In this document: positions 1 to 64,000 of the stretch, piece by piece
Numbering within the stretch: the stretch's first letter is position 1
How the letters are laid out: each line of letters starts with the position of its first letter
Source of the DNA: Sporomusaceae bacterium
GTDB lineage: Bacteria; Bacillota; Negativicutes; Acidaminococcales; JAJUGR01
Assembly (NCBI GenBank): GCA_029265905.1
Contig: JAJUGR010000002.1
Location: 1-64,000, forward strand
DNA length: 64,000 bases
Direction: 5' to 3'
Notes under the pieces: generated by a model
Database searches by the model: none
Told to the model about the DNA's origin: nothing
What the model saw: only the letters and a program-made list of their open reading frames with translations
Position numbers and translations under genes: made by a program

Positions 1-63
1 CTCGCATCGATCGGCTATGATGACATAGCTAAACGATACGAGGTACTGCACTCAAGTTATTGA
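1..63 (+). CDS. ltrA: C-terminus of the group II intron reverse transcriptase/maturase (partial)
   Basis: Frame 1 is open from the window edge to a TGA at 61-63 and ends ...GYDDIAKRYEVLHSSY. The stop codon overlaps the first bases of domain V, the usual place for the intron-encoded protein to end. Only 20 residues are visible, so the reverse transcriptase and maturase domains cannot be inspected; the call rests on position inside the intron and on the C-terminal flavour of the peptide. Confidence 0.5.
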   Translation, partial: LASIGYDDIAKRYEVLHSSY

Positions 64-140
64 ACCGCCGTATACCGAACGGTACGTACGGTGGTGTGAG
101 AGGTCGGTTGCTCAACTAATGGGCAACCTCCTACTCGATT
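1..140 (+). mobile_element. 3' end of a group II intron (domains V and VI)
   Basis: Positions 62-98 fold as a canonical domain V: a 9-bp lower stem (ACCGCCGTA at 64-72 with TACGGTGGT at 87-95), a 2-nt bulge at 85-86, and a 4-bp upper stem closed by a tetraloop (TACC-GAAC-GGTA at 73-84). Domain VI follows at about 100-132 (GGTTGCTC pairing with GGGCAACC around AACTAAT), and the sequence CTACTCGATT at 131-140 resembles the usual 3' end of Firmicutes group II introns. The rest of the intron lies upstream of the window. The exact 3' splice point near 139-140 is inferred, not proven. Confidence 0.75.
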
Positions 141-200
141 TGTTGCCTGCCTGACAAAATTAGCATAAACTAAAAGAAAGGCGAAAGAGGAGGGGCGAGT

Positions 201-959
201 ATGCACTGGCGGCAACTCTTTTTCAGCGCTGACGGCGTCTTTTACCTGACGGCGCTGCTGGTCATGGTTTTTTTCCTGCTAGCCTGGCTGATCCAGACGA
301 CGGTCTTTTGGCGGCTTGGCAGCCGCTTTGCGCCGGGAAAATGGACGGATTACTTTTTGCCCGGCTACGGCGCCTACCTCTTGTGCCGCGCCGTCGGCGT
401 GCCGCCTTGGTGCGCGTTGGGGCTGTGGTTTCCGCCCACGACTCTTTTCTTTCTCCTGTACATAGGCGGGGCGGCGGCGGAGCGACTCGGCAAGTCCTTT
501 TGGCTGTACGGCGTTCTGTCTGCATTCTTTGGCATGGGGCTATTGCTCTTGTCCGGCAAGGGGAGGCCGGCGGGAGCGGTTGCGGCAGCGAGCCATCCCT
601 TATATGCGGCGCCGGAGAAACAGCCGGTTCCTTCGCTGCTGTTTATGACCGGCGACTTGGCCGGCAGTACGGAGCTGGTGCCGCCGTCCGGCCTTGTGAT
701 CGGCAGCGATCCGAGGCGGGCGCAGCTCGTCTGCGCCGCGCCGGGCGTCAACAATCTGCATGTGAGAATAACACCCGATCCGGAACACCCCAATACGGTG
801 GTTGTCGAGGACCTGTCCAGTTCGCAGGGGACGTATTACTGGAGCCGGCAGGAGCGGGACTGGCGGCGTTTGATCTGGCCGATGCGCTTTCACTTGTACC
901 AGATGGTGCGGCTTCGCATTGGCGCGGCCGGCTGCGAATTGGAGATCCATCCACGCTAG
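201..959 (+). CDS. Membrane protein with DUF5684-like N-terminus and C-terminal FHA domain
   Basis: 252 aa, ATG preceded by GAGGAGG at 187-193. Hydrophobic segments lie at about residues 14-35, 55-88 and 98-117; the stretch around FLPGYGAYLLCRAVGVPPW resembles DUF5684-type membrane domains (a weak match by eye). From about residue 160 the chain is soluble with FHA-like landmarks: GSDP at 165, NNLHVRI at 183 and DLSSSQGTYY at about 203, the last matching the FHA pattern of a surface loop followed by N/S-x-G. FHA domains bind phosphothreonine peptides, so a role in membrane-linked Ser/Thr-kinase signalling is possible. No kinase or phosphatase is nearby. It starts 60 bp after the intron end and precedes the polysaccharide locus, but a 554-bp gap separates them. 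Confidence 0.7.
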   Translation: MHWRQLFFSADGVFYLTALLVMVFFLLAWLIQTTVFWRLGSRFAPGKWTDYFLPGYGAYLLCRAVGVPPWCALGLWFPPTTLFFLLYIGGAAAERLGKSFWLYGVLSAFFGMGLLLLSGKGRPAGAVAAASHPLYAAPEKQPVPSLLFMTGDLAGSTELVPPSGLVIGSDPRRAQLVCAAPGVNNLHVRITPDPEHPNTVVVEDLSSSQGTYYWSRQERDWRRLIWPMRFHLYQMVRLRIGAAGCELEIHPR

Positions 960-1513
960 CACGCCAGTTGTTTAAATAGTTAATTTTATTAACAATGAAC
1001 TGGGTGTTCGTTGGAAAAATAACAATTCTATGTTAAAATGAAAATGAAAATCCGTCTGTAAATGGAAGTCCAAGCCTCGTTCAGCCGCAGGATGTGGTTG
1101 TGGCGACAGGCCGGCAATAGACAGTTTGTGGAGATGGACCTGGCCTACGCAGGCCTTGAAACGATACATCCGCTTTTGGAGCCTCGGCCCGACACCGGCG
1201 CCGGTTATTGCTTTGGCAGATCGTTGCATTCTATGCCATGCAGGCGACAGAGGATGAAGCATTTTCGCAGCACCGTCTGACTACACTATTCAGCCCACAC
1301 CTTTCGTTCCCTTGGCATTGCGCCGAATGTGCCGGAGTCCGGCAATGGCAACATGACAACAGGGGGTCTACCGCTGCAGCCTAACAAGGCGGCAGGGGTG
1401 TTTTGAGGTGGTGGGAATGATGGTGGGGGCAGACGGTGTTTTTCTATTGGGGCAAGACAATCTGGTTTTTGTTTGCAGCAGTCTGAATACAAGGGAACGC
1501 GAGGTGACGAATT
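960..1513. other. 554-bp intergenic region, probable long leader of the polysaccharide operon
   Basis: No convincing gene. The short open frames here (for example 1062-1280) have no good ribosome binding site and no recognisable protein. The region holds a good promoter at 1011-1039, about 475 bp before the first polysaccharide gene, and a 15-bp palindrome TGCCGGAGTCCGGCA at 1330-1344. A long transcribed leader before a very long polysaccharide operon is compatible with antitermination control, but I recognised no specific leader element. Confidence 0.45.
1011..1039 (+). promoter_or_regulatory. Sigma-70-type promoter for the polysaccharide operon
   Basis: TTGGAA at 1011-1016, a 17-nt spacer, then TAAAAT at 1034-1039 with an extended -10 TG at 1031-1032. 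The only promoter I can see between the FHA gene and the polysaccharide genes. Confidence 0.6.
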
Positions 1514-2836
1514 GTGGGAGAAGCAACAGGTGTATTCAATGAAATAATGATGGTCTTGAAAAAACGCAAAGGACTCATTTTCGGCTTCATAGGGGGGGCG
1601 ACTGCTCTCGCGCTGGGCGCGAGCCTGATTTGGCCTCCTACTTATGAAGCGGCAAGCACGCTTAGAGTCCGCCAGGCTAAAAATACCGTCAGGCTCTTGC
1701 CGATCGATTTCCCCGCCAGTACCTCCTTCCCGGTTCAGCAATTGATGGGCACCTATTCGGAAGTGATCAAAAGCGAGTCGGTCGTGAACGCCATGATCGA
1801 CCAGGCTTATAATGGCAGGACGGATAAGGAAAAGCCCACCTACGAAGACATGCTCAAGCGCATCACAACGCAACCTGTGCGCGATACGGAAATCCTGCGC
1901 GTGAGGGTTGCCGCGGGCAGCGCTGAGGAGTCGGCGCGCCTGACGAACCAACTGGTTGAAACCTTCAACCAGAGGCTGACCGAACTTGGCCGGGCTGAAC
2001 AGCGGGCCGGCAAGAACTTTATCGGCGACCGCCTAACTGCGGCGCGCAACGAACTGGAAAAAGCGGAAGCGGAACTGGAGAAATACAAGAGCGAACATAA
2101 GATCCTGGCGCCGAACGTGGATACCTCCGCGCTGGTGGCAAAACAGTCCAGCTTTGACACGCTGGCCGCCAACAACCGGGTCGCGCTGGCGATGTCGCAG
2201 GCGCAGCTGGCGACGGCGCAGGCGCAGCTGGCCAACATGGACCCGGGTTTCGTGGCTGACAATGAGACGATTCAGCAATACAAAAACAACCTTGTCCAGC
2301 AGGAAGTGCAACTTGTCGAACTGGTCCAGCGCTACACCGAAAAACATCCTGCCGTGGTGACGTTGCGAAAACAAATTGACGAAACGAAAACAAAGCTGGC
2401 GGAAGAGGCGGCCAAGGCGGCCAGCGCCAAGGCGCCTTCCGCCAACAAGGTGTACCAGGATCTGATGACGAGCCGCATCCAGGCGGAAGCCGGGGTGGCG
2501 GCTGCGGCCGCCCAGCAGCAGGCGATTCGCGGCGTCATTGAAGACAACCAAAAAGAAATGGCCGATCTGCCGGCCAAAGAGCGCGGCTTGACGCGCCTGA
2601 TGCGCGAAGCGAACGTGGCGCAGGAAACCTACGTCATGCTGGCTAAGCGGCATGAAGAGGCGCGCATTGCCGAAGTCATGGAGGCGATGGATGTGCAGCT
2701 GGTTGACGTGGCGTCCGTGCCGGCAAAACCGATTAAGCCGCGCGTTGCCCTCAATACGCTGCTCGGCGCCCTGCTGGGCCTGACAGCGGGGATCGGCTTG
2801 GCCTTCCTGCGCGAATACCGCGACAGCAACGCATAA
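1514..2836 (+). CDS. Wzz/chain-length-determinant-type polysaccharide co-polymerase
   Basis: 440 aa from a GTG start (GAGGTGA upstream). One membrane segment at about residues 18-38 (GLIFGFIGGATALALGASL), a Wzz-type region just after it (YEAASTLRVRQ), a long Ala/Glu/Lys/Gln-rich coiled coil from about 150 to 380, and a second membrane segment near 412-432 preceded by the Pro-rich motif VASVPAKPIKPR typical of Wzz/PCP proteins. No C-terminal BY-kinase domain is fused. It would sit in the inner membrane with a large periplasmic coiled coil and set the chain length of the polymer made by the Wzy-like protein at 7901-9307. First gene of the locus, followed after 33 bp by the exporter. Confidence 0.88.
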   Translation: MGEATGVFNEIMMVLKKRKGLIFGFIGGATALALGASLIWPPTYEAASTLRVRQAKNTVRLLPIDFPASTSFPVQQLMGTYSEVIKSESVVNAMIDQAYNGRTDKEKPTYEDMLKRITTQPVRDTEILRVRVAAGSAEESARLTNQLVETFNQRLTELGRAEQRAGKNFIGDRLTAARNELEKAEAELEKYKSEHKILAPNVDTSALVAKQSSFDTLAANNRVALAMSQAQLATAQAQLANMDPGFVADNETIQQYKNNLVQQEVQLVELVQRYTEKHPAVVTLRKQIDETKTKLAEEAAKAASAKAPSANKVYQDLMTSRIQAEAGVAAAAAQQQAIRGVIEDNQKEMADLPAKERGLTRLMREANVAQETYVMLAKRHEEARIAEVMEAMDVQLVDVASVPAKPIKPRVALNTLLGALLGLTAGIGLAFLREYRDSNA

Positions 2837-2869
2837 TTAACAGCCTCACGGCGAAAGAGGGGGCATAGC

Positions 2870-3586
2870 ATGAAACGCAAGCTAATGACAGTAATTTTGT
2901 CGCTCGTTATGTTGTCAGTCTCTGTTCTGGCGTCAGCCGCGCCGGCGGCGAACGGGCAAGCCGCGGCTGACGGGCAGTTTGACGCGTCGTCTTTTCGGGT
3001 TGTACAGGAACTGGGCGCCTACCGCCTCGCCAAGTATGACGTAGTGAATCTGGCGATCATCGGCTACCCGGACGAACCGTGGATGAACAACATCACCGTC
3101 GGGCCAGACGGGTTTATCAGCCTGCCTTATACGGGCGGCGTCAAGCTGGCCGGCCTGACGCTCGACGAAGCAACCGCCGTCTTGAAGGCGAAACTAAGCG
3201 AATACATCATCATACCGGAGCTGGCGATCGTCGTTAAGCAATACGGCCCCCGGCAGGTTTATGTGATGGGGGAGGTCGAGCGAGAGGGCATTTATACGCT
3301 GTCGGCTGACAAAATGAATGTCTTTGCCGCGCTTTCCAGTGCCGGCGGGATTGCGCCTAAAGGGCGGCCAAAACATATCTCCATCGTCCGGGTGGCAGGC
3401 AGCGAGGTGCTGGTCAAGGAAATAAACTTTGACGCTTTCGTGAAGAAGCAGGATGTTTCCCAAAACGTGCGCCTGCAGGATGGCGACATGGTTTATGTCC
3501 CAAAATCCGGGAAGGTTCTGCTGGCGCAGGATGTCCTGCCGATCTTGACGACTTGGGCGATCGTTCGCGACGCAACTGACAACTAA
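2870..3586 (+). CDS. Wza-type polysaccharide export protein (Poly_export and SLBB domains)
   Basis: 238 aa, ATG with GAAAGAGGGGG upstream. Residues 1-24 form a Sec signal peptide (MKRKL, hydrophobic stretch, then ASAAPAA). The YRLAKYDVVNLAIIGYPD segment and VGPDGFISLPYTGGVKLAGL are typical of the Poly_export domain; VYVMGEVEREGIYTL starts an SLBB-like domain. I see no lipobox cysteine. Proteins of this family form outer-membrane channels or periplasmic collars for Wzy-dependent capsule or exopolysaccharide, so the gene implies a diderm envelope. Placed between the Wzz-like protein and the sugar-nucleotide dehydratase. Confidence 0.88.
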   Translation: MKRKLMTVILSLVMLSVSVLASAAPAANGQAAADGQFDASSFRVVQELGAYRLAKYDVVNLAIIGYPDEPWMNNITVGPDGFISLPYTGGVKLAGLTLDEATAVLKAKLSEYIIIPELAIVVKQYGPRQVYVMGEVEREGIYTLSADKMNVFAALSSAGGIAPKGRPKHISIVRVAGSEVLVKEINFDAFVKKQDVSQNVRLQDGDMVYVPKSGKVLLAQDVLPILTTWAIVRDATDN

Positions 3587-3609
3587 GCCGACAAAAGGGG
3601 GGAGGGACG

Positions 3610-5478
3610 ATGAAGCTCCGGCTGGTTCATTTCTTCCTGATGCTTTTGGACAGCCTGATCGTGCTTGTTGTTCCCTTCCTCGCCGTGGCGCTGCGGTTTG
3701 AAGGCGAATTGCCTGATCAGTATGTGGGGATACTGGTCAGAAATGCGCCGTTCATCGTGCTGGTCCGGCTGGCTGTCTTTTACGCGATGGGCGTCTACAG
3801 CCGCCTGTGGCGGTACGCCGGGATGCGCGAATGGTTGATCATCGCCGCCGCTGTTACGGTTAGCTCATTTTTTCTGACGGCAAGTCAGCTGCTGATTGAC
3901 GCGGGCCTGCCGGCCAGCATCCATATTTTAAGCTGGCTGCTCAACATTTTGCTGGTAGGCGGCAGCCGGTTCGTCATCCGGCTTTACGCGCATTACGTTC
4001 GGCATTACCGCAACCTCAATCCATTTAAAGCGCCGCGCAACGTGCTGATCGTCGGCGCCGGCGACGCCGGGGCGCTCATTGCCTGGGAACTGTTGAATCT
4101 TCCGCAGCAGCCTTATCGCCTGGTCGGTTTTATTGACGATGACCCGGAAAAGCACGGCAACTACTTGTATGGCGCCAAGGTGCTGGGTGGCCGCGAGCAG
4201 ATTCCGACGGCTGTGATGCAGCTGGCCGTCGAGCAGATCGTTATCGCCATGTCGGCGGTTGAGGGCCGGACGATTCGCGACCTGGTCCGCATTTGCCACG
4301 GGACAAAGTGTGAAATCAGAATTGCGCCTGACGTGTATGAGCTGGATGAGGGACGTGTGGCGGTGCACCAGCTGCGGCCGGTTCAGGTGGAGGACTTGCT
4401 CCGCCGTCCGCCTGTGCAGCTGGACATGGATGGTATTGGATCCTATTTGGCCGGCAAGCGCGTCCTGGTCACCGGCGCCGGCGGCTCAATCGGCAGCGAA
4501 TTGTGCCGGCAGATTGCAAGGCTGGGGCCGCAACAGCTGATCCTGCTGGGCAAGGGCGAGAACAGCATTTATGAAATCGACCAGGAGTTGCGTTTCAAGT
4601 ATCCCCAGATCAAGACGGTTTCCGTGATTGGCGATGTGCGCGACGCCGGCAGCGTGGACACGCTGTTTGGCCGGTACCGGCCGCAGGTTGTTTTCCATGC
4701 CGCCGCCCACAAGCATGTGCCGCTCATGGAGAGCTATCCGACGGAAGCGGTGAAGAACAATATTTTCGGGACGAAAAATGTGGCGGAGGCGGCCGCCCGA
4801 CATGAGAGCGAAACGTTCATCATGATATCGACCGACAAGGCCGTCAACCCGACAAGCGTCATGGGCGCGACAAAGCGCGTCGCCGAAATGATCATTCAGA
4901 ACATGAACGGCAAAAGCCGGACGCGCTATGCGGCGGTGCGGTTCGGCAACGTGCTCGGCAGCCGCGGCAGCGTCATTCCGCTATTTAAAAAGCAGATCGC
5001 CTGGGGCGGTCCGGTCACCGTCACCGATCCCGGGATGACCCGCTACTTCATGACAATCCCCGAGGCGAGCCAGTTGGTGTTGCAGGCGGGGGTGCTGGCC
5101 TCCAGCGGCGAGGTGTTCGTGCTGGACATGGGGCAGCCGGTCAAGATCCTGACGATGGCGGAGGACTTGATTCGTCTTTCCGGCCTGGAGCCATACAAGG
5201 ACATCGACATCCAGTTTTGCGGCCTGCGGCCGGGGGAGAAGCTGTATGAAGAACTGCTGACGGCCGAAGAAGGGACGAAGGCGACGAAATACGAGAAAAT
5301 CTTTGTCGCCGCGCTGCAGCAGGTAGATGGCCGCTACTTGAGCCAGCAACTGGAGCGCTTGCGCCAGGAGTCGGACAACGCCAGATTGATCGCGCTTTTG
5401 CAGGAGCTGGTGCCGAACTTTTCACATGGACCGGAAAGCAAGCAGCTTTGCGTGGCGGTCGGTGCGAAGGAGGGATAG
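3610..5478 (+). CDS. CapD/PglF-type membrane nucleotide-sugar 4,6-dehydratase
   Basis: 622 aa. About four membrane segments in the first 120 residues, then two Rossmann folds: VLIVGAGDAGALIAWELL near 144 and VLVTGAGGSIGSELCRQI near 284. The second, catalytic domain carries TDKAVNPTSVMGATKR near 408-423, where the usual YxxxK tyrosine is replaced by Met, as in membrane UDP-GlcNAc C4/C6 dehydratases of the PglF/FlaA1 family. The predicted reaction is UDP-GlcNAc to UDP-4-keto-6-deoxy sugar at the inner face of the membrane. With the DegT aminotransferase (14747), an acetyltransferase and the PglC-like transferase (15901) it would make a bacillosamine- or FucNAc4N-like first sugar. Product stereochemistry cannot be read from the sequence. 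Confidence 0.88.
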   Translation: MKLRLVHFFLMLLDSLIVLVVPFLAVALRFEGELPDQYVGILVRNAPFIVLVRLAVFYAMGVYSRLWRYAGMREWLIIAAAVTVSSFFLTASQLLIDAGLPASIHILSWLLNILLVGGSRFVIRLYAHYVRHYRNLNPFKAPRNVLIVGAGDAGALIAWELLNLPQQPYRLVGFIDDDPEKHGNYLYGAKVLGGREQIPTAVMQLAVEQIVIAMSAVEGRTIRDLVRICHGTKCEIRIAPDVYELDEGRVAVHQLRPVQVEDLLRRPPVQLDMDGIGSYLAGKRVLVTGAGGSIGSELCRQIARLGPQQLILLGKGENSIYEIDQELRFKYPQIKTVSVIGDVRDAGSVDTLFGRYRPQVVFHAAAHKHVPLMESYPTEAVKNNIFGTKNVAEAAARHESETFIMISTDKAVNPTSVMGATKRVAEMIIQNMNGKSRTRYAAVRFGNVLGSRGSVIPLFKKQIAWGGPVTVTDPGMTRYFMTIPEASQLVLQAGVLASSGEVFVLDMGQPVKILTMAEDLIRLSGLEPYKDIDIQFCGLRPGEKLYEELLTAEEGTKATKYEKIFVAALQQVDGRYLSQQLERLRQESDNARLIALLQELVPNFSHGPESKQLCVAVGAKEG

Positions 5479-5480
5479 TC

Positions 5481-6683
5481 GTGAAAATACTTTTGATCAA
5501 CGTAGTTTGCGGCATTCTCAGCACCGGCCGGATTGTTGCCGATTTGTACAAGGTGCTGCGTCAACAGCAGCATGCATGTCTGGTCGCCTATGGCCGGGGG
5601 CAGGCGACGGCCGATGTGGAATCACTGCGGATTGGATCGGATCTGGATATCTGCGCGCACGGCCTGTACACGCGATTGACTGACAAGCACGGCTTTGCCT
5701 CGAGTAGTGCGACAGAAGCGTTTCTCAGGCGGGTGGACGCCTATCAGCCCGACCTCGTTAATTTGCACGTCATACACGGCTACTACCTCAATGTCGAATT
5801 GCTTTTTAACTACCTGAAGTCGAAGAACATTCCGATCGTCTGGACTTTCCATGATTGCTGGGCATTTACGGGTCACTGCACCTATTTTGATTATGCAGGT
5901 TGCGAACGATGGCGGACTGCCTGCCACGACTGTCCCCAAAAAAGCGTCTATCCGTCCAGTTTGCTTTTCGACAACTCGAGCTGGAATTACCAACGCAAAA
6001 AAGAGCTTTTCTCCAGTCAGACAAATCTGACGATCGTCACGCCTTCGCAGTGGTTGGCCAGCCTGGTGAAGCAATCCTTTCTGGCCAGGTTCCCTGTTGC
6101 TGTCATAAACAATGGCATCGACCTGACGGTGTTCAAGCCGACCGGCAGCGAGCTGAGACAAAAATACGGCTGGACGGGCAAATTCGTGCTGCTTGGCGTG
6201 ACAAACCATGGGAGCGAACGAAAGGGAATGAAGTACCTGGTTGAACTTTCCCAGGTGCTGGGGGATGATTACCAAGTTGTGCTGGTGGGAATTACCAAAG
6301 AGCAGAAAAAGAAACTGCCCGCCAATGTGGTTGGGCTAGAAAGGACCAACAATACAAAAGAGCTGGCTGAACTGTATTCCCTGGCTGATGTGTTCATCAA
6401 CCCCACGCTTGAGGACAACTTTCCGACTACCAACCTGGAGGCGCTAGCCTGTGGCACGCCGGTCATTACGTTCAAGACAGGCGGCAGCGTTGAGGCCGTG
6501 GACGAAACCTGTGGCTTGGTGGTTGAAAAAGGGGACAATGTCGGCCTTTTGGACAGCGTGAGGAAACTTAAGGAACGGAATTTCAGCCGCCAGGCCTGCG
6601 TCGAACGGGCAAAGCGATTTGACAAGCAAGAGCGCTGCCGGGATTACGCTGACCTGTATGATGAAATCCTGCGACGAGGGTAA
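5481..6683 (+). CDS. GT4-family glycosyltransferase, WcaC-like
   Basis: 400 aa from GTG 5481, chosen because AAGGAGGG lies at 5467-5474; an upstream in-frame ATG at 5448 overlaps the previous gene and lacks a good site. GT-B fold: N-terminal VKILLINVVCGILSTGRI, a Cys-rich segment (WTFHDCWAFTGHCTYF followed by ACHDCPQ near residue 155) also seen in colanic-acid-type transferases, and a C-terminal nucleotide-sugar domain with the NPTLEDNFPTTNLEALACGTP motif (E-x7-E type). It probably adds one sugar of the repeat unit on the cytoplasmic face; donor and acceptor are unknown. Only 2 bp separate it from the dehydratase gene. Confidence 0.85.
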   Translation: MKILLINVVCGILSTGRIVADLYKVLRQQQHACLVAYGRGQATADVESLRIGSDLDICAHGLYTRLTDKHGFASSSATEAFLRRVDAYQPDLVNLHVIHGYYLNVELLFNYLKSKNIPIVWTFHDCWAFTGHCTYFDYAGCERWRTACHDCPQKSVYPSSLLFDNSSWNYQRKKELFSSQTNLTIVTPSQWLASLVKQSFLARFPVAVINNGIDLTVFKPTGSELRQKYGWTGKFVLLGVTNHGSERKGMKYLVELSQVLGDDYQVVLVGITKEQKKKLPANVVGLERTNNTKELAELYSLADVFINPTLEDNFPTTNLEALACGTPVITFKTGGSVEAVDETCGLVVEKGDNVGLLDSVRKLKERNFSRQACVERAKRFDKQERCRDYADLYDEILRRG

Positions 6684-6687
6684 TGCT

Positions 6688-7857
6688 ATGAATGTTGTTT
6701 TGTTGACGAATATACTGACGCCCTACCGCCAGTTCTTTTACGATAAACTGTATGAGCAGCTGAATGCTCAGGGTAACCGTTTCACCGTGCTGGTTATGGC
6801 GAAAACGGAACCGAACCGAGCTTGGCAGTATGAAGACTACCAGCGCAAGTATACCCGGCTGCTGCCGCACAAAAGCATTGTCTTTGCCGGGCTGTACCTG
6901 CATTTCAACACCAACCTGCAGGCAGTTTTGGCCGAACTGCAGCCGAACCTGGTGATCGCGGCGGGCGGCTACTTGATGCCCGCCGTATTGGAGGCCATTT
7001 ACCTGAAAAGCAGAATTAATTATAAGCTGCTTTTTTGGTCTGAATCGTACCTGGGGGAAAAACGGGATTACGGCCGGTTGAAACTTGCCGTTAGGGAAGC
7101 TATCCGAAAGCTTGTTTACCCGCGTTTCGACGGCTTTTGGTATGCAGGCAGGCTGTCGGCGGAATTCATTCAAACCTATGCAAAGCCCGAGGCGGCGCTG
7201 TTTTTTGTCCCGAACCTGGTCGACAACCGCGTGTTTACCGCCGCGGTTTCCTTGCCGCCTGATGACAGGGCGGCACAGCGGGCGGCGATGAAGATCGGCG
7301 AAGAGCGGTTCGTGTTCGTCTGCCCGGCCAGATTGGCGCCGGTCAAAGGCCTGCACACTTTTATCGAGCTGTTGGATAAGTGCGGCAACAAGGAGCAAGC
7401 GACAGTCCTCATTCCCGGAGACGGCGAGTTGAGGCCTGAATTGGAGCGGAGGATTGCTGAAAGAGGGCTTGATATCAGGCTGTTGGGGTACAAGACGCAA
7501 CAGGAAGTAGCGGCCCTGTATGCTGTGGCAGATAGTTTCCTTATGCCATCCTTGTCAGATCCCAACCCGCTGACTTGCGTCGAAGCGTTATGGAGCGGGC
7601 TTCCCCTGTTTGTATCAACGCACGTCGGCAATTATCCGGAAGTTGTCCGGGTGGCGGAGAACGGATATGTGTTTGACTACGCCAGACCAGCGGAAGCGTC
7701 CGCCATGCTGGATGCGCTGATTGCTTCCGATCGTGCGTGGCAACAGCGGGCGCGGCAAGTTTCGCTGCAAATTGCCCAAGCGCGGTATGAACCTGATTGC
7801 GTTGTGCAACGCTTAATCGAACAATTGAAGGCCTACGTCGGCCGGGCAGCGCCATAA
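6688..7857 (+). CDS. GT4-family glycosyltransferase
   Basis: 389 aa from ATG 6688 (GACGAGGG upstream); 4 bp after the previous stop. The N-terminus MNVVLLTNILTPYRQFFYD is the usual acceptor-domain start of GT-B enzymes. The C-terminal half contains the donor-domain pattern FVCPARLAPVKGLHTFIELL, LIPGDGELRPELE and SLSDPNPLTCVEALWSGLP, with the conserved glutamate in CVEALWSGLP. The specific linkage cannot be inferred. It lies between another transferase and the Wzy-like polymerase, so it most likely builds the same repeat unit. Confidence 0.85.
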   Translation: MNVVLLTNILTPYRQFFYDKLYEQLNAQGNRFTVLVMAKTEPNRAWQYEDYQRKYTRLLPHKSIVFAGLYLHFNTNLQAVLAELQPNLVIAAGGYLMPAVLEAIYLKSRINYKLLFWSESYLGEKRDYGRLKLAVREAIRKLVYPRFDGFWYAGRLSAEFIQTYAKPEAALFFVPNLVDNRVFTAAVSLPPDDRAAQRAAMKIGEERFVFVCPARLAPVKGLHTFIELLDKCGNKEQATVLIPGDGELRPELERRIAERGLDIRLLGYKTQQEVAALYAVADSFLMPSLSDPNPLTCVEALWSGLPLFVSTHVGNYPEVVRVAENGYVFDYARPAEASAMLDALIASDRAWQQRARQVSLQIAQARYEPDCVVQRLIEQLKAYVGRAAP

Positions 7858-7900
7858 CGGCAGGTTCTAGCGCCGTCGCGAGAGATGGGGGAGATGAACA

Positions 7901-9307
7901 ATGAAAAAAAAAGACTGGATGAAAACGGGTTGTGGCTTTTTTGTGTATATGGCGGTTGGGATGGCGATTATAGCCGCCTACCCGCACACCCTTTCACCGC
8001 TTAACGTATGGAATTACGCTGCGCTGACAGTTGCTTACTTTATTGTCGCCGGTCTTTTGCTGCTCAAGCATATTTTTCGCGGGCTTGACCTGTTTGAACC
8101 GCTCGTTTTCATCACCGTCCTCTATCTGATGATTTTCTGCATTACCCCGATCATGGACTTGATCGGCAATACCCACACGGTTCTTGGCGTGGATACGTTT
8201 AGCGGATGCCTGAAGGGAACGTTCATCTTTGCGGTTTCCTATATCGCTTTTTATCTCGGCTACCTTGCCCAGCACCCGAAAGAATTGGCGCCAGGCACGC
8301 CAATGGTCGCCCCACCCAACGACAGCCAGCGGCAAACAGCTTGTTTTGCTGCGGTTTGCATTTGGCTCATTAGCTACGTAGTCAGCTCGGTTCCGTTGCT
8401 GCTCTCCGGCAGAAGCGCGCTGTATATTGCCACATCCGGCATAATGGGGGAAAACCTGCTGGCCATCGTGGACCCGCCCCTTGGTTTTATGGGGTTTTTG
8501 TCCACTTGCCTGATACCAGCCTTCATGTATGTTCTGGTATATGGCAAGAGCACGTCGCTGAAAGCAATCTTGTTCGTGCTGACCTTTACCGCTTTTTTAG
8601 TGCGGGGGTTCCGGTACATCCTGATCGTGACGCTTTTTGCCCCGGCGATTTATTATTATCTGCAACAAAACAAACGTCCCGGTGCGTTGGCGCTTGGCGC
8701 CGCCGGTTCTGTTGCTGCATTCATGATCGGCATTGTCGGGTTTGCCAGAAGAGGCATTCGCTACGGCACGACCCTAGACTGGGCTGCTTTCGACTTCATG
8801 GACATAGTTGAAGCTATCAAGGGCAACTTTGAAATTTACAAGCCGTTTTACGGTCTCGTGACTGTTGTGCCGGACCTGCACGATTATACATGGGGTGAAC
8901 AGTTATTATTCACCTTTGTCATGCTTGTGCCGCGCGCGATTTGGCCCGACAAACCGGACTCTGTCATTTTCGAATTAACCGGATTGTCGGTGAACAACTA
9001 CGCTATTGCTGCCGGCGCTGCATGGCCGAATATAGGCGAGTTCTACTCCGAATTCGGCGTTGCCGGAAGCGTGGTTTGCATGCTGTTGTTCGGCATGCTT
9101 TGCGGCTGGTGCAGAAAACTCTACCAATCCCCCGCTAGAGACGACCACTCGCTAATCGCCTATTCGATCCTGCTGCCGGCCGCCTTGCAAGTGGTCATCA
9201 GAGGTTATACACCTGCCAATTTTTATCTTGTCGTCTTTTTGTTGCTGCCAATTTTGCTCATCAAATGGCTGATGGCAGAAACGGAACGAAGGGCAAGAAC
9301 AAAATAA
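7901..9307 (+). CDS. Wzy-like O-antigen/oligosaccharide repeat-unit polymerase
   Basis: 468 aa, GGGGGAG upstream of the ATG. About 11 to 12 hydrophobic segments spread over the whole chain and a large, less hydrophobic loop in the second half (about residues 290-360, including DLHDYTWGEQLLF and PRAIWPDKPDS), the layout of Wzy and O-antigen ligase-like proteins. The PRAIWPDKP motif is common in the oligosaccharide repeat-unit polymerase family. Wzy proteins polymerise undecaprenyl-linked repeat units at the periplasmic face. Identification rests on topology, loop motif and context with Wzz, Wza and Wzx. Confidence 0.8.
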   Translation: MKKKDWMKTGCGFFVYMAVGMAIIAAYPHTLSPLNVWNYAALTVAYFIVAGLLLLKHIFRGLDLFEPLVFITVLYLMIFCITPIMDLIGNTHTVLGVDTFSGCLKGTFIFAVSYIAFYLGYLAQHPKELAPGTPMVAPPNDSQRQTACFAAVCIWLISYVVSSVPLLLSGRSALYIATSGIMGENLLAIVDPPLGFMGFLSTCLIPAFMYVLVYGKSTSLKAILFVLTFTAFLVRGFRYILIVTLFAPAIYYYLQQNKRPGALALGAAGSVAAFMIGIVGFARRGIRYGTTLDWAAFDFMDIVEAIKGNFEIYKPFYGLVTVVPDLHDYTWGEQLLFTFVMLVPRAIWPDKPDSVIFELTGLSVNNYAIAAGAAWPNIGEFYSEFGVAGSVVCMLLFGMLCGWCRKLYQSPARDDHSLIAYSILLPAALQVVIRGYTPANFYLVVFLLLPILLIKWLMAETERRARTK

Positions 9308-9328
9308 TGGATGGAAGGCGTGGTGGAA

Positions 9329-10240
9329 ATGCGTGAGCTTACTGAGTTGAAGAAACTGCAGGCAATGGAGGTAGAAATGCTGCGGGAAGTCATACGGCTA
9401 TGCCGCAATAACGGCCTAACCTTCTTCCTTCACGGCGGCACTGCGTTAGGGGCAAAAAAATATGGCGGGTTTGTCCCTTGGGATGACGATGCAGATATTG
9501 GCATGAGCCGTGACGACTATGAAAAGTTCCTTGTTGTTGCCCAAAACCAACTTGACAAGGCCTATTTTCTGCAAACTCCAGATACAGACCAGAACGCTCC
9601 ATTTGTATATGCGAAAATAAGAAAAAATGGTACTGAATTTGTTGAATGGCGTGTGCGCGATATTGACATGCATCAGGGTATCTTTATCGATATCTTTCCG
9701 TATGACAATGTTCCGGATGACGAACGCGAGCGCAAGCGGCAATTTTGGAACGTGCAGATGCTGCAGCGCCTCTTTGTCTACCGCCAAACTCCCAATATAA
9801 GCCGGAAACCGGAAACGGCGATGGATTTTGCCCGTTCCATCTTGAGAAATATGGTCTGCCGATTCGTCAAGCTGATCCCGAAAAGCTGGCTGCTGGCGAT
9901 GTTGCAGCGTGAGATGTGTCGTTACAACCATTTGCCCACTAAAATGAAGGCCTGCCTGCCGTACCCTATCTACATGAACAACTACATCGCATGCGAAGAT
10001 TTATATCCGTTGAGAAACGTGGCGTTTGAGGGGCTTGACTTATTGGCGCCGAACAACCTGGACGCTTATTTGCGAAATCGCTACGGCGACTACTCGCAGC
10101 TGCCGCCCGTGGAGTCGCGCAACGGACACGCTCCGTGCCTCGTCAGGCTGGACTGCGACGACCGGGCAGCAAATGCGGGCGAACCTCCGGCCGGACGTGA
10201 AGTGAAGGAGGGGAGAGAAGAGGTCAAAACAAACGCATAA
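9329..10240 (+). CDS. LicD-family nucleotidyl/phosphocholine-type transferase
   Basis: 303 aa from ATG 9329, preferred because GGAAGG lies at 9313-9318; an in-frame ATG at 9311 has no site. The LicD core is clear: LTFFLHGGTALGAKKYGGFVPWDDDADIGM is a textbook motif (the HGGTALGA part followed by the WDDDxDIGM metal site, near residues 31-60). LicD proteins transfer phosphocholine or related phosphate groups (ribitol-5-phosphate, phosphoglycerol) to surface glycans. No choline kinase or CDP-choline gene is in the window, so the donor is open. It suggests a phospho-substituent on this polysaccharide. Confidence 0.85.
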   Translation: MRELTELKKLQAMEVEMLREVIRLCRNNGLTFFLHGGTALGAKKYGGFVPWDDDADIGMSRDDYEKFLVVAQNQLDKAYFLQTPDTDQNAPFVYAKIRKNGTEFVEWRVRDIDMHQGIFIDIFPYDNVPDDERERKRQFWNVQMLQRLFVYRQTPNISRKPETAMDFARSILRNMVCRFVKLIPKSWLLAMLQREMCRYNHLPTKMKACLPYPIYMNNYIACEDLYPLRNVAFEGLDLLAPNNLDAYLRNRYGDYSQLPPVESRNGHAPCLVRLDCDDRAANAGEPPAGREVKEGREEVKTNA

Positions 10241-10309
10241 TGACAGGTAGGTGATACATAGTGCAAGCCGCTATGACTGAAAGGCTGCGATAGATTGCGA
10301 GGGGATAGC

Positions 10310-10936
10310 ATGATTCGCAAAATGCAGTCGCAGGACATTGCCGCGGTCGTGAAGATCCATGCAGACAGCTTTCCCAACTTCTTTTTGACAGTCCTGGGCG
10401 AACGGTTCCTTGCCCTTTACTATGCCAATGTGCAAACCGCCCGTGAAGGTGTTTGCCTTGTGTTTGTGCCGGAGGACGGCCGCGTCGCAGGGTTTGCCGT
10501 TGGCGCCGCTTCACCGCGGTTGTTCTACTCCAATTTGCTGAAAAGCAATTGTGTCAAATTCATGCTGGCCTCTGTTGGGGCGGCGCTGAAGCGTCCGGCC
10601 ATCATTCCCCGGCTTTTTCGGGCGCTGACTTATTCGGCCGACGTTCCGGAAGGGGATGATGTTGCCGGATTGTTTTCCCTGGCGGTTCTGCCGGAGGGGC
10701 AGAAGCAGGGCGGAGGCAAGGCGCTGGTCGAAGCCTTCGCCGCCGAGTGCCGCCGCCGCGGCGTGAAGAAAATCTATTTAACGACCGATGCCGTCGGCAA
10801 TGATCCGGTCAACCGCTTTTATATCCGCCAAGGGTTCCGACTCGAAAAACAATATGCTACGCCGGAAAAGCGCGTCATGAACAAATACTGGCTTGATGTG
10901 GAAGACTATTTTGCCGGCCGGCTCGGGAGGGGCTGA
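10310..10936 (+). CDS. GNAT-family N-acetyltransferase
   Basis: 208 aa from ATG 10310 with GAGGGG upstream; an earlier in-frame start at 10295 has no site. GNAT features: N-terminal MIRKMQSQDIAAVVKIHADSF, and the acetyl-CoA segment LFSLAVLPEGQKQGGGKALVEAF (motif A, Q-x-x-G-G-G-K-A) near residues 123-145, followed by KIYLTTDAVGNDPVNRFYIRQGF. In this locus it may acetylate an amino sugar, for example the 4-amino group made by the dehydratase/aminotransferase pair. It could equally modify something else; the substrate is not visible. Stop is 2 bp before the next gene. Confidence 0.8.
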   Translation: MIRKMQSQDIAAVVKIHADSFPNFFLTVLGERFLALYYANVQTAREGVCLVFVPEDGRVAGFAVGAASPRLFYSNLLKSNCVKFMLASVGAALKRPAIIPRLFRALTYSADVPEGDDVAGLFSLAVLPEGQKQGGGKALVEAFAAECRRRGVKKIYLTTDAVGNDPVNRFYIRQGFRLEKQYATPEKRVMNKYWLDVEDYFAGRLGRG

Positions 10937-10938
10937 AT

Positions 10939-11526
10939 ATGGACCGCCAGGACGAGCGTTACGATATTACTGTCAATGTAGTGCCGCAGGGGTATTCGAT
11001 GGGGAGAGCCAGAATCATCGTGCTGCTTTGGCAGCTAGTGCAAAGCACGCTGTACAGCTGGGCGCCGCGCCCCTTCTATGGCTGGCGGCGCTTCTGGCTC
11101 CGGGCGTTCGGGGCAAGGCTTGGGCACAATGTGCGGATTCGCCCGAACGTCACGGTGGAGTTCCCTTGGCGCCTGACGATCGGCGACAATTCAACTGTCG
11201 GGGATTACGCCTGGATTTACACCTTGGCGCCGATAACCATCGGACGAAACTGCGTGGTGTCGCAGTACGTCAGACTGGTGACTGGCAGCCACGACGCACG
11301 GGACAGGAACCTTTGCCTGGTGGTCAAGCCGATTGTGGTCGGGGACTGCAGTTGGATCGGTTCGGGGGCGTTCATTGGACCGGGCGTGACGATCGGAGAA
11401 GGAACGGTCGTCGGGGCGCAGACCAATATTTTCAAGGATTTGCCTCCGTGGAAAATTGTTACAAACAGCAGCAGCCTGCAAATAAAAGACCGGACAATCA
11501 ATGCAGCGAGGGGGGGAGCCGAATGA
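10939..11526 (+). CDS. WcaF-like hexapeptide-repeat acetyltransferase
   Basis: 195 aa, left-handed beta-helix protein. Hexapeptide repeats run from about residue 65 to 170 (for example VRIRPNVTVEFPWRLTIGDN, ITIGRNCVVSQYV, VGDCSWIGSGAFIGPGVTIG, GTVVGAQTNIF). The N-terminal GRARIIVLLWQLVQSTLYSW and the late GSHDARD motif are typical of WcaF/putative colanic-acid acetyltransferases. It probably O-acetylates the polymer or an intermediate; an alternative is N-acetylation as in PglD, though PglD has an extra N-terminal domain that is missing here. Its stop overlaps the start of the epimerase gene (ATGA). Confidence 0.85.
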   Translation: MDRQDERYDITVNVVPQGYSMGRARIIVLLWQLVQSTLYSWAPRPFYGWRRFWLRAFGARLGHNVRIRPNVTVEFPWRLTIGDNSTVGDYAWIYTLAPITIGRNCVVSQYVRLVTGSHDARDRNLCLVVKPIVVGDCSWIGSGAFIGPGVTIGEGTVVGAQTNIFKDLPPWKIVTNSSSLQIKDRTINAARGGAE

Positions 11527-12497
11527 CGAAAAAGGTGTTAGTCTGCGGAGCGGGGGGGTTTATCGGCAGCCACTTGGTCAAACGCCTGAAGCAAGATGGG
11601 TGCTGGGTGAGGGGCGTAGACCTGAAATATCCGGAATTTGACGCCACGGCCGCTGATGATTTTGTGATCGGCGATTTGCGCGATCCTAATTTGTGCCGTT
11701 ACGTCGTCGACATGAAATTCGACGAGGTTTACCAACTGGCGGCCGACATGGGCGGCGCGGGCTTCGTTTTTACCGGCCAGCACGATGCCGACATCATGCA
11801 CAATTCGGCCTTGATTAATCTGAATATACTGGACGCCTGCCAAAAGCGAAACGTCAAGCGGATTTTCTACTCCTCGTCGGCCTGCATCTATCCGGAATAC
11901 AACCAGATGGATCCCGGCAACCCGCAGTGCTCGGAAGATTCCGCCTATCCGGCCAACCCCGACAGCGATTACGGATGGGAAAAATTGTTCAGTGAACGGC
12001 TCTACCTGGCCTATGCCCGCAACTACGGTATGGAGGTCAGAATCGCCCGTTTCCACAACATTTTCGGCCCGAACGGAACCTGGACGGGGGGGCGCGAAAA
12101 AGCGCCGGCGGCGCTGTGCCGGAAAGTGGCGCTGGCGACAGACGGCGGCGTGATCGACATATGGGGCGATGGACTGCAGACGCGCTCATTTTTGTATATA
12201 GACGAATGCCTCGAAGGCGTGCTGCGACTGATGCGATCGGACTTTACCGGCCCGGTCAACATCGGCTCGGAAGAGATGGTTACCATCAACCAACTGGCCG
12301 AATACGTGATGCAGGTAGCGGGAAAAACCATGCAGCTGCAGCATATTCCCGGACCGCAGGGTGTCCGCGGCAGAAATTCCGACAACCGGCGGCTAAAGGA
12401 AAAACTGGGCTGGGAGCCGCAGGCGCCGCTGATTGCGGGTCTAGCGACGACATACCAATGGATCAAAGGGCAAATCGAAGCGCAAAAACCGTGCTGA
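11523..12497 (+). CDS. GDP-mannose 3,5-epimerase (plant GME-like)
   Basis: 324 aa from ATG 11523, which overlaps the previous stop as ATGA; the open frame extends further upstream only out of frame with real coding sequence. Extended-SDR enzyme: CGAGGFIGSHLVKRL at the N-terminus, catalytic Tyr150 and Lys154 in SDYGWEKL, Cys121 in SSSACIYPE, and the K in GGREKAPAAL, which match the active-site Cys, Tyr and Lys residues known for plant GME. Further close matches to plant enzymes are AADMGGAGF, RFHNIFGPNGTW, WGDGLQTRSF and IPGPQGVRGRNSDN. Expected reaction: GDP-D-mannose to GDP-L-galactose (or GDP-L-gulose). ManB and ManC at 20.0-22.8 kb provide the substrate. Confidence 0.85.
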   Translation: MTKKVLVCGAGGFIGSHLVKRLKQDGCWVRGVDLKYPEFDATAADDFVIGDLRDPNLCRYVVDMKFDEVYQLAADMGGAGFVFTGQHDADIMHNSALINLNILDACQKRNVKRIFYSSSACIYPEYNQMDPGNPQCSEDSAYPANPDSDYGWEKLFSERLYLAYARNYGMEVRIARFHNIFGPNGTWTGGREKAPAALCRKVALATDGGVIDIWGDGLQTRSFLYIDECLEGVLRLMRSDFTGPVNIGSEEMVTINQLAEYVMQVAGKTMQLQHIPGPQGVRGRNSDNRRLKEKLGWEPQAPLIAGLATTYQWIKGQIEAQKPC

Positions 12498-12535
12498 TCG
12501 CTGGCTGATGCGGTGCGGCAAGGGAGGGCTGCGTC

Positions 12536-13783
12536 ATGAAGAAGCTGCGGATCGGGATTATAACGAGCGTTTTTCCGCCGGAAACCTACACCGCTTGCAG
12601 CATGATGCGCGATATGGCCCGAGAACTGGGCCGCAAGCACGAGGTGACGGTTGTTACCGGCTTTCCCAACCGGCCGGAGGGCGTTCTCTATCCGGGATAC
12701 ACGAAAAGGCCGGTGGAAATAACAGCCGCCGACGGCTACCGGCTGGTCAGGGTCTGGACCTGGTTTATCGGCAAGCAGCGTCGCTTTTTCGACCGGCTTC
12801 TGGAGCAGGTCAGCTTTGCTGCCAGCGTGATTTGCCAGCTGCGCAAGGAAGAAAAATATGATCTTGTCATCCTATTGCCCTGGGTGGGGGTATGCGCTTA
12901 CCTATTGGCATTGATGCTCCGCTTCCAATCGACGCCGTATTTTTACTACATCATGGACTTTTTGCCCGAGCAGGCGGAAAATGTCGGCCTGATCAAGCGC
13001 GGCGGCATCATTGCCCGGCTTTACCTGTGGTTTGACCGCCAGGTTTGCCGGGCGTCCGCCGGCGTGCTGGCCTTGTCGGAAGGGTTCAAGCAGCATTGCA
13101 TCAATACGCGCGGCGTTCCGGAAGACAAAATTCTCATCGCGCCGATTTACGTCAACACGAAGGCGGTCTATCCGCTGGCAGGCGACCGCCGGTGGCGGCA
13201 AAAGAATGGCATTGAGGAGCGGCGGTTTGTCGTCATGTTTACCGGCACGATGGGTTACGTCAGCGGTCTGGGGATTTTGCGGGAGGTTGTCGCGCACATA
13301 CCATTAGCTTCGGACGTGCTGTTTGTCTGCATCGGGGAAGGCCCGCTGAAGCCAGAACTTGAAAAACTGGCGCAAGAAAGAGACGACGTCAGGTGCCTGC
13401 CGTTTCAGTCCGACGAAGACTACGTGCGGGCCCTGGGCGCGGCCGACTTGGCCTTGCTGACGATGGATCCCAATTGCGGACAGGGCTCGGTCCCGTCAAA
13501 AATGTACTCATACATGGCCGCGGCCAAAGCCGTGCTCTGTAACGCCCCGCCGGAAGCAGAGAACACGCTGCTGGTGAACGCGGTGAAATGCGGCTTTGTC
13601 GTGCCGCCGAACGACCCGAAAGCGCTGGCCGAAGCGATACTGGCCTTGAAGGACAAACCGCGCAGCCTCAAAGAAGCGGGCGAGGCGGGATACCGATACA
13701 TTCTGGAAAACTGCACGGTGGAATCTGCGGCTGCGAACCTGGAACGCTTTTGGGAGCGGCGGCTTGATCAAAACAGCTACTGA
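12536..13783 (+). CDS. GT4-family glycosyltransferase, WbuB/WcaI-like
   Basis: 415 aa, AAGGGAGGG upstream of the ATG. N-terminus LRIGIITSVFPPETYTACSM and the FPNRPEGVLYPGYTKRP segment are characteristic of the WcaI/WbuB subfamily. Donor domain: MFTGTMGYVSGLGILREVV, CIGEGPLKPELEKLA and the late SVPSKMYSYMAAAKAVL segment, where SKMYSYMAA replaces the usual E-x7-E. WbuB-type enzymes transfer FucNAc or related sugars. Here the donor might be the GDP-L-hexose made by the preceding epimerase or the 4-amino sugar; this is open. Confidence 0.83.
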   Translation: MKKLRIGIITSVFPPETYTACSMMRDMARELGRKHEVTVVTGFPNRPEGVLYPGYTKRPVEITAADGYRLVRVWTWFIGKQRRFFDRLLEQVSFAASVICQLRKEEKYDLVILLPWVGVCAYLLALMLRFQSTPYFYYIMDFLPEQAENVGLIKRGGIIARLYLWFDRQVCRASAGVLALSEGFKQHCINTRGVPEDKILIAPIYVNTKAVYPLAGDRRWRQKNGIEERRFVVMFTGTMGYVSGLGILREVVAHIPLASDVLFVCIGEGPLKPELEKLAQERDDVRCLPFQSDEDYVRALGAADLALLTMDPNCGQGSVPSKMYSYMAAAKAVLCNAPPEAENTLLVNAVKCGFVVPPNDPKALAEAILALKDKPRSLKEAGEAGYRYILENCTVESAAANLERFWERRLDQNSY

Positions 13784-13811
13784 CGCATCTTGGTGAAAGA
13801 AGGTGACTGGC

Positions 13812-14750
13812 GTGGCGGAAACCATCTTTACTGAATTCTTCCGCAAGGCGGGCTTTAGGGTGTTTGCCTCTCCGTCCGCCGAATGGATCGAAGTGCAGCC
13901 GGGGGTCTTGCTTTCCACCCCGTACCATCGTCTGATCAACCCGCCGGACGAGGAGCTTGACGAACTGATTGCGCGGGCGGGCGCCTTTGTGCTGCGCTAT
14001 CCGACGGAGGCGGACAACTATGGCTTCGACAGCCATATACAGTTTTGCCGCACCGAAGGGTACGGTCTGGAGCACCTGAAGCGTCAGGCGCGCCAGCAGG
14101 TGAAAAAAGGGGAGTCGCACTTCATCGTGCGGGAACTGGCGGATGAGGATTTCGTCGAGGAAACCCTGCAATTGATCCGCAAGACCTGCTGCCGGCAGCG
14201 CCGGCATGACCCGAAGGAAGATCCGGAGTGCTGGGCGAGGCTGTGCGACGCCGCCAAGAACACGCCCGGAGCGGTCCGCTTGGGCGTGTTCGGCGAAAAA
14301 GGCCTGGCGGCGACGCTCTTCATATTGGAGACGCCGACCGCCGCGGAATTCATCGTGCAGTGCTCCGATTCGGAAATGCTGCCGCTTGGCGTCAACAATG
14401 TCCTTACTTACCACGCGACGCGGCGCTACCTGGCGGAGCGCAACCCGCCGCTGCCCGTCTGCTACGGGCTCGGGTCTTTGGAGGAAACCCCTTCGCTTGA
14501 CCAATACAAGGTTACGATGGGCTATGTGCTGGAGCCGATCAAGCAGCGGCTTTACGTCCGGCGCGGCGTGCGCTGGCTGATCAACCGCTATACGCTGGGC
14601 ATGCTGGAGGCGGTTGGCCGGCTTGGCTTTGCAAAAAACTACCGCATCTGCAAGGCAACCTGGCTGTGGCGTCGGTATCTGGAGCAGTACGCGGGGCAAG
14701 AAAGCGCCCGCGTTGACAAGACAGGGCACGTTGAGGGGGGAGCGGGATGA
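13812..14750 (+). CDS. GNAT/FemAB-like acyl- or aminoacyltransferase
   Basis: 312 aa from GTG 13812; AAGGTGA at 13799-13805 gives a 6-nt spacing, while the upstream GTG at 13803 lies inside that site. The chain resembles FemAB/GNAT-fold proteins of polysaccharide loci: an N-terminal half ending in [19 protein letters not shown], then a GNAT-like half with [40 protein letters not shown] and [20 protein letters not shown]. No signal peptide or membrane segment. It may add an acyl or aminoacyl group to a sugar. It overlaps the aminotransferase gene by ATGA, so the two probably act on the same intermediate. Function is an inference. Confidence 0.6.
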
Positions 14751-15901
14751 GCAGCAAGTTTTTACCATTTGCTTTGCCGGATATTGGCGAAGAGGAAATT
14801 GCGGAAGTCGTCGAAGCGCTGCGCGGCGGCTGGGTGACGACGGGGCCGCGGGCCAAGCAGTTTGAAGAGGATTTTGCCGCCTTCCTGGGCGAAGGGCTGC
14901 GGGCGGTCGCCGTGAACTCAGCGACCGCCGGGATGCACCTGGCGCTCGAAGCTCTCGGCGTCGGGCCGGGCGACGAGGTGATCACGTCGACCTACACCTA
15001 TACCGCCACGCCGGTCGTGGCGCGCTACTTGGGCGCGGACGTCGTCCTGGTTGACATCGATCCGCGGACGTTCAACCTTGACCCGGACAAAGTGGCCGCC
15101 GCCATTACGCCGCGGACAAAGGTGATCATGCCGGTGCACATTGCCGGCTTGCCCTGCGACATGGAGGCCATCCTCCAGCTTGCCGCCCGCCACAACCTGA
15201 GCGTGGTGGAGGACGCGGCGCACGCCTTTCCCGCCACCTACAAGGGCAGGCTGATCGGCACGCTCGACTCGGCGGCGACCGTGTTCAGCTTCTACGCCAC
15301 GAAGACGATCACCACGGGCGAAGGCGGGATGATGGTCACGCGCAACCCCGAGCTCGCCCGTCGCTGCCGCTCCATGCGCCTGCACGGCTTTGACCGCAAC
15401 GTCTTCGACCGCTATACCTCGCCGAAAGCCTCCTGGTACTACGAGGTAGTGGCGCCGGGGTACAGCTACAACCTGACGGACATCGCGGCCGCGATCGGCA
15501 TCCACCAGCTGCGCAAGGCCTGGGCGCTCCAGAACAAGCGCCAGCAGATGGCCGAACGCTACAACGAGGCGTTCAAAAACCTGCCGGTCGTGCTGCCGGC
15601 CGGGCCGCCGGCGGGCGACACGCACGCCTGGCACCTGTACCCGCTCCGGCTGCGGGCGGACGCCCCGATCGGCCGGGACGAATTCATCAACAAAATGCAG
15701 CAGCTAGGCATCAGCTGCAGCGTCCACTTTATCCCCATTCACTTGCACCCGTACTGGCGCGGGCTCTACCACTACCAACCCGGCGACTTTCCCGCCGCGC
15801 TGGCCGCCTACGAGCAGGAGGTCAGCATTCCGTTGTTCACGAAAATGACGGACGATGACCAGGCGCGCGTGATTGAAGCCGTGACCGGGCTGCTCAGCTA
15901 A
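14747..15901 (+). CDS. DegT/DnrJ/EryC1-family PLP sugar aminotransferase
   Basis: 384 aa. All family landmarks are present: [60 protein letters not shown] and [16 protein letters not shown], with Lys186 as the likely PLP aldimine lysine. It should transfer an amino group from glutamate to a keto-sugar nucleotide, most simply the 4-keto-6-deoxy product of the dehydratase at 3610-5478 (PglE-like). The start overlaps the previous stop (ATGA) and its own stop overlaps the next start (TAATG), so it is translationally coupled to the PglC-like transferase. Confidence 0.88.
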
Positions 15902-16497
15902 TGCGGGCCAAACGGCTGTTTGACCTGTTTTTCACCATCCCCGGAGTAATCGCCCTTTCCCCGCTGTTGCTCCTGATTGCGATCTGGGTCAAGGTTGATT
16001 CCCCGGGGCCGGTCTTTTTTCGCCAGGTAAGGGTGGGGTTGAACGGAAAGCCATTTCGCATCTACAAGTTCCGCACCATGGTGGCGGACGCCGAGCGGCG
16101 GGGGCGGCAGATCACGGTTGGGGAGGACGCGCGGATCACTCAAAGCGGCGCTTTCCTGCGTAAGTACAAGCTGGACGAACTGGCGCAGTTGTTCAACGTC
16201 CTGGCGGGCGACATGAGCCTCGTCGGCCCGCGCCCAGAGGTGCCCAAGTATATAGACCTGTATCCGGAAGCCGTCCGGGCGGCGGTGCTGTCGGTCCGGC
16301 CGGGTATGACCGATTACGCGGCGATCCGGTTCAAGGATGAAAACGATGCGCTGGTCCGGGCGGATGATCCGGAGCGCATCTACATTGAAGAGATTCTGCC
16401 GGCCAAGCAGGCGTACTACCTGCAGTACGTGGCCGAGCAGAGCCTCTGGCTCGACTTCAAGTTGATTCTCTTGACAATCAAGGCGATTGCGAGCTAG
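15901..16497 (+). CDS. PglC-like initiating sugar-phosphate transferase
   Basis: 198 aa monotopic phosphoglycosyl transferase. One re-entrant membrane helix at about residues 8-30, then [30 protein letters not shown] and [20 protein letters not shown] followed by GPRPE. The catalytic dyad is Asp92-Glu93, matching Asp93-Glu94 of PglC. It lacks the N-terminal membrane domain of WbaP/WcaJ, so it is of the small PglC class. The predicted reaction is transfer of a sugar phosphate from a UDP-sugar to undecaprenyl phosphate, starting the repeat unit. Coupling to the DegT gene and presence of a PglF-type dehydratase point to a di-N-acetylbacillosamine-like first sugar. Confidence 0.9.
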
Positions 16498-16521
16498 TGC
16501 GGCAGACAAGGAGGGAGTAGC

Positions 16522-17130
16522 ATGCTTGACGAAAAAAGGCCGTTGCCGGTCGGCTGCCCGAACGCCGGCGGCAGGTTCGAGCCAAACGAGGATCAGCGGG
16601 AATGCCAGCTGCCGTCGCTGAAAACGGTTGCCGAGGGCAAGGCGCCCATCCCGCCCCAGCCCTTCATCATCCACCTGAAATGGTTTTTGATGCGGCACCT
16701 GAGCCCCAGCCAGGTCATGAGCCTGCGCCGCTATGTCGACAAGACCGGCGCCCTGCTTGCCAGCCTGACAGGACAGGAAAAGCCAGCGGCCCCGGCCAGG
16801 CCGGTCATCGCCGCCGCGCCGGCCGAGCCAATCCAGGCCGGCGACCTGGTGCGCGTGCGCGCCAAAGCGGACATCATGGCTACCCTCGACAGCCACGGGA
16901 AATTAAAGGGCTGCGCCTACATGGACGCCATGGCCCCCTACTGCGGGACCGAGCAGCGCGTATTGAAAGTTATGGAGCGCTTCGTTGACGAGCGGGAAAT
17001 GCGGGTCAAAAAATGCAAGGGGCTTGTGCTCCTGGAGGGCGTGATGTGCGAGGGAACGACGCGGTTCGGCCGCTGCGACCGGTGCTGCTTTATGTTCTGG
17101 CGGGAAGAGTGGCTGGAGAAGCTTAAGTAA
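16522..17130 (+). CDS. Cys-rich protein of unknown function in the polysaccharide locus
   Basis: 202 aa, AAGGAGGG upstream of the ATG. I cannot name the family with certainty. No signal peptide. Residues 1-30 carry two Cys (VGCPNAGG, QREC); a middle linker is Ala/Pro-rich; from about residue 110 a compact domain begins with AGDLVRVRAKADIMATLDSH and contains GCAYM, YCGTEQRVLKVMERF, KCKGLVLL, VMCEG and GRCDRCCFMFWREEW, seven more Cys in 65 residues. The opening of this domain resembles an SH3-like barrel and the Cys spacing suggests a metal site. Short proteins with this GCxxM/YCGTxQRVLK pattern occur beside glycosyltransferases in other genomes as far as I recall. A cytoplasmic helper of glycan assembly is a guess. 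Confidence 0.6.
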   Translation: MLDEKRPLPVGCPNAGGRFEPNEDQRECQLPSLKTVAEGKAPIPPQPFIIHLKWFLMRHLSPSQVMSLRRYVDKTGALLASLTGQEKPAAPARPVIAAAPAEPIQAGDLVRVRAKADIMATLDSHGKLKGCAYMDAMAPYCGTEQRVLKVMERFVDEREMRVKKCKGLVLLEGVMCEGTTRFGRCDRCCFMFWREEWLEKLK

Positions 17131-17182
17131 ACGCGGCTTCGTTTTGCATCGCAGCTCCATCTGAAGAAAAGGGCGTGATAGC

Positions 17183-18439
17183 ATGCCGTACAAAGTAATC
17201 GCAGCGCATCCCGGCAAGCAGCATTCCTTCCGCCTGGCGACGGCGTTAAAAAAAGAAGGCCTGCTGTTTAAGTATATGACGACGGTTTACGACAAACAAA
17301 GCTCGTGGCTCATGCGGCTGACGAAGCACTTTTTAGGAGCGGACAATCTAAAGCGGGCTAACACCCGGAAGTGCGACGCCTTGCCCGACGAGGACGTCGT
17401 CCAGTTTTGCGAGTTCATCGGACTGATAGACTTGCTGCTGCTTCGCATTGACAAAACAAAAAAGCTTTACCGCTGGTGGAACCAGCGGACTGCCGCTGCC
17501 TTCGGGCGGCGGGTAGCGGAATATGCCATCCGCAATAACGTCGATGCTGTGATTATGTACGACAATACCGCAACAGAGGCTTTTGAACTGCTGCAGGAAA
17601 AAGCACCCCATATCAAGCGGATTTTAGATACTTCCATTGCAAACCGGTTATTCATGAAGGACCTCTTCCGGCAGATCATTGACAGCACGGATGATCCGAC
17701 GCTGCAATACGAGAGCGATTATTTTTGGTCGCAAACGAAGATTGACCGGCTTGCCCGGGAACTGGCCGCGACGGATGCGTTTTTGATACCGTCCGAGTTT
17801 GTTCGGCGCAGCCTGGCGTACAGCGGCGTTCCGGACGGCAAGATCTATAAGGTTCCCTACGGCGCGAACCTGAATATGGGCGCGGAAAAAACCGGCCGCA
17901 TTGCAACCGGCGCGGTGACCTTCTTGTTTGTCGGACAATGCGTCTATCGCAAAGGCATCAACTATTTGCTGAAGGCTTTTTCCGAACTGGCGCCGCAGCA
18001 GGTGAAGCTCATCTTAGTGGGCGGGGTCGACGAGTCAGCAAAGTATTTCAGGCACTATGCTGATTGCGCTCAGATTGAGTTTTGCGGACACGTAACCCAC
18101 GATCGAATGAGGCAGTTCTATGCGGAATCGGACGTATTCATTTTCCCCTCTCTTGCGGAGGGGATGACCTTGGCGGGGCTGGAAGCGATGGGGTGTGGTC
18201 TGCCGATCATCTGCACGAGCCACTCCGGCGTTGACGAATTGGTCGTGGAAGGGGAAAATGGTTTTATCATTCCGATTTGCGACTGTGAGGCGATCAAAGA
18301 AAAAGCCCTGTGGTTCGTCAGCAACAGGGAGAGGATTCCGGCCATGGGCGAAAAGGCGCGCCAGGCGGCGGCGCAATACACGTGGGAAAAGTACAGCGCG
18401 AATGTTGTGAAGGCGGTCGAAGCAATACTTCGAACGTAG
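17183..18439 (+). CDS. GT4-family glycosyltransferase
   Basis: 418 aa, ATG with GAAAAGGGCG upstream. N-terminus YKVIAAHPGKQHSFRLATAL; donor domain with VTFLFVGQCVYRKGINYLL, KLILVGGVDESAKYF, FIFPSLAEGMTLAGLEAMGC and the following GLPIICTSHSGV; the pair of glutamates in SLAEGMTLAGLEAMG is the E-x7-E motif. It probably adds a sugar of the repeat unit. Last transferase of the operon, 9 bp before the flippase. Confidence 0.85.
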   Translation: MPYKVIAAHPGKQHSFRLATALKKEGLLFKYMTTVYDKQSSWLMRLTKHFLGADNLKRANTRKCDALPDEDVVQFCEFIGLIDLLLLRIDKTKKLYRWWNQRTAAAFGRRVAEYAIRNNVDAVIMYDNTATEAFELLQEKAPHIKRILDTSIANRLFMKDLFRQIIDSTDDPTLQYESDYFWSQTKIDRLARELAATDAFLIPSEFVRRSLAYSGVPDGKIYKVPYGANLNMGAEKTGRIATGAVTFLFVGQCVYRKGINYLLKAFSELAPQQVKLILVGGVDESAKYFRHYADCAQIEFCGHVTHDRMRQFYAESDVFIFPSLAEGMTLAGLEAMGCGLPIICTSHSGVDELVVEGENGFIIPICDCEAIKEKALWFVSNRERIPAMGEKARQAAAQYTWEKYSANVVKAVEAILRT

Positions 18440-18448
18440 GGGGCGGCC

Positions 18449-19903
18449 ATGGACAGACTGTTTCGCAACTATTTCTACAACATCATCTATCAGATCTTTT
18501 TAATCATCGTGCCGCTTGTGACGGCCCCTTATCTGGCCAGGGTGTTCGGACCGGCCAATCTGGGCGTGTTCAACTACGTCACCTCCGTTTCCAGTATTTT
18601 TTGCACGCTTGGGCTGCTGGGCGTCTACAACTACGGCTGCCGGCAGATCGCCTATGTGCGCGGCGACAAAGAAGCTGTGACACGGGTGTTTTACGAGCTG
18701 ATGCTGATGCGTCTCGGCCTGTGCCTTGTCGGCGCCATTGTTTATGCCGCTCTATTTGCGAAATCGGAATACAGCCGATATTTCGGAATCCAGTACTTGT
18801 TTGTCGCGGCGCATTACCTCGACGTGTCCTGGGTTTTTGTCGGCATGGAGGACATGGGGCCGCCGGTGCTTAAAAACTTCCTGGCGAAGTTCGTCAGCGT
18901 GGTGGGAACGTTCGTTTTTGTCAAAACCGCGGACGACCTTTGGAAATTCGTGCTGCTGGTCGCCGGAATGATGTTGCTTGCCAACCTCAGCATTTACCCG
19001 CAATTGAAACAGTATGTCGGCAGGCCTCGCATTGACATGTCCGCTTTTGGCGATCATCTTGCCGGCTCGCTGCAGCTTTTTTTGCCGCAGATCGCCACCA
19101 TGCTGTACTTGCAGTCGGGCAAGGTGCTGATCGAATATTTTAGCGGTTCGACAGAGCAGGTGGCCTTTTACGACAACGCAGAAAAGATCGTCAAGATACC
19201 GCTCGCGTTCATCACCGCCCTCGGCGTCGTTATGATGCCGAGGCTGGCCAACGCGTTCAGCAATAACGACGCATCGGCGATCCGGGGCTACGTCGTGAGG
19301 GTGATCCACTTCTCGGCGATGCTGGCCTTTCCGATGGCAATCGGCATTGCCTGCATCGCGCCGTGGTTTATTCCCTGGTACTTGGGAGATGAGTTTCTGC
19401 CGGCTATTACGGCGATCGTTCTGCTCAGCCCGATCATTTTGACCAACGCCTATTCCGGCGTATCGGGCACGCAGTACTTCACGGCGACGAACCAGACCTG
19501 GGTGCTCACGCGGTCTTATGTTTATGCGGCCGCCGCCAATCTTCTCGTGAACCTCGTGCTGATCCCGCGCTACGGCTTCATCGGCGCCGCAATCGGCACT
19601 CTGGCGGCGGAAGCAGTGTGTGTCGTCACGCACTATGCCGTTCTTGGCCGCCAGATGGAAATCGGCGAAATCTACGCCAGGGGGGGGGAATATTTGCTGG
19701 CGGCGGCGTTCATGGGCGGCGCTGTTTATCTGATCGGTCTGGCGAGGGGGGCGGGGGCTGTCACCACGCTTCTGCAGATATCGACGGGAAGCGCCGTTTA
19801 CGCGGCAAGCTTGTGGCTGTCAAAAGACGAAACCTTTCTTTTTTTCTTGCGCAAGGTAACGGGCGCCATTGACAGCTGGCGCGGGCGGGCAAAAGCGTCT
19901 TGA
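18449..19903 (+). CDS. Wzx-type polysaccharide flippase (MOP superfamily)
   Basis: 484 aa with about 12 to 14 hydrophobic segments. N-terminal NYFYNIIYQIFLIIVPLVTA followed by PYLARVFGPANLGVFNYV is the standard start of Wzx/RfbX proteins. The mid region TMLYLQSGKVLIEYFSGSTEQVAFYDNAEK is typical as well. It should flip undecaprenyl-linked repeat units to the periplasm, where the Wzy-like protein polymerises them. Last gene of the first transcription unit; a 141-bp gap with its own promoter follows. Confidence 0.9.
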   Translation: MDRLFRNYFYNIIYQIFLIIVPLVTAPYLARVFGPANLGVFNYVTSVSSIFCTLGLLGVYNYGCRQIAYVRGDKEAVTRVFYELMLMRLGLCLVGAIVYAALFAKSEYSRYFGIQYLFVAAHYLDVSWVFVGMEDMGPPVLKNFLAKFVSVVGTFVFVKTADDLWKFVLLVAGMMLLANLSIYPQLKQYVGRPRIDMSAFGDHLAGSLQLFLPQIATMLYLQSGKVLIEYFSGSTEQVAFYDNAEKIVKIPLAFITALGVVMMPRLANAFSNNDASAIRGYVVRVIHFSAMLAFPMAIGIACIAPWFIPWYLGDEFLPAITAIVLLSPIILTNAYSGVSGTQYFTATNQTWVLTRSYVYAAAANLLVNLVLIPRYGFIGAAIGTLAAEAVCVVTHYAVLGRQMEIGEIYARGGEYLLAAAFMGGAVYLIGLARGAGAVTTLLQISTGSAVYAASLWLSKDETFLFFLRKVTGAIDSWRGRAKAS

Positions 19904-19970
19904 CGGCGCCGGCATGGCGTCGTCCCGCCTGCAACCGCTTTTAAATACTTAAAAAATCCTCCTTTTTCTT

Positions 19971-20000
19971 CTGGCAACGACTTACACAGTATGGTAAAAT
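19971..20000 (+). promoter_or_regulatory. Candidate promoter of the manC-manB-galU genes
   Basis: TAAAAT at 19995-20000 with an extended -10 TG at 19992-19993, preceded after 18 nt by CTGGCA at 19971-19976. The -35 is weak. The 141-bp gap and this -10 suggest the precursor genes can be transcribed independently of the upstream operon. Confidence 0.45.
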
Positions 20001-20044
20001 GGTAACGTTATGTGAACTGGGACTTTTTTCATGGGGGTTGGCTT

Positions 20045-21427
20045 ATGAAAGTGATCATCCTGGCCGGCGGCGGCGGAACAAGGCTGTTCCCGCTCTCCCG
20101 CGGCAGTTATCCGAAGCAATTCTTGAAGCTGTTCGGCGACGATTCGCTGCTCGTGTCAACGATCAAGCGTTTTTTAGGCCTGGTGAAGCCGCACGAGATT
20201 GTGGTGGTGACCGGCGAACAATACAAGCAGCAGGTCGAAATGGACCTGGCGGCGGCCGGACTGGACAAGGTCCGCCTGCTGTTGGAACCGACCGCCCGCA
20301 ATACGGCGCCGGCAATTGCCCTGGCCGTCCGATACATACTCGACGAAATGCAAGCGACAGACAACGAAATCCTCTTTGTAGCACCGTCTGACCACATCAT
20401 TGAACCTGTTTCTTCTTTCCGGCAGGACGTCGCCAACGTGATGGCGCTCGCCGGGCAGGGGCACCTTGTCACCCTGGGCATTACGCCGGACAAGCCGGAG
20501 ACCGGCTACGGCTATATCCAGGCGGGCGCGCCGATCGGTACTGGTTTTGCTGCTGACGCTTTTCGGGAGAAGCCCGACGCGGCGACGGCCAAAGCCTGGC
20601 TGGCGGCGGGGGGGTACTTTTGGAACGGGGGCATGTTCGCGGGTCAGGCGTCGCTATTTGTGCGCGAATTTGCCGCGCATGCGCCCGAGATCGGCGCAGC
20701 GTTGGCGCTGCCTCTGCCGCAGTTTGTGGAAATGTTTCCCAAACTGCCGAATATCTCGATCGACTACGCCATCGCCGAGAAGTCGGACAAGGTGGCGGTC
20801 GTGCCGCTCTCAGCCGACTGGAACGACATCGGCTCCTGGGACGCGATTTATGACGTGATGAAAAAAGACGGCGACGGCAACGCCGTGGACGGCGACATCC
20901 TGCCGGTCAAGTGCAAGAACTCGCTGTTCATGGGCAAGAGCCGCCTGATCGCCGGCGTCGGCCTCGAAGACGTGCTGGTTGTGGAGACGGACGACGTGAT
21001 CGTCGTCGCCCAGCGCGGCGCGTCGCAGGACGTGAAGACGGTCGTCGAAAGCCTGAAAAAGGCCGGCCGCCGCGAGGCGGAGGAGGCGACGACCTCGTAC
21101 CGGCCGTGGGGCAGCTACACCATCCTCGGGCAGGGCGACGGCTACAAGATGAAGCGCATCACGGTCAAGCCCGGCGAGCGCCTCAGCCTGCAGCTGCACT
21201 ACCACCGCAGCGAGCATTGGATCGTGACGGCGGGCACGGCGGAAGTGACGATCGAGGGAGAAAAGCGCCTCGTGCACAAGAATGAGAGCGCCTTTGTGCC
21301 GCTCGGCGCCAGGCACCGCCTGGCCAACCCCGGCCGCCTGCCGCTGGAAATCATCGAGATCCAAAACGGCGACTACCTGGAAGAAGACGACATCGTCCGC
21401 TTTGACGATAGTTACGGGAGGGTCTGA
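20045..21427 (+). CDS. manC: Mannose-1-phosphate guanylyltransferase / mannose-6-phosphate isomerase
   Basis: 460 aa from ATG 20045 with GGGGGTTGG upstream; a GTG at 20012 has no site. Bifunctional type II enzyme: N-terminal pyrophosphorylase with VIILAGGGGTRLFPLSR and SYPKQFLKL (residues 3-33) and FVAPSDHI near 119; C-terminal cupin isomerase domain with the YRPWGSY opening near 361, KPGERLSLQLHYHRSEHW and the DDIVRFDDSYGR end. Makes GDP-mannose from GTP and mannose-1-phosphate and may supply mannose-6-phosphate from fructose-6-phosphate. The product feeds the GDP-mannose 3,5-epimerase at 11523-12497. Confidence 0.93.
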   Translation: MKVIILAGGGGTRLFPLSRGSYPKQFLKLFGDDSLLVSTIKRFLGLVKPHEIVVVTGEQYKQQVEMDLAAAGLDKVRLLLEPTARNTAPAIALAVRYILDEMQATDNEILFVAPSDHIIEPVSSFRQDVANVMALAGQGHLVTLGITPDKPETGYGYIQAGAPIGTGFAADAFREKPDAATAKAWLAAGGYFWNGGMFAGQASLFVREFAAHAPEIGAALALPLPQFVEMFPKLPNISIDYAIAEKSDKVAVVPLSADWNDIGSWDAIYDVMKKDGDGNAVDGDILPVKCKNSLFMGKSRLIAGVGLEDVLVVETDDVIVVAQRGASQDVKTVVESLKKAGRREAEEATTSYRPWGSYTILGQGDGYKMKRITVKPGERLSLQLHYHRSEHWIVTAGTAEVTIEGEKRLVHKNESAFVPLGARHRLANPGRLPLEIIEIQNGDYLEEDDIVRFDDSYGRV

Positions 21428-21431
21428 ACAG

Positions 21432-22808
21432 ATGAACCTGTATAAAGAAAACCAGGTTGTAACGGACAAAGCCTTTAAGGCGTACGATATCCGCGGCCGC
21501 GTGCCGGAGGAACTGAATGAAGAAATCGCCTACCGAGTGGGCCGCGCCTTCGTCGCCCATTTCGGGGCCAGGCGCGTCGTCATCGGGCGCGACATGCGCC
21601 TGACCGGACCGGCGCTGTTCGCCGCGCTGGCCAAGGGCGTCAACGATGCCGGCGCGGACGTGATCGACATCGGCATGGTCGGCACCGAACTCGTCTACTT
21701 CGCCACCTCGCATTTACAGGCCGACGGCGGCATCATGATTACGGCCAGCCACAATCCGGCCGAATACAACGGCTTGAAGATCGTAAAATACGAGTCACGG
21801 CCGGTCAGCGCCGACACGGGCCTCAAGGACCTTGCCAAGCTCGTCATGAGCGGCGATTTCGGTCCGGCCGCGAGTTCCCCGGGAACCGTTGAAACGGCGC
21901 AAGTGATGGATGCCTATATTCAGCATCTCTTGACCTACATAGAACCTGATAAAATCAAACCCTTTACGATCGTCACCAACCCCGGCAACGGCTGCGCGGG
22001 CGCGGTGCTCGACAAGCTGTTGCCGCACCTGCCGGTAAATGCCGTGCGCATCTACGACGAGGCGGACGGCACCTTCCCGAACGGCGTACCAAATCCGCTC
22101 TTGCCGGAAAACCGGGCGGCGACGGCCAACGTCGTCCTGGAGGAACAGGCGGACATCGGCATCGCCTGGGACGGCGACTACGACCGTTGCTTCTTCTTTG
22201 ACGAACAGGGCAACTTCATTGAAGGCTACTACATCATCGGCCTGCTGGCCGAGCAGTTTCTCGCCCGCCGCCCCGGCGCGAAGATCATCCACGACGTGCG
22301 CCTGGCCTGGAACTCCGAAGAAGTGGTCAAGGCGGCGGGCGGCATAGCGCTTGCCGCCGTGTCCGGCCACGCCTTCATGAAGGAGCGGCTGCGCAAGGAA
22401 GACGCCGTCTACGGCGGCGAGATGTCGGCGCACCACTACTTCAAGGACTTTTTCTACTGCGACAGCGGCATGATCCCCTGGCTGATCGTCCTGCAGGCGA
22501 TGAGCGCCAGCGGCAAATCGTTGTCGGAGCTCGTCGGCGAGCGGATGAAGCGCTATCCGGCCAGCGGCGAGATCAACTCGACGGTCACGGACGCGCCGGC
22601 GAAAATCGCCGAACTCGAAGCGCGCTACGCGCCGGGGGCGGTGAAGGTCGACCACCTGGACGGCCTCAGCGTCGAATACGAGAACTGGCGCTTCAACCTG
22701 CGCATGTCGAACACCGAGCCGCTTTTGCGCCTCAACGTCGAGTCGCGGGGCGACGAAGCCCTGATGCGGCAAAAAACGGACGAACTACTGGCGCTGATCC
22801 GCGCCTAA
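21432..22808 (+). CDS. manB: Phosphomannomutase/phosphoglucomutase
   Basis: 458 aa from ATG 21432, 4 bp after manC. Alpha-D-phosphohexomutase superfamily: [16 protein letters not shown] at the start, the phosphoserine loop [15 protein letters not shown] near residue 101, the metal loop [13 protein letters not shown] near 247, the sugar-binding GEMSAHHYF near 330 and the phosphate-binding [12 protein letters not shown] at the C-terminus. The sugar-binding GEMSAHH type is that of bifunctional PMM/PGM enzymes. It converts mannose-6-phosphate to mannose-1-phosphate for ManC and can give glucose-1-phosphate for GalU, the next gene. Confidence 0.93.
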
Positions 22809-22820
22809 AGGAGCTAGAAC

Positions 22821-23687
22821 ATGAGAAAACCTGTACGCAAAGCCGTCATTCCGGCCGCCGGCCTGGGGACGCGCTTTTTGCCGGCGACCAAGGCGCAGCC
22901 CAAGGAAATGCTGCCGATCGTGGACAAGCCGACGATCCAATATATTATCGAGGAAGCCGTCGCCAGCGGCATCGAGGAAATTCTGATCATCACCGGCCGC
23001 GGCAAGCGGGCGATCGAGGACCACTTCGACCGCTCTTTAGAACTTGAAATGATGCTGGAGCAGCAGGGCAAGGCCGAACTGCTGGAGCTGGTGCGCGAAA
23101 TCGCCAACGTGACGATCCACTACATCCGGCAAAAAGAGCCGAAGGGTCTCGGCCACGCGATCCTCTGCGCCAAGCAGTTCGTCGGCGACGAGCCGTTCGC
23201 CGTTTTGCTCGGCGACGACGTCGTCGACGCCGAGGTGCCGGCCTTAAAGCAACTGATGGACGTATACGATACCACCGGGGGCAGCGTGCTGGGCGTGCAG
23301 GAAGTCGCGCCGGACAAGGTGTCAAGCTATGGCATTGTCGCGCCGGAGCGCTGCGAAGGCCGTCTGTGCGAGGTGGCCGACCTGGTCGAAAAGCCGGCCA
23401 AAGAGGAAGCACCGTCGCGGTTCGCGATCTTAGGCCGCTACATCATCGACCCGGCGATCTTCGCCCACTTAGAGCACACAGCGCCGGGCAAGGGCGGCGA
23501 GATCCAGCTGACCGACGCGCTCAAAAGCCTGGCAAAAGAGCAGAAAATGTTCTCCTATTCGTTTGAAGGCCGGCGCTACGACGTGGGCGACAAGCTGGGC
23601 TTCCTGGAAGCGACGATCGACTACGCCTTGAAGCGGCCGGAACTGAAAGACGGACTCAGGGCCTATATGAAGCAAGTGTTAGGATGA
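22821..23687 (+). CDS. galU: UTP-glucose-1-phosphate uridylyltransferase
   Basis: 288 aa, AAAGGAG upstream. The N-terminus [20 protein letters not shown] and [20 protein letters not shown] are diagnostic of bacterial Gal[14 protein letters not shown] carries the metal aspartates and [13 protein letters not shown] the uridine/sugar site. Forms UDP-glucose, which GalE (25944) can turn into UDP-galactose. Length is normal for the family. It follows manB by 12 bp, making a nucleotide-sugar supply operon. Confidence 0.94.
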
Positions 23688-23735
23688 CCTGGTAGCTTAA
23701 GAGGGAGCTTATCGTGTTTTGCGGGAGAAGTGCAA

Positions 23736-24206
23736 ATGAGAATGAGAGGCTTTGTAGTTACTGCACTTGCTGCCTGGATGTTTCTGATTATCGCTTTTTC
23801 TTCCCAGCCTGCCGATCAGTCTAGCATCACAAGCCGGAAGGTGGTGAAGGCGATTGTTGACGCTATAACCGTGGTTTTGCCGATCGCTGAAACGCCATGG
23901 GAAAAGGTGCTCCTAGCGGCGCAATTGCACAACCTGGTGCGCAAGGTTGCTCATATGTTCAACTATTTTGTGCTCGGTTGCCTTGCGTATTGGACGTTTC
24001 GGTTGTTTGAAAAGAGGAATCGCTTGCGCCGGGTTTTGCTTAGCGCGGCCTTCTTGTGCATAGTATTCGCGGCGTTTGATGAATTACATCAGTTGTATGT
24101 GCCTGACCGCAGTGGACAGTTGAGCGATGTGCTGCTCGATAGCGTAAGTGCGCTAGTCGGTATTGGTGCTTGCTGGTTGCTTGGATGGTATAATAAACGA
24201 TCATAA
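23736..24206 (+). CDS. VanZ-family membrane protein
   Basis: 156 aa from ATG 23736 (GGGAGAAG upstream; GTG 23730 and ATG 23742 are alternatives). Four membrane segments. VanZ-like landmarks: LIIAFSSQPADQS after the first segment, VRKVAHMFNYFVLGCLAYW in the middle (the K-x-x-H-x-x-x-Y/N-F motif), and FDELHQLYVPDRSGQLSDVLLD near residue 110, with the conserved D-E-x-H-Q and R-S/G...D-V-x-x-D pattern. The molecular role of the family is poorly known; members often accompany polysaccharide genes. A strong hairpin terminator follows. Confidence 0.85.
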   Translation: MRMRGFVVTALAAWMFLIIAFSSQPADQSSITSRKVVKAIVDAITVVLPIAETPWEKVLLAAQLHNLVRKVAHMFNYFVLGCLAYWTFRLFEKRNRLRRVLLSAAFLCIVFAAFDELHQLYVPDRSGQLSDVLLDSVSALVGIGACWLLGWYNKRS

Positions 24207-24210
24207 ATCG

Positions 24211-24260
24211 CATAAAACAAGTGGCAGCAGGGGATATCCCTTGCTGCCACTTGTTTTATG
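24211..24260. terminator. Bidirectional terminator between convergent genes
   Basis: A nearly perfect hairpin: CATAAAACAAGTGGCAGCA at 24211-24229 pairs with its complement at 24242-24260, with a further GGG/CCC inside. It lies between the plus-strand VanZ gene and the minus-strand ComK-like gene and carries A-rich and T-rich flanks suited to both directions. Confidence 0.8.
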
Positions 24261-24340
24261 CAGCTAAAATGCTCAATCCGAAGGTTATTCCACCTGCGGA
24301 TATGGTGCCACTTATTCTCTGCAGTTGCAGGACGCTCTGC

Positions 24341-24874
24341 TTACATCAAAAACTGGCGCAAATAGTTCAGGACGTTGATCAGGTTTTGCTCGGTTAGGTT
24401 GTCGTGCACGATGCGGGCGTCGTTTAAGTGGCGGTTGAAGGTTTCCCAGTTGGTGACCGTATGGATGATCAGGCCGTTGTCCAGCTCGAAGTAGACCTTG
24501 TCCCGCAGCGTGTAGTGTTCGGGAAAGATGGCCTCGGTTTCCACTACGGCGAGGTTGATGTAGGCCGTGCAGCCGTCGTGGAGGTTGTGCGGCGCCGTGC
24601 GGTAGTGAATGGGCACAAAGATCAGTTCGGGGCTGAACGGGACCGGCAGCATCTGCCGGTGCTTGACCCAGCCGGCCAGCTTGCTGTGGCTGACGAACGC
24701 GGTTGCTTCACTGGACTGCGCCAGGCTTTGCAGGACGCTGTTAATCGGGCGGTGGATTATAATCGGCTTGGCGCTGTGGCGGAAAATGATGCCGGTCGCG
24801 TTGCCGCCGTCGCCCGTCGTGTAGACGGGGTAAATAATTGCGATTTCAGATGGTCTGCTCAAAGGGTTTAACAT
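24341..24874 (-). CDS. ComK-like protein (tentative)
   Basis: 177 aa on the minus strand; AAAGGAGG lies just before the ATG. No signal peptide or membrane segment. The order of motifs resembles ComK transcription factors: IAIIYPVY near the N-terminus; a Pro/Phe segment MLPVPFSPELIFVPIHYRT like the ComK PP-I-x-x-x-P-x-x-x-x-x-FPT region; an aromatic strand TAYINLAVVE; and VYFELDNGLIIHTVTNWETF followed by NRHLNDA, like the ComK V-x-F-x-N/D-G ... F-x-x-Q segment. ComK is the master competence activator of Bacillus; in Negativicutes its role is not known to me. The match was made by eye and could be wrong. It is monocistronic. Confidence 0.5.
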   Translation of the reverse strand: MLNPLSRPSEIAIIYPVYTTGDGGNATGIIFRHSAKPIIIHRPINSVLQSLAQSSEATAFVSHSKLAGWVKHRQMLPVPFSPELIFVPIHYRTAPHNLHDGCTAYINLAVVETEAIFPEHYTLRDKVYFELDNGLIIHTVTNWETFNRHLNDARIVHDNLTEQNLINVLNYLRQFLM

Positions 24875-25127
24875 GGAAGGGCCTCCTTTTGGAATGTAGT
24901 ATGATGCAAAGGTGGGACGAATATCCCATAGAGATTATTTTACACCCATTTGTAAGTTTGTTGTGCCAAATATGACAAAGTAAGCGAAAAACTGTGGCTG
25001 TTGGTGCAATTGCTGTTGATTGACGGTGTTTGACTGGCGAAACCGGCGTTTGCCTTGCGGCCGCCGCCGATTGCCGTTTTGCCTCCCGCTTATCCGCCTG
25101 CTAGGCTGTAGTCAGCGCTAGAAATTG

Positions 25128-25141
25128 GAGAACCGGTTCTC
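25128..25141. promoter_or_regulatory. 14-bp perfect palindrome upstream of the sigma factor gene
   Basis: GAGAACCGGTTCTC, 18 bp before the start codon at 25159 and just before the ribosome binding site (AAGGGAGAG). A perfect dyad so close to the start suggests an operator for a dimeric regulator. No partner regulator is adjacent. Confidence 0.4.
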
Positions 25142-25158
25142 TCTTAAGGGAGAGAGAC

Positions 25159-25701
25159 ATGGAAGTTATCTATGATGAGGAACGGGCGGCTGAGTTGGCG
25201 GAATTGGTGCGGGCGGCTCGCGCCGGCAATGCTGAGGCGCTGGCGGAGGTGTGCCGGCGGTTTTTGCCCCTGGTGGCGAGTCTGGCCGGACGGGCGCATT
25301 TGCGCGCGATCCGCGAGGAGGCGGTCACGGTCGGCTGGCTCGGCGTGATGGAAGCGGTGCAAGAATGCCCGGAAGCGCAGCTGGCCTATTTTCCCGGCTA
25401 TGTGAAACGCTTTGTGGCGTATAAGATCTGGAATCTGTTCAAGCACCAGCGCCGCATCTGGCAGACGGAGGTGGGCGACGACGGACGGGAAACGGGCGAG
25501 GAGCCGCAGATGGCGCTGCGGCTTGATCTGGAGCGGGCCCTGGCGGCCTTGCCGGAGCGCTGGCGACTGATCGTGGAGTGGAACATCGTCGCCGGGCTGC
25601 CGCTGCGCCTGATCGCCGATCGGCTCGGCGTGTCGGCGCAAATGGTGCAGAAGCTGCGGCAAAAGGCGCTTGACCGCCTGCGGGAGAATCTGCGGGCGTG
25701 A
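25159..25701 (+). CDS. Sigma-70-family RNA polymerase sigma factor (ECF-like)
   Basis: 180 aa. Region 2-like helices at about residues 12-95 (AGNAEALAEVCRRFLPLVAS, then REEAVTVGWLGVMEAVQE and YVKRFVAYKIWNLFK), a short linker, and region 4 from about 118: LERALAALPERWRLIVEWNI and then LRLIADRLGVSAQMVQKLRQ followed by KALDRLRENL, a classic HTH. No anti-sigma gene is next to it, so control must come from elsewhere, perhaps through the palindrome just upstream. The gene is alone and ends in a repeat-rich stretch. Confidence 0.85.
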   Translation: MEVIYDEERAAELAELVRAARAGNAEALAEVCRRFLPLVASLAGRAHLRAIREEAVTVGWLGVMEAVQECPEAQLAYFPGYVKRFVAYKIWNLFKHQRRIWQTEVGDDGRETGEEPQMALRLDLERALAALPERWRLIVEWNIVAGLPLRLIADRLGVSAQMVQKLRQKALDRLRENLRA

Positions 25702-25808
25702 CAGAGGGGACGGGTACGTCTGTCACACTACGTGCAACAGCGTAACCCGTCCCCCGGTCACACCCGTCTCCGGCCGCACGCAAGCCAGGCGTGACAGGGG
25801 AGGGTTAC
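25696..25808. repeat. Cluster of GTGACAG-GGGACGGG-type dispersed repeats
   Basis: A repeat at 25696-25728 (GCGTGACAGAGGGGACGGGT then ACGTCTGTCACAC) begins inside the last codons of the sigma factor. A second, inverted unit (GTAACCCGTCCCCCGGTCAC, 25742-25761) and a third direct unit (GTGACAGGGGAGGGTTAC, 25791-25808) follow, so units two and three can pair. The same family occurs at 33820-33860 and, in part, at 40144-40162. Confidence 0.65.
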
Positions 25809-25847
25809 AAAGTTATCGGCTGGAATGGCCAAATGTTGGCTAATGTG

Positions 25848-25890
25848 GCCTTTTTCACACTGTTGGGCAGGAGTTTGGGGTGAAAAAGGC
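25848..25890. repeat. Inverted repeat upstream of galE
   Basis: GCCTTTTTCAC at 25848-25858 and its exact complement GTGAAAAAGGC at 25880-25890, separated by 21 nt. There is no T-run after the second arm, so it is not a simple terminator; it lies 53 bp before galE and may be an operator or a leader hairpin. Confidence 0.4.
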
Positions 25891-25943
25891 GAATCTCTTA
25901 AAACATAGTAAGAAATGAAAAAGTGCTTGGAGGTTTGGTTTTT

Positions 25944-26933
25944 GTGAATGTTTTGGTAGCAGGCGGCGCCGGTTATATCGGCTCGCATACGGTGGCGGCG
26001 CTGGAGAAGACCGCCCATAAGGTCGTCGTGTTCGACAACCTGGTCAAAGGCCACGTCGAGGCGGTCAGCGAGCAGGTGCTCCTGATCGAGGGCGATTTGC
26101 TCGATGCGGACTTTTTAAAGCACGTCTTGGTCACGTATGAAATCGACGCGGTCGTCCATTTCGCCGCCTCGTCTTTGGTCGGCGAATCGATGGAGCGGCC
26201 GGAGGAATACTACCGCAACAACGTGCTGGGCACGTTTTCGCTCCTGGGGGCGATGAAGAGCGCCGGGGTGGACAAGCTCGTCTTCTCGTCTACGGCGGCG
26301 GTGTACGGCGAGCCGGCGAGCTGGCCGATTGAAGAGACCTTCCCGACCACGCCGACGAACGTGTACGGCCGGACGAAGCTGGCGGTGGAAGGCATGCTGG
26401 CCGACTACGCGCGGGCGTACGATTTGCAGTACGTGTCGCTGCGCTACTTCAATGCGGCCGGGGCGGCCGAGGGCGGGAACATCGGCGAGGACCATGCGCC
26501 GGAAACCCACCTGATTCCCTTGGTGCTCAAGACGGCGCTCGGGCAGCGCAAGGCGGTGCAGCTGTTCGGTACGGACTATCCGACCGAGGACGGGACCTGC
26601 ATCCGCGACTACGTCCATGTCGACGACCTGGCGGCGGCCCACGTGCTGGCGCTCGACCACCTGGCCAAGGACGGCGGCAGCCGCGTGTTCAACCTGGGCT
26701 CGGAAAAAGGCTTCAGCGTGCGCGAAGTGATTGAGACGGCCAAGCGCGTGACCGGCGTCGACTTTGCCGTCGAAGAGCGTCCGCGCCGCGCCGGCGACCC
26801 GGCCGTTCTGGTTGCCTCGTCCGCGGCGATCCGCCGCGAGCTCGGCTGGCAGCCGCAAAAAAGCGATCTGGAAACCATCATCGCCAGCGCCTGGGCCTGG
26901 CACCAAAAACACCCGAACGGCTACGCGGAATAA
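25944..26933 (+). CDS. galE: UDP-glucose 4-epimerase
   Basis: 329 aa from GTG 25944 with GGAGG at 25929-25933; a GTG at 25923 is in frame but upstream of the site. Extended SDR: VLVAGGAGYIGSHTVAAL at the N-terminus, VFDNLVKGH, VVHFAASSLVGES, the catalytic Ser/Thr and Tyr-Lys in FSSTAAVYGEP and NVYGRTKLAVE (near 141-151), and RYFNAAGAAEGGNIGEDH typical of GalE. Interconverts UDP-glucose and UDP-galactose and probably serves the polysaccharide pathway together with GalU. Confidence 0.93.
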   Translation: MNVLVAGGAGYIGSHTVAALEKTAHKVVVFDNLVKGHVEAVSEQVLLIEGDLLDADFLKHVLVTYEIDAVVHFAASSLVGESMERPEEYYRNNVLGTFSLLGAMKSAGVDKLVFSSTAAVYGEPASWPIEETFPTTPTNVYGRTKLAVEGMLADYARAYDLQYVSLRYFNAAGAAEGGNIGEDHAPETHLIPLVLKTALGQRKAVQLFGTDYPTEDGTCIRDYVHVDDLAAAHVLALDHLAKDGGSRVFNLGSEKGFSVREVIETAKRVTGVDFAVEERPRRAGDPAVLVASSAAIRRELGWQPQKSDLETIIASAWAWHQKHPNGYAE

Positions 26934-27259
26934 GCTGGTTTGAGTGGAGGGTGTATCTTGTTGTCGTTATGTGAGTAGTTGTGTTGTATAACTGTGGAAA
27001 CAGATAAATTTTCGCAAGGGTGAATGATGTAGCCGGCGAAGTTGTGCGGTTGATTTGGTGCGCGTTGTAAAGCAGAAGTGCAAATGATGTGCTGGTTTCG
27101 TGTAGGCGCAGCTGTGTATCGGATTTGAACAGCGTTGTAAAGAGGGCGAAGCCCGAATGGTAGCTGGGCAAACCGATACATAGCAAGCCACCCAACCGAC
27201 GCACAACAAGCCGGCGGAGATACATAATCATAGTATTAAAGTACAAGGAGGAGAGGGGA
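26934..27259. other. 326-bp AT-richer intergenic region before pgi
   Basis: No gene recognised; frames on both strands are short and lack sites. The motif GCGTTGTAAAG occurs twice (about 27062 and 27131). The ribosome binding site of pgi (AAGGAGGAGAGG) lies at the end. I see no clear promoter or terminator. Confidence 0.4.
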
Positions 27260-28735
27260 ATGACGCAGCAGCGGATTTTAACCTTGCCATCTGGTCTGAC
27301 ATTCGACTATACCCACCTCATGGGGGACAACGCGGTGACGGAGGAAATGCTCTCGTCGCTTTCCTCGCGCCTGGCGTCCGCCCATGCCGCGGTGTGTGAA
27401 ATGCGCAAGACAGGCGTCGTGCGCGGCCATCTCTCCAAAGACGGCACGCCCGAGCTCGTCAAATTCACCGAACTGCCCTACAGCAAGGCCGGACACCTGA
27501 ACGCCCCCGACACGCTCGAGAAGCTGCGCCTGTTCGGACGCTCGCTCAAAGGGCGCGTCGACGCGGTCGTCTCGTTCGGCATCGGCGGCTCGTATCTGGG
27601 CAACCGCGTGCTGTTCGACGCGGGCCGCGGCGAGTTCTGGAACCACATGTCCGCGGACGAGCGCGACGGCTGGCCGTGCTACTATTTCGGCGGGCAAAAC
27701 CTCGACCCTAAGCGGGCGCAGGCCCTGACCGACGAAATCATCCGCCAGGCGCGCCGCTTCAAAAAGGCGCAAAGCGGGCGGCGCTACCGCGTGACCCTGA
27801 TCGTTATTTCCAAGTCCGGCAGCACGCTCGACACGATGGCGACCTTCATGTCGACCCTGGCCGCCCTCTACGACCACGCCGACCTGATCGAAACCGAGGT
27901 CGTCGCGGTCACGGACCCGAAAACCGGCCCGGGCGAGACGCTCTTGCACCGGGTGGCCTTCCGGCACGGCTGGACGATGTTCCGCGTGCCCGACGGCGTG
28001 GGCGGCCGCTTCAGCGTGTTCAGCGACGTGGGGCTGGTGACGGCGGCGGCGCTGGGGCTCGACTTCGAAGCCTTTTTGGCCGGGGCGCGGGCGATGGACG
28101 AGGCCTGCGCGACCGGCGACGCAGCCCACAATCCGGCGATGCTGAACGCGGCCCTCAAGTACCTGGCGGCCGAGAAGCTGGGCTGCCGGACCGAGGTGTT
28201 CATGCCGTATGCCGACAGCCTGAAGTCGCTGTCGGAGTGGTACGTGCAGCTCTTGGCCGAATCGCTCGGCAAGCGCAACAACCGCCAGGGCGAGACGGTC
28301 CACTATGGCCGGACGCCGGTGGTCGCGGTGGGGACGACGGACATGCACGCCCAGACGCAGCAGCACCAGGACGGCCCGAAGGACAAGGTGGTGCAGTTCG
28401 TGTCGGTGCGCAACTGGGATGTGGACCCGGTCGTGCCGTGCCTGTTCGCCGACGAGCCGGAGCTGGCGAAAATGGCCGGCCTGAAGTTGTCTGACGCGCA
28501 GGAGGCGGCCCTGCAGGCGAATGCCGAGGCCCTGGCCGGCGACGGGCGGCTGAGCGCGGTGTTTTCCCTGCCGGAGCTGTCGCTGTTTCACCTGGGCGAA
28601 ATCATGTACCTGTTGGCGCTGTCGGTGGCCTACGAGGGCGAATTGGCCGACGTGGACGCCTTTGACCAGCCGGGCGTCGAGGGCTACAAAAAAATCATGT
28701 GGCAAAAGCTTGACGCGTCGCGCGAAAAACGGTAA
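27260..28735 (+). CDS. pgi: Glucose-6-phosphate isomerase
   Basis: 491 aa. SIS-fold enzyme: VVSFGIGGSYLGNRVLFDA is the first sugar-phosphate site, VISKSGSTLDTMATF the second (SxSGxT type near residue 188), VGGRFSVFSDVGLV and the TDMHAQTQQHQDGPKDK segment with the base-catalysis residues. The end of the chain has GYKKIMWQKLD, with the conserved lysine near the C-terminus. Links glucose-6-phosphate and fructose-6-phosphate, hence glycolysis and the supply of ManC. Single gene. Confidence 0.92.
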   Translation: MTQQRILTLPSGLTFDYTHLMGDNAVTEEMLSSLSSRLASAHAAVCEMRKTGVVRGHLSKDGTPELVKFTELPYSKAGHLNAPDTLEKLRLFGRSLKGRVDAVVSFGIGGSYLGNRVLFDAGRGEFWNHMSADERDGWPCYYFGGQNLDPKRAQALTDEIIRQARRFKKAQSGRRYRVTLIVISKSGSTLDTMATFMSTLAALYDHADLIETEVVAVTDPKTGPGETLLHRVAFRHGWTMFRVPDGVGGRFSVFSDVGLVTAAALGLDFEAFLAGARAMDEACATGDAAHNPAMLNAALKYLAAEKLGCRTEVFMPYADSLKSLSEWYVQLLAESLGKRNNRQGETVHYGRTPVVAVGTTDMHAQTQQHQDGPKDKVVQFVSVRNWDVDPVVPCLFADEPELAKMAGLKLSDAQEAALQANAEALAGDGRLSAVFSLPELSLFHLGEIMYLLALSVAYEGELADVDAFDQPGVEGYKKIMWQKLDASREKR

Positions 28736-28864
28736 GTTATTACTGGTCTGTTAGTTTTGTGACGGAAGGCCTACAGGAGTTGCCGCCAACCTTGTCGAAT
28801 TTTTAACCCTATTGCAAATTGCGGCCAGGCGGCCGGTCTGGTGAGAATAGATGGGGGGACAAAC

Positions 28865-29527
28865 ATGATCAGGATTTTGATCGCGGATGATCATGCCTTG
28901 TTGCGGCAGGGACTGAAGATGGTGTTGGAGCGGGAGCCTGACTTCCGGGTGATCGGCGAGGCGGCCGACGGTGATGAGGCGATCCGCATGGCGAAGGCGC
29001 TGCGGCCGGACGTACTGCTCCTGGACATCAACATGCCGAAGATCAACGGCATCGAGGTGGCCAAGCGCCTGAGCCAGGCGAAGGCGCCGGGGAAAATAAT
29101 CGCCCTCACCATTCACGAGGACGAGAATTATGTGGTAGAATTGATTCAGGCCGGAGCGGCTGGTTATGTGTTAAAAGGGATTGAACCGAGCGTGTTGGTG
29201 CGGGGGATTCGCGCCGTGGTTGCGGGTGACATGTTCATTCAGCCGGGGCTGGCCGAAGACCTGTCCCAGGAGTGGCAAAAGCCGGGGGCGAAGCCCGAGG
29301 CGGCGGCTGCCGGCCGGGCGACCAAGCGGCGCCTGACGTCCAGGGAGCTGGAGGTGCTGGACCTCGTCAGCCACGGGATGAGCAACCTGGAAATCGCGGA
29401 GAAGCTTTTCCTGAGCGAAAAGACGGTGAAAAACCATTTGACGAATACCTTCCGCAAGATCGGCGTGACGGACCGCACCCAGGCGGTCTTGTACGCGATC
29501 AAGCACAAACTGGTAATTTTATCGTAA
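28865..29527 (+). CDS. NarL/DegU-type response regulator (orphan)
   Basis: 220 aa from ATG 28865 (ATGGGGGG upstream; a start at 28841 has no site). Receiver domain: [20 protein letters not shown], phospho-acceptor Asp in [10 protein letters not shown] near residue 54, and [14 protein letters not shown] linker follows with Gly/Ala, then a Lux[44 protein letters not shown]. No histidine kinase is adjacent, so its partner and targets are unknown. A good terminator follows directly. Confidence 0.9.
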
Positions 29528-29531
29528 AGAT

Positions 29532-29566
29532 AAACATCCTGCCGGCGCACGGCAGGATGTTTTTTT
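29532..29566 (+). terminator. Rho-independent terminator after the response regulator
   Basis: AAACATCCTGCCG at 29532-29544 pairs with CGGCAGGATGTTT at 29550-29562 around a 5-nt loop, followed by a T-run to 29566. It sits 5 bp after the stop and immediately before the ribosome binding site of the ABC-F gene. Confidence 0.85.
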
Positions 29567-29576
29567 GAGGTGGAGC

Positions 29577-31514
29577 ATGCAGTTGATAGCAGATGAAATA
29601 AGCAAGCACTATGGCGTCCGCTGCCTGTTCGAGCACGTCTCGCTGCGCCTGGTGCGGGGGACGAAGGTCGGGCTCGTCGGGGCGAACGGAGCGGGCAAGA
29701 CGACGCTGGTCCGCTGCCTGCTGGGGCTTGAGGAGACCGACGGCGGCCGGATCAGCTGGCCGAACGGCGCGCGGATCGCCTACGTGGAGCAGGGGGCCAG
29801 CTTCGGCGAACAGACCCTGTGGGAGGTGCTTCTCACGGCTTCGCCCGAGGTGCTGGAGCTGCGCGAGCGGATCGCCGGCCTGGAAAAAGCGGGCGCGGCA
29901 GCGCAGGCGGCGGACGAGCACGACCGCTGGCTGGCCGCCTTGGGCGCGGCCCAGACGGAGTATGAGCGGCTCGGCGGCTACCGCTATGAGGAGCGCATCA
30001 AGCGCGTGGCGCAGGGCCTCGGCTTTGGCGAGGCGGACTACGAGCGCCCGGCGGCGTCGTTTTCCGGCGGCGAGCAGACGCGGATTCTCCTGGCCCGGGC
30101 CCTGGTGCGCGAGCCGGACTTTTTGATTTTGGACGAACCGACCAACCACCTGGACATCCGGATGGTGGAGTGGCTCGAAGCCTTTTTGCGCGAGTTTTCC
30201 GGCGCGCTCTTGGTCATCAGCCACGACCGCTATTTTTTGGACCAGGTGGCGACGGAGATCCTCGCCCTGGCGCAGTGCGGCCTGGCGAGCTACCGCGGCA
30301 ACTACAGCGACTACCTGTACAAAAAGGCGGATCAGGACAAGGCGGCGCTGCGCGCCTACGAGGCGCAGGCCGACTACATCGCCAAGACGGAAGAATACAT
30401 CCGGCGCTACAAGGCCGGGATCAAGAGCAAGCAGGCGCGCGGGCGGGCTTCGCAGCTCGGCCGGCTGGAGCGGCTGGCGCCGCCCGTGCAGCAGGTTTCG
30501 ATGGCCATGCGCCTGCCGCCGGCCCCGCCGTCGGGCGAGCGCGTGCTGGAATTTAACAAGCTGTCGGTCGGCTTTGCCGGCAAGCGGCTGCTGGAAAACC
30601 TGAACGGCCTGTTGCGCCGGGGCGAGAAGGTGGCCCTCGTCGGGGCGAACGGCGCGGGCAAGACGACTTTCTTGCGCACGGTGCTGGGCGACTTGCCGCC
30701 GTGCGCAGGCGTCCTGCGCCTGGGCAGCCGGGTGTCGGTCGGCTTCTTTTCGCAATCCCATGAGGAGCTGACGGGCAGCCGCAGCATGCTTGAGGAGATC
30801 ATCGGCCGCTACGGGCTGAGCGAGGAGCGGGCCCGCGGCTGGCTCGGCTCGCTGAAGTTTTCCGGCGACGACGTGTTCAAGCGCCTCGACGATTTGTCGG
30901 GCGGCGAGCGGGCGCGCCTGGCCCTCTTGTGCCTGATGCTCGACGGGGCGAACTTTCTGGTCCTGGACGAGCCGACGAACCACTTGGACATCCCGGCGAA
31001 GGAAGCCGTCGAGGAGGCGCTGGCCGCCTACGAGGGCTCGATCCTGGTGGTGAGCCACGACCGCTTCTTTTTAAACAAGGTCGTCCACAAGATCTGGGCG
31101 ATCGAGAATGGCGGCTTGCGCGAGTTTTTGGGCGACTACCAGGCCTACCGGACTGTCGTGGAACGCGAGGCGGAAGCGCTGCGCGAGGCGGAGGGCCAGC
31201 GGTCGGACAAGGCGGCCAAAGACAAGGCGGCCGCCTTGTCCGAGCAGCCGGCGGACAAGCCGGCCGCTAAAGAAGAAAAGCGCCGCCTGACGAAGGCCTC
31301 GCCCAAGCAGCTCGAAGAGACGGAGCGGGCGATCAAGGAGGCGGAAATCTGGCTGAAGGTGCTGGAAAACCGGATCGCCGACCCGGCCAGCCACGCTGAC
31401 GCGGCCGCCAGCTCCGCCCTGGCCGCCGAGCATGCCGCCCAGGAGGACAAGCTGGCGGGGCTCTATGAGAAGTGGGAGCTGCTGGCCATGGCCTTGGAGG
31501 AGCAAGCGGAATAA
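29577..31514 (+). CDS. ABC-F family ATPase (Uup/YdiF-like)
   Basis: 645 aa from ATG 29577 with GAGGTGG upstream. Two ABC domains and no membrane segments: Walker [15 protein letters not shown] near 34 and [14 protein letters not shown] near 356; signatures [16 protein letters not shown] and [15 protein letters not shown]; Walker [13 protein letters not shown] and [12 protein letters not shown]. The two domains are joined by a charged linker containing [20 protein letters not shown], and a C-terminal Lys/Glu/Ala coiled coil (about 560-645) resembles Uup/YdiF. ABC-F proteins act on the ribosome; some confer antibiotic protection, others assist translation. Which applies is not visible. Confidence 0.88.
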
Positions 31515-31583
31515 CTTTTTGCCGTTAGGGGTTGTTTTTTCACGCCGCCAGGAATGTGGTGGTGTGAAGGGAGGTGATACCTC

Positions 31584-31805
31584 ATGGCAGTAACAAGAGT
31601 GCCGGATACGGCAAGACTCGTCCTCCGGGTGTAAGACGGGGTCGGCACGAACGGGCAGCCGGCGTTGAAAAACCGCACCTTCCGCAACTTGAAGACCGAC
31701 GCCGATGCGGCGGTGCTGGCCGCCGGCAAGGCGCTGGCGGGGTTGCAAACCAATGTGCTGAGCGCCGTCGTGCGCTACGGCGAAGACATCCTGGCCGAGG
31801 CGTAA
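31584..31805 (+). pseudogene. DUF1659-family small protein interrupted by an in-frame TAA
   Basis: AGGGAGGTGAT precedes an ATG at 31584. The frame reads MAVTRVPDTARLVLRV, then TAA at 31632-31634, then DGVGTNGQPALKNRTFRNLK and onward in the same frame to TAA at 31803-31805 (73 codons in all). Both halves together match the DUF1659 family (N-terminal MAVT..P, G-T/N-x-x-G-x-P-x-x-K-x-R-x-F, then LxxLQ). One C-to-T change in a CAA (Gln) codon would explain the stop. TAA is not known to be recoded. Either a recent pseudogene or a sequencing error. It heads a trio with DUF2922 and YvrJ genes. Confidence 0.75.
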
Positions 31806-31844
31806 GCGCGGATTAGGGGAACGTTGGGGAAAGGAGGCGTGTGA

Positions 31845-32060
31845 ATGATGGAAAAAACCTTGCAGCTTGTGTTTCGCAATGCAAACGGGCGGGAGGTGTC
31901 GCTGAGTCTGGCGAACCCGAAGCCTGATCTGACGGCCGCCGAGGTGACGCCGGTGATGCAGCAGATCGTCGACAACCATCTCTTCACTTCGGCGACGGGC
32001 GACCTGGTTCAGGTCGTGGCGGCTCGGATCAAGAGCAACGAAGTGACGCCGCTCGTCTAA
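31845..32060 (+). CDS. DUF2922-family small protein
   Basis: 71 aa, GAAAGGAGGCG upstream; ATG at 31845 or 31848. The chain ...TLQLVFRNANGREVSLSLAN, LTAAEVTPVMQQIV and IKSNEV is typical of DUF2922, which is common in Firmicutes next to DUF1659. No signal peptide. Function unknown. It follows the broken DUF1659 gene by 39 bp. Confidence 0.75.
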   Translation: MMEKTLQLVFRNANGREVSLSLANPKPDLTAAEVTPVMQQIVDNHLFTSATGDLVQVVAARIKSNEVTPLV

Positions 32061-32076
32061 GACGGGGGAATGAGGC

Positions 32077-32229
32077 ATGGAGACAAAGGAAGTGCTGCAG
32101 ATCGTGGCCAATTACGGCTTTCCGATGGGACTCAGCTTGTACCTGCTGTTTCGGATGGAGGCCAAACTGGAGAAGCTGACTGCGAGCATCGAGCAGTTGT
32201 CCCGGGTGATCGAGATCAAACGGGCGTAA
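32077..32229 (+). CDS. YvrJ-family small membrane protein
   Basis: 50 aa, GGGGGAATGAGG upstream. Translation begins METKEVLQIVANYGFPMG and continues LSLYLLFRMEAKLEKL, one short membrane helix followed by an amphipathic Lys/Glu helix, the YvrJ pattern (ANYGFP then a helix then R-x-E-x-K-x-E). Function unknown. The stop codon lies at the foot of a strong terminator, so the DUF1659-DUF2922-YvrJ trio forms one unit. Confidence 0.75.
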   Translation: METKEVLQIVANYGFPMGLSLYLLFRMEAKLEKLTASIEQLSRVIEIKRA

Positions 32230-32264
32230 AAAAAGAAGCCGGGCATATGCCCGGCTTCTTTTTT
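32228..32264. terminator. Terminator after the YvrJ gene
   Basis: AGAAGCCGGGC pairs with GCCCGGCTTCT around an AT-rich 2 to 4-nt loop, with an A-run on the left and a T-run on the right, so it can stop transcription from both sides. It lies between the trio and the small minus-strand ORF. Confidence 0.85.
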
Positions 32265-32277
32265 ACAGAACAAGTTG

Positions 32278-32412
32278 TTACGACAGCAGAGAAACGAAGA
32301 TGAAGACGACTCCCAGTCCGACCATCGCATCCAGGAGATAGGCGCCCGTTCTTGGCTTCAGCGGAACGGACCGTTGCAGAAAATACTGATAGGTGTACAT
32401 GTTCTCTTTCAA
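32278..32412 (-). CDS. Predicted 44-aa single-pass membrane protein
   Basis: On the minus strand a TTG start at 32412 is preceded by GGAGG (complement at 32421-32425) with 8-nt spacing; an internal ATG at 32400 is an alternative. The peptide is MKENMYTYQYFLQRSVPLKP, then RTGAYLLDAMVGLGVVFIFV, then SLLS. The last 20 residues form one hydrophobic helix. I recognise no family. Support comes from the ribosome site, the membrane helix and the convergent terminator just downstream. Confidence 0.45.
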   Translation of the reverse strand: MKENMYTYQYFLQRSVPLKPRTGAYLLDAMVGLGVVFIFVSLLS

Positions 32413-32539
32413 AATGCAACCCTCCGAAAACTACTCTCCTATACATAGTACAACATGGACGGCGATCCTGCCAGAGGATTTGCGCATTTTATTTTTCTTT
32501 TGTAACAGTTCTGAAAGATTTGTGGAGAAGGATTTCGAC

Positions 32540-32568
32540 TGGAAAATGGTTTGCGGTTATAGTAAAAT
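32540..32568 (+). promoter_or_regulatory. Candidate promoter of the flavodiiron gene
   Basis: TGGAAA at 32540-32545, 17-nt spacer, TAAAAT at 32563-32568, 52 bp before the start codon. The -35 is only a partial match. Confidence 0.4.
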
Positions 32569-32620
32569 GAAAGGGATGTAAAAACCCGTTACATAATGTG
32601 AAATGCGAGGAGTGACGACG

Positions 32621-33814
32621 ATGAACCGTGTAGAATTAGCAAAGGGCATTTACCATGTGGGCGCCGTTGACTGGAACGTGCGCGATTTCCATGGTTATTC
32701 GACGCCGCGTGGCGTGACCTATAACGCGTACCTGATTGTGGACGAAAAGATCGCCTTGATCGATACGGTGAAGGCGCCGTTTGCCGGCGAACTCTTGGAC
32801 CGGATCCGCGACATCGTCGACCCGGCGAAGATCGACTACGTCATTGTCAACCACGTCGAGAACGACCACTGCGGCGCGCTGCCGGAAGTGATGAAGCACT
32901 GCCCGGCGGCCAAAGTCGTGATTACGGAAAAAGGCCGCCAGGAGGCCGCCAAGCTCTACGGCGGCGACTACGACTACATGGTGGTCAAGGACAAGGACAC
33001 CCTGTCCTTGGGCAAGCATGAGCTGGAGTTCATCCCGATCACCATGCTCCACTGGCCGGATTCGATGACGACGTACCTGAAATCAGAAGGCATCTATTTC
33101 TCCAACGACGCCTTCGGCCAGCACATCTGCACGGCCAAGCGCTTCGACGACGAAGTCTATATGCCGGACGTGTATTATGAAGCGGAAAAATATTTCGCCA
33201 ACATCCTCATGCCGTACGCCCGCCTGATCGGCCGCGCGATCGGCCGCGTCGCCGGCTACGACATCAAGATGATCGCGCCGAGCCACGGCGTCATCTGGCG
33301 CTCGCACATCGGCGACATCATCGCCCGCTACCTGGCCTGGGGCGCCGGCAAGCCGGAAGAGCGGATCGTTCTGTTCTACGAAACGATGTGGGGCGGCACG
33401 GAACGCATGGCCCGGGCGATTTTGGAAGGGATCAACAAGGCGGGCGTGCCGGCCACGTTCTACCGCCTGTCCGCCTCGGACCGCAGCCATATCATGAGCG
33501 AAGTGCTGATGGCGGCCGGCCTTCTCGTCGGCTCCCCGACCTTGAACAACGGCATGATGCCGGCGGTCGGCGACATGCTCACCTACCTGAAGGGGCTGCG
33601 TCCGGCCGGCAAGCTGGCGGCGGCGTTCGGCTCCTACGGCTGGTCGGGCGGCGCGCAAAAGGACATCGAGGAAATGCTGACCAAAAGCGGCGTGGTGCTG
33701 GAAGAGGGCCTGAACCTCGATTGGACGCCGTCGGCGGAAGAGATCGAAAAGGCCGAAGCGTTCGGCTACGCCTTCGCGCTGAAGGTCAAAGCGAAATGCG
33801 CGCCGGTTGAATAA
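32621..33814 (+). CDS. Flavodiiron protein (A-type flavoprotein, O2/NO reductase)
   Basis: 397 aa from ATG 32621 with GCGAGGAG upstream. The N-terminal metallo-beta-lactamase-like domain has the diiron ligands in NHVENDHCG (His78, Glu80, Asp82, His83), then a His in MLHWPDS, Asp in FSNDAFGQH and His in PSHGVIW. The C-terminal flavodoxin domain starts near residue 248 (RIVLFYETMWGGTERMARAI, an FMN phosphate loop) with GSPTLNNGMMPAVGDML and FGSYGWSGGA. These soluble enzymes reduce O2 to water or NO to N2O in anaerobes using rubredoxin-type donors; none is encoded here. No C-terminal rubredoxin domain is fused. Confidence 0.93.
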   Translation: MNRVELAKGIYHVGAVDWNVRDFHGYSTPRGVTYNAYLIVDEKIALIDTVKAPFAGELLDRIRDIVDPAKIDYVIVNHVENDHCGALPEVMKHCPAAKVVITEKGRQEAAKLYGGDYDYMVVKDKDTLSLGKHELEFIPITMLHWPDSMTTYLKSEGIYFSNDAFGQHICTAKRFDDEVYMPDVYYEAEKYFANILMPYARLIGRAIGRVAGYDIKMIAPSHGVIWRSHIGDIIARYLAWGAGKPEERIVLFYETMWGGTERMARAILEGINKAGVPATFYRLSASDRSHIMSEVLMAAGLLVGSPTLNNGMMPAVGDMLTYLKGLRPAGKLAAAFGSYGWSGGAQKDIEEMLTKSGVVLEEGLNLDWTPSAEEIEKAEAFGYAFALKVKAKCAPVE

Positions 33815-33819
33815 GGCGA

Positions 33820-33860
33820 GTGTGACAGTGGGGACGGGTCCCTCTGTCACACTTTTTTTC
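33820..33860 (+). terminator. Repeat-derived terminator after the flavodiiron gene
   Basis: GTGTGACAG at 33820-33828 pairs with CTGTCACAC at 33844-33852 around a GGGACGGGTCCC core that is itself self-complementary; a T-run follows at 33854-33859. It is a copy of the dispersed repeat seen at 25696-25728, apparently recruited as a terminator. Confidence 0.75.
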
Positions 33861-33889
33861 TTGCCAAAAGTCAAAAAGTCAAATAAAAT
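33861..33889 (+). promoter_or_regulatory. Promoter of the ctsR operon with CtsR half-sites in the spacer
   Basis: TTGCCA at 33861-33866, a 17-nt spacer, TAAAAT at 33884-33889. The spacer holds two AGTCAAA heptads (33869-33875 and 33877-33883), the CtsR half-site, so bound CtsR would sit between -35 and -10. Confidence 0.75.
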
Positions 33890-33898
33890 AAAAACAAA

Positions 33899-33915
33899 GG
33901 TCAAAATAGGTCAAA
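33899..33915 (+). promoter_or_regulatory. CtsR operator
   Basis: GGTCAAA-ATA-GGTCAAA, an exact match to the CtsR heptad repeat consensus (A/GGTCAAA-NAN-A/GGTCAAA), about 10 bp downstream of the -10 and so over the expected transcription start. This predicts autorepression of the operon. Confidence 0.88.
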
Positions 33916-33957
33916 AGCAGATAAATAGACTCGGGTTAGGAAGGGGGTCGAGGCAAG

Positions 33958-34464
33958 GTGACGAACCTGGCTGATTTTATTGAACGTTTTATTTTGCAGA
34001 AGCTGGCCCAGGAGGCGGCCGGACAAGTGCTGGTGCGCCGCAACGAGCTGGCCGATGAGCTGGCCTGCGCGCCCTCGCAGATCAGCTACGTGCTGAGCAC
34101 GCGCTTCACGCTCGACCGCGGCTACGTCGTGGAATCGCGGCGCGGGGCGGGCGGCTTTGTCCGCATCGTTCGGCTGGAGCCGGAGCACGTGCAGTTTGCC
34201 GTGCACGCGCCGCCGCAGGCGCAGCATGCGGGCAAGCCGGCCGGCGCCAACGGCGCCGCCGAGGCCAAGGCGGCGCACCACGCGGCGACGGTGCCGGAAT
34301 TGATCGACCGGCTGGCGGAGGCGCAGATGATCACCAAGCGTGAAGAGGCGCTATTGCAGCACTTGTTTTCGGTGCTGGACCATTTTTTAGACGACGATGG
34401 GCAGCGGACGGTTTTTCGGCAGACGCTGCATAAGCTCTCGGCGCAAGCCTGGAAGGAGGATTAA
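33958..34464 (+). CDS. ctsR: Transcriptional repressor CtsR
   Basis: 168 aa from GTG 33958 (GAAGGGGG upstream at 33940-33947; no ATG option). The N-terminal winged HTH reads LADFIERFILQKLAQEA, ELADELACAPSQISYVLSTR and YVVESRRGAGGFVRIVRL; the RGxGG wing is the CtsR hallmark and the target of McsB arginine phosphorylation. The C-terminal dimer/tetramer domain follows after an Ala/Gly-rich insert at about 85-105. Represses clp genes at normal temperature by binding the boxes at 33869-33883 and 33899-33915. First gene of ctsR-mcsA-mcsB-clpC-radA. Confidence 0.92.
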   Translation: MTNLADFIERFILQKLAQEAAGQVLVRRNELADELACAPSQISYVLSTRFTLDRGYVVESRRGAGGFVRIVRLEPEHVQFAVHAPPQAQHAGKPAGANGAAEAKAAHHAATVPELIDRLAEAQMITKREEALLQHLFSVLDHFLDDDGQRTVFRQTLHKLSAQAWKED

Positions 34465-34467
34465 CGC

Positions 34468-34986
34468 ATGTTGTGTGATAAATGCAAGCAACGGCAGGCA
34501 ACGGTGCGGGTGACCAAGATTTTGAACAACCAAAAGACGGAGGCGAACTATTGCGCCGAGTGCGCGCAGCTGGAAAGCGGCCTGGCGCTGGGCGGCCCGA
34601 TGCTGTCCGTGCATGACTTTATGAAGGGCTTTTTTGGCCCGGCGTCGGCCGGCGCCAAGCCGCAGGCGGGGCGCTGCCCGGTCTGCAACCAGTCTTTTTC
34701 CGAGCTTGTGCAGCGGGGCCGCTTCGGCTGCAGCCAGTGCTACGCGACGTTCCGCGAGGCGGCGCCGGATTTGGTCCGCCGGATTCACGGCGCGAAGCGC
34801 CACTCCGGCAAGCTGCCCCGGCGGGCGTGCGGCGCGGTCGCGCTGCAGCAGGAGATGACGGGGCTGCGCCAGCAGCTTAGCGAGCATGTGGCGAAGGAAG
34901 AGTACGAGGAGGCGGCCAAGGTGCGCGACCGGATTCGCGCCCTGGAGAAGCGCCTCGGCGGTACGGAAGGAGGGCGGGCGCTATGA
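34468..34986 (+). CDS. mcsA: McsA, zinc-binding activator of the arginine kinase
   Basis: 172 aa, GGAGGA upstream, 3 bp after ctsR. Four CxxC pairs: CDKC near residue 3, CAEC near 31, CPVC near 70 and CSQC near 90, the McsA zinc-finger arrangement. The C-terminus holds a UVR motif (LRQQLSEHVAKEEYEEAAKV followed by RDRIRALEKRL). McsA stimulates McsB and helps deliver clients to ClpC. Its stop overlaps the mcsB start (ATGA). Confidence 0.9.
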   Translation: MLCDKCKQRQATVRVTKILNNQKTEANYCAECAQLESGLALGGPMLSVHDFMKGFFGPASAGAKPQAGRCPVCNQSFSELVQRGRFGCSQCYATFREAAPDLVRRIHGAKRHSGKLPRRACGAVALQQEMTGLRQQLSEHVAKEEYEEAAKVRDRIRALEKRLGGTEGGRAL

Positions 34987-36251
34987 CGGAATCGGTTTTG
35001 TCGCCCAAGCTGCCGGCCTGGCTGGCGGGCGGCGGGGAGGAAGGCGACATCGTCTTGTCGAGCCGCATCCGCCTGGCGCGCAACATGAAGGGGCTGCCCT
35101 TCCCGGACCGCGCCGATAAGGACGGCCTGGAAACGGTGCTGCGGGCGGCGGCCGCGCAGCTGCCGGCAGTGGCGGAGGCGACGGGCAAGGCGATGTCTCT
35201 CTTGAAGCTGGCGGACTTGCCGGCGGTCGACCGCTACGTGCTGGTGGAAAAGCACTTGATCAGTCCGGCGCTGGCCGAGGCGCCGGCGGGCCGGGCCGTG
35301 TTGATCAGCGAAGACGCCTCGGTGAGCGTGATGGTCAACGAGGAAGACCATTTCCGCCTGCAGGTGATGCGCCCGGGTCTCGACCTGACGGGGGCGCTGG
35401 CCCTGGCGGATCGCGTCGATGACGCGCTGGAAGCAGGAATTGACTTTGCCTTTGACGAAAGGATTGGGTATTTAACCGCTTGCCCGACGAACGTCGGGGC
35501 GGCGCTGCGGGCCTCGGTGATGCTGCATCTGCCGGGCCTGGCGCTGACCAAGCAAATTGACCATATGGCCGGCGCGGCGGCGCAGGTCGGTCTGGCGGTG
35601 CGGGGCCTCTACGGCGAAGGCTCGGAGGCGTCCGGTAATTTGTTTCAGATCTCAAACCAACTGTCCCTGGGCTACAGCGAGCAGGAACTGGTCGAAAACC
35701 TGACCGGCATGGTCCGGCAGATCGTCGGGCAGGAGCGGGCGGCGCGCAAGCGGCTGCTTGACCGGTCGACGATCGCGGTCGAGGACCTGGCGTTCCGGGC
35801 GTTCGGGATTTTGTCCTACGCCCACCGGCTCGATTCGGGGGAAGCGCTGATGCTGGCCAGCCAGGTGCGCCTCGGCGCGGACCTGAGCCTGCTGCCGGTT
35901 GATCCGGCGCTGTTCAACGAACTGGTCGTGGTGACGCGCCCCAACTACGTGCAGAAGTTTTTTGCCGGCGAGGATTCTGACCAAGGCCGGCGCGACGTGG
36001 TGCGGGCGACGATGGTCCGCGGCAAGATGGCGCGCAGCAAGCGCCCGGACGGCAGCGGCCTGGTTGCGGTCGAGGAAACCGGCGGCCTGGTGGTAGTCGA
36101 GGAAGCTAGCGGCGAAGCGGCGCCGGGGGAAGCGAAGCCGAAAAAACGCGGTACGGGCAAAAGCGCCGGCAAAAAGAGCGCGGAGAAAAAAACAACTGAC
36201 GATAAGGGCGCGGCCGAGGGCGGCGCCGGCGAACAGGCGGAGGAGGGTTAA
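34983..36251 (+). CDS. mcsB: Protein arginine kinase McsB with a C-terminal tail
   Basis: 422 aa, overlapping mcsA by 4 bp. Phosphagen-kinase fold: [19 protein letters not shown] near residue 20, the catalytic-loop cysteine in [20 protein letters not shown] near 163, and [20 protein letters not shown] near 202. McsB phosphorylates arginines on CtsR and on aberrant proteins, marking them for ClpCP. Usual length is about 350-365 aa; here about 60 to 80 residues are added after [20 protein letters not shown]: a Val/Glu strand pair, then a Lys-rich and a Glu/Gly-rich low-complexity tail ending [11 protein letters not shown]. Confidence 0.9.
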
Positions 36252-36255
36252 CGTG

Positions 36256-38745
36256 ATGTTCAGTAAATTTACCGAGCGGGCAAGACAGGTCTTGAGCCTG
36301 GCCCAAGAGGAAGCGTTGAAATTGGGGCATAACTACGTGGGGACGGAGCATCTGCTCCTCGGGCTGGTGCGCGACGGCGACGGCATTGCCGCCCGGGTGC
36401 TGGGCTCGCTGGGCCTGACGGAAAAAAGCGTGCGCGCGCGCATGGATTCGTACGTTACGCGCGGCAGCGAGACGGCGACCGAATTGAGCTACACGCCGCG
36501 GGCCAAGCGGGCGATTGAGCTGGCGCTGCAGGAGTCGGTGGAGCAGGGGCAAAGCTACGTGGGAACGGAGCATCTGCTGTTGGGCCTGCTCTTGGAAGCC
36601 GAAGGGATTGCGGCCCAGGTTTTAAACAGCCTGGGCGTGGACGTCGACACGGTGCGCCGCCAGATCGGCGACCTGTTGGGGCACTACGGGATTGTCTATC
36701 CCCAGACGCCGGGCGGCATCCAGCCGAAACCGGCGGCCAAGGGGCAGGCGCCGGCGCCGCAGCAAAAGCCGGGCGGCGCGTTGGCGGTGCTGGCTGAGTT
36801 CGGGCGCGACTTGAACGAACTGGCCAAGGCGGGGCGCATCGACCCGGTGGTTGGGCGGCAAAAGGAGATCGACCGGATCATCCAGATTCTCTGCCGCCGC
36901 ACGAAGAACAACCCGGTCTTGATCGGCGAGCCGGGCGTGGGCAAGACGGCGATCGCCGAAGGCCTGGCGCAGCGGATTGTCGACAACCTGGTGCCGGAGC
37001 TGTTGCGCGACAAGATCGTTTTCTCCCTGGAAATGGGCTCCCTGGTGGCGGGCACGAAGTACCGGGGCGAGTTTGAAGAGCGCCTGAAGAAGCTGATGGA
37101 CGAGCTGAAAAAACACGGCAACGTCATCTTGTTTGTCGACGAACTGCACACGGTGATCGGCGCGGGGGCGGCGGAGGGCGCGATCGACGCGGCCAACATT
37201 TTGAAGCCGGCCTTGGCGCGCGGCGAGCTGCAGGTGATCGGCGCGACGACGCTTGACGAATACAAAAAGCACATTGAAAAGGACGCGGCCCTCGAGCGGC
37301 GCTTCCAGCCGATCGTCGTCGGCGAACCGACGCCGGAGGACGCGGTTGAAATCCTGCTCGGCCTGCGCGACAAGTACGAGGCGTTTCACCGCGCCAAAAT
37401 CACCGACGCGGCGATTGCCGCCGCCGTCAAGCTGTCGAGCCGCTATATCACGGACCGCAACCTGCCGGACAAGGCGATCGACCTGATGGACGAGGCCTGC
37501 TCGCGCGTGCGGCTGGCGGCCTTTTCCCTGCCGCCTGACTTAAAAGACGTGGAAAAAGAGCTGGAGAGCCTGAAGGCGGAGAAGGAAGCGGCGATCGACC
37601 AGCAGGAATTTGAACGGGCTGCCCAGCTGCGCGATGCGGAGCATAAGCTGCGCGAGTCGCTCGAGGAGCGGCAGCGGCAGTGGAAGCAAAAGGGCAGCGA
37701 CCGCGTCGTGGTGGGCGAGGAGGACATCGCCCAGGTCGTGGCGGCCTGGACCGGCATTCCGGTGAGCCGCCTGACGGAAGCGGAGTCGGCTCGCCTGCTG
37801 AAGCTCGAAGACGAACTGCACCAGCGGGTTGTCAGCCAGCACGCGGCGGTCTCGGCGGTCGCCCGGGCGGTGCGGCGGGCCCGTTCCGGCCTGAAGGATC
37901 CGAAGCGCCCGATCGGTTCGTTTATTTTCCTCGGGCCGACCGGCGTCGGCAAGACGGAATTGGCCAAAGCTCTGGCTGAGCAGTTGTTCGGGGCGGAGGA
38001 CAACATGATCCGCTTCGACATGTCGGAATATATGGAGAAGCATACGGTGGCCCGCCTGATCGGCGCGCCTCCGGGCTATGTCGGCTACGATGAGGGCGGA
38101 CAACTGACCGACGCCGTGCGGCGCAAGCCCTACTCGGTCATTTTGCTCGACGAAATTGAAAAGGCCCATCCGGACGTGTTCAACATCCTGTTGCAGGTGC
38201 TCGAGGACGGCCGCCTGACGGACGGGCAGGGGCGCACGGTGGACTTCAAAAACACGGTCGTGATCATGACGAGCAACGTCGGCGCCAAGTTCCTGCGCCG
38301 GGGCGAGGGTTCGACGCTGGGCTTTGCCGTCAGCCAGAACGCGGAAGCGGACCGGGCGGCGAGCGAGAAGGAAGCGCAGACCCGCGTGATGGAAGAGGTG
38401 AAGCGCACCTTCCGGCCGGAATTTTTAAACCGCGTGGACGAGATCATCGTTTTCAACTCGCTGACTGACGAGCAACTGGCGCAAATCATCGACATCATGC
38501 TCGCCGAGCTTGACGCGCGTCTGGGCGACAACGGCGTGCGGATTCAGGCGACGGACGCGGCGAAGAAGGTACTGGTGAAGGAAGGGCGCGACCCGCAATA
38601 CGGCGCCCGGCCGCTGCGGCGCGCCATTCAGAAAATGGTGGAGGATGAGGTGGCGGAACTGTTCCTGAAGGGCGAAGTGAAGCGGGGCGACACGGTTGTG
38701 GTGGATGCGGACGAAGCGGGCAAGCTGACGTTCGCCAAACGCTAG
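36256..38745 (+). CDS. clpC: ATP-dependent Clp protease ATP-binding subunit ClpC
   Basis: 829 aa from ATG 36256 (GAGGAGGG upstream; GTG 36253 is an alternative). Two Clp N repeats ([20 protein letters not shown], then [20 protein letters not shown]) to about residue 145; first AAA domain with [19 protein letters not shown]; a middle UVR-type coil ([20 protein letters not shown]); second AAA domain with [19 protein letters not shown] and [20 protein letters not shown]. The middle domain binds McsA/McsB or MecA-type adaptors. It unfolds substrates for ClpP, which is not in the window. Confidence 0.95.
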
Positions 38746-40106
38746 TGGCGCGCCCAAAGGTGCTCTACGTCTGCCAGAGCTGCGGCTACCAGGCATCCGC
38801 CTGGCTCGGCCGCTGCCCGGAGTGCGGGGAGTGGAACACCCTGGTTGAGGAATTGGATAAAAAAACGGGCGGTGCAACCCGGCAGGTCGGCCTGTCGAGC
38901 GGCGTCGCCCCCCGCACCATGGCGGCGATCGACGTGCAGAAGTCGCCGCGCATGGCGACGGGGATCGGCGAACTGGACCGGGTGCTGGGCGGCGGCCTGG
39001 TGCCCGGTTCGCTGGTGCTGGTCGGCGGCGATCCCGGCGTGGGCAAGTCGACGCTGGTTTTGGACGCCGCGATGCGGATCAGCAACAGCGGACGCACGGT
39101 CTTGTACGTGTCGGGCGAGGAGTCAGCCGAGCAGACGAAGCTGCGGGCGCTGCGCATTGGCGAGGCCGGCGACAAGCTGTACGTGTTGACCGAGACGAAC
39201 CTCGAGGTGATCGTCCGCGCGGTGGAAAAGCTCAATCCGGCCATTGTGATCATCGACTCGATCCAGACGATGCACAATCCGGAATTGCCGACGGCGGCCG
39301 GCAGCGTGGGGCAGGTGCGTGAGTGCACGGCCCGCCTGCTGCGCATGGCCAAGGAGTCCGGCCCGTCGGTGATCATCATTGGGCATGTGACGAAGGAGGG
39401 GGCGATCGCCGGGCCACGGCTGTTAGAGCACATGGTCGACGTCGTCTTGCATTTTGAGGGCGACCGCTCGTATTCCTTCCGCGTGTTGCGGGCGGTGAAA
39501 AACCGCTTCGGCTCGACCTCCGAGAGCGGCATCTTTTCAATGGAGGAAAATGGCCTGACGCAGGTCGCCAACCCGGCCGGACTGTTTTTAGAGGAGCACA
39601 AGGCGGCGGTGCCGGGGGCGGTTGTGACGGCCTGCCTGGAGGGGACGCGGCCGATTCTGGTCGAGATCCAGGCCCTGGTGGCGGCGACGCCGTTCGGCAT
39701 GCCGCGGCGCACGGCCGTCGGGTTTGACTACAACCGCGTCACGATGCTCCTGGCGATTTTGGAGAAGCGGCTGGGCTTTGCGCTCGGCAACCAGGACGCC
39801 TACGTCAACGTCGTCGGCGGGATGAAGGTGACCGAGCCGGCTGCCGACCTGGCGGTGGTGACGGCGATCGTGTCGAGCTTCCGCGACCAGGCCGTGCCGC
39901 CCAAGACGCTGGTCTTGGGCGAGGTGGGGCTGACGGGCGAAGTGCGCCGGGTCGGCTCGCTCGCCCGGCGGATCAAGGAGGCGCGGACCTTGGGTTTCAC
40001 GCGCTTCATCGTGCCGCACTCCCGCGAGGCGGAGCTGGCCGGACAAGCCGGCATCGTGGCGGTCTACAGCGTTTCCGAGGCCCTCGCCGCCATCTGGCAA
40101 TCGTAA
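38745..40106 (+). CDS. radA: DNA repair protein RadA/Sms
   Basis: 453 aa from a GTG start that shares one base with the clpC stop (TAGTG). N-terminal zinc finger with Cys10, Cys13, Cys24 and Cys27 (YVCQSCGYQASAWLGRCPEC); RecA-like core with GDPGVGKSTLVLDAA near 93-107; the RadA-specific KNRFGSTSE motif near 250; C-terminal Lon-like domain with YVNVVGGMKVTEPAADLAVV. A branch-migration helicase in recombination. The ctsR-mcsA-mcsB-clpC-radA order is the standard Firmicutes arrangement. Confidence 0.95.
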   Translation: MARPKVLYVCQSCGYQASAWLGRCPECGEWNTLVEELDKKTGGATRQVGLSSGVAPRTMAAIDVQKSPRMATGIGELDRVLGGGLVPGSLVLVGGDPGVGKSTLVLDAAMRISNSGRTVLYVSGEESAEQTKLRALRIGEAGDKLYVLTETNLEVIVRAVEKLNPAIVIIDSIQTMHNPELPTAAGSVGQVRECTARLLRMAKESGPSVIIIGHVTKEGAIAGPRLLEHMVDVVLHFEGDRSYSFRVLRAVKNRFGSTSESGIFSMEENGLTQVANPAGLFLEEHKAAVPGAVVTACLEGTRPILVEIQALVAATPFGMPRRTAVGFDYNRVTMLLAILEKRLGFALGNQDAYVNVVGGMKVTEPAADLAVVTAIVSSFRDQAVPPKTLVLGEVGLTGEVRRVGSLARRIKEARTLGFTRFIVPHSREAELAGQAGIVAVYSVSEALAAIWQS

Positions 40107-40107
40107 C

Positions 40108-40162
40108 GGGGGTCAGGCACCACATAACCACATAACTTTCGTGTTGGTCCCTCTGTCACGCG
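40108..40162 (+). repeat. Composite dispersed repeat downstream of radA
   Basis: Begins GGGGTCAGGCACCACATAAC at 40108, continues CACATAACTTTCGTGTT and ends with GGTCCCTCTGTCAC at 40146-40159, so it joins both dispersed repeat families of the window. The first part recurs inverted at 42871-42901 and 57915-57953, the last part at 25696 and 33820. Confidence 0.65.
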
Positions 40163-40241
40163 GGCGGCAAACAGGATTTTTCCGACCGGCAGCGAATTAA
40201 AGCAGACACGGCCCGAGAGCGGCCGGTGAAGGAGGACGACA

Positions 40242-40559
40242 ATGAGCGAGTTTGCAAATGTAACCGTGGTGAAAGCAGCGAACATTTATTTTGACGGCAA
40301 GGTGACGAGCCGCACCGTCAAATTTGCCGACGGCACGCGCAAAACCCTGGGGATCATGCTGCCGGGCGAATACGATTTCGGCACGGCGGAAGCGGAAGTG
40401 ATGGAAATCCTGCAGGGCGAGATGGACATCCTGCTGCCGGGCGAAACGGCCTGGCGGACGGTGAAAGGCGGCGAAAGCTTCAACGTGCCGGCCAATTCCC
40501 GCTTTCAGCTGAAAGTTAAAACGGTGGCGGACTACTGCTGCTCGTATATTGCCGGTTAA
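40242..40559 (+). CDS. ppnP: Pyrimidine/purine nucleoside phosphorylase (PpnP, DUF1255)
   Basis: 105 aa, GAAGGAGGACG upstream. Single cupin domain: [53 protein letters not shown] and [13 protein letters not shown] match the PpnP/YaiE family along the full length. Family members split nucleosides phosphorolytically with broad specificity. Single gene, with a terminator 2 bp downstream. Confidence 0.9.
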
Positions 40560-40561
40560 TG

Positions 40562-40601
40562 AAAAAGAACGGGTGCGTGTTGGCGCAACCGTTCTTTTTT
40601 T
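40562..40601 (+). terminator. Terminator after ppnP
   Basis: AAAAAGAACGG at 40562-40572 pairs with CCGTTCTTTTT at 40589-40599; the stem is extended by an imperfect GTGCG/CGCAA inner part and followed by T's. Confidence 0.85.
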
Positions 40602-40613
40602 GGTTGCCTGTAT

Positions 40614-40649
40614 TAAAATTTTTTAGTAATATGTTATTAATAAATTTTA
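40614..40649. promoter_or_regulatory. AT-rich inverted repeat upstream of the D-amino-acid cassette
   Basis: TAAAATTT at 40614-40621 and AAATTTTA at 40642-40649 form a perfect 8-bp dyad with a 20-nt AT-rich centre, 22 bp before the first gene of the cassette. Plausible promoter/operator, possibly for the DauR-like regulator encoded three genes downstream. Confidence 0.4.
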
Positions 40650-40670
40650 AGTGCTACGGGAGGGATTATC

Positions 40671-41783
40671 ATGGTGCAATCGCCTTACCAGGGAATTGAT
40701 ACGCCGGCGCTGCTGATCGATCAGGACATTGTGCTGGACAATTTGGCGTACATGCAACAAAAAGCCGACCAGGCCGGGGTCGTGCTGCGGCCGCATACGA
40801 AAACGCACCGCATGCCGGAGATGGCGCGGCTGCAAGTGGCGCAGGGGGCCGGCGGCATCACGGTGGCCAAGGTCGGCGAGGCGGAAGTGATGGCGGCGCA
40901 CGGTCTGACGGATATTTTCATCGCCAACGAAATCGTCGGCGTGGCCAAGCTGGAGCGGATCAGAAAGCTGGCGGAAACGATCACGATCCGCCTGGGCGTC
41001 GACAACACGACGCAGGTCGACCAGCTGGCACAGGTGTTTGCCACGGCCGCCGCACCGATCGAGGTGTTGATCGAGCTGGAGGTCGGCGAAGACCGCTCGG
41101 GCGTCATCACCGACGAGGAGCTGCTGGCCTTGGCCCGCTATATTGCTGCGCAGGACAAGGTTGTGTTGAAAGGAATTTTTTCGCACGAAGGCCATACGTA
41201 CAAGGCGAAGGACGTGGAAGAGTGCCGCCGCCTGGCAACGGAGAGCCAGGCCAAGACCGTGCGGGCTGCGAATCTCGTCCGGCAGGCGGGGATTCCGCTC
41301 GATATCGTCAGCATCGGGGCGACGCCGTCGTTGATGCAGACCGGCCTTGTCGAGGGCGTGACGGAAATCCGGCCGGGGACGTACATCTTCATGGATGCCG
41401 GGCAGGGGAGCGCGCTGGGCGACTACGGCCGCTGCGCCGCAACCGTGCTGGTGACGGTGATCAGCAAGCCGACCAAAGAACGAGTCGTTTTTGACGCCGG
41501 GGCCAAGACGATCGCCGCGCAGAACCGCCCGACCGGCATCTGCGCCACGGAGGGCCTAGGGCTGGTCAAGCATTCGCAGAACGTTCGTGTGGCGGGCTTG
41601 TTCGACGAGCACGGCCTGATTTACAACCCGGCGTTCCGCGAGGAAATCGCCGTGGGCGACAAGGTCGAAATTATCCCGAACCATATCTGCCCGACCTGCA
41701 ACCTGTATGAAAAGGCGTACCTGGTGTCCAAGGGGCAGGTTGTCCGCGAAGTGCCGGTGCTGTGCCGGGGCAAATCGCAGTGA
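40671..41783 (+). CDS. D-threonine aldolase/D-serine dehydratase-like PLP enzyme (DSD1 family)
   Basis: 370 aa, GGGAGGG upstream. Fold-type III PLP protein: IDTPALLIDQDIVLDNLAYM at the N-terminus and VVLRPHTKTHRMPE with Lys44 as the likely PLP lysine; the C-terminal domain carries IIPNHICPTCNLYEKAYLVS, whose His and Cys bind the divalent metal in this family. Activity should be on a D-3-hydroxy amino acid: aldol cleavage (D-threonine aldolase) or dehydration (D-serine dehydratase). The choice is not visible. It leads a four-gene cassette with RidA, a DauR-like regulator and a threonine-synthase-like enzyme, which favours a dehydratase whose enamine product RidA would hydrolyse. Confidence 0.82.
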   Translation: MVQSPYQGIDTPALLIDQDIVLDNLAYMQQKADQAGVVLRPHTKTHRMPEMARLQVAQGAGGITVAKVGEAEVMAAHGLTDIFIANEIVGVAKLERIRKLAETITIRLGVDNTTQVDQLAQVFATAAAPIEVLIELEVGEDRSGVITDEELLALARYIAAQDKVVLKGIFSHEGHTYKAKDVEECRRLATESQAKTVRAANLVRQAGIPLDIVSIGATPSLMQTGLVEGVTEIRPGTYIFMDAGQGSALGDYGRCAATVLVTVISKPTKERVVFDAGAKTIAAQNRPTGICATEGLGLVKHSQNVRVAGLFDEHGLIYNPAFREEIAVGDKVEIIPNHICPTCNLYEKAYLVSKGQVVREVPVLCRGKSQ

Positions 41784-41796
41784 GGGAGGGATGGAA

Positions 41797-42183
41797 ATGA
41801 CGATAAAGCTGGTTGAAACCTGCGGGCAGTTGAAACCGGGCGGCCACTACTCGTACGCTGTGGTCCATAACGGGCTGGCGTATTTGGCCGGCCAGCTGCC
41901 GGTTGATCCGGCGACGGGCGAAAAAGTCCACGGGAGCGCGGGCGAGCAGACGCGCCAGGTGCTGAAAAACCTCGAGGGGGTGCTGGCGGAAGCCGGCAGC
42001 GATAAAAGCCAGGTGCTCAAAACGACCGTGTATGTGGCCGACATTACGCTGTGGGACGAGGTGAACCGGGAGTACGCCGCGTTTTTCGGCGCGCATCGCC
42101 CGGCCCGGACGGTCGTGCCGACGAACGAACTGCACTTTGGCTTCTTGGTGGAGATTGACGTGATTGCGGCCGTCGGCAGCTAG
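41797..42183 (+). CDS. RidA-family enamine/imine deaminase
   Basis: 128 aa from ATG 41797; GAGGGAGGG at 41782-41790 gives 6-nt spacing. YjgF/YER057c/UK114 fold: YSYAVVHNGLAYLAGQLPVD and TRQVLKNLEGVLAEAGSDKS are typical, and the C-terminal EIDVIAAV strand is present. The expected catalytic Arg near residue 105 may correspond to the R in RPARTVVPTNEL. RidA proteins hydrolyse reactive 2-aminoacrylate-type products of PLP dehydratases, which fits the two PLP enzymes of the cassette. Confidence 0.87.
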   Translation: MTIKLVETCGQLKPGGHYSYAVVHNGLAYLAGQLPVDPATGEKVHGSAGEQTRQVLKNLEGVLAEAGSDKSQVLKTTVYVADITLWDEVNREYAAFFGAHRPARTVVPTNELHFGFLVEIDVIAAVGS

Positions 42184-42207
42184 ACGGACGGGGAAAGGAG
42201 ACACGGC

Positions 42208-42870
42208 ATGCAGGAGGAAATGGGACAGATTACGCATCCGCTGCTGGCGGCCATGGTGCCGGTTGTCCGGATGATCGCCGGGACCTTCGGCGACAACTGC
42301 GAGGTGGTGCTGCACGACTTGCGGCAGCCGCGCAAGTCGGTGGTGATGGTGGCGAACGGCCGCGTGACGGGGCGGCAGGTCGGACAGTCGTTTCGCGACA
42401 TGATGAATATCTTGACGGCCCCGCATTTTGAAGGCGAACATTTCTCCAACTACGCCGTCACCACCAAAGACGGCAAGGTGTTGAAGAGCTCCACCGCTTT
42501 GCTGCGCGATGAGAAGCAAGAGGTGATCGGGGCGCTGTGCATCAACTTCGATTTGGGCGATTTCATGCAGTGCGCGAAGCTGCTGCAGGATTTTTGCGCC
42601 GCCAAGCCCCTGGCCAGCGAGCCGGCAGAGGCGATTCACAACCCGGATGTGACGCAGATCCTGGTGAAGATGATTGCTACGGTCATCGCCGAAGCGGGCC
42701 TGCCGGTGGCAAGCATGCAAAAGCCGGAGAAGCTGGAGATCGTCCGCTTTTTAAACGACAAAGGCGTCTTTTTGATCAAGGGCGCGGTGGAAGAGGTGGC
42801 CGGGCAGTTGAACGTCTCGCGCTTCACCATCTACAACTACCTGGACGAAGTGCGGGCCCACGCCCGTTAA
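42208..42870 (+). CDS. YheO/DauR-type PAS-HTH transcriptional regulator
   Basis: 220 aa, GGAAAGGAG upstream. N-terminal YheO-like PAS domain: VPVVRMIAGTFGDNCEVVLH, DLRQPRKSVVMVANGRVTGR and GALCINFDLGDF. C-terminal HTH: EIVRFLNDKGVFLIKGAVEE followed by VAGQLNVSRFTIYNYLDEVR. The best-known relatives include DauR, a repressor of D-arginine use, so a role as local regulator of the D-amino-acid cassette is likely. The stop runs straight into a dispersed repeat. Confidence 0.87.
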   Translation: MQEEMGQITHPLLAAMVPVVRMIAGTFGDNCEVVLHDLRQPRKSVVMVANGRVTGRQVGQSFRDMMNILTAPHFEGEHFSNYAVTTKDGKVLKSSTALLRDEKQEVIGALCINFDLGDFMQCAKLLQDFCAAKPLASEPAEAIHNPDVTQILVKMIATVIAEAGLPVASMQKPEKLEIVRFLNDKGVFLIKGAVEEVAGQLNVSRFTIYNYLDEVRAHAR

Positions 42871-42901
42871 AAAGTTATGTGGTTATGTGGGGCCTGACCC
42901 C
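42871..42901 (-). repeat. Dispersed repeat between the regulator and the threonine-synthase-like gene
   Basis: AAAGTTATGTGGTTATGTGG followed by GGCCTGACCCC, the inverse of the repeat at 40108-40138. It abuts the ribosome binding site (AAGGAGGCG) of the next gene and so may have been inserted into an operon. Confidence 0.65.
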
Positions 42902-42917
42902 GAAGGAGGCGAAAGGG

Positions 42918-44024
42918 ATGCACTACCGGTGTGTGAAATGCAAGAAGACGTATGCGCTGGCGAGCAACCAGTGGAAATGCGGATGCCAGGGACTGCTGCA
43001 CCTGGAATACGACAAGCAGCCGCTTGATTTTCGGGCGACGGCGGTTAGCCGGCGGCATTCGCTGTGGAAGTATATCGACGCGCTGCCGTTTGACAAAGCG
43101 GATGTCTGGGAAAGCGTTACGCTTGGCGAAGGCGGGACGCCGCTCGTTTCGATCGGGCCGAACGTCTATGCCAAGGCCGATTACTACATGCCGACCCTGT
43201 CGTTTAAAGACCGCGGGGCGGTGACGCTGATTGCGATGGCGAAAAAATTGGGCGTCGAGCGCGTCGTGGCGGACAGCAGCGGCAACGCGGGCACGGCGAT
43301 TGCCGCCTATGCGGCGCGGGCCGGGATTGCCTGCAATGTGTTCGTGCCGGCCTCGACGTCGGACAAGAAGATCAAGCAGATCGAGGCGCACGGCGCGATC
43401 ATCCACAAGATTCCCGGCACGCGGGAGGATACGGCGGCGGCCGCGATTGCGATGGTCGAGGCGACAAACCTGTTTTACGCCAGCCACATCTACAATCCGC
43501 TGTTTTGGGAAGGAACCAAGACGTATTTTTATGAAGTGTTCGAGGAGCTGGGCGGCGTGATGCCCGAAGCGTTCATTGTGCCGGTCGGCAACGGCACGCT
43601 GCTCATCGGCGCCTATATCGCCTTCCAGGAACTGCTGGCCTGGGGGCTGATTGACAAGCTGCCGAAGATTTTGGCGGTGCAGGCCGAACGTTGCGCGCCG
43701 ATCTTAAAGGCGTTTGCCCGCGGCGAGACGGAGGTGGCGGCGGTGGAAAACGAAGGCACGCTGGCGGAGGGGATCGCGATCGCCGCGCCAGCCCGTGGGG
43801 CGGAAATATTGGCCGCGGTGCGGGCGACCGGCGGCGACATCATCGGCGTGTCGGAAGAAGGAATCGCTGCGGCGCGGACGAGCCTGGCGGCGCAGGGGAT
43901 CTACGTGGAAATCACGTCGGCCGCCAACTACGCCGGGTATCTGGATTATTTGCAGAAGTATCCGAAGCTGGCGGAAAAGGTCGTCGTCCTGCCGTTGTGC
44001 GGCGCGGGGATCAAGAGCAACTGA
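42918..44024 (+). CDS. Threonine-synthase-like PLP enzyme (fold type II)
   Basis: 368 aa from ATG 42918 with GAAGGAGGCG upstream; the open frame extends upstream through the regulator gene but only as a shadow. The N-terminus has a small Cys cluster (CVKCKKTYAL and CGCQG), as in ThrC-like proteins with a zinc ribbon. Catalytic core: LGEGGTPLV, TLSFKDRGA with Lys97 as the PLP lysine, SSGNAGTAIAAYAARAGI, and VGNGTLLIGAYIAFQEL. Housekeeping threonine synthase is possible, but homoserine genes are absent and the neighbours handle D-amino acids, so a catabolic lyase or racemase role is equally plausible. Confidence 0.78.
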   Translation: MHYRCVKCKKTYALASNQWKCGCQGLLHLEYDKQPLDFRATAVSRRHSLWKYIDALPFDKADVWESVTLGEGGTPLVSIGPNVYAKADYYMPTLSFKDRGAVTLIAMAKKLGVERVVADSSGNAGTAIAAYAARAGIACNVFVPASTSDKKIKQIEAHGAIIHKIPGTREDTAAAAIAMVEATNLFYASHIYNPLFWEGTKTYFYEVFEELGGVMPEAFIVPVGNGTLLIGAYIAFQELLAWGLIDKLPKILAVQAERCAPILKAFARGETEVAAVENEGTLAEGIAIAAPARGAEILAAVRATGGDIIGVSEEGIAAARTSLAAQGIYVEITSAANYAGYLDYLQKYPKLAEKVVVLPLCGAGIKSN

Positions 44025-44030
44025 AAATAA

Positions 44031-44071
44031 CAAAACCGGCGATTCGCGCGGCTTGCGAATCGCTGGTTTTG
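44031..44071. terminator. Bidirectional terminator between convergent genes
   Basis: CAAAACCGGCGATTCGC pairs with GCGAATCGCTGGTTTTG (one mismatch) around a 7-nt loop. It separates the threonine-synthase-like gene from the convergent PrpR-type regulator. Confidence 0.8.
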
Positions 44072-44072
44072 T

Positions 44073-45941
44073 CTATTCGAGGCCGAGCTGTCTGCGCTTG
44101 CGCCAGAGGGTCGCCCTGCTGATGCCGAGGCGCTTGGCGGCCGCCTCGTAGTTGTAGTTTTCGGCCTGCAGGGCCGCGATGATTTTGCCGCGTTCGAAGG
44201 CGTCCTTAGGCGCAAAGGGCAAAGCGGCGGTCGCCGGCTCATCGTCGTCGAGCACGCTTTGCACAAGGCGGGCATCAATCTGCGTACCATCATGAACGGC
44301 CGCCAGTCGCTCGACGATGCTTTTGAGTTCGCGCACGTTGCCAGGCCAGCTGTAGCGGCCGAGTTCTTCAAGGGCCGCCGTTGTCAGCCGGGGCGGCTGG
44401 TCCGGGGCTGATTCGGCGAGAAACAGTTCAGCCAGCGGGCCGATGTCGGCCGGTCGCGCCCGCAGCGGCGGAATGGCGAGCCTGAGCACGTTCAGGCGGT
44501 AATAGAGGTCGGAGCGGAAGCGGTTTTCGCGCACCATAGTTTTGAGGTTTTGGTTGGTGGCGGCGATGACGCGCACGTCGACATGGACGATTTTGTCGCT
44601 GCCGAGGCGCATGATTTTTTTCTCCTGCAGGGCGCGCAGCAGTTTGCCTTGCAGGGCCGGGTCCATCTCCGCGATTTCGTCGAGAAACAGCGTGCCGCCA
44701 TGGGCGGTTTCAAACAAACCGGGTTTGCCTTTGGCGCTGGCGCCGGTGAAGGCGCCGCCGACGTAGCCGAACAGCTCGCTCTCGAGGATTTGACCAGGGA
44801 GGGCGGCGCAGTTGATCGCGACGAACGGGCCGCTTTGGCGGCGGCTGAAGTTGTGGATGCTTTGCGCGAATACTTCCTTGCCGCTGCCGGTTTCGCCGAG
44901 GATCAAGACGGAGGAATCGGTTTTGGCGTAGGCCTGTGCCGTCTCGATGCACTTTTGCATGGCCTCGCTGTTGGCGACGATGCCATCGAACCGGGCGGTG
45001 GCGATATGGCCGCCGGCGTAGATCGTTTTGCGCACGCGCGCCTCCATTCGCTGGATGTGCGTGACGTCCTGAAAGGTGGCGACGGCGCCGACGGTTTTGC
45101 CGCCCGCCTTCAACCTGACTTTGTTGCAGAGGATGTCGAGGCCGTTGGCGTTCGTAATTTGCCCGAGTTCGTCGGCCGGGGCGGTGAGCATTTTTTCTAA
45201 CCCGAGCGCGGTCAGGCGATGGCTGGGCGGTTTGCCGATGACGGCGGACGGAACGAGCCCGCTTAATTTGGCCGCCGCCGGGTTGAACACGGTTACGCGG
45301 CGGTCCTGGTCGATGGCGATAATGCCGTCGTGGGCGTAGTCGATGATCGCGCGCACGAGGCTGGCCTTGCTTCGTTCCAGGTCTTGGGCGTGGGCAATGC
45401 GCCGCGCTTCATCGGCGGCGTAGCGCAAGCTGTCTAAGCTGCTGTCGATTAAGACGCCCGGTTTGCCCAGCTTTTGGGCGGCTTGCACGGTGATGTAGCC
45501 GCCGACTACGGCGTCGACTCCGTCGGCGAAGGCCTGGCGGACGAGGGTGTCGGCCTGGTGTTCGTCAACCATCGGGTACAGGCGCAGGTCGACGCCGAGC
45601 AGATCGCGCAAGGCGGATACGCCCGGCAGCATAATATTGAACGAGACGGTTCCGATGCGGGAGCCGTATTTTTTTGCTTTGACAATCGTGTTGATGACGT
45701 CTAGGGCCGTGACGGGGATCTCGACCACCGTGACCGGCGGGCCGGCTTCGCGGATGCCGTCGGCGGTGCCGCCCCGGGTGATGATGATATCGGTGCCGCT
45801 TTTGGCCAGTTGGACGGCCAGCTTGACGCCCTCGCTCAACAGGCCGCAGGCGATGTTGATTTCCGGGTACTGCTCGGCGAACAGCTGGCTGGCTGCCTCC
45901 ATCATGCTGGCGTCCGGCGCTAAAAAGGTAATCTGTGACAT
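44073..45941 (-). CDS. PrpR-type sigma-54-dependent activator (module A)
   Basis: 622 aa from ATG 45941 (AAAGGATG upstream on the minus strand); an upstream ATG at 45977 lacks a site. PrpR-N sensor domain at about residues 5-180 (MSQITFLAPDASMMEAASQL, TDIIITRGGTADGIREA, GVDAVVGGYITVQAAQKLG), a PAS domain at about 190-310 (AHDGIIAIDQDRRVTVFNPA), an AAA+ domain with GETGSGKEVFAQSIHN and the sigma-54 contact loop GAFTGA, then a Fis-type HTH (YEAAAKRLGISRATLWRKRR). It is divergent from the transporter gene, whose promoter is a perfect -24/-12 site, so it most likely activates module A in response to the transported acid. Confidence 0.92.
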   Translation of the reverse strand: MSQITFLAPDASMMEAASQLFAEQYPEINIACGLLSEGVKLAVQLAKSGTDIIITRGGTADGIREAGPPVTVVEIPVTALDVINTIVKAKKYGSRIGTVSFNIMLPGVSALRDLLGVDLRLYPMVDEHQADTLVRQAFADGVDAVVGGYITVQAAQKLGKPGVLIDSSLDSLRYAADEARRIAHAQDLERSKASLVRAIIDYAHDGIIAIDQDRRVTVFNPAAAKLSGLVPSAVIGKPPSHRLTALGLEKMLTAPADELGQITNANGLDILCNKVRLKAGGKTVGAVATFQDVTHIQRMEARVRKTIYAGGHIATARFDGIVANSEAMQKCIETAQAYAKTDSSVLILGETGSGKEVFAQSIHNFSRRQSGPFVAINCAALPGQILESELFGYVGGAFTGASAKGKPGLFETAHGGTLFLDEIAEMDPALQGKLLRALQEKKIMRLGSDKIVHVDVRVIAATNQNLKTMVRENRFRSDLYYRLNVLRLAIPPLRARPADIGPLAELFLAESAPDQPPRLTTAALEELGRYSWPGNVRELKSIVERLAAVHDGTQIDARLVQSVLDDDEPATAALPFAPKDAFERGKIIAALQAENYNYEAAAKRLGISRATLWRKRRQLGLE

Positions 45942-46018
45942 CTCGTTATCATCCTTTGCAACAAAATGAAACTGCAACTAGATTATATAATGCTGAAATT
46001 GATTAAACAAGCAGGTTT

Positions 46019-46034
46019 GTTTCTGTTTTGAAAC
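46019..46034. promoter_or_regulatory. Candidate activator site upstream of the module A promoter
   Basis: GTTTC-N6-GAAAC, about 95-110 bp upstream of the -24 element, a usual distance for enhancer-binding proteins. GCAAC motifs occur nearby at about 45958, 45974, 46048 and 46057. Confidence 0.4.
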
Positions 46035-46128
46035 GAAATAAAACAAAAGCAACATTTTGCAACAAATAACCGCTTTGCCGGCACGGGGAAATATGTCTGA
46101 ATCTTGCGATAGCAAGGGGTTTGACGTT

Positions 46129-46144
46129 TGGCACGGTTTTTGCA
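46129..46144 (+). promoter_or_regulatory. Sigma-54 promoter of module A
   Basis: TGGCAC-N5-TTGCA at 46129-46144, an exact match to the -24/-12 consensus, 57 bp before the transporter start. It requires an activator such as the divergent PrpR-type protein. Confidence 0.93.
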
Positions 46145-46200
46145 TTATGAATAAGGGCAGGCTGCAGTTGGAAAATCAGATCATATGAGGAGGAGTAGTT

Positions 46201-47604
46201 TTGAATGACAAGGTGCTAAGAGGTCTCGGCGTATTGGCGGTGGGCGCCGCAATCTGGTTTTTCCCGGTGCCGGAGGGGTTGAAGCCGGCGGCTTGGAAGC
46301 TGCTGGCGATTTTTGTCGCAACGATTTTAGGCTTTATCCTACAACCATTGCCGATTGGGGCGATCGCATTTTTGAGCGTCACGTTCACGGCCCTGGCGAA
46401 GGTGCTGAAACCGGCGGAGGCGCTGTCGGGGTTCAGCAACGGGACGATTTGGCTGATTGTGTCGGCGTTCTTGTTCGCCAAGGGCTTGATTAAAACCGGT
46501 CTGGGGCGGCGCATCGCCTATGGCCTGATCAAGGCGCTGGGCGACAGCACCCTGAAGCTCGGCTATACGATCGCTTTGAGCGACTTGATTATCAGTCCGG
46601 CGACGCCGTCGAACACGGCCCGGGCCGGCGGCATCCTCTTTCCGATCGTCAAGAGCTTGTCGCTGGCGTTCGGCTCGGAACCTGGCGCTTCCTCGCGCAA
46701 GGTCGGCGCGTTTTTGATCCAGACCGCGTATCAGGCCAATACGATCACGTCGGCGATGTTCATGACGGCCATGGCCGGCAATCCCTTGATCGCGCTCTTG
46801 GCGGCCAAGACGCTGGGCATCAACATCAGCTGGGGCCTGTGGGCGCTGGCGGCCAGCGTGCCGGGGCTTCTCTCCCTGCTGGTTGTGCCGTACTTCCTGT
46901 ACAAGTTCTACCCGCCGGAAATCAAGCACACGCCGGAGGCGAAAGGCCTTGCCGCGGATGAACTGGCTAAAATGGGCCCGATGTCCAAAGGTGAGAAAAT
47001 TGTCGCGGCGGTGTTCGGCGGCGCGCTGCTGTTGTGGGCCACTTCGCAGTACAACGGCATCGACGCCACGGTGGTGGCGATGCTGGCCGTGTCGATCATG
47101 ATGCTGACCAAGGTGCTTGAATGGCAGGACGTGCTGGACGAAAAAGGCGCCTGGGACACCCTTATCTGGATGGGGGCGCTGATCGGCCTAGCCGACTACC
47201 TGGCGAAGCTCGGTTTCATCCCCTGGTTTGCCAAGGCAGTCGGGGCGGGCATCGTCGGCGTCTCCTGGATGCAGGCGCTCATTGTGCTTTTGGTGATTTA
47301 CATGTACGCGCACTACGGCTTTGCCAGCCTGGTCGCCCACATTACGGCGATGTACGCCGCCTTCGCTTCGGTGGCGGTCGCGGCGGGCGCGCCGGCCTAT
47401 CTCGTGGCTCTGGCGCTGGCGTTCATGTCCAACCTGTGCATGTCGCTGACGCATTACGCCGCCGGTCCGGCGCCGATCCTGTTCGGCTCCGGCTACGTCG
47501 ATCAGCCGACCTGGTGGAAGCTGGGCTTCAGCGTCTCGGTGATCAACATGGTCATCTGGGTCGGCGTCGGCTCGATGTGGTGGAAGGTTCTCGGCTTGTG
47601 GTAA
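46201..47604 (+). CDS. DASS (SLC13/CitT)-family dicarboxylate transporter, module A
   Basis: 467 aa from a TTG start just after AGGAGGAG. About 12 to 14 membrane segments. DASS landmarks: LGFILQPLPIGAIAFLSVTF, the FSNGTIWLIVSAFLFAKG segment, and SPATPSNTARAGGILFPIV, a substrate/sodium hairpin motif with the SNT signature; near the C-terminus NLCMSLTHYAAGPAPILFGS is the second repeat. Family members move citrate, tartrate, succinate or malate by Na+ symport or antiport. Closely similar along its full length to the module B transporter at 54995-56398. First gene behind the sigma-54 promoter. Confidence 0.9.
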   Translation: MNDKVLRGLGVLAVGAAIWFFPVPEGLKPAAWKLLAIFVATILGFILQPLPIGAIAFLSVTFTALAKVLKPAEALSGFSNGTIWLIVSAFLFAKGLIKTGLGRRIAYGLIKALGDSTLKLGYTIALSDLIISPATPSNTARAGGILFPIVKSLSLAFGSEPGASSRKVGAFLIQTAYQANTITSAMFMTAMAGNPLIALLAAKTLGINISWGLWALAASVPGLLSLLVVPYFLYKFYPPEIKHTPEAKGLAADELAKMGPMSKGEKIVAAVFGGALLLWATSQYNGIDATVVAMLAVSIMMLTKVLEWQDVLDEKGAWDTLIWMGALIGLADYLAKLGFIPWFAKAVGAGIVGVSWMQALIVLLVIYMYAHYGFASLVAHITAMYAAFASVAVAAGAPAYLVALALAFMSNLCMSLTHYAAGPAPILFGSGYVDQPTWWKLGFSVSVINMVIWVGVGSMWWKVLGLW

Positions 47605-47627
47605 GTCTGGCGGACTGAACGGACAAC

Positions 47628-47645
47628 GCGCACTGCATTGTGCGC
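47628..47645 (+). other. Intercistronic hairpin after the module A transporter
   Basis: GCGCAC-TGCATT-GTGCGC, a 6-bp GC-rich stem without a T-run. Probably an mRNA processing or stability element rather than a terminator; the next gene follows after 35 bp. Confidence 0.4.
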
Positions 47646-47680
47646 TCAGCCTAAAACTATATTAATTAGGAGGATTTATT

Positions 47681-48931
47681 ATGCACGCAATTGAAAAGCT
47701 GCTCGCCAAAGCGGCCGGCAAGGAATCGGTGACAACGGGAGAAATCGTCAACTGCAGCGTTGACATGGCCGGCATCAACGACCTGTACCTGCAAACGGTC
47801 CGTTCGTTTTATGAAATGGGCGGGGAGAAGGTCCACGACCCGAGCAAGGTGATCATGTTCATGGACCACTATGCGCCGCCGTCGACGATCATCCAGGCCG
47901 ACAACCAAAAGCAGTTCCGGCAGTTCTGCTGGGATCAGGGGATCGAGCTGTTGATGGACATCGACCAGGGCGTCTGCCACCAGGTCTTGGCTGACAAGGG
48001 CTTGTCCTATCCTGGTGAAGTCCTGGTCGTGACGGACTCGCACACGACGACGCACGGCGCATTTGGCGCGTTCGGCACAGGCGTCGGGGCGACCGATCTG
48101 GCGATCATTCTGGCGACGGGCAAGCTCTGGTTCCGCGTGCCGGAAATCATCAAGATCAACTTTGAGGGCGAATTGCCCAAGGGCGTCTACGCCAAGGATA
48201 TCATTCTGCACGCGATCGGCGAGCTCGGCGCGGACTACGCCGTGTACAAGGCGGTTGAATTCGCCGGCTCGACCTTGAAACAATTGAGCGTCTCGGAGCG
48301 CATGGCGATGTGCAACATGAGCACGGAGATGGGCGCAAAAACAAGCTACATCCAGCCGGACGAAATCACCATGGCGTTTTTGAAGGAAAAAGTCACCCGG
48401 CCGTATGAAATTTTTGAGACGGACCCGGGCTACCAATATGCGGCGGAAATTACGTTTGACGTCTCGAAGCTCAAGCCGCAGCTGGCCGCGCCGTCGAGCG
48501 TCGACAACGTGTATGACGTGACGGAGTTCCTTGGCCGCCATGTCGACCAGGCCTACCTTGGCTCCTGCACCGGCGGGCGCGTCGACGACCTGGCGATCGC
48601 CGCCAAGATTTTAAACGGCAAGCACATCAACCCGCGCACCCGCTTTGTCGTCGTGCCGGCCTCCAAAGCCGTTTTCCTGGAGGCGATGGACAAGGGCTAC
48701 ATCCAGACCTTGGTCGAGGCCGGCGCCACCTTCGTCACGCCCGGCTGCGCCGCCTGCCTGGGGACGCACGAGGGCATGCTGGCCTCCGGCGAAACCTGCA
48801 TCACGTCGACGAACCGCAACTTCCCCGGCCGCATGGGCCATACGCAGGGGCAGATCTTCCTGGGCTCGCCGGCCGCTGTCGCCGCCGCCGCCTTGGAAGG
48901 CAAAATCGTCGATCCGTCCGATTATATTTGA
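47681..48931 (+). CDS. Aconitase-family hydro-lyase large subunit (LeuC/HacA-like)
   Basis: 416 aa, TTAGGAGGATT upstream. [4Fe-4S] hydro-lyase: MFMDHYAPPSTIIQADNQKQ, VVTDSHTTTHGAFGAFGTGV, the cluster cysteines in YLGSCTGGRVDDL (near 293) and TPGCAACLGTHEG (near 353), and STNRNFPGRMG. The length and split architecture match LeuC/HacA-type isomerases. No leuA or leuB is nearby; instead the neighbours are a dicarboxylate transporter and an oxaloacetate decarboxylase subunit. A leucine-biosynthesis role is therefore unlikely. Options are a tartrate-type dehydratase giving oxaloacetate, maleate hydratase, or dimethylmalate/citramalate-type hydro-lyase. Confidence 0.87.
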   Translation: MHAIEKLLAKAAGKESVTTGEIVNCSVDMAGINDLYLQTVRSFYEMGGEKVHDPSKVIMFMDHYAPPSTIIQADNQKQFRQFCWDQGIELLMDIDQGVCHQVLADKGLSYPGEVLVVTDSHTTTHGAFGAFGTGVGATDLAIILATGKLWFRVPEIIKINFEGELPKGVYAKDIILHAIGELGADYAVYKAVEFAGSTLKQLSVSERMAMCNMSTEMGAKTSYIQPDEITMAFLKEKVTRPYEIFETDPGYQYAAEITFDVSKLKPQLAAPSSVDNVYDVTEFLGRHVDQAYLGSCTGGRVDDLAIAAKILNGKHINPRTRFVVVPASKAVFLEAMDKGYIQTLVEAGATFVTPGCAACLGTHEGMLASGETCITSTNRNFPGRMGHTQGQIFLGSPAAVAAAALEGKIVDPSDYI

Positions 48932-48948
48932 GCGAGGAGCGTTAGCAT

Positions 48949-49449
48949 ATGGAAAAGATAGTGACAGGCAAAGCGTTTGTTTTCGGGACCAACATTGATA
49001 CGGACCAGATTTATCCGGGGCGGTTCGTCGAACTGACCGACGTCGAGGATGTGGCCAAGCACGCCATGGAGGGGGCGGACCCTGACTTTACGAAAAAATT
49101 CCAGCCAGGCGACATCATCGTGGCCGGCACCAACTTTGGCTGCGGCTCCAGCCGGGAGCACGCGGCGATCACGCTGAAGGCGGTCGGCGTCGGCGCGGTA
49201 CTGGCCGAATCGTTCGGGCGGATTTTCTACCGCAATGCGATCAACCTCGGCGTACCGCTCTTGGTTTGCCCGGGAATTGGTCGGCTGGTCAAAAACGGCG
49301 AGACCCTGACGGTCGACGTGGTGAGCGGCACGGTGAGCAATGCGGCGGGCGAGATCGCCCAAGCGCAGCCGATGTCCGAGTACGTCATGAACATCCTGGC
49401 CAGCGGCGGCATCAAGGGCTTGATCCGGGCGCAGCTCGGCAAGGCGTGA
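48949..49449 (+). CDS. Aconitase-family hydro-lyase small subunit (LeuD-like)
   Basis: 166 aa, GCGAGGAGCG upstream, 17 bp after the large subunit. The swivelling domain is clear: GKAFVFGTNIDTDQIYPGRF at the N-terminus, then GTNFGCGSSREHAAITLKAV and LAESFGRIFYRNAINLGVPL. Forms the active enzyme with the preceding gene. The N-x-D-T-D-x-I-x-P-G/A motif is of the HacB/LeuD type; the substrate-specificity loop between it and the GCGSSREHA motif is too variable to read. Confidence 0.88.
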   Translation: MEKIVTGKAFVFGTNIDTDQIYPGRFVELTDVEDVAKHAMEGADPDFTKKFQPGDIIVAGTNFGCGSSREHAAITLKAVGVGAVLAESFGRIFYRNAINLGVPLLVCPGIGRLVKNGETLTVDVVSGTVSNAAGEIAQAQPMSEYVMNILASGGIKGLIRAQLGKA

Positions 49450-49567
49450 GGCCGGATTAACGGCGTCAATGATAAGATTGCCAAAATGAATTTTTCTTTC
49501 GGTTAGCCAGTGCCTATACTGGTCTTAGTAAGGCAATAGACAAGCTTGTGAAGGAGTGGATAGGGAT

Positions 49568-50902
49568 TTGGTAAAGATCGTCGAAACCGTCCTGCGTGAC
49601 GGGCATCAATCCTTGGCTGCGACGCGGATGCGGACCAGCGACATGATTCCCATGCTGGAGCAACTGGACGAAGTGGGGTATTTCTCGCTGGAAGCGTGGG
49701 GTGGCGCCACGTTTGACAGTTGTCTGCGGTTTTTAAACGAGGATCCCTGGGAGCGGCTGCGCACCTTGAAGCGGCACGTCAAAAAGACGCCGCTGCAGAT
49801 GCTGCTCCGCGGGCAGAACATCCTCGGCTACAACCACTACGCCGATGACGTAGTGGCGGAGTTCGTCAACCGGGCCGTGGACAACGGCATCGGCGTGATC
49901 CGCGTGTTTGACGCATTAAACGATGTGCGCAACCTGGAAGTGGCGATGAAGACGGCTAAGTCGGCCGGCGCGCACGTGCAGGGGGCGCTCGTCTACACGA
50001 TCAGCCCGTACCACACCGAAGCGAGCTTTCTGCAGGTGGCGCAAGACTTGAAGCAACTGGGGGCCGACTCGATCTGCATCAAGGACATGTCGGGGCTCTT
50101 GTCGCCGTACGCGGCTTACGACCTGGTCAAGACGCTGAAAGACAACATGGATCTGCCGATCCACCTGCACACGCACTACACGAGCGGCATGGCGTCAATG
50201 ACGTACCTGAAGGCGATCGAAGCGGGGGTCGATATTGTCGACTGCGCCCTCTCGCCGTTTGCGCTGGGAACGGCGCAGCCGGCGACGGAGGCGATCGTGG
50301 CCGCCTTGGAGGGGACGCCATACGACACGGGAATCGACAAGGAGAAGCTTTACCCGATCGCCGAGCATTTCCGGACGGTGAAAAAGGACCTGGCCGACGA
50401 ATTCAAGCTCAACACGGCGATCGGCATCGACACGAAGGTGCTGTCGTTCCAGATCCCGGGCGGCATGCTGTCAAACCTCCTGAACCAGTTGAAGGAGCAG
50501 GGGATGGCGGACAAGTACCCGGAACTGTTGGAGGAGATGCCGCGCGTGCGGGCGGAGCTCGGTTATCCGCCGCTCGTGACGCCCACGAGCCAGATCACCG
50601 GTTCGATGGCGGCGTTCAACGTGATGATGGGGCGCTATAAGATCGTGCCGCGCGAGGTCAAGGACATGGTGCGCGGCAAGTACGGCCGGATGCCGGCCCC
50701 GATCGACCCGGAATTCCGCAAACTGATCATCGGCGACGAACCGGTGATCGACCACCGGCCGGCCGACGATATCGCGCCGCAATTGGAAACGTTGAAACAG
50801 GAACTGGCGGACAAGGGCTACCCCGGCGCCAGCCTGGAGGACGTGCTGTCGTACGCCTTGTTCCCAGAAGTGGCGCTGGCGTTTTTTGCTCAGCGCGCCT
50901 GA
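49568..50902 (+). CDS. oadA: Oxaloacetate decarboxylase alpha (carboxyltransferase) subunit, copy 1
   Basis: 444 aa from TTG 49568; AAGGAG at 49551-49556 precedes it, while the upstream GTG 49556 lies on that site. HMGL-like TIM barrel: VLRDGHQSLAATRMRTSDMI at the start, VGYFSLEAWGGATFDSCLRF, RGQNILGYNHYADDVV, and the catalytic lysine in SICIKDMSGLLSPYAAYDL, with metal histidines in IHLHTHYTSGMA. The C-terminal conserved carboxyltransferase region is present, but the chain stops at SLEDVLSYALFPEVALAFFA without a biotin-carrier domain (full OadA is near 590 aa), so a separate biotin protein and OadB must come from elsewhere. Predicted role: oxaloacetate to pyruvate and CO2, coupled to Na+ export. 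Confidence 0.9.
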   Translation: MVKIVETVLRDGHQSLAATRMRTSDMIPMLEQLDEVGYFSLEAWGGATFDSCLRFLNEDPWERLRTLKRHVKKTPLQMLLRGQNILGYNHYADDVVAEFVNRAVDNGIGVIRVFDALNDVRNLEVAMKTAKSAGAHVQGALVYTISPYHTEASFLQVAQDLKQLGADSICIKDMSGLLSPYAAYDLVKTLKDNMDLPIHLHTHYTSGMASMTYLKAIEAGVDIVDCALSPFALGTAQPATEAIVAALEGTPYDTGIDKEKLYPIAEHFRTVKKDLADEFKLNTAIGIDTKVLSFQIPGGMLSNLLNQLKEQGMADKYPELLEEMPRVRAELGYPPLVTPTSQITGSMAAFNVMMGRYKIVPREVKDMVRGKYGRMPAPIDPEFRKLIIGDEPVIDHRPADDIAPQLETLKQELADKGYPGASLEDVLSYALFPEVALAFFAQRA

Positions 50903-50926
50903 CGAAGCAGGGAAGGGGGCGGACGT

Positions 50927-51208
50927 ATGGAGTGCGCCGCGGCAATGCCGCTAGGCTTGCCCAAAAACATTAATGAGCACACGCTGGAGATGATCCGGCA
51001 AAAACTGCGGAGCCTGCCGGAAGGGTGGGAGCTGAGCTGCGAGGAGCTTGCCCTGCTCGTCGGGCTGGCGCGCTGCACGGTGCGCCGCTACCTGGCCGTG
51101 TTGACGGAAGCAGGAACCCTGCGCTGGCGGGTCCACTATCTCGGTATTGGCCGTCCGGTGAAAAAATATCAGCTGAATGCACGCTGTCGAGAAAAACATA
51201 TTTCTTAG
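50927..51208 (+). CDS. Small HTH protein resembling the output domain of CitB/DcuR-type response regulators
   Basis: 93 aa, AGGGAAGGGGGCGG upstream, 24 bp after oadA. The chain contains NEHTLEMIRQKLRSLPEGWE, LSCEELALLVGLARCTVRRY, LAVLTEAGTLRWRVHYLGIG and RPVKKYQL. The HTH followed by an aromatic strand and GRPxxxY is the C-terminal pattern of CitB/DpiA/DcuR/MalR regulators that control citrate and C4-dicarboxylate genes. No receiver domain precedes it. A truncated remnant of the same gene lies behind the second oadA copy (57792-57860). It may be a free-standing DNA-binding protein. Confidence 0.65.
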   Translation: MECAAAMPLGLPKNINEHTLEMIRQKLRSLPEGWELSCEELALLVGLARCTVRRYLAVLTEAGTLRWRVHYLGIGRPVKKYQLNARCREKHIS

Positions 51209-51229
51209 AAGTATGTTTTCTAACAAGCT

Positions 51230-51273
51230 CAAAATGAATAAGGCGCGCCGAACAGCGCGTCTTATTCATTTTG
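51230..51273 (+). terminator. Terminator of module A
   Basis: CAAAATGAATAAGGCGCG at 51230-51247 pairs with CGCGTCTTATTCATTTTG at 51256-51273 (one mismatch) around an 8-nt loop. Just upstream, AAAACATA (51193-51200) and TATGTTTT (51212-51219) form another inverted repeat. Confidence 0.75.
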
Positions 51274-51361
51274 CCTTTGTATTGATTTTTTCTAACTGCC
51301 AGGCGCAACATCGTTGAACGCTACTGTTAAGTAATCGTTGGGTGAAGTTTACAAAAAAATA

Positions 51362-51390
51362 TTACAGTCGATCGGTGGGGCTGGTATGAT
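51362..51390 (+). promoter_or_regulatory. Candidate promoter of the module B regulator
   Basis: TATGAT at 51385-51390 with an extended -10 TGG at 51382-51384; TTACAG at 51362-51367 lies 17 nt upstream. Expected start near 51397, inside the hexanucleotide repeat. Confidence 0.45.
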
Positions 51391-51394
51391 AAAA

Positions 51395-51417
51395 GCAGAA
51401 GCAGAAGCAGAAGCAGA
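51395..51417 (+). repeat. Hexanucleotide tandem repeat (GCAGAA) in the leader of the module B regulator
   Basis: GCAGAA repeated almost four times, immediately downstream of the candidate -10 and about 30 bp before the start codon at 51448. Copy-number change would alter the transcription start region or leader, not the reading frame. Confidence 0.7.
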
Positions 51418-51447
51418 GCATCGCAATTGCGAACGGCAGGGGGAAGT

Positions 51448-53310
51448 ATGACGAAAATTGTACTGATCGCACCGAATCGGGAAATCGCACAGAGCGCGGC
51501 GGCGGCCAAAGACGCATTCCGTTTGGATTTCGACATCTGTCACGGGGCAATGGAAGCGGCGCCGGGCACCGTGGCTGCCTTGCGCGGCAAGGGCGCTAAG
51601 GTGATTATCTCGCGCGGCGGAACGGCGCTGCTGATCAAGCAAAAAGAACGCATTCCGGTGGTCGAAATCAAGATGAGCCTGGGCGACGCCGTCCGGGCCA
51701 TTGAAGTGGCGCGGCAATACGGCAGCCGTATTATGTTTGTCGGATTTTTAAATCACGTGCAGGATTTGGACTCTTTGGGGCCGTTGCTGGGACTGGACAT
51801 CGGTCAGACGATCATCCGCGACCGGCAGGATGCGGAGGCGCAGATCAAGGCGGCGAAGGCAGGCGGGTATGACGTGATTATTGGCGGGGCGGTGCAGTGC
51901 GAGATTGCCGAAAAACTGGCGATGCCAGCCGTGTTTTTGCAAGTCGGCCTGCAATCCGTTTACAATGCTTACAATGAAGCCAAAGCGCTGCTGGAAGTGG
52001 TGCTGGAGGAAGAGCGCAAGACGGAAGAGATACGAGCGCTGCTGGACAATACGGGCGAAGGCTTTGTGGCGATCGATCGGGCCGGCCACATCACGCTCGT
52101 CAACCAGTCGGCCTTGCGGCTGTTGGGCTACGCGCGGGAAGAGCTGGTCGGCAAACCTGTCAGCGTTGCATTGCCCGGCCTTGCCAACTTGAAGGCTGTC
52201 TTGCAGGAACACGGATCCGGCAAGGATGAAGTCATCACGCTTGGCAAGCAGGTGCTGCTATACAACAAGATCCCGCTGCGGCACAATGGTGAAACAATCG
52301 GCGCCATGGCTACGTTGAAGGATGCCAAGCGGTTGTCAGAAGAAGAAGGGAAAATCCGGGTCAAGCAGCATTTGAGCGGACTGTACGCCAAGTACCGGTT
52401 TTCTGATATTATCGGCGCGAGCAAGGTTTTGGCGGAAGCCAAGCGGATTGCCGCAAGCTACGCCCGGGTCCACTCGACGGTGCTGATCACCAGCGAGTCC
52501 GGCACCGGCAAGGAAATGTTCACGCAGTCGATTCACAATGCCAGCCCGCGCAGCCAGGGGCCGTTTGTGGCCGTCAATTGTGCGGCGCTGGCGCCGGGCA
52601 TCCTGGAAAGCGAGCTGTTCGGCTATGCGGAGGGGGCGTTCAGCGGCGCGAAAAAAGGCGGCAAAATGGGCGTCTTTGAACTGGCGCACGGCGGGACGAT
52701 CTTTTTGGACGAGGTCGGCGAGGTGTCGTCCGCGCTGCAGGAAAAACTATTGCGCGTCTTGCAGGAGAGGTGCGTGATGCGGCTGGGCGACGACAAGGTT
52801 ATTCCTGTTGACGTGCGCGTGGTGGCGGCCACTAATAAGGATTTGGTCCGGGAGGTCAAGGAAGGGCGGTTTCGGGAGGACCTGTTCTTCCGTCTGAACG
52901 TGCTGCGCTTGACGATTCCGCCGCTTCGGGAACGGAAGGAAGACATCCTGGCGTTGGCACAGGCCTTTTTGAAAAAGCACGCCGTGGATCGGCCGCTGGC
53001 CGTTTCGGCGTCCGTGGAAGCGCTGCTTCAACACTATGACTGGCCGGGGAACATCCGGGAGCTGGAAAATCTCATGGAACGGCTCAGCATCATTTCCGAG
53101 CGGGGTGAGATTCGGGAACGCGATTTGCACGCCTACTTTAGCGAAATGGAAGGCTTGTGGGCCGGCAAGGCGGATGAGGTGAAGTTGGACGCGGACGAAG
53201 TGACGCGGGTGCTGGCGCTGGTGAAGGGAAACAAGACGAAGGCGGCGGTTATGCTCGGCGTGCATCGCAGCACGCTGTGGCGGTTTTTAAACGATAAAAA
53301 CGGCGATTAA
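51448..53310 (+). CDS. PrpR-type sigma-54-dependent activator (module B)
   Basis: 620 aa from ATG 51448 with CAGGGGGAAG upstream; the upstream in-frame TTG has no site. PrpR-N sensor domain at about 2-175 (TKIVLIAPNREIAQSAAAAK, KVIISRGGTALLIKQKERIP, YDVIIGGAVQCEIAEKLAMP), a PAS domain at about 190-300 (NTGEGFVAIDRAGHITLVNQ), an AAA+ domain with SESGTGKEMFTQSIHN and an ESELFGYAEGAFSGA loop, where GAFSGA replaces the canonical GAFTGA, and a short Fis-type HTH (NKTKAAVMLGVHRSTLWRFL). Paralogue of 44073-45941. It lies directly upstream of, and co-directional with, a sigma-54-driven operon it probably activates. Confidence 0.9.
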   Translation: MTKIVLIAPNREIAQSAAAAKDAFRLDFDICHGAMEAAPGTVAALRGKGAKVIISRGGTALLIKQKERIPVVEIKMSLGDAVRAIEVARQYGSRIMFVGFLNHVQDLDSLGPLLGLDIGQTIIRDRQDAEAQIKAAKAGGYDVIIGGAVQCEIAEKLAMPAVFLQVGLQSVYNAYNEAKALLEVVLEEERKTEEIRALLDNTGEGFVAIDRAGHITLVNQSALRLLGYAREELVGKPVSVALPGLANLKAVLQEHGSGKDEVITLGKQVLLYNKIPLRHNGETIGAMATLKDAKRLSEEEGKIRVKQHLSGLYAKYRFSDIIGASKVLAEAKRIAASYARVHSTVLITSESGTGKEMFTQSIHNASPRSQGPFVAVNCAALAPGILESELFGYAEGAFSGAKKGGKMGVFELAHGGTIFLDEVGEVSSALQEKLLRVLQERCVMRLGDDKVIPVDVRVVAATNKDLVREVKEGRFREDLFFRLNVLRLTIPPLRERKEDILALAQAFLKKHAVDRPLAVSASVEALLQHYDWPGNIRELENLMERLSIISERGEIRERDLHAYFSEMEGLWAGKADEVKLDADEVTRVLALVKGNKTKAAVMLGVHRSTLWRFLNDKNGD

Positions 53311-53327
53311 CGTCGTGACAATGGATC

Positions 53328-53374
53328 AAAAGCGTTGCAAGCAACAAAAATGTGTTGCTTGCAACGCTTTTTTT
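53328..53374 (+). terminator. Terminator of the regulator gene that also contains two activator-like dyads
   Basis: A perfect 19-bp stem (53328-53346 with 53353-53371), 6-nt loop, and a T-run to 53374. Each arm is itself a palindrome: GTTGC-AA-GCAAC at 53334-53345 and GTTGC-TT-GCAAC at 53354-53365. They lie 66-97 bp upstream of the -24 box at 53431, the usual place for enhancer-binding protein sites. Confidence 0.85.
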
Positions 53375-53430
53375 CAGGCGTCGGGGCCCGCCGCTGCCTG
53401 AAAACCGTGGAATTTTCCAAATTCTCAAGT

Positions 53431-53446
53431 TGGCACGCTTTTTGCA
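53431..53446 (+). promoter_or_regulatory. Sigma-54 promoter of module B
   Basis: TGGCAC-N5-TTGCA, exact -24/-12 consensus, 39 bp before the first start codon; almost the same sequence as the module A promoter. Confidence 0.93.
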
Positions 53447-53484
53447 TTTAAAGTTGGATAGATAAAAATGAAGGAGGCCTGATG

Positions 53485-54330
53485 ATGGCTAGAGTGTTAA
53501 ACACGGAAGTCCTGGTACCTGTGCTGGAAAGACTGGTCAAGAAGGCGTGCTACGAACTGAATGACAATGTGATGTGTGCGTTGCGCGCTGCGTATGACGT
53601 GGAAGAGTCGCCGATCGGCAAGGAAACGATTAAAGTCCTCATTGAAAACGGCGAGTTTGCTAAAAAAGAACAACTGCCGTGCTGTCACGATACTGGCGCG
53701 GCTGTGGTTTACCTGGAAATTGGCCAAGATGTGGCCTGGGAGGGGAAACCGCTTAAAGAGCAGATCAATGAAGGCGTGCGCCAGGGCTACGACAAGGGCT
53801 ACCTGAGAAAATCCATGGTCGCCGATCCTTTGGAACGCGTCAACACTGGCGACAACACGCCGGCGATCGTCCACACGGAAATCGTGCCGGGCGACAAAGT
53901 GACGGTTCACGTCATGCCCAAAGGCGGCGGCAGCGAAAACATGGGGGCCTTTAAAGTGCTGCTGCCGGGCGACGGCGTGCAGGGCGTCAAAGACTTTGTG
54001 CTGGAAACCGTTAAACGCGTGGGCGGCAATCCCTGCCCGCCGTACATCATCGGCGTCGGGGTGGGCGGCACGATGGATCACTGCGCCTGGATGGCGAAGA
54101 AAGCGCTGTTCCGCCCGATTGGCGAGCGGCACGCGAAACCCTTGTACGCCGAAATGGAAGAAGACATCCTCAAGGCCGTCAATGACACCGGCGTCGGTCC
54201 GCTCGGCATGGGCGGCCGCGTGACCGCACTTGATGTGCATATCGATTATTATCCGGTTCATATTACCGCGCTGCCGGTGGCAATCAATTTTGCCTGCAAT
54301 TCGGCCCGCCAAGCATCGGAAACCATTTGA
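53485..54330 (+). CDS. ttdA: L(+)-tartrate dehydratase/class I fumarase alpha subunit
   Basis: 281 aa from ATG 53485 (AAGGAGG at 53471-53477; ATG 53482 is an alternative). [4Fe-4S] hydro-lyase: cluster cysteines in QLPCCHDTGAAVVYLEIGQD and in the pair GGNPCPPYIIGVGVGGTMDH-C; AIVHTEIVPGDKVTVHVMPK and GGGSENMGAFKVLLPGDGVQ are conserved family segments. Split alpha/beta form. TtdAB and two-subunit fumarase cannot be told apart by eye; the neighbouring transporter and oxaloacetate decarboxylase favour tartrate, since its dehydration gives oxaloacetate directly. Confidence 0.88.
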   Translation: MARVLNTEVLVPVLERLVKKACYELNDNVMCALRAAYDVEESPIGKETIKVLIENGEFAKKEQLPCCHDTGAAVVYLEIGQDVAWEGKPLKEQINEGVRQGYDKGYLRKSMVADPLERVNTGDNTPAIVHTEIVPGDKVTVHVMPKGGGSENMGAFKVLLPGDGVQGVKDFVLETVKRVGGNPCPPYIIGVGVGGTMDHCAWMAKKALFRPIGERHAKPLYAEMEEDILKAVNDTGVGPLGMGGRVTALDVHIDYYPVHITALPVAINFACNSARQASETI

Positions 54331-54357
54331 TTTTATCAAGAGAAGGAGTTGGCTAGC

Positions 54358-54906
54358 ATGGAAATGGAAATAACCTTGCCGTTGACAAAAGAAAAAGCCA
54401 AAACGCTAAAGGCCGGAGACATACTGTATTTGACCGGCTACGTTTATACCTGCCGCGACGCTGCGCATAAATTGATTGAAGAAGCGCTGGCAAAGGGCGA
54501 AAAATCCCCCATTGACTGGCAGGATCAGACCGTATATTATGCCGGACCCTGTCCGGCGCGCCCGGGAATGGTGTTTGGTTCGAATGGGCCGACGACAGCT
54601 TCGCGCATGGATCCGTTTGTTGAGATGATGTTTCAGCAAGGCATGGTTGCGATGCTGGGAAAAGGCGATCGTGCGGATTACGTGGCTGATTTGTGCAAGA
54701 AGTATGGCGGCGTTTCTCTGCTGGGGGTTGGCGGCGCCTCGGCGGTCAATGCTGCCCGCGTCAAATCGGTCGAAATTGTCGCGTACCCGGAACTGGGAAC
54801 CGAGTCGATCAAGAAGCTGCATTTTGACCGCTACCGTGTCATTGTTGGGACGGATACGGAGGGCAACGTGCTGCAAAAACAGGAAGTGCCCAAGTATAGA
54901 CGATAA
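54358..54906 (+). CDS. ttdB: L(+)-tartrate dehydratase/class I fumarase beta subunit
   Basis: 182 aa from ATG 54358 (AAGGAG upstream; TTG 54349 is too close to it). Fe-hydro-lyase C-terminal domain: LKAGDILYLTGYVYTCRDAA, YYAGPCPARPGMVFGSNGPT, TASRMDPFVEMMFQQGMVAM and YGGVSLLGVGGASAVNAARV; the GPTTASRMD motif binds substrate. Pairs with the alpha subunit 27 bp upstream. Confidence 0.88.
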   Translation: MEMEITLPLTKEKAKTLKAGDILYLTGYVYTCRDAAHKLIEEALAKGEKSPIDWQDQTVYYAGPCPARPGMVFGSNGPTTASRMDPFVEMMFQQGMVAMLGKGDRADYVADLCKKYGGVSLLGVGGASAVNAARVKSVEIVAYPELGTESIKKLHFDRYRVIVGTDTEGNVLQKQEVPKYRR

Positions 54907-54923
54907 GCGCAGGGCAATTGTGG

Positions 54924-54951
54924 GGAACGGCCGTTGTACAGCGGTCGTTCC
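54924..54951 (+). other. Intercistronic hairpin between ttdB and the transporter
   Basis: GGAACGGCCG pairs with CGGTCGTTCC (one G-T pair) around an 8-nt loop; no T-run follows. Likely a processing or stability element within the operon. Confidence 0.4.
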
Positions 54952-54994
54952 GCCGTTTATGGCTGTGCGGCAATAAATGATAGGAGGCGTCAAT

Positions 54995-56398
54995 GTGAAG
55001 GGGAACATTGCAAAGGGGCTCGGAGTGCTGGCGGTCGGCGTAATCATCTGGTTTATGCCCGTTCCGGTCGGGCTCAAACCTGCGGCCTGGAAATTATTCG
55101 CTGTTTTTATGGCGACGATCCTGGGATTTATTCTACAACCATTGCCGATCGGCGCCATTGCTTTTATCAGTATTACGTTTACGGCGCTAACGGGCGTGCT
55201 GAAGCCGGCCGAAGCGTTGTCCGGGTTTGGCGATACCACGATTTGGCTGATTGTGTCAGCCTTTTTGTTTGCCAAAGGGTTCATCAAGACCGGTCTGGGC
55301 CGGCGGATCGCGTACCTGCTGATCCGAAAGATGGGCGACAGCACGCTGAAGCTGGGCTACACGATTGTGCTCAGCGACCTGATTATCAGTCCGGCCACGC
55401 CGTCCAACGCCGCCCGCGCCGGCGGGATTATCTTTCCGATCGTGCGCAGCCTGGCGTCGGCTTTCGATTCGGAGCCGGGGCCGTCGGCGCGCCGGGTGGG
55501 GTCGTTTTTGATGCAGACCGGCTACCAGGGCAACACGATTACTTCCGCGATGTTTATGACCGCAATGGCGGGCAATCCGCTGATTTCCCTGTTGGCGGCG
55601 CAGGCGCTGAACATTCAAATCACGTGGGGGCAGTGGGCGCTGGCCGCCTCGGTGCCCGGCGTGCTGTCGCTATTGGTGGTGCCTTATTTCATTTATAAGG
55701 CGTATCCGCCGGAACTGAAAAAAACGCCGGAGGCGAAAGCCTTTGCCGCCGGCGAGCTGGAAAAGATGGGGGCGATGTCCCTTGGTGAGAAAATTGTCGC
55801 CGGAATCTTTATCGGCGCGTTGGCCTTATGGAGCACTTCCCAGTATACAAACCTGAATGCCACGGTTGTCGCCATGCTGGCGGTTTCTGTTATGCTGGGT
55901 ACTCGGGTCTTGGAATGGAAGGACGTGTTGGAGGAAAAAGGCGCTTGGGATACTTTGGTTTGGATGGGGGCGTTGGTTGGCTTAGCCGGTTACCTGTCTA
56001 AACTCGGCTTTATCCCTTGGTTTTCCAAGGCGGTTGGGGCCAGCATTGCGGGCGTGCCCTGGTTTCAAGCCTTCGTGGTCTTGCTCGTCATCTACATGTA
56101 CGCCCACTACGGTTTCGCCAGCCTGACCGCGCATATTACTGCGATGTACTCGGCGTTCGTCACTGTGGCGGTCGCCGCGGGCGCGCCCGTGTACCTGGCG
56201 GCCTTGGCGCTGGCCTTCATGTCGAATTTGTGCATGTCTCTGACGCATTACGCGGCGGCGCCGGCCCCGATTTATTTCGGCGCTGGCTATGTCGACCAAG
56301 GCACCTGGTGGAAGCTGGGCTTCATGGTTTCGGTGATCAACATCGTCATCTGGGTTGGCGTCGGCTCGCTGTGGTGGAAAGCGCTCGGTCTTTGGTAG
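54995..56398 (+). CDS. DASS (SLC13/TtdT)-family dicarboxylate transporter, module B
   Basis: 467 aa from GTG 54995; ATAGGAGG just upstream gives a 7-nt spacing, and the ATG at 54977 lies before that site. Same topology and motifs as the module A transporter: LGFILQPLPIGAIAFISITF, FGDTTIWLIVSAFLFAKGFI, SPATPSNAARAGGIIFPIV and NLCMSLTHYAAAPAPIYFGA. One visible difference lies in the signature hairpin (SNT in A, SNA in B), which may reflect substrate choice. In E. coli the tartrate transporter TtdT belongs to this family and is coded with ttdAB. Predicted to import tartrate (or exchange it for a product). Confidence 0.9.
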   Translation: MKGNIAKGLGVLAVGVIIWFMPVPVGLKPAAWKLFAVFMATILGFILQPLPIGAIAFISITFTALTGVLKPAEALSGFGDTTIWLIVSAFLFAKGFIKTGLGRRIAYLLIRKMGDSTLKLGYTIVLSDLIISPATPSNAARAGGIIFPIVRSLASAFDSEPGPSARRVGSFLMQTGYQGNTITSAMFMTAMAGNPLISLLAAQALNIQITWGQWALAASVPGVLSLLVVPYFIYKAYPPELKKTPEAKAFAAGELEKMGAMSLGEKIVAGIFIGALALWSTSQYTNLNATVVAMLAVSVMLGTRVLEWKDVLEEKGAWDTLVWMGALVGLAGYLSKLGFIPWFSKAVGASIAGVPWFQAFVVLLVIYMYAHYGFASLTAHITAMYSAFVTVAVAAGAPVYLAALALAFMSNLCMSLTHYAAAPAPIYFGAGYVDQGTWWKLGFMVSVINIVIWVGVGSLWWKALGLW

Positions 56399-56424
56399 CA
56401 AAATCGTAAAACGGAGTGTGGAAA

Positions 56425-57768
56425 ATGGCAAAGTCGGTAAAAATCGTCGAAACCGTCCTGCGTGACGGTCATCAATCCTTGGCTGCGACGCGGATGCGGA
56501 CCAGCGACATGATTCCCATGCTGGAGCAACTGGACGAGGTGGGGTATTTCTCGCTGGAAGCGTGGGGTGGCGCCACGTTTGACAGTTGTTTGCGGTTTTT
56601 AAACGAGGATCCCTGGGAGCGGCTGCGCACCCTGAAGCGGCACGTCAAAAAGACGCCGCTGCAGATGCTGCTCCGCGGGCAGAACATTCTCGGCTACAAC
56701 CACTACGCCGATGACGTGGTGACAGAGTTCGTCAACCGGGCCGTGGACAACGGCATCGGCGTGATCCGCGTGTTTGATGCGTTAAACGATGTGCGCAACC
56801 TGGAAGTGGCGATGAAGACGGCCAAGGCGGCCGGCGCGCACGTGCAGGGGGCGCTCGTCTACACGATCAGCCCGTACCACACCGAAGCGAGCTTTTTGCA
56901 GGTCGCCAAAGACTTGAAGCAGCTGGGGGCCGACTCGATCTGTATCAAGGACATGTCGGGCCTCTTGTCGCCGTACGCGGCTTACGACCTGGTCAAGACG
57001 CTCAAAGACAACATGGACCTGCCGATCCACCTGCACACGCACTACACGAGCGGCATGGCGTCGATGACGTACCTGAAGGCGATCGAAGCAGGCGTCGACA
57101 TTGTCGACTGCGCCCTGTCGCCGTTTGCGCTGGGGACGGCGCAGCCGGCGACGGAGGCGATCGTGGCCGCCCTGGAGGGGACGCCGTACGACACGGGGAT
57201 CGACAAGGAGAAGCTTTACCCGATCGCCGAGCATTTCCGGACGGTGAAAAAAGACCTGGCCGACGAATTCAAGCTCAACACGGCGATCGGCATCGACACG
57301 AAGGTGCTGTCGTTCCAGATCCCGGGCGGCATGCTGTCAAACCTCTTGAACCAGTTGAAGGAGCAGGGGATGGCGGACAAGTACCCGGAACTGTTGGAGG
57401 AGATGCCGCGCGTGCGGGCGGAGCTTGGCTATCCGCCGCTCGTGACGCCGACGAGCCAGATCACCGGCTCGATGGCGGCGTTCAACGTGATGATGGGGCG
57501 CTACAGCCTGGTGCCGCGCGAGGTCAAGGACATGGTGCGGGGCAAGTACGGCCGCATGCCGGCCCCGATCGACCCGGAATTCCGCAAACTGATCATCGGC
57601 GACGAACCGGTGATCGACCACCGGCCGGCCGACGATATCGCGCCGCAATTGGAAACGTTGAGACAGGAGCTGGCGGACAAGGGCTACCCTGGCGTGAGCC
57701 TGGAGGACGTGCTGTCGTACGCCTTGTTCCCGGAAGTGGCGCTGGCGTTCTTTGCCCAGCGCGCCTGA
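56425..57768 (+). CDS. oadA: Oxaloacetate decarboxylase alpha (carboxyltransferase) subunit, copy 2
   Basis: 447 aa from ATG 56425 (CGGAG upstream). Nearly identical to copy 1 from VKIVETVLRDGHQSLAATRM to FFAQRA; the few differences seen include T for A in DDVVTEFVNRA, A for S in MKTAKAAGAHV, SL for KI in GRYSLVPREV, R for K in LETLRQEL and V for A in YPGVSLEDV. The DNA is also near-identical, including stretches of more than 100 bases at the 5' end. It too lacks a biotin-carrier domain. It would decarboxylate the oxaloacetate formed by TtdAB. Confidence 0.9.
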   Translation: MAKSVKIVETVLRDGHQSLAATRMRTSDMIPMLEQLDEVGYFSLEAWGGATFDSCLRFLNEDPWERLRTLKRHVKKTPLQMLLRGQNILGYNHYADDVVTEFVNRAVDNGIGVIRVFDALNDVRNLEVAMKTAKAAGAHVQGALVYTISPYHTEASFLQVAKDLKQLGADSICIKDMSGLLSPYAAYDLVKTLKDNMDLPIHLHTHYTSGMASMTYLKAIEAGVDIVDCALSPFALGTAQPATEAIVAALEGTPYDTGIDKEKLYPIAEHFRTVKKDLADEFKLNTAIGIDTKVLSFQIPGGMLSNLLNQLKEQGMADKYPELLEEMPRVRAELGYPPLVTPTSQITGSMAAFNVMMGRYSLVPREVKDMVRGKYGRMPAPIDPEFRKLIIGDEPVIDHRPADDIAPQLETLRQELADKGYPGVSLEDVLSYALFPEVALAFFAQRA

Positions 57769-57791
57769 CGAAGCAGGGAAGGGGGGCGGAA

Positions 57792-57860
57792 GGGTTTTTG
57801 AGCGGACGGATTCATTACCTGGGGCTGGGACGACCGGTGAAAAAGTATAAATTGAATTAA
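57792..57860 (+). pseudogene. 3' remnant of the small HTH gene behind oadA copy 2
   Basis: The stretch GRIHYLGLGRPVKKYKLN followed by TAA (57804-57860) matches the end of the 93-aa HTH protein at 50927-51208 (WRVHYLGIGRPVKKYQLN). The 5' part is missing: the sequence after both oadA stops is the same (GACGAAGCAGGGAAGGGGG), then copy 2 jumps to the last codons. An internal deletion of about 200 bp explains this. Confidence 0.8.
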
Positions 57861-57872
57861 CCTGCAACACGA

Positions 57873-57912
57873 AGAAGCAACGCCAAATCTGCTGGCGTTG
57901 CTTCTTTTTTTT
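57873..57912 (+). terminator. Terminator of module B
   Basis: AGAAGCAACGCCA at 57873-57885 pairs with TGGCGTTGCTTCT at 57893-57905 around a 7-nt loop, followed by a T-run to 57912. Confidence 0.88.
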
Positions 57913-57914
57913 GA

Positions 57915-57953
57915 GTTATGCAGTTATGTGGTGCCTGACCCCGCTTTGACCCC
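57915..57953 (-). repeat. Dispersed repeat after module B
   Basis: GTTATGCAGTTATGTGGTGC followed by CTGACCCC and a second GACCCC; the inverse of the repeat at 40108-40138. It lies between the module B terminator and the end of the convergent LysR gene. Confidence 0.65.
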
Positions 57954-57955
57954 GT

Positions 57956-58861
57956 TTACACCAATTCCTTGGTCAGGCTGATGAAGGCCTGCTCGTACTT
58001 GGTCAGGTATTTTCCCTTGCGGTAGACGACGGCGAGGGTGCGGGTGAAGGCTGGGGCGGCGGTGAATAAACGGACAGGGGTGGCAGGGTTGTTGTGCAAG
58101 GTGCTGACCGATTTTGTGGAGAAGGTGAAGCCCATGCCGATCGAGGCCAATGCGTGGGCTGCCTGGTAGCTGCGCGTCTCCAAAACGGTGCGGGGGCGGT
58201 AGCCGGACTGCAAAAAGAGCAAGTCGGCGATGCGCCGCAACGCTTGCCCTTCCTGCAGCAGGATAAAAGGCTCTGCCTCCAGCTCGCGCAAGGACAGGAG
58301 CGGTGGATTGGCGTTGTCGCCGGGATGTCGCTTTGCGACAGGGTGGTTCGGCGGAGCGACGATGAGAAATTTTTCTTCCAGCAAGACTTCATGGGAATAG
58401 TCGCTGCTGTTGATCGGCAGCGACAAAATGGTCAGGTCGGTTACGCCGTGGTTCATCCACTCTTCCAGCTCAGCTGACGTGCCTTCGTGCAGCGACAGCT
58501 CGACGTTCGGATAGCGGGCGAGAAACGTCGGGAGGACGATCGGCAGGATGTAGGCGCTGCGCACGGGGGACATGCCGACAGCGAGACGGCCTGTTTTTTC
58601 TTCGGCGAAGTCCTGCATCTGCTGCAGCAGGTTGCTATCTAATTGGAGGAGCTGGCGGGCGGCGCGCGCAAACTCCTCGCCGGCGTAGGTGAGGGTCAGG
58701 GGGGTCGTGCTGCGGTCGAACAGCTTGACCCCGATTTGCTTTTCGAGCTTTTGGATGTACTGGCTCAAGTGCGGCTGGGCGATGAAAAGCTTTTCCGCGG
58801 CGCGGGAAAAGCTTCGTTCCTCGGCGACCATGAGCATATAGCGCAATTGGCGAAGTTCCAC
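57956..58861 (-). CDS. LysR-family transcriptional regulator
   Basis: 301 aa on the minus strand, GTG start at 58861 with AGAGAGGGGA upstream. N-terminal winged HTH MELRQLRYMLMVAEERSFSR followed by AAEKLFIAQPHLSQYIQKLE; effector domain with GRLAVGMSPVRSAYILPIVL and LSLPINSSDYSHEVLLEEKF. It is divergent from citD across a 142-bp AT-rich region, the usual layout for a LysR protein controlling the neighbouring operon, so it probably regulates citDEF. Its effector is unknown. Confidence 0.9.
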   Translation of the reverse strand: MELRQLRYMLMVAEERSFSRAAEKLFIAQPHLSQYIQKLEKQIGVKLFDRSTTPLTLTYAGEEFARAARQLLQLDSNLLQQMQDFAEEKTGRLAVGMSPVRSAYILPIVLPTFLARYPNVELSLHEGTSAELEEWMNHGVTDLTILSLPINSSDYSHEVLLEEKFLIVAPPNHPVAKRHPGDNANPPLLSLRELEAEPFILLQEGQALRRIADLLFLQSGYRPRTVLETRSYQAAHALASIGMGFTFSTKSVSTLHNNPATPVRLFTAAPAFTRTLAVVYRKGKYLTKYEQAFISLTKELV

Positions 58862-58921
58862 GGTTGGCGTCCCCTCTCTTATTATACTTAAATAGGTATA
58901 ATTATTATACGTATTATAATA

Positions 58922-58951
58922 TTAGACATATCAAAATGCCTAGCCTATAAT
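58922..58951 (+). promoter_or_regulatory. Candidate promoter of citDEF
   Basis: TTAGAC at 58922-58927, an 18-nt spacer, TATAAT at 58946-58951, 52 bp before the citD start. Just upstream (about 58880-58920) is a very AT-rich stretch with several TATAAT-like sites and ATACGTAT, suited to LysR binding and the divergent promoter. Confidence 0.55.
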
Positions 58952-59003
58952 GGTGAACAAATGAAAATACCGAATTGACTGAACTTTGGCAGGAGGGATA
59001 GGC

Positions 59004-59279
59004 TTGAAAACGATACGAAAAGAGGCGTCGGTCGGCTTTGTTGAATCGAACGACGCGTTGGTGACGGTTCGTCCGAATGCGGCCGGGCAAGGTGTTACGG
59101 TGGGGTTGACTTCCTCGGTGAAACGCCAGTACGGTGAGCATCTGGAAAATCTGGTGCTGGAAACGGTCAAGGCGGCCGGCTACACGGATGTCCATGTCGA
59201 GGTCCAGGACAAAGGCGCGTGGGATTATGCGCTGCAGGCGCGCGTCGTCGCCGCCTTGAACAGGGGGGGCGCAGAATGA
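59004..59279 (+). CDS. citD: Citrate lyase acyl carrier protein (gamma subunit)
   Basis: 91 aa from TTG 59004; AGGAGGG at 58991-58997 gives a 6-nt spacing. The chain ...ASVGFVESNDALVTVRP matches CitD around the prosthetic-group serine (AGTLESSD in Klebsiella), making Ser15 the likely attachment site of phosphoribosyl-dephospho-CoA. The C-terminal half VLETVKAAGYTDVHVEVQDK and GAWDYALQARVVAAL is also conserved. A little shorter than usual (about 98 aa). Stop overlaps the citE start (ATGA). Confidence 0.88.
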   Translation: MKTIRKEASVGFVESNDALVTVRPNAAGQGVTVGLTSSVKRQYGEHLENLVLETVKAAGYTDVHVEVQDKGAWDYALQARVVAALNRGGAE

Positions 59280-60190
59280 TTGAAGCCGCAAAAGCGAGGC
59301 TGCGCCGCACGATGATGTTCGTGCCGGGCAACAGTCCGAAAATGATCAACAATGCCGAGCTCTACGGCGCGGATTCCCTGATGTTTGACGTGGAGGATTC
59401 GATCGCCGTGTCGCAAAAGGATGCCGCGCGCCTGATGGTCAAGTATGCGCTGAAGGCGCTGCCGTTCAACTGTGAGACGGTGGTTCGGATCAACCATGTG
59501 ACGCAGACGCCGTTTGGCATTGACGATTTAAATGCGATTTTGCCGTCAAAACCGGACCTGATCCGGCTGCCGAAGACGGAGTCGGTCGAGGAAGTGCGCC
59601 TGGTGACGAAAATGATTGAAGAGGTCGAGGCGCGCGAGGGCTTTCCGGCCGGTTCGATCAACATCATCTGCGCGATTGAGAGTGTCCGCGGGCTGTACGA
59701 AGTGCGCGCCATTGCCAAGGAGCCGCGCGTCGTGGCGATCGCCCTGGGCGGCGAGGATTTCATCGCCGATTTGCGCACGCAGCGGACGGAGCGCGGCATC
59801 GAGTTCTACCACGCCCGCTCGGAAATCTTGATGGCCGCCCGCGACGCCGGGATCCAGGCGATTGACACCGTGTACGCCGACGTCAACAACTTGGAGGGCT
59901 TTTGCCGGGAAGTAACCGATATCAAGGACATGGGCTTTGACGGCAAATCTGTCGTCCATCCGACGCAGGTGACGGCGGTGCATGAAATTTACACGCCGAC
60001 GGAAAAACAGATCGCCCACGCGGTGAAGGTCTTGGCCTGCTATAAGGACGCAGTGGAAAACAACAAGGGCGTCATCGCCGTGGACGGCAAAATGATCGAC
60101 GGGCCGATTGTCGTCCGGGCTGAACGGATTGTCGCCCAGGCGAAAGCGGCGGGCCTGCTGGCCGAGGAGGGGTGCGAAGATGAAAAATAA
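59276..60190 (+). CDS. citE: Citrate lyase beta subunit (citryl-ACP lyase)
   Basis: 304 aa from ATG 59276, overlapping citD; the frame extends upstream only as a shadow of citD. TIM-barrel HpcH/CitE enzyme: RRTMMFVPGNSPKMINNAEL, SLMFDVEDSIAVSQKDAARL, ETVVRINHVTQTPFGIDDL, IICAIESVRGLYEVRAIAKE and VAIALGGEDFIADLRTQRTE, with the acidic metal ligands in IESV and GGEDF. Cleaves citryl-ACP to acetyl-ACP and oxaloacetate. Confidence 0.93.
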   Translation: MIEAAKARLRRTMMFVPGNSPKMINNAELYGADSLMFDVEDSIAVSQKDAARLMVKYALKALPFNCETVVRINHVTQTPFGIDDLNAILPSKPDLIRLPKTESVEEVRLVTKMIEEVEAREGFPAGSINIICAIESVRGLYEVRAIAKEPRVVAIALGGEDFIADLRTQRTERGIEFYHARSEILMAARDAGIQAIDTVYADVNNLEGFCREVTDIKDMGFDGKSVVHPTQVTAVHEIYTPTEKQIAHAVKVLACYKDAVENNKGVIAVDGKMIDGPIVVRAERIVAQAKAAGLLAEEGCEDEK

Positions 60191-61736
60191 AGTAGGGCGC
60201 GAGCTGCCGGAGCAGATTTACGGCTTGAAGCAATACCGGCCTTATGAAGGACTGTTTGTCGATCCGCCGACGCCGGTGCGCATGGCGGGGCGGACGCTGC
60301 GGGTCGGGCGGCCCGGCGCAAACAAGGTGCTGGCCTCGCTTGAGGAAGCGATTGAAGCTACTGGCTTGTCCGACGGCATGACGATTTCCTTCCACCATCA
60401 TTTCCGCGACGGGGACTTTGTCAACAAGCTCGTGATGACGGCGATTGCCGCCAAGGGGCTCAAAGACATCACGATCGCCACCAGTTCGCTCAACGACTGT
60501 CACGATTTTCTCATCGACTACATTGAAGACGGTACGGTCACGGCGATCGAGACCAGCGGACTGCGCGGAAAATTGGGCGCTTATCTGACGAAAAATCCCG
60601 GCAAACTCAAGCGGCCGGTCATCGTCCGCTCGCATGGCGGTCGGGCGCGGGCGATTGAGTCGGGCGAAGTGAAGATCGACGTGGCGTTTATGGGCGTCCC
60701 GACTTGCGACCGCTTCGGCAATGCCACGGGCCGCGAGGGCAAGTCGGCCTGCGGCGCGCTGGGCTACGCGATGCTCGACTCCCGCTTCGCCGAACAGGTC
60801 GTGCTGGTCACGGACAACTTGATTGAGGGCTATGTTTTCCCGTACAGTATCCCGCACACGGATGTCAACTACATCGTGCCGGTGGAGGCGATCGGCGATC
60901 CGGCCGGCATTGCCTCCGGTATTTTAAAAATCACAAAAAACCCGATCCAACTGCTCCTGGCCGAACAGGCGGCCAAGGTTATCGAATACTCAGGCTACTT
61001 CAAGCCGGGCTTTTCGATCCAGTTGGGCGGCGGCGGTTCGGCGCTGGCGGTCGGACGCTTCATTCGCGAGAAAATGGTCAAGCAAAATATCAAGGGCGGC
61101 TTCGGCGTGGGCGGCGTGACCGGCGTGTTCTCCAACCTGCTTGAAGAAGGCTTTTTTGAAATTTGCTACGACACCCAGACCTTCGACACGACGGCGATCA
61201 AGTCGCTGAAGGAAAATCCCCGCCATGTCGAAATGTCGTCGTCCTTCTACGCCAATCCCTGGAGCGCCGGTCCGATCATCAACAATCTGGACGTCGTCAT
61301 TTTGGGCGCGACGGAAGTCGACCTTGATTTCAATGTCAACGTCATCACCAACTCCAACGGCCTGTTGATGGGCGCCTCCGGCGGCCACTCCGACATCGCG
61401 GCGGCGTCAAAACTGTCGATCATCGTCATGCCGCTGATCCGAGGTCGCCTGCCGATGGTGCGCGACCGGGTGCAAAATATCGTCACGCCGGGCGAAAGCG
61501 TCGACGTGGTGGTGACGGACCGCGGCATCGCCGTCAACCCGCGCCGCCAGGACCTGGTTGACAACCTGCGCAAAAGCGGGCTGAAGCTCATGACGATTGA
61601 AGAGTTGCAGGCGCTGGCGCACCGCTACATCGGTAAACCTAAGGAAATCGCCCTAAGCAGCGACGACAAGGATATTGTCGCCGTGGTCGAGTACCGTGAC
61701 GGCACGCTGATCGACGTGATCAGAAAGCCACTGTAA
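60180..61736 (+). CDS. citF: Citrate lyase alpha subunit (citrate:acetyl-ACP transferase)
   Basis: 518 aa from ATG 60180, overlapping citE by 11 bp; earlier starts in this frame are inside citE. CoA-transferase fold: SDGMTISFHHHFRDGDFVNK, IVRSHGGRARAIESGEVKID, VAFMGVPTCDRFGNATGREG, FSIQLGGGGSALAVGRFIRE and NSNGLLMGASGGHSDIAAAS are CitF hallmarks. Exchanges the acetyl group on CitD for citrate. citC, citX and citG, needed to make and activate the holo-enzyme, are not in the window. A strong terminator follows. Confidence 0.94.
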   Translation: MKNKVGRELPEQIYGLKQYRPYEGLFVDPPTPVRMAGRTLRVGRPGANKVLASLEEAIEATGLSDGMTISFHHHFRDGDFVNKLVMTAIAAKGLKDITIATSSLNDCHDFLIDYIEDGTVTAIETSGLRGKLGAYLTKNPGKLKRPVIVRSHGGRARAIESGEVKIDVAFMGVPTCDRFGNATGREGKSACGALGYAMLDSRFAEQVVLVTDNLIEGYVFPYSIPHTDVNYIVPVEAIGDPAGIASGILKITKNPIQLLLAEQAAKVIEYSGYFKPGFSIQLGGGGSALAVGRFIREKMVKQNIKGGFGVGGVTGVFSNLLEEGFFEICYDTQTFDTTAIKSLKENPRHVEMSSSFYANPWSAGPIINNLDVVILGATEVDLDFNVNVITNSNGLLMGASGGHSDIAAASKLSIIVMPLIRGRLPMVRDRVQNIVTPGESVDVVVTDRGIAVNPRRQDLVDNLRKSGLKLMTIEELQALAHRYIGKPKEIALSSDDKDIVAVVEYRDGTLIDVIRKPL

Positions 61737-61793
61737 GGCAATCGGAGAGCGCATTTGAAGCGGCGGCCGATGTTGCGCTCGCGTGAAAAATGC

Positions 61794-61840
61794 AAAAGGA
61801 TAGTCGGCAGGGCTGAGGCTCCTGCCGACTATCTTTTTTT
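61794..61840. terminator. Bidirectional terminator after citF
   Basis: GATAGTCGGCAGG pairs with CCTGCCGACTATC around a 9-nt loop, with AAAAG on the left and a T-run on the right. The T-run touches the stop codon of the convergent PLP gene. Confidence 0.88.
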
Positions 61841-63191
61841 AGCGCATCATTCGAATTTTTTCATCGTAAATGGTGACTTTGACATACTCCGCATCCCAGA
61901 AGGCCTGGTCGCGCATGCTGTTTAGATAGGCCATGGTGTAGCCAAACGGCAGCCAGTCGCGCTCCTTTTGTGCAAAAAGCTGTTCCTTGGCGTCGGCGCG
62001 GCGGAAGTCATATACATGTTCGTCGGCCGCTGACAGGAAGATGTCTTTCGCCCAGCGGTCCAGAACGAATGGCGCGACCTCCAGATAGCGCCGGTTCAAG
62101 TCTGTCAATACCGACTCGTAGCGGTCAAAACCGTCGGTTGCCACGGTCACGACATTGTCATGGGGGCCGAGGCGCAGATGCTTGGCCAGCTTGATGGCGC
62201 CGATGATGTTGCAGATGCCGGAGGGCCCGATTGCGCTGCCAAGCGTGGCGGCCAAGGCCGGGTCAACGCCCAGGGAAAGCAGCGTGTCGAGGCCGTCGTG
62301 GAATACTTTCAGCCCTTGCACGGTTTCCTCGTCCTTGATCAAAATGACAAAGTCGGTGTTGAGGACGTTGTGGATCAAGGTGCACATTTTGTCGCCGATG
62401 CCTTCAATGCGGTGCTGGCCACGGCCGCCGTTGGCCAACGTGGAGCATTCGTACGGCTCCAGCGCGGCAATTTTAGCTTCGGGAAAAGCGGCTTTGATCT
62501 GGTCGCCGGCCGCGAGCGTGCCGGCTGACCCAGGGGCGGAAACGAAGCCGGCGATGCGGCCGTTGCCGATGCCACGCACGGCTTCAATGGCGCTTCCGCC
62601 GGTTACGTGGCGGTGGAAGCGGTAGTTTGACATCAGCTCAAATTGCGCCAGCGCCTTGTTTTTGGGATCCTTCATCAGGGCGTGGGTGCGCTCAAGCGTC
62701 AGGATGACATCCGATTCCGAGCCTGGCGTCAGATCCAGTTCGCCGCCGTAGCGCCTGATGCGCTCATAGCGCTCCTTGCTCATGTTGTCCGGCATGATGA
62801 CAACGGCGCGCAAGCCCAGCAGGTTGGAGATGTAGGCGGTGCCGATGCCGAAGTTGCCGGTGGACGGACCAAGGATCGTATGCTCAGGCGTGATTTCTCC
62901 GTCAACAAGCCCTTCGATCAGGGTGCTGTAGGCAGGGCCGACTTTGTGTGAGCCGGAAGGGAAGCCGGTGCCAAGCATGACGACGATGTTGGCGTCGATG
63001 CCGGTCAGGGCGCCCGGCAGCACCACGCTGCGCACATGGTTTTTGCCGTCCTTCCAGGTAATGTTGAAGAGGTTGATCGGATCCATTTCATTTTCGGACA
63101 AGGCGGACAGGGCTTGGGCCCGCAGGTCTGCCGGCAGGGTTTCAGGATGCAGCATTTCTGCGTAGGTGGGGCCGAACGGGATTTTGCTCAT
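61839..63191 (-). CDS. Fold-type II PLP-dependent enzyme (cysteine synthase/threonine dehydratase superfamily)
   Basis: 450 aa on the minus strand; AAAGGAGG lies before the ATG. GFPSGSHKVGPAYSTLIEGL contains the PLP lysine (Lys83) in an S-x-K motif; LGPSTGNFGIGTAYISNLLG is the substrate/PLP-phosphate loop; APGSAGTLAAGDQIKAAFPE and AIGPSGICNIIGAIKLAKHL complete the fold. The N-terminal 60 residues are an extension not found in CysK. Unusually for this fold, the C-terminus has an 80-residue acidic/aromatic extension (SAADEHVYDFRRADAKEQLF and onward). It overlaps the YgeY-like gene (ATGA), suggesting joint breakdown of an amino acid or peptide derivative. Substrate unknown. Confidence 0.75.
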   Translation of the reverse strand: MSKIPFGPTYAEMLHPETLPADLRAQALSALSENEMDPINLFNITWKDGKNHVRSVVLPGALTGIDANIVVMLGTGFPSGSHKVGPAYSTLIEGLVDGEITPEHTILGPSTGNFGIGTAYISNLLGLRAVVIMPDNMSKERYERIRRYGGELDLTPGSESDVILTLERTHALMKDPKNKALAQFELMSNYRFHRHVTGGSAIEAVRGIGNGRIAGFVSAPGSAGTLAAGDQIKAAFPEAKIAALEPYECSTLANGGRGQHRIEGIGDKMCTLIHNVLNTDFVILIKDEETVQGLKVFHDGLDTLLSLGVDPALAATLGSAIGPSGICNIIGAIKLAKHLRLGPHDNVVTVATDGFDRYESVLTDLNRRYLEVAPFVLDRWAKDIFLSAADEHVYDFRRADAKEQLFAQKERDWLPFGYTMAYLNSMRDQAFWDAEYVKVTIYDEKIRMMR

Positions 63192-64000
63192 GAGGCGACC
63201 TCCTTTGAATTAATGCCGGATACGCCGCAAGCGATGGCCTGATAGCCGATCGCCGCCGCTATTACTTGCGCTATTTCGATGTGCTCGTCAACCACATGGG
63301 CGCCGTCTTCACGCCCGGGGCCGAAGCCGATGGTGGGGATGCCGGCCAGTCCGGCCGAGCAGCTGCCATTGGTGCAAAAGCTGTAGTGCGACAACGGGGG
63401 ATTCAATCCGGCTTTGCGCAAGGCCACTAGGGCCTGGACCACAAGCGGCGCGTGCTCTGGGAGCACCCAGGCCGGGAATAAACGCTCGCCGGACAGCGTG
63501 ATGCCGGTGTAGCAGGGCTGCTCGGCGGATACGATGGCGGCTTCGGCTTGAAAATGGGGGTCTGTTGAAGCCATTTCGCCGAGCAGCCGCTGGATGGGCG
63601 CCAGCACGTCGGCGGCCGTTTCTCCCGGCAGCAGCCGCCGGTCGAAAGTGGCGCGGCAGCGATGCGGCACGACGGAGGCGCCGGGGTAGGGGGCTGAAAT
63701 AATGTCCGTCAATTCGAGGATGCCTGCTCCCAAAAAATCGTCGTGGGGCGCGGGGAGCGCCTGCAATGCGGCGATCAGCCGGCTCATGGCGTATACGGCA
63801 TTGATGCCGACGCTCGGGTTGGAGGAATGGGCCGCCTTGCCGTAGGTGGTGACCGCCACTTCCGCCCGTCCGCGCTGCCCGCGCTTGAGGCTCAAGGCGG
63901 AGGCTTCGCCGATGACAACGGCGTCCGGCTGCAGGGCGTCGACTACCTTGCCCAGGCCAAGTCCTTCAAACGTTTCCTCGCAGACTGTGCCGGAAACGAA
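63188..64000 (-). CDS. YgeY-like M20-family metallohydrolase (5' end outside the window)
   Basis: 271 codons are visible; the frame is open to the window edge and the gene continues beyond it. The visible part has ESS-type strands (VSGTVCEETFEGLGLG), the dimerisation domain (VAVTTYGKAAHSSNPSVGIN) and the late metal/substrate segments YSFCTNGSCSAGLAGIPTIG and EDGAHVVDEHIEIAQVI, in which GAHVVDEHI holds the conserved His. It matches YgeY-type M20 peptidases/deacylases, often linked with YgeX-like PLP lyases in selenium-dependent purine or amino-acid loci. Here the partner is the downstream PLP enzyme. The zinc-ligand region is off the window. Confidence 0.8.
   Translation of the reverse strand, partial: FVSGTVCEETFEGLGLGKVVDALQPDAVVIGEASALSLKRGQRGRAEVAVTTYGKAAHSSNPSVGINAVYAMSRLIAALQALPAPHDDFLGAGILELTDIISAPYPGASVVPHRCRATFDRRLLPGETAADVLAPIQRLLGEMASTDPHFQAEAAIVSAEQPCYTGITLSGERLFPAWVLPEHAPLVVQALVALRKAGLNPPLSHYSFCTNGSCSAGLAGIPTIGFGPGREDGAHVVDEHIEIAQVIAAAIGYQAIACGVSGINSKEVAS

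Follow-up and report, generated by a model that had tools for sequence, protein, structure and literature searches.

The 44-bp element that separates the gene of a putative bacterial enhancer-binding protein from the sigma-54 promoter of the next operon is, with high probability, bifunctional: the sequence comparisons point to a pair of tandem palindromic activator sites which form a hairpin by necessity and double as the terminator of the regulator gene. Since tandem copies of one palindrome constitute an inverted repeat, the hairpin comes automatically. Further, the comparisons indicate that both uses of the element are under selection, in that the flanking stem pairs covary and the half-sites, the spacing of the dyads and their distance from the promoter are kept.

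In the mechanism proposed here, the regulator encoded just upstream would bind both dyads (half-site GTTGC, or GTTKC in generalized form) as dimers, which would oligomerize and reach the sigma-54 polymerase at 53431 via DNA looping, thereby switching on the hydro-lyase/transporter operon. In the RNA, the two palindrome copies would pair with each other and, together with the T run, act as the intrinsic terminator of the regulator gene, insulating the operon from read-through. A regulator that depends on two dimer sites spaced by about two helical turns would hence obtain the hairpin free, with the outer pairs and the T run completing the terminator. We infer protein binding, looping and termination from established sigma-54 and terminator biology.

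Organization of the focal junction

The features of the junction are collected in Table 1, with coordinates in the window, i.e., the whole 64,000-nucleotide stretch of DNA that was analysed. The regulator combines PrpR_N (3.2e-43), PAS (5.5e-11), Sigma54_activat (1.3e-64) and HTH_8 (8.6e-7) domains in Pfam searches, and its Fis-type HTH has the sequence ...LGVHRSTLWRFLN. The first gene of the downstream operon probably encodes a subunit of an L-tartrate dehydratase or of a fumarase.

Table 1. Features of the regulator-to-operon junction (positions in the window)
Feature	Position	Strand	Basis
Regulator gene (putative bacterial enhancer-binding protein)	51448..53310	+	Pfam
Predicted intrinsic terminator hairpin of the regulator gene	53328..53371	+	Stem of 19 bp without mismatch, loop of 6 nt, T tail reaching 53374
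Distal candidate UAS dyad GTTGC-AA-GCAAC, 5' arm	53334..53345	.	Exact dyad
Proximal candidate UAS dyad GTTGC-TT-GCAAC, 3' arm	53354..53365	.	Exact dyad
Sigma-54 (-24/-12) promoter TGGCACGCTTTTTGCA of the next operon	53431..53446	+	12/12 consensus positions
Hydro-lyase alpha part (fumarase-type, class I), first gene of the operon	53482..54330	+	Pfam Fumerase 8.6e-108
Hydro-lyase beta part, partner of 53482-54330	54349..54906	+	Pfam Fumerase_C 3.3e-49
Dicarboxylate/sulfate:sodium symporter (DASS family)	54977..56398	+	Pfam Na_sulph_symp 2.1e-165

The hairpin starts 18 bp past the regulator stop codon and consists of the arm AAAAGCGTTGCAAGCAACA (53328-53346), the loop AAAATG and the arm TGTTGCTTGCAACGCTTTT (53353-53371), followed by TTT to give a T7 tail overall. 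It is the minimum-energy RNA fold, with a value of -42.3 kcal/mol for the region (z = -8.0), and thus presents the stable stem-loop with a T run, 3' of a gene, that is structurally typical of intrinsic terminators. Both dyads are at the same time symmetric sites upstream of a -24/-12 promoter, as befits an upstream activating sequence (UAS); they read CGT-N8-ACA and TGT-N8-ACG, and the pair begins 97 bp and ends 66 bp before the promoter TGG, with centres at 91.5 and 71.5 bp, 20 bp apart. The sequence-only reading had described a 19-bp terminator with a GTTGC-N2-GCAAC palindrome in each arm, 66-97 bp before a perfect sigma-54 promoter, and this description holds in full: the dyads are exact, the stem is perfect, the distances are right and the promoter agrees with every consensus position.

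How far the single locus can carry the argument depends on the frequency of such dyads by chance. Among random 19-nt arms a perfect 5+5 dyad with a spacer of 0-7 occurs in about 4-5%, and one with an N2 spacer in about 1%; shuffles of the focal arm contain a dyad in 11% of cases. As a palindrome yields a palindrome on reverse complementation, the two dyads amount to one coincidence, not two. Single-locus significance was therefore dropped as a sufficient proof, the chance being ~5% and the second dyad automatic; the focal locus on its own is suggestive at most of a double use, and it is the comparative data that carry the significance. These background frequencies favour an account in which the element is an intrinsic terminator and nothing else, the palindromes being a chance by-product of the stem and the true activator site lying elsewhere, and a hairpin with a T tail is indeed the textbook form of a terminator. 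Between the regulator stop codon and the promoter, however, no GTTKC dyad was found besides those in the hairpin; the comparisons described below bear on this account further.

Conservation in orthologous loci

Orthologues of the regulator that are 67% identical to it occur in Pelosinus propionicus (L079/L159) and in the soil MAG CTSoil_075 (L078/L158), and only three true orthologues are present in the data. Both of these loci keep the order of regulator, hairpin and sigma-54 promoter together with the dyads, and the focal promoter aligns with a promoter in each; the Pelosinus operon likewise encodes this hydro-lyase pair, preceded by a transporter that differs from the focal one. The distal dyad is GTTGCAAGAAAC in both, and the proximal dyad is GTTTCTTGCAAC in Pelosinus and GTTTCTTGAAAC in CTSoil_075, on account of which the motif was generalized to GTTKC-N2-GMAAC. 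Conservation of the sites with their cognate regulator across species, as is characteristic of a UAS, is hence seen in the three orthologues, with related N2 dyads at two further loci, L275 and L160. The stem beyond the dyads (AAAAGC...GCTTTT) and the T tail are likewise present in all three orthologues.

The differences between these stems include natural variants of the arm changes that had been named earlier as a means of separating the two uses. Relative to the window, the Pelosinus stem has a compensatory pair, C-G to A-T, and CTSoil_075 has one further change, which leaves a G opposite an A in the RNA stem but gives a perfect 3' dyad, GTTTC-TT-GAAAC; in the latter, pairing is broken and the dyad is kept.

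Survey of regulator-to-sigma-54 junctions

The survey set comprised 88 regulator-to-sigma-54-promoter junctions, grouped into 59 clusters by HTH similarity. Over all arms, perfect dyads were counted in 13 of 51 as against 3.1 expected, a count that was replaced by cluster-level motif tests because the members are related. Of the 43 regulator clusters, 9 have GTTKC-N2/5/6-GMAAC within the terminator, as against a single case among 169 control hairpins of terminator-like form (p=2.4e-6), a control set cleared of opposite-strand readings of the surveyed junctions. The choice of motif and spacings drew in part on the very junctions tested, a circularity that is lessened by the pattern search and by negative-control spacings. 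The same half-sites at spacers of 0, 1, 3, 4, 7 and 8 show no difference from the controls (2/43 versus 8/169, p=0.64).

Two architectures can be distinguished among the merged junctions. In the arm type, each arm holds one dyad, as in the window, L158, L159, L172/L173/L176, L164, L205, L084 and L230, and the centres of the tandem dyads lie 20-24 bp apart, a spacing seen in 10 junctions. In the apex type (e.g., L181, L193, L198, L087 and L196) the proximal dyad itself is the hairpin, and several have a weaker second dyad 21-22 bp upstream. Most regulator-to-operon junctions, including others in the focal genome, have a terminator and a likely activator site that are separate. Merged junctions are shorter on average than separate ones, a difference that is too weak to use (p=0.035, with the same motif test).

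Three other hairpins resemble these. In the focal genome, the terminator behind another regulator, with an NtrC-like HTH (L043, G000 C6 about 55500), measures 25 bp and has the apex TGTGCAA-CAAA-TTGCACA as a candidate activator dyad, an apex type with a different motif. At the L080 junction of Thermohalobacter berrensis, a terminator arm with the perfect palindrome TGTATTATACA precedes a sigma-54 promoter and might be a further merged case, with unrelated half-sites. L261, in the class genome G132, is an arm-type hairpin with the dyads GTTGC-N5-GATAC and GTTTC-N5-GCAAC, its RNA mismatches falling mostly in the spacer.

Pattern search in the class

In the class, 381 genomes were searched for GTTKC-N5-GMAAC followed at 38-68 bp by TGGCAY-N5-TTGC, with the reversed pattern as control. 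The search returned 16 matches versus 2 for the control, comprising four junctions already in the set, one non-junction promoter already encountered in the survey and about eleven new loci, seven of which lie 21-48 bp behind a detected relative of the regulator. In all but two of the 16, i.e., in 14, the proximal N5 dyad and the promoter are separated by 51 or 52 bp, a distribution far from uniform over the allowed range. Helical phasing of the dyad-promoter distances looks suggestive at a p of about 7e-4, but no longer does so at about 0.06, the value after collapsing the 60-bp cases. The N2 version of the pattern gave four matches and none in the control, namely the three orthologues and L275, where tandem N2 dyads lie 80 bp from the TGG and the terminator is separate; the N2 dyads are therefore not a by-product of hairpins.

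These results bear on the account that regards the element as a terminator only. The conservation is sequence-specific despite 67% protein identity, the enrichment is confined to activator-like spacings at regulator-to-sigma-54 junctions and the dyad-promoter distance is fixed, all of which render that account improbable. They also bear on the possibility that the dyads are bound by another protein, such as a repressor or a nucleoid protein, instead of the adjacent regulator. Symmetrical sites would suit many HTH dimers; however, across clades the dyads accompany the regulator gene and a sigma-54 promoter, and their geometry fits enhancer-binding proteins. Moreover, a check of GTTKC-N2-GMAAC sites elsewhere in this genome, as further targets of the regulator, found none near a strong sigma-54 promoter. 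Binding by another protein is thus scarcely credible, and the adjacent regulator is the presumed ligand.

RNA pairing and DNA symmetry in the same stem

If the element answers to two demands, changes in the stem should respect both. In 15 apex-type hairpins, 98.2% of the cells of the outer stem are paired, with 25 double changes against a shuffled mean of 6.0, so that these pairs covary strongly, as RNA pairing requires; only this outer-stem covariation counts, as the half-site invariance in the apex rows is partly by construction, most rows having been fetched by the half-site pattern. Among the arm-type stems, the unpaired RNA positions of L164 and L084 fall in the dyad spacer and spare the half-sites, and the sole break of half-site pairing is that of L158, where the DNA dyad improves.

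This pattern helps to weigh the converse account, namely that the element consists of two tandem palindromic UAS copies that mimic a terminator, with termination negligible or unselected. It draws on the fact that tandem palindromes must form a hairpin, and on L160, the lone control match in the survey. There, N2 dyads without a terminator role lie between a divergent sigma-54 promoter and a regulator homologue of 48% identity (HTH HRSTLWRW); they sit in a similar hairpin, T run included, in front of the regulator gene, where no same-strand upstream gene needs a terminator. Against it stand the stem of the three orthologues, which exceeds the dyads and ends in a T tail, the covarying outer pairs in the apex-type relatives and the terminator-type T runs behind most of these hairpins. 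We consider an activator site devoid of a selected terminator function very improbable and prefer the bifunctional element.

The idea advanced from the sequence alone, that the arms serve as duplex DNA sites and also as an RNA terminator, therewith gains computational support, the dyads being conserved, specific to these junctions and activator-like in geometry, with two helical turns between them and a near-fixed promoter distance. Two points go beyond it: tandem palindromes fold into a hairpin automatically, and the architecture is general.

Comparison with known systems

The nearest analogue of the focal element is provided by the DNA uptake signal sequences of Neisseria and Pasteurellaceae, which double as terminators (PMC1852404). 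In both, a duplex motif read by a protein occurs in paired copies whose RNA is an intrinsic terminator, as predicted for the focal element. The uptake-signal motifs, however, are non-palindromic, number in the hundreds in the genome and function in DNA uptake, whereas the focal element has two palindromic copies that constitute a putative local enhancer for one operon. An abundant genome-wide terminator motif is not what is seen here: across its 2.42 Mb the genome contains the exact 12-mer dyad only four times, and two of these are the focal dyads.

The sites resemble the UAS of sigma-54 enhancer-binding proteins (PMC6615313; FhlA, NifA) in being inverted repeats, frequently more than one, that lie 5' of a -24/-12 promoter and beside the regulator gene. 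They differ in forming the predicted terminator of the regulator gene and in a dyad shorter than TGT-N10-12-ACA; the N2 dyad is also shorter than the commoner N5/N6 sites. That survey of Clostridiales sigma-54 regulons reports UAS motifs, often multiple, and its text makes no mention of terminators (PMC6615313). With ordinary intrinsic (Rho-independent) terminators the element shares a GC-containing stem, a short loop and a T tail past the stop codon, but its arms are constrained beyond pairing, each being a palindrome with conserved half-sites. A literature search of open-licence papers found no report of a terminator that contains a UAS or activator site. The parts themselves are familiar, and it is their recurrent fusion that seems undescribed.

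The element places one stretch of DNA under two sequence codes, duplex recognition by a protein and RNA folding, which natural variants separate. It also offers a computational route to the activator sites of uncharacterized sigma-54 regulators, in that these sites could be read from the terminator that follows the regulator gene. A caution also arises for experiments at such junctions, since replacing the terminator or truncating a reporter there would delete the enhancer. Whether a bound activator affects termination of its own gene becomes testable. The wider proposal that sigma-54 regulator genes of Negativicutes and other Firmicutes recurrently use the enhancer-terminator fusion as a design principle, and that, in addition, the bound regulator alters its own termination or read-through so as to link regulator level and operon activation by feedback, is speculative and taken as a whole unlikely.

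Other features of the window

Upstream of the focal junction (module B), the perfect palindrome TCGCAATTGCGA (51421-51432), adjoined by a (GCAGAA)n-like run, lies shortly 5' of the regulator gene start and might be an autoregulatory site; its conservation in Pelosinus is not evident. In module A (45978-46144), the regulator is divergent from the sigma-54 promoter (46129) and no terminator lies in between; its probable activator sites are GTTTC-N6-GAAAC, centred 102 bp before the TGG, and CTTGC-N4-GCAAG at 46103-46116. Each dicarboxylate module ends in a copy of an oxaloacetate/pyruvate-carboxylase-type decarboxylase subunit gene (49570-50923 and 56436-57790), and the 96% DNA identity of the two over 1355 bp points to a recent duplication or gene conversion.
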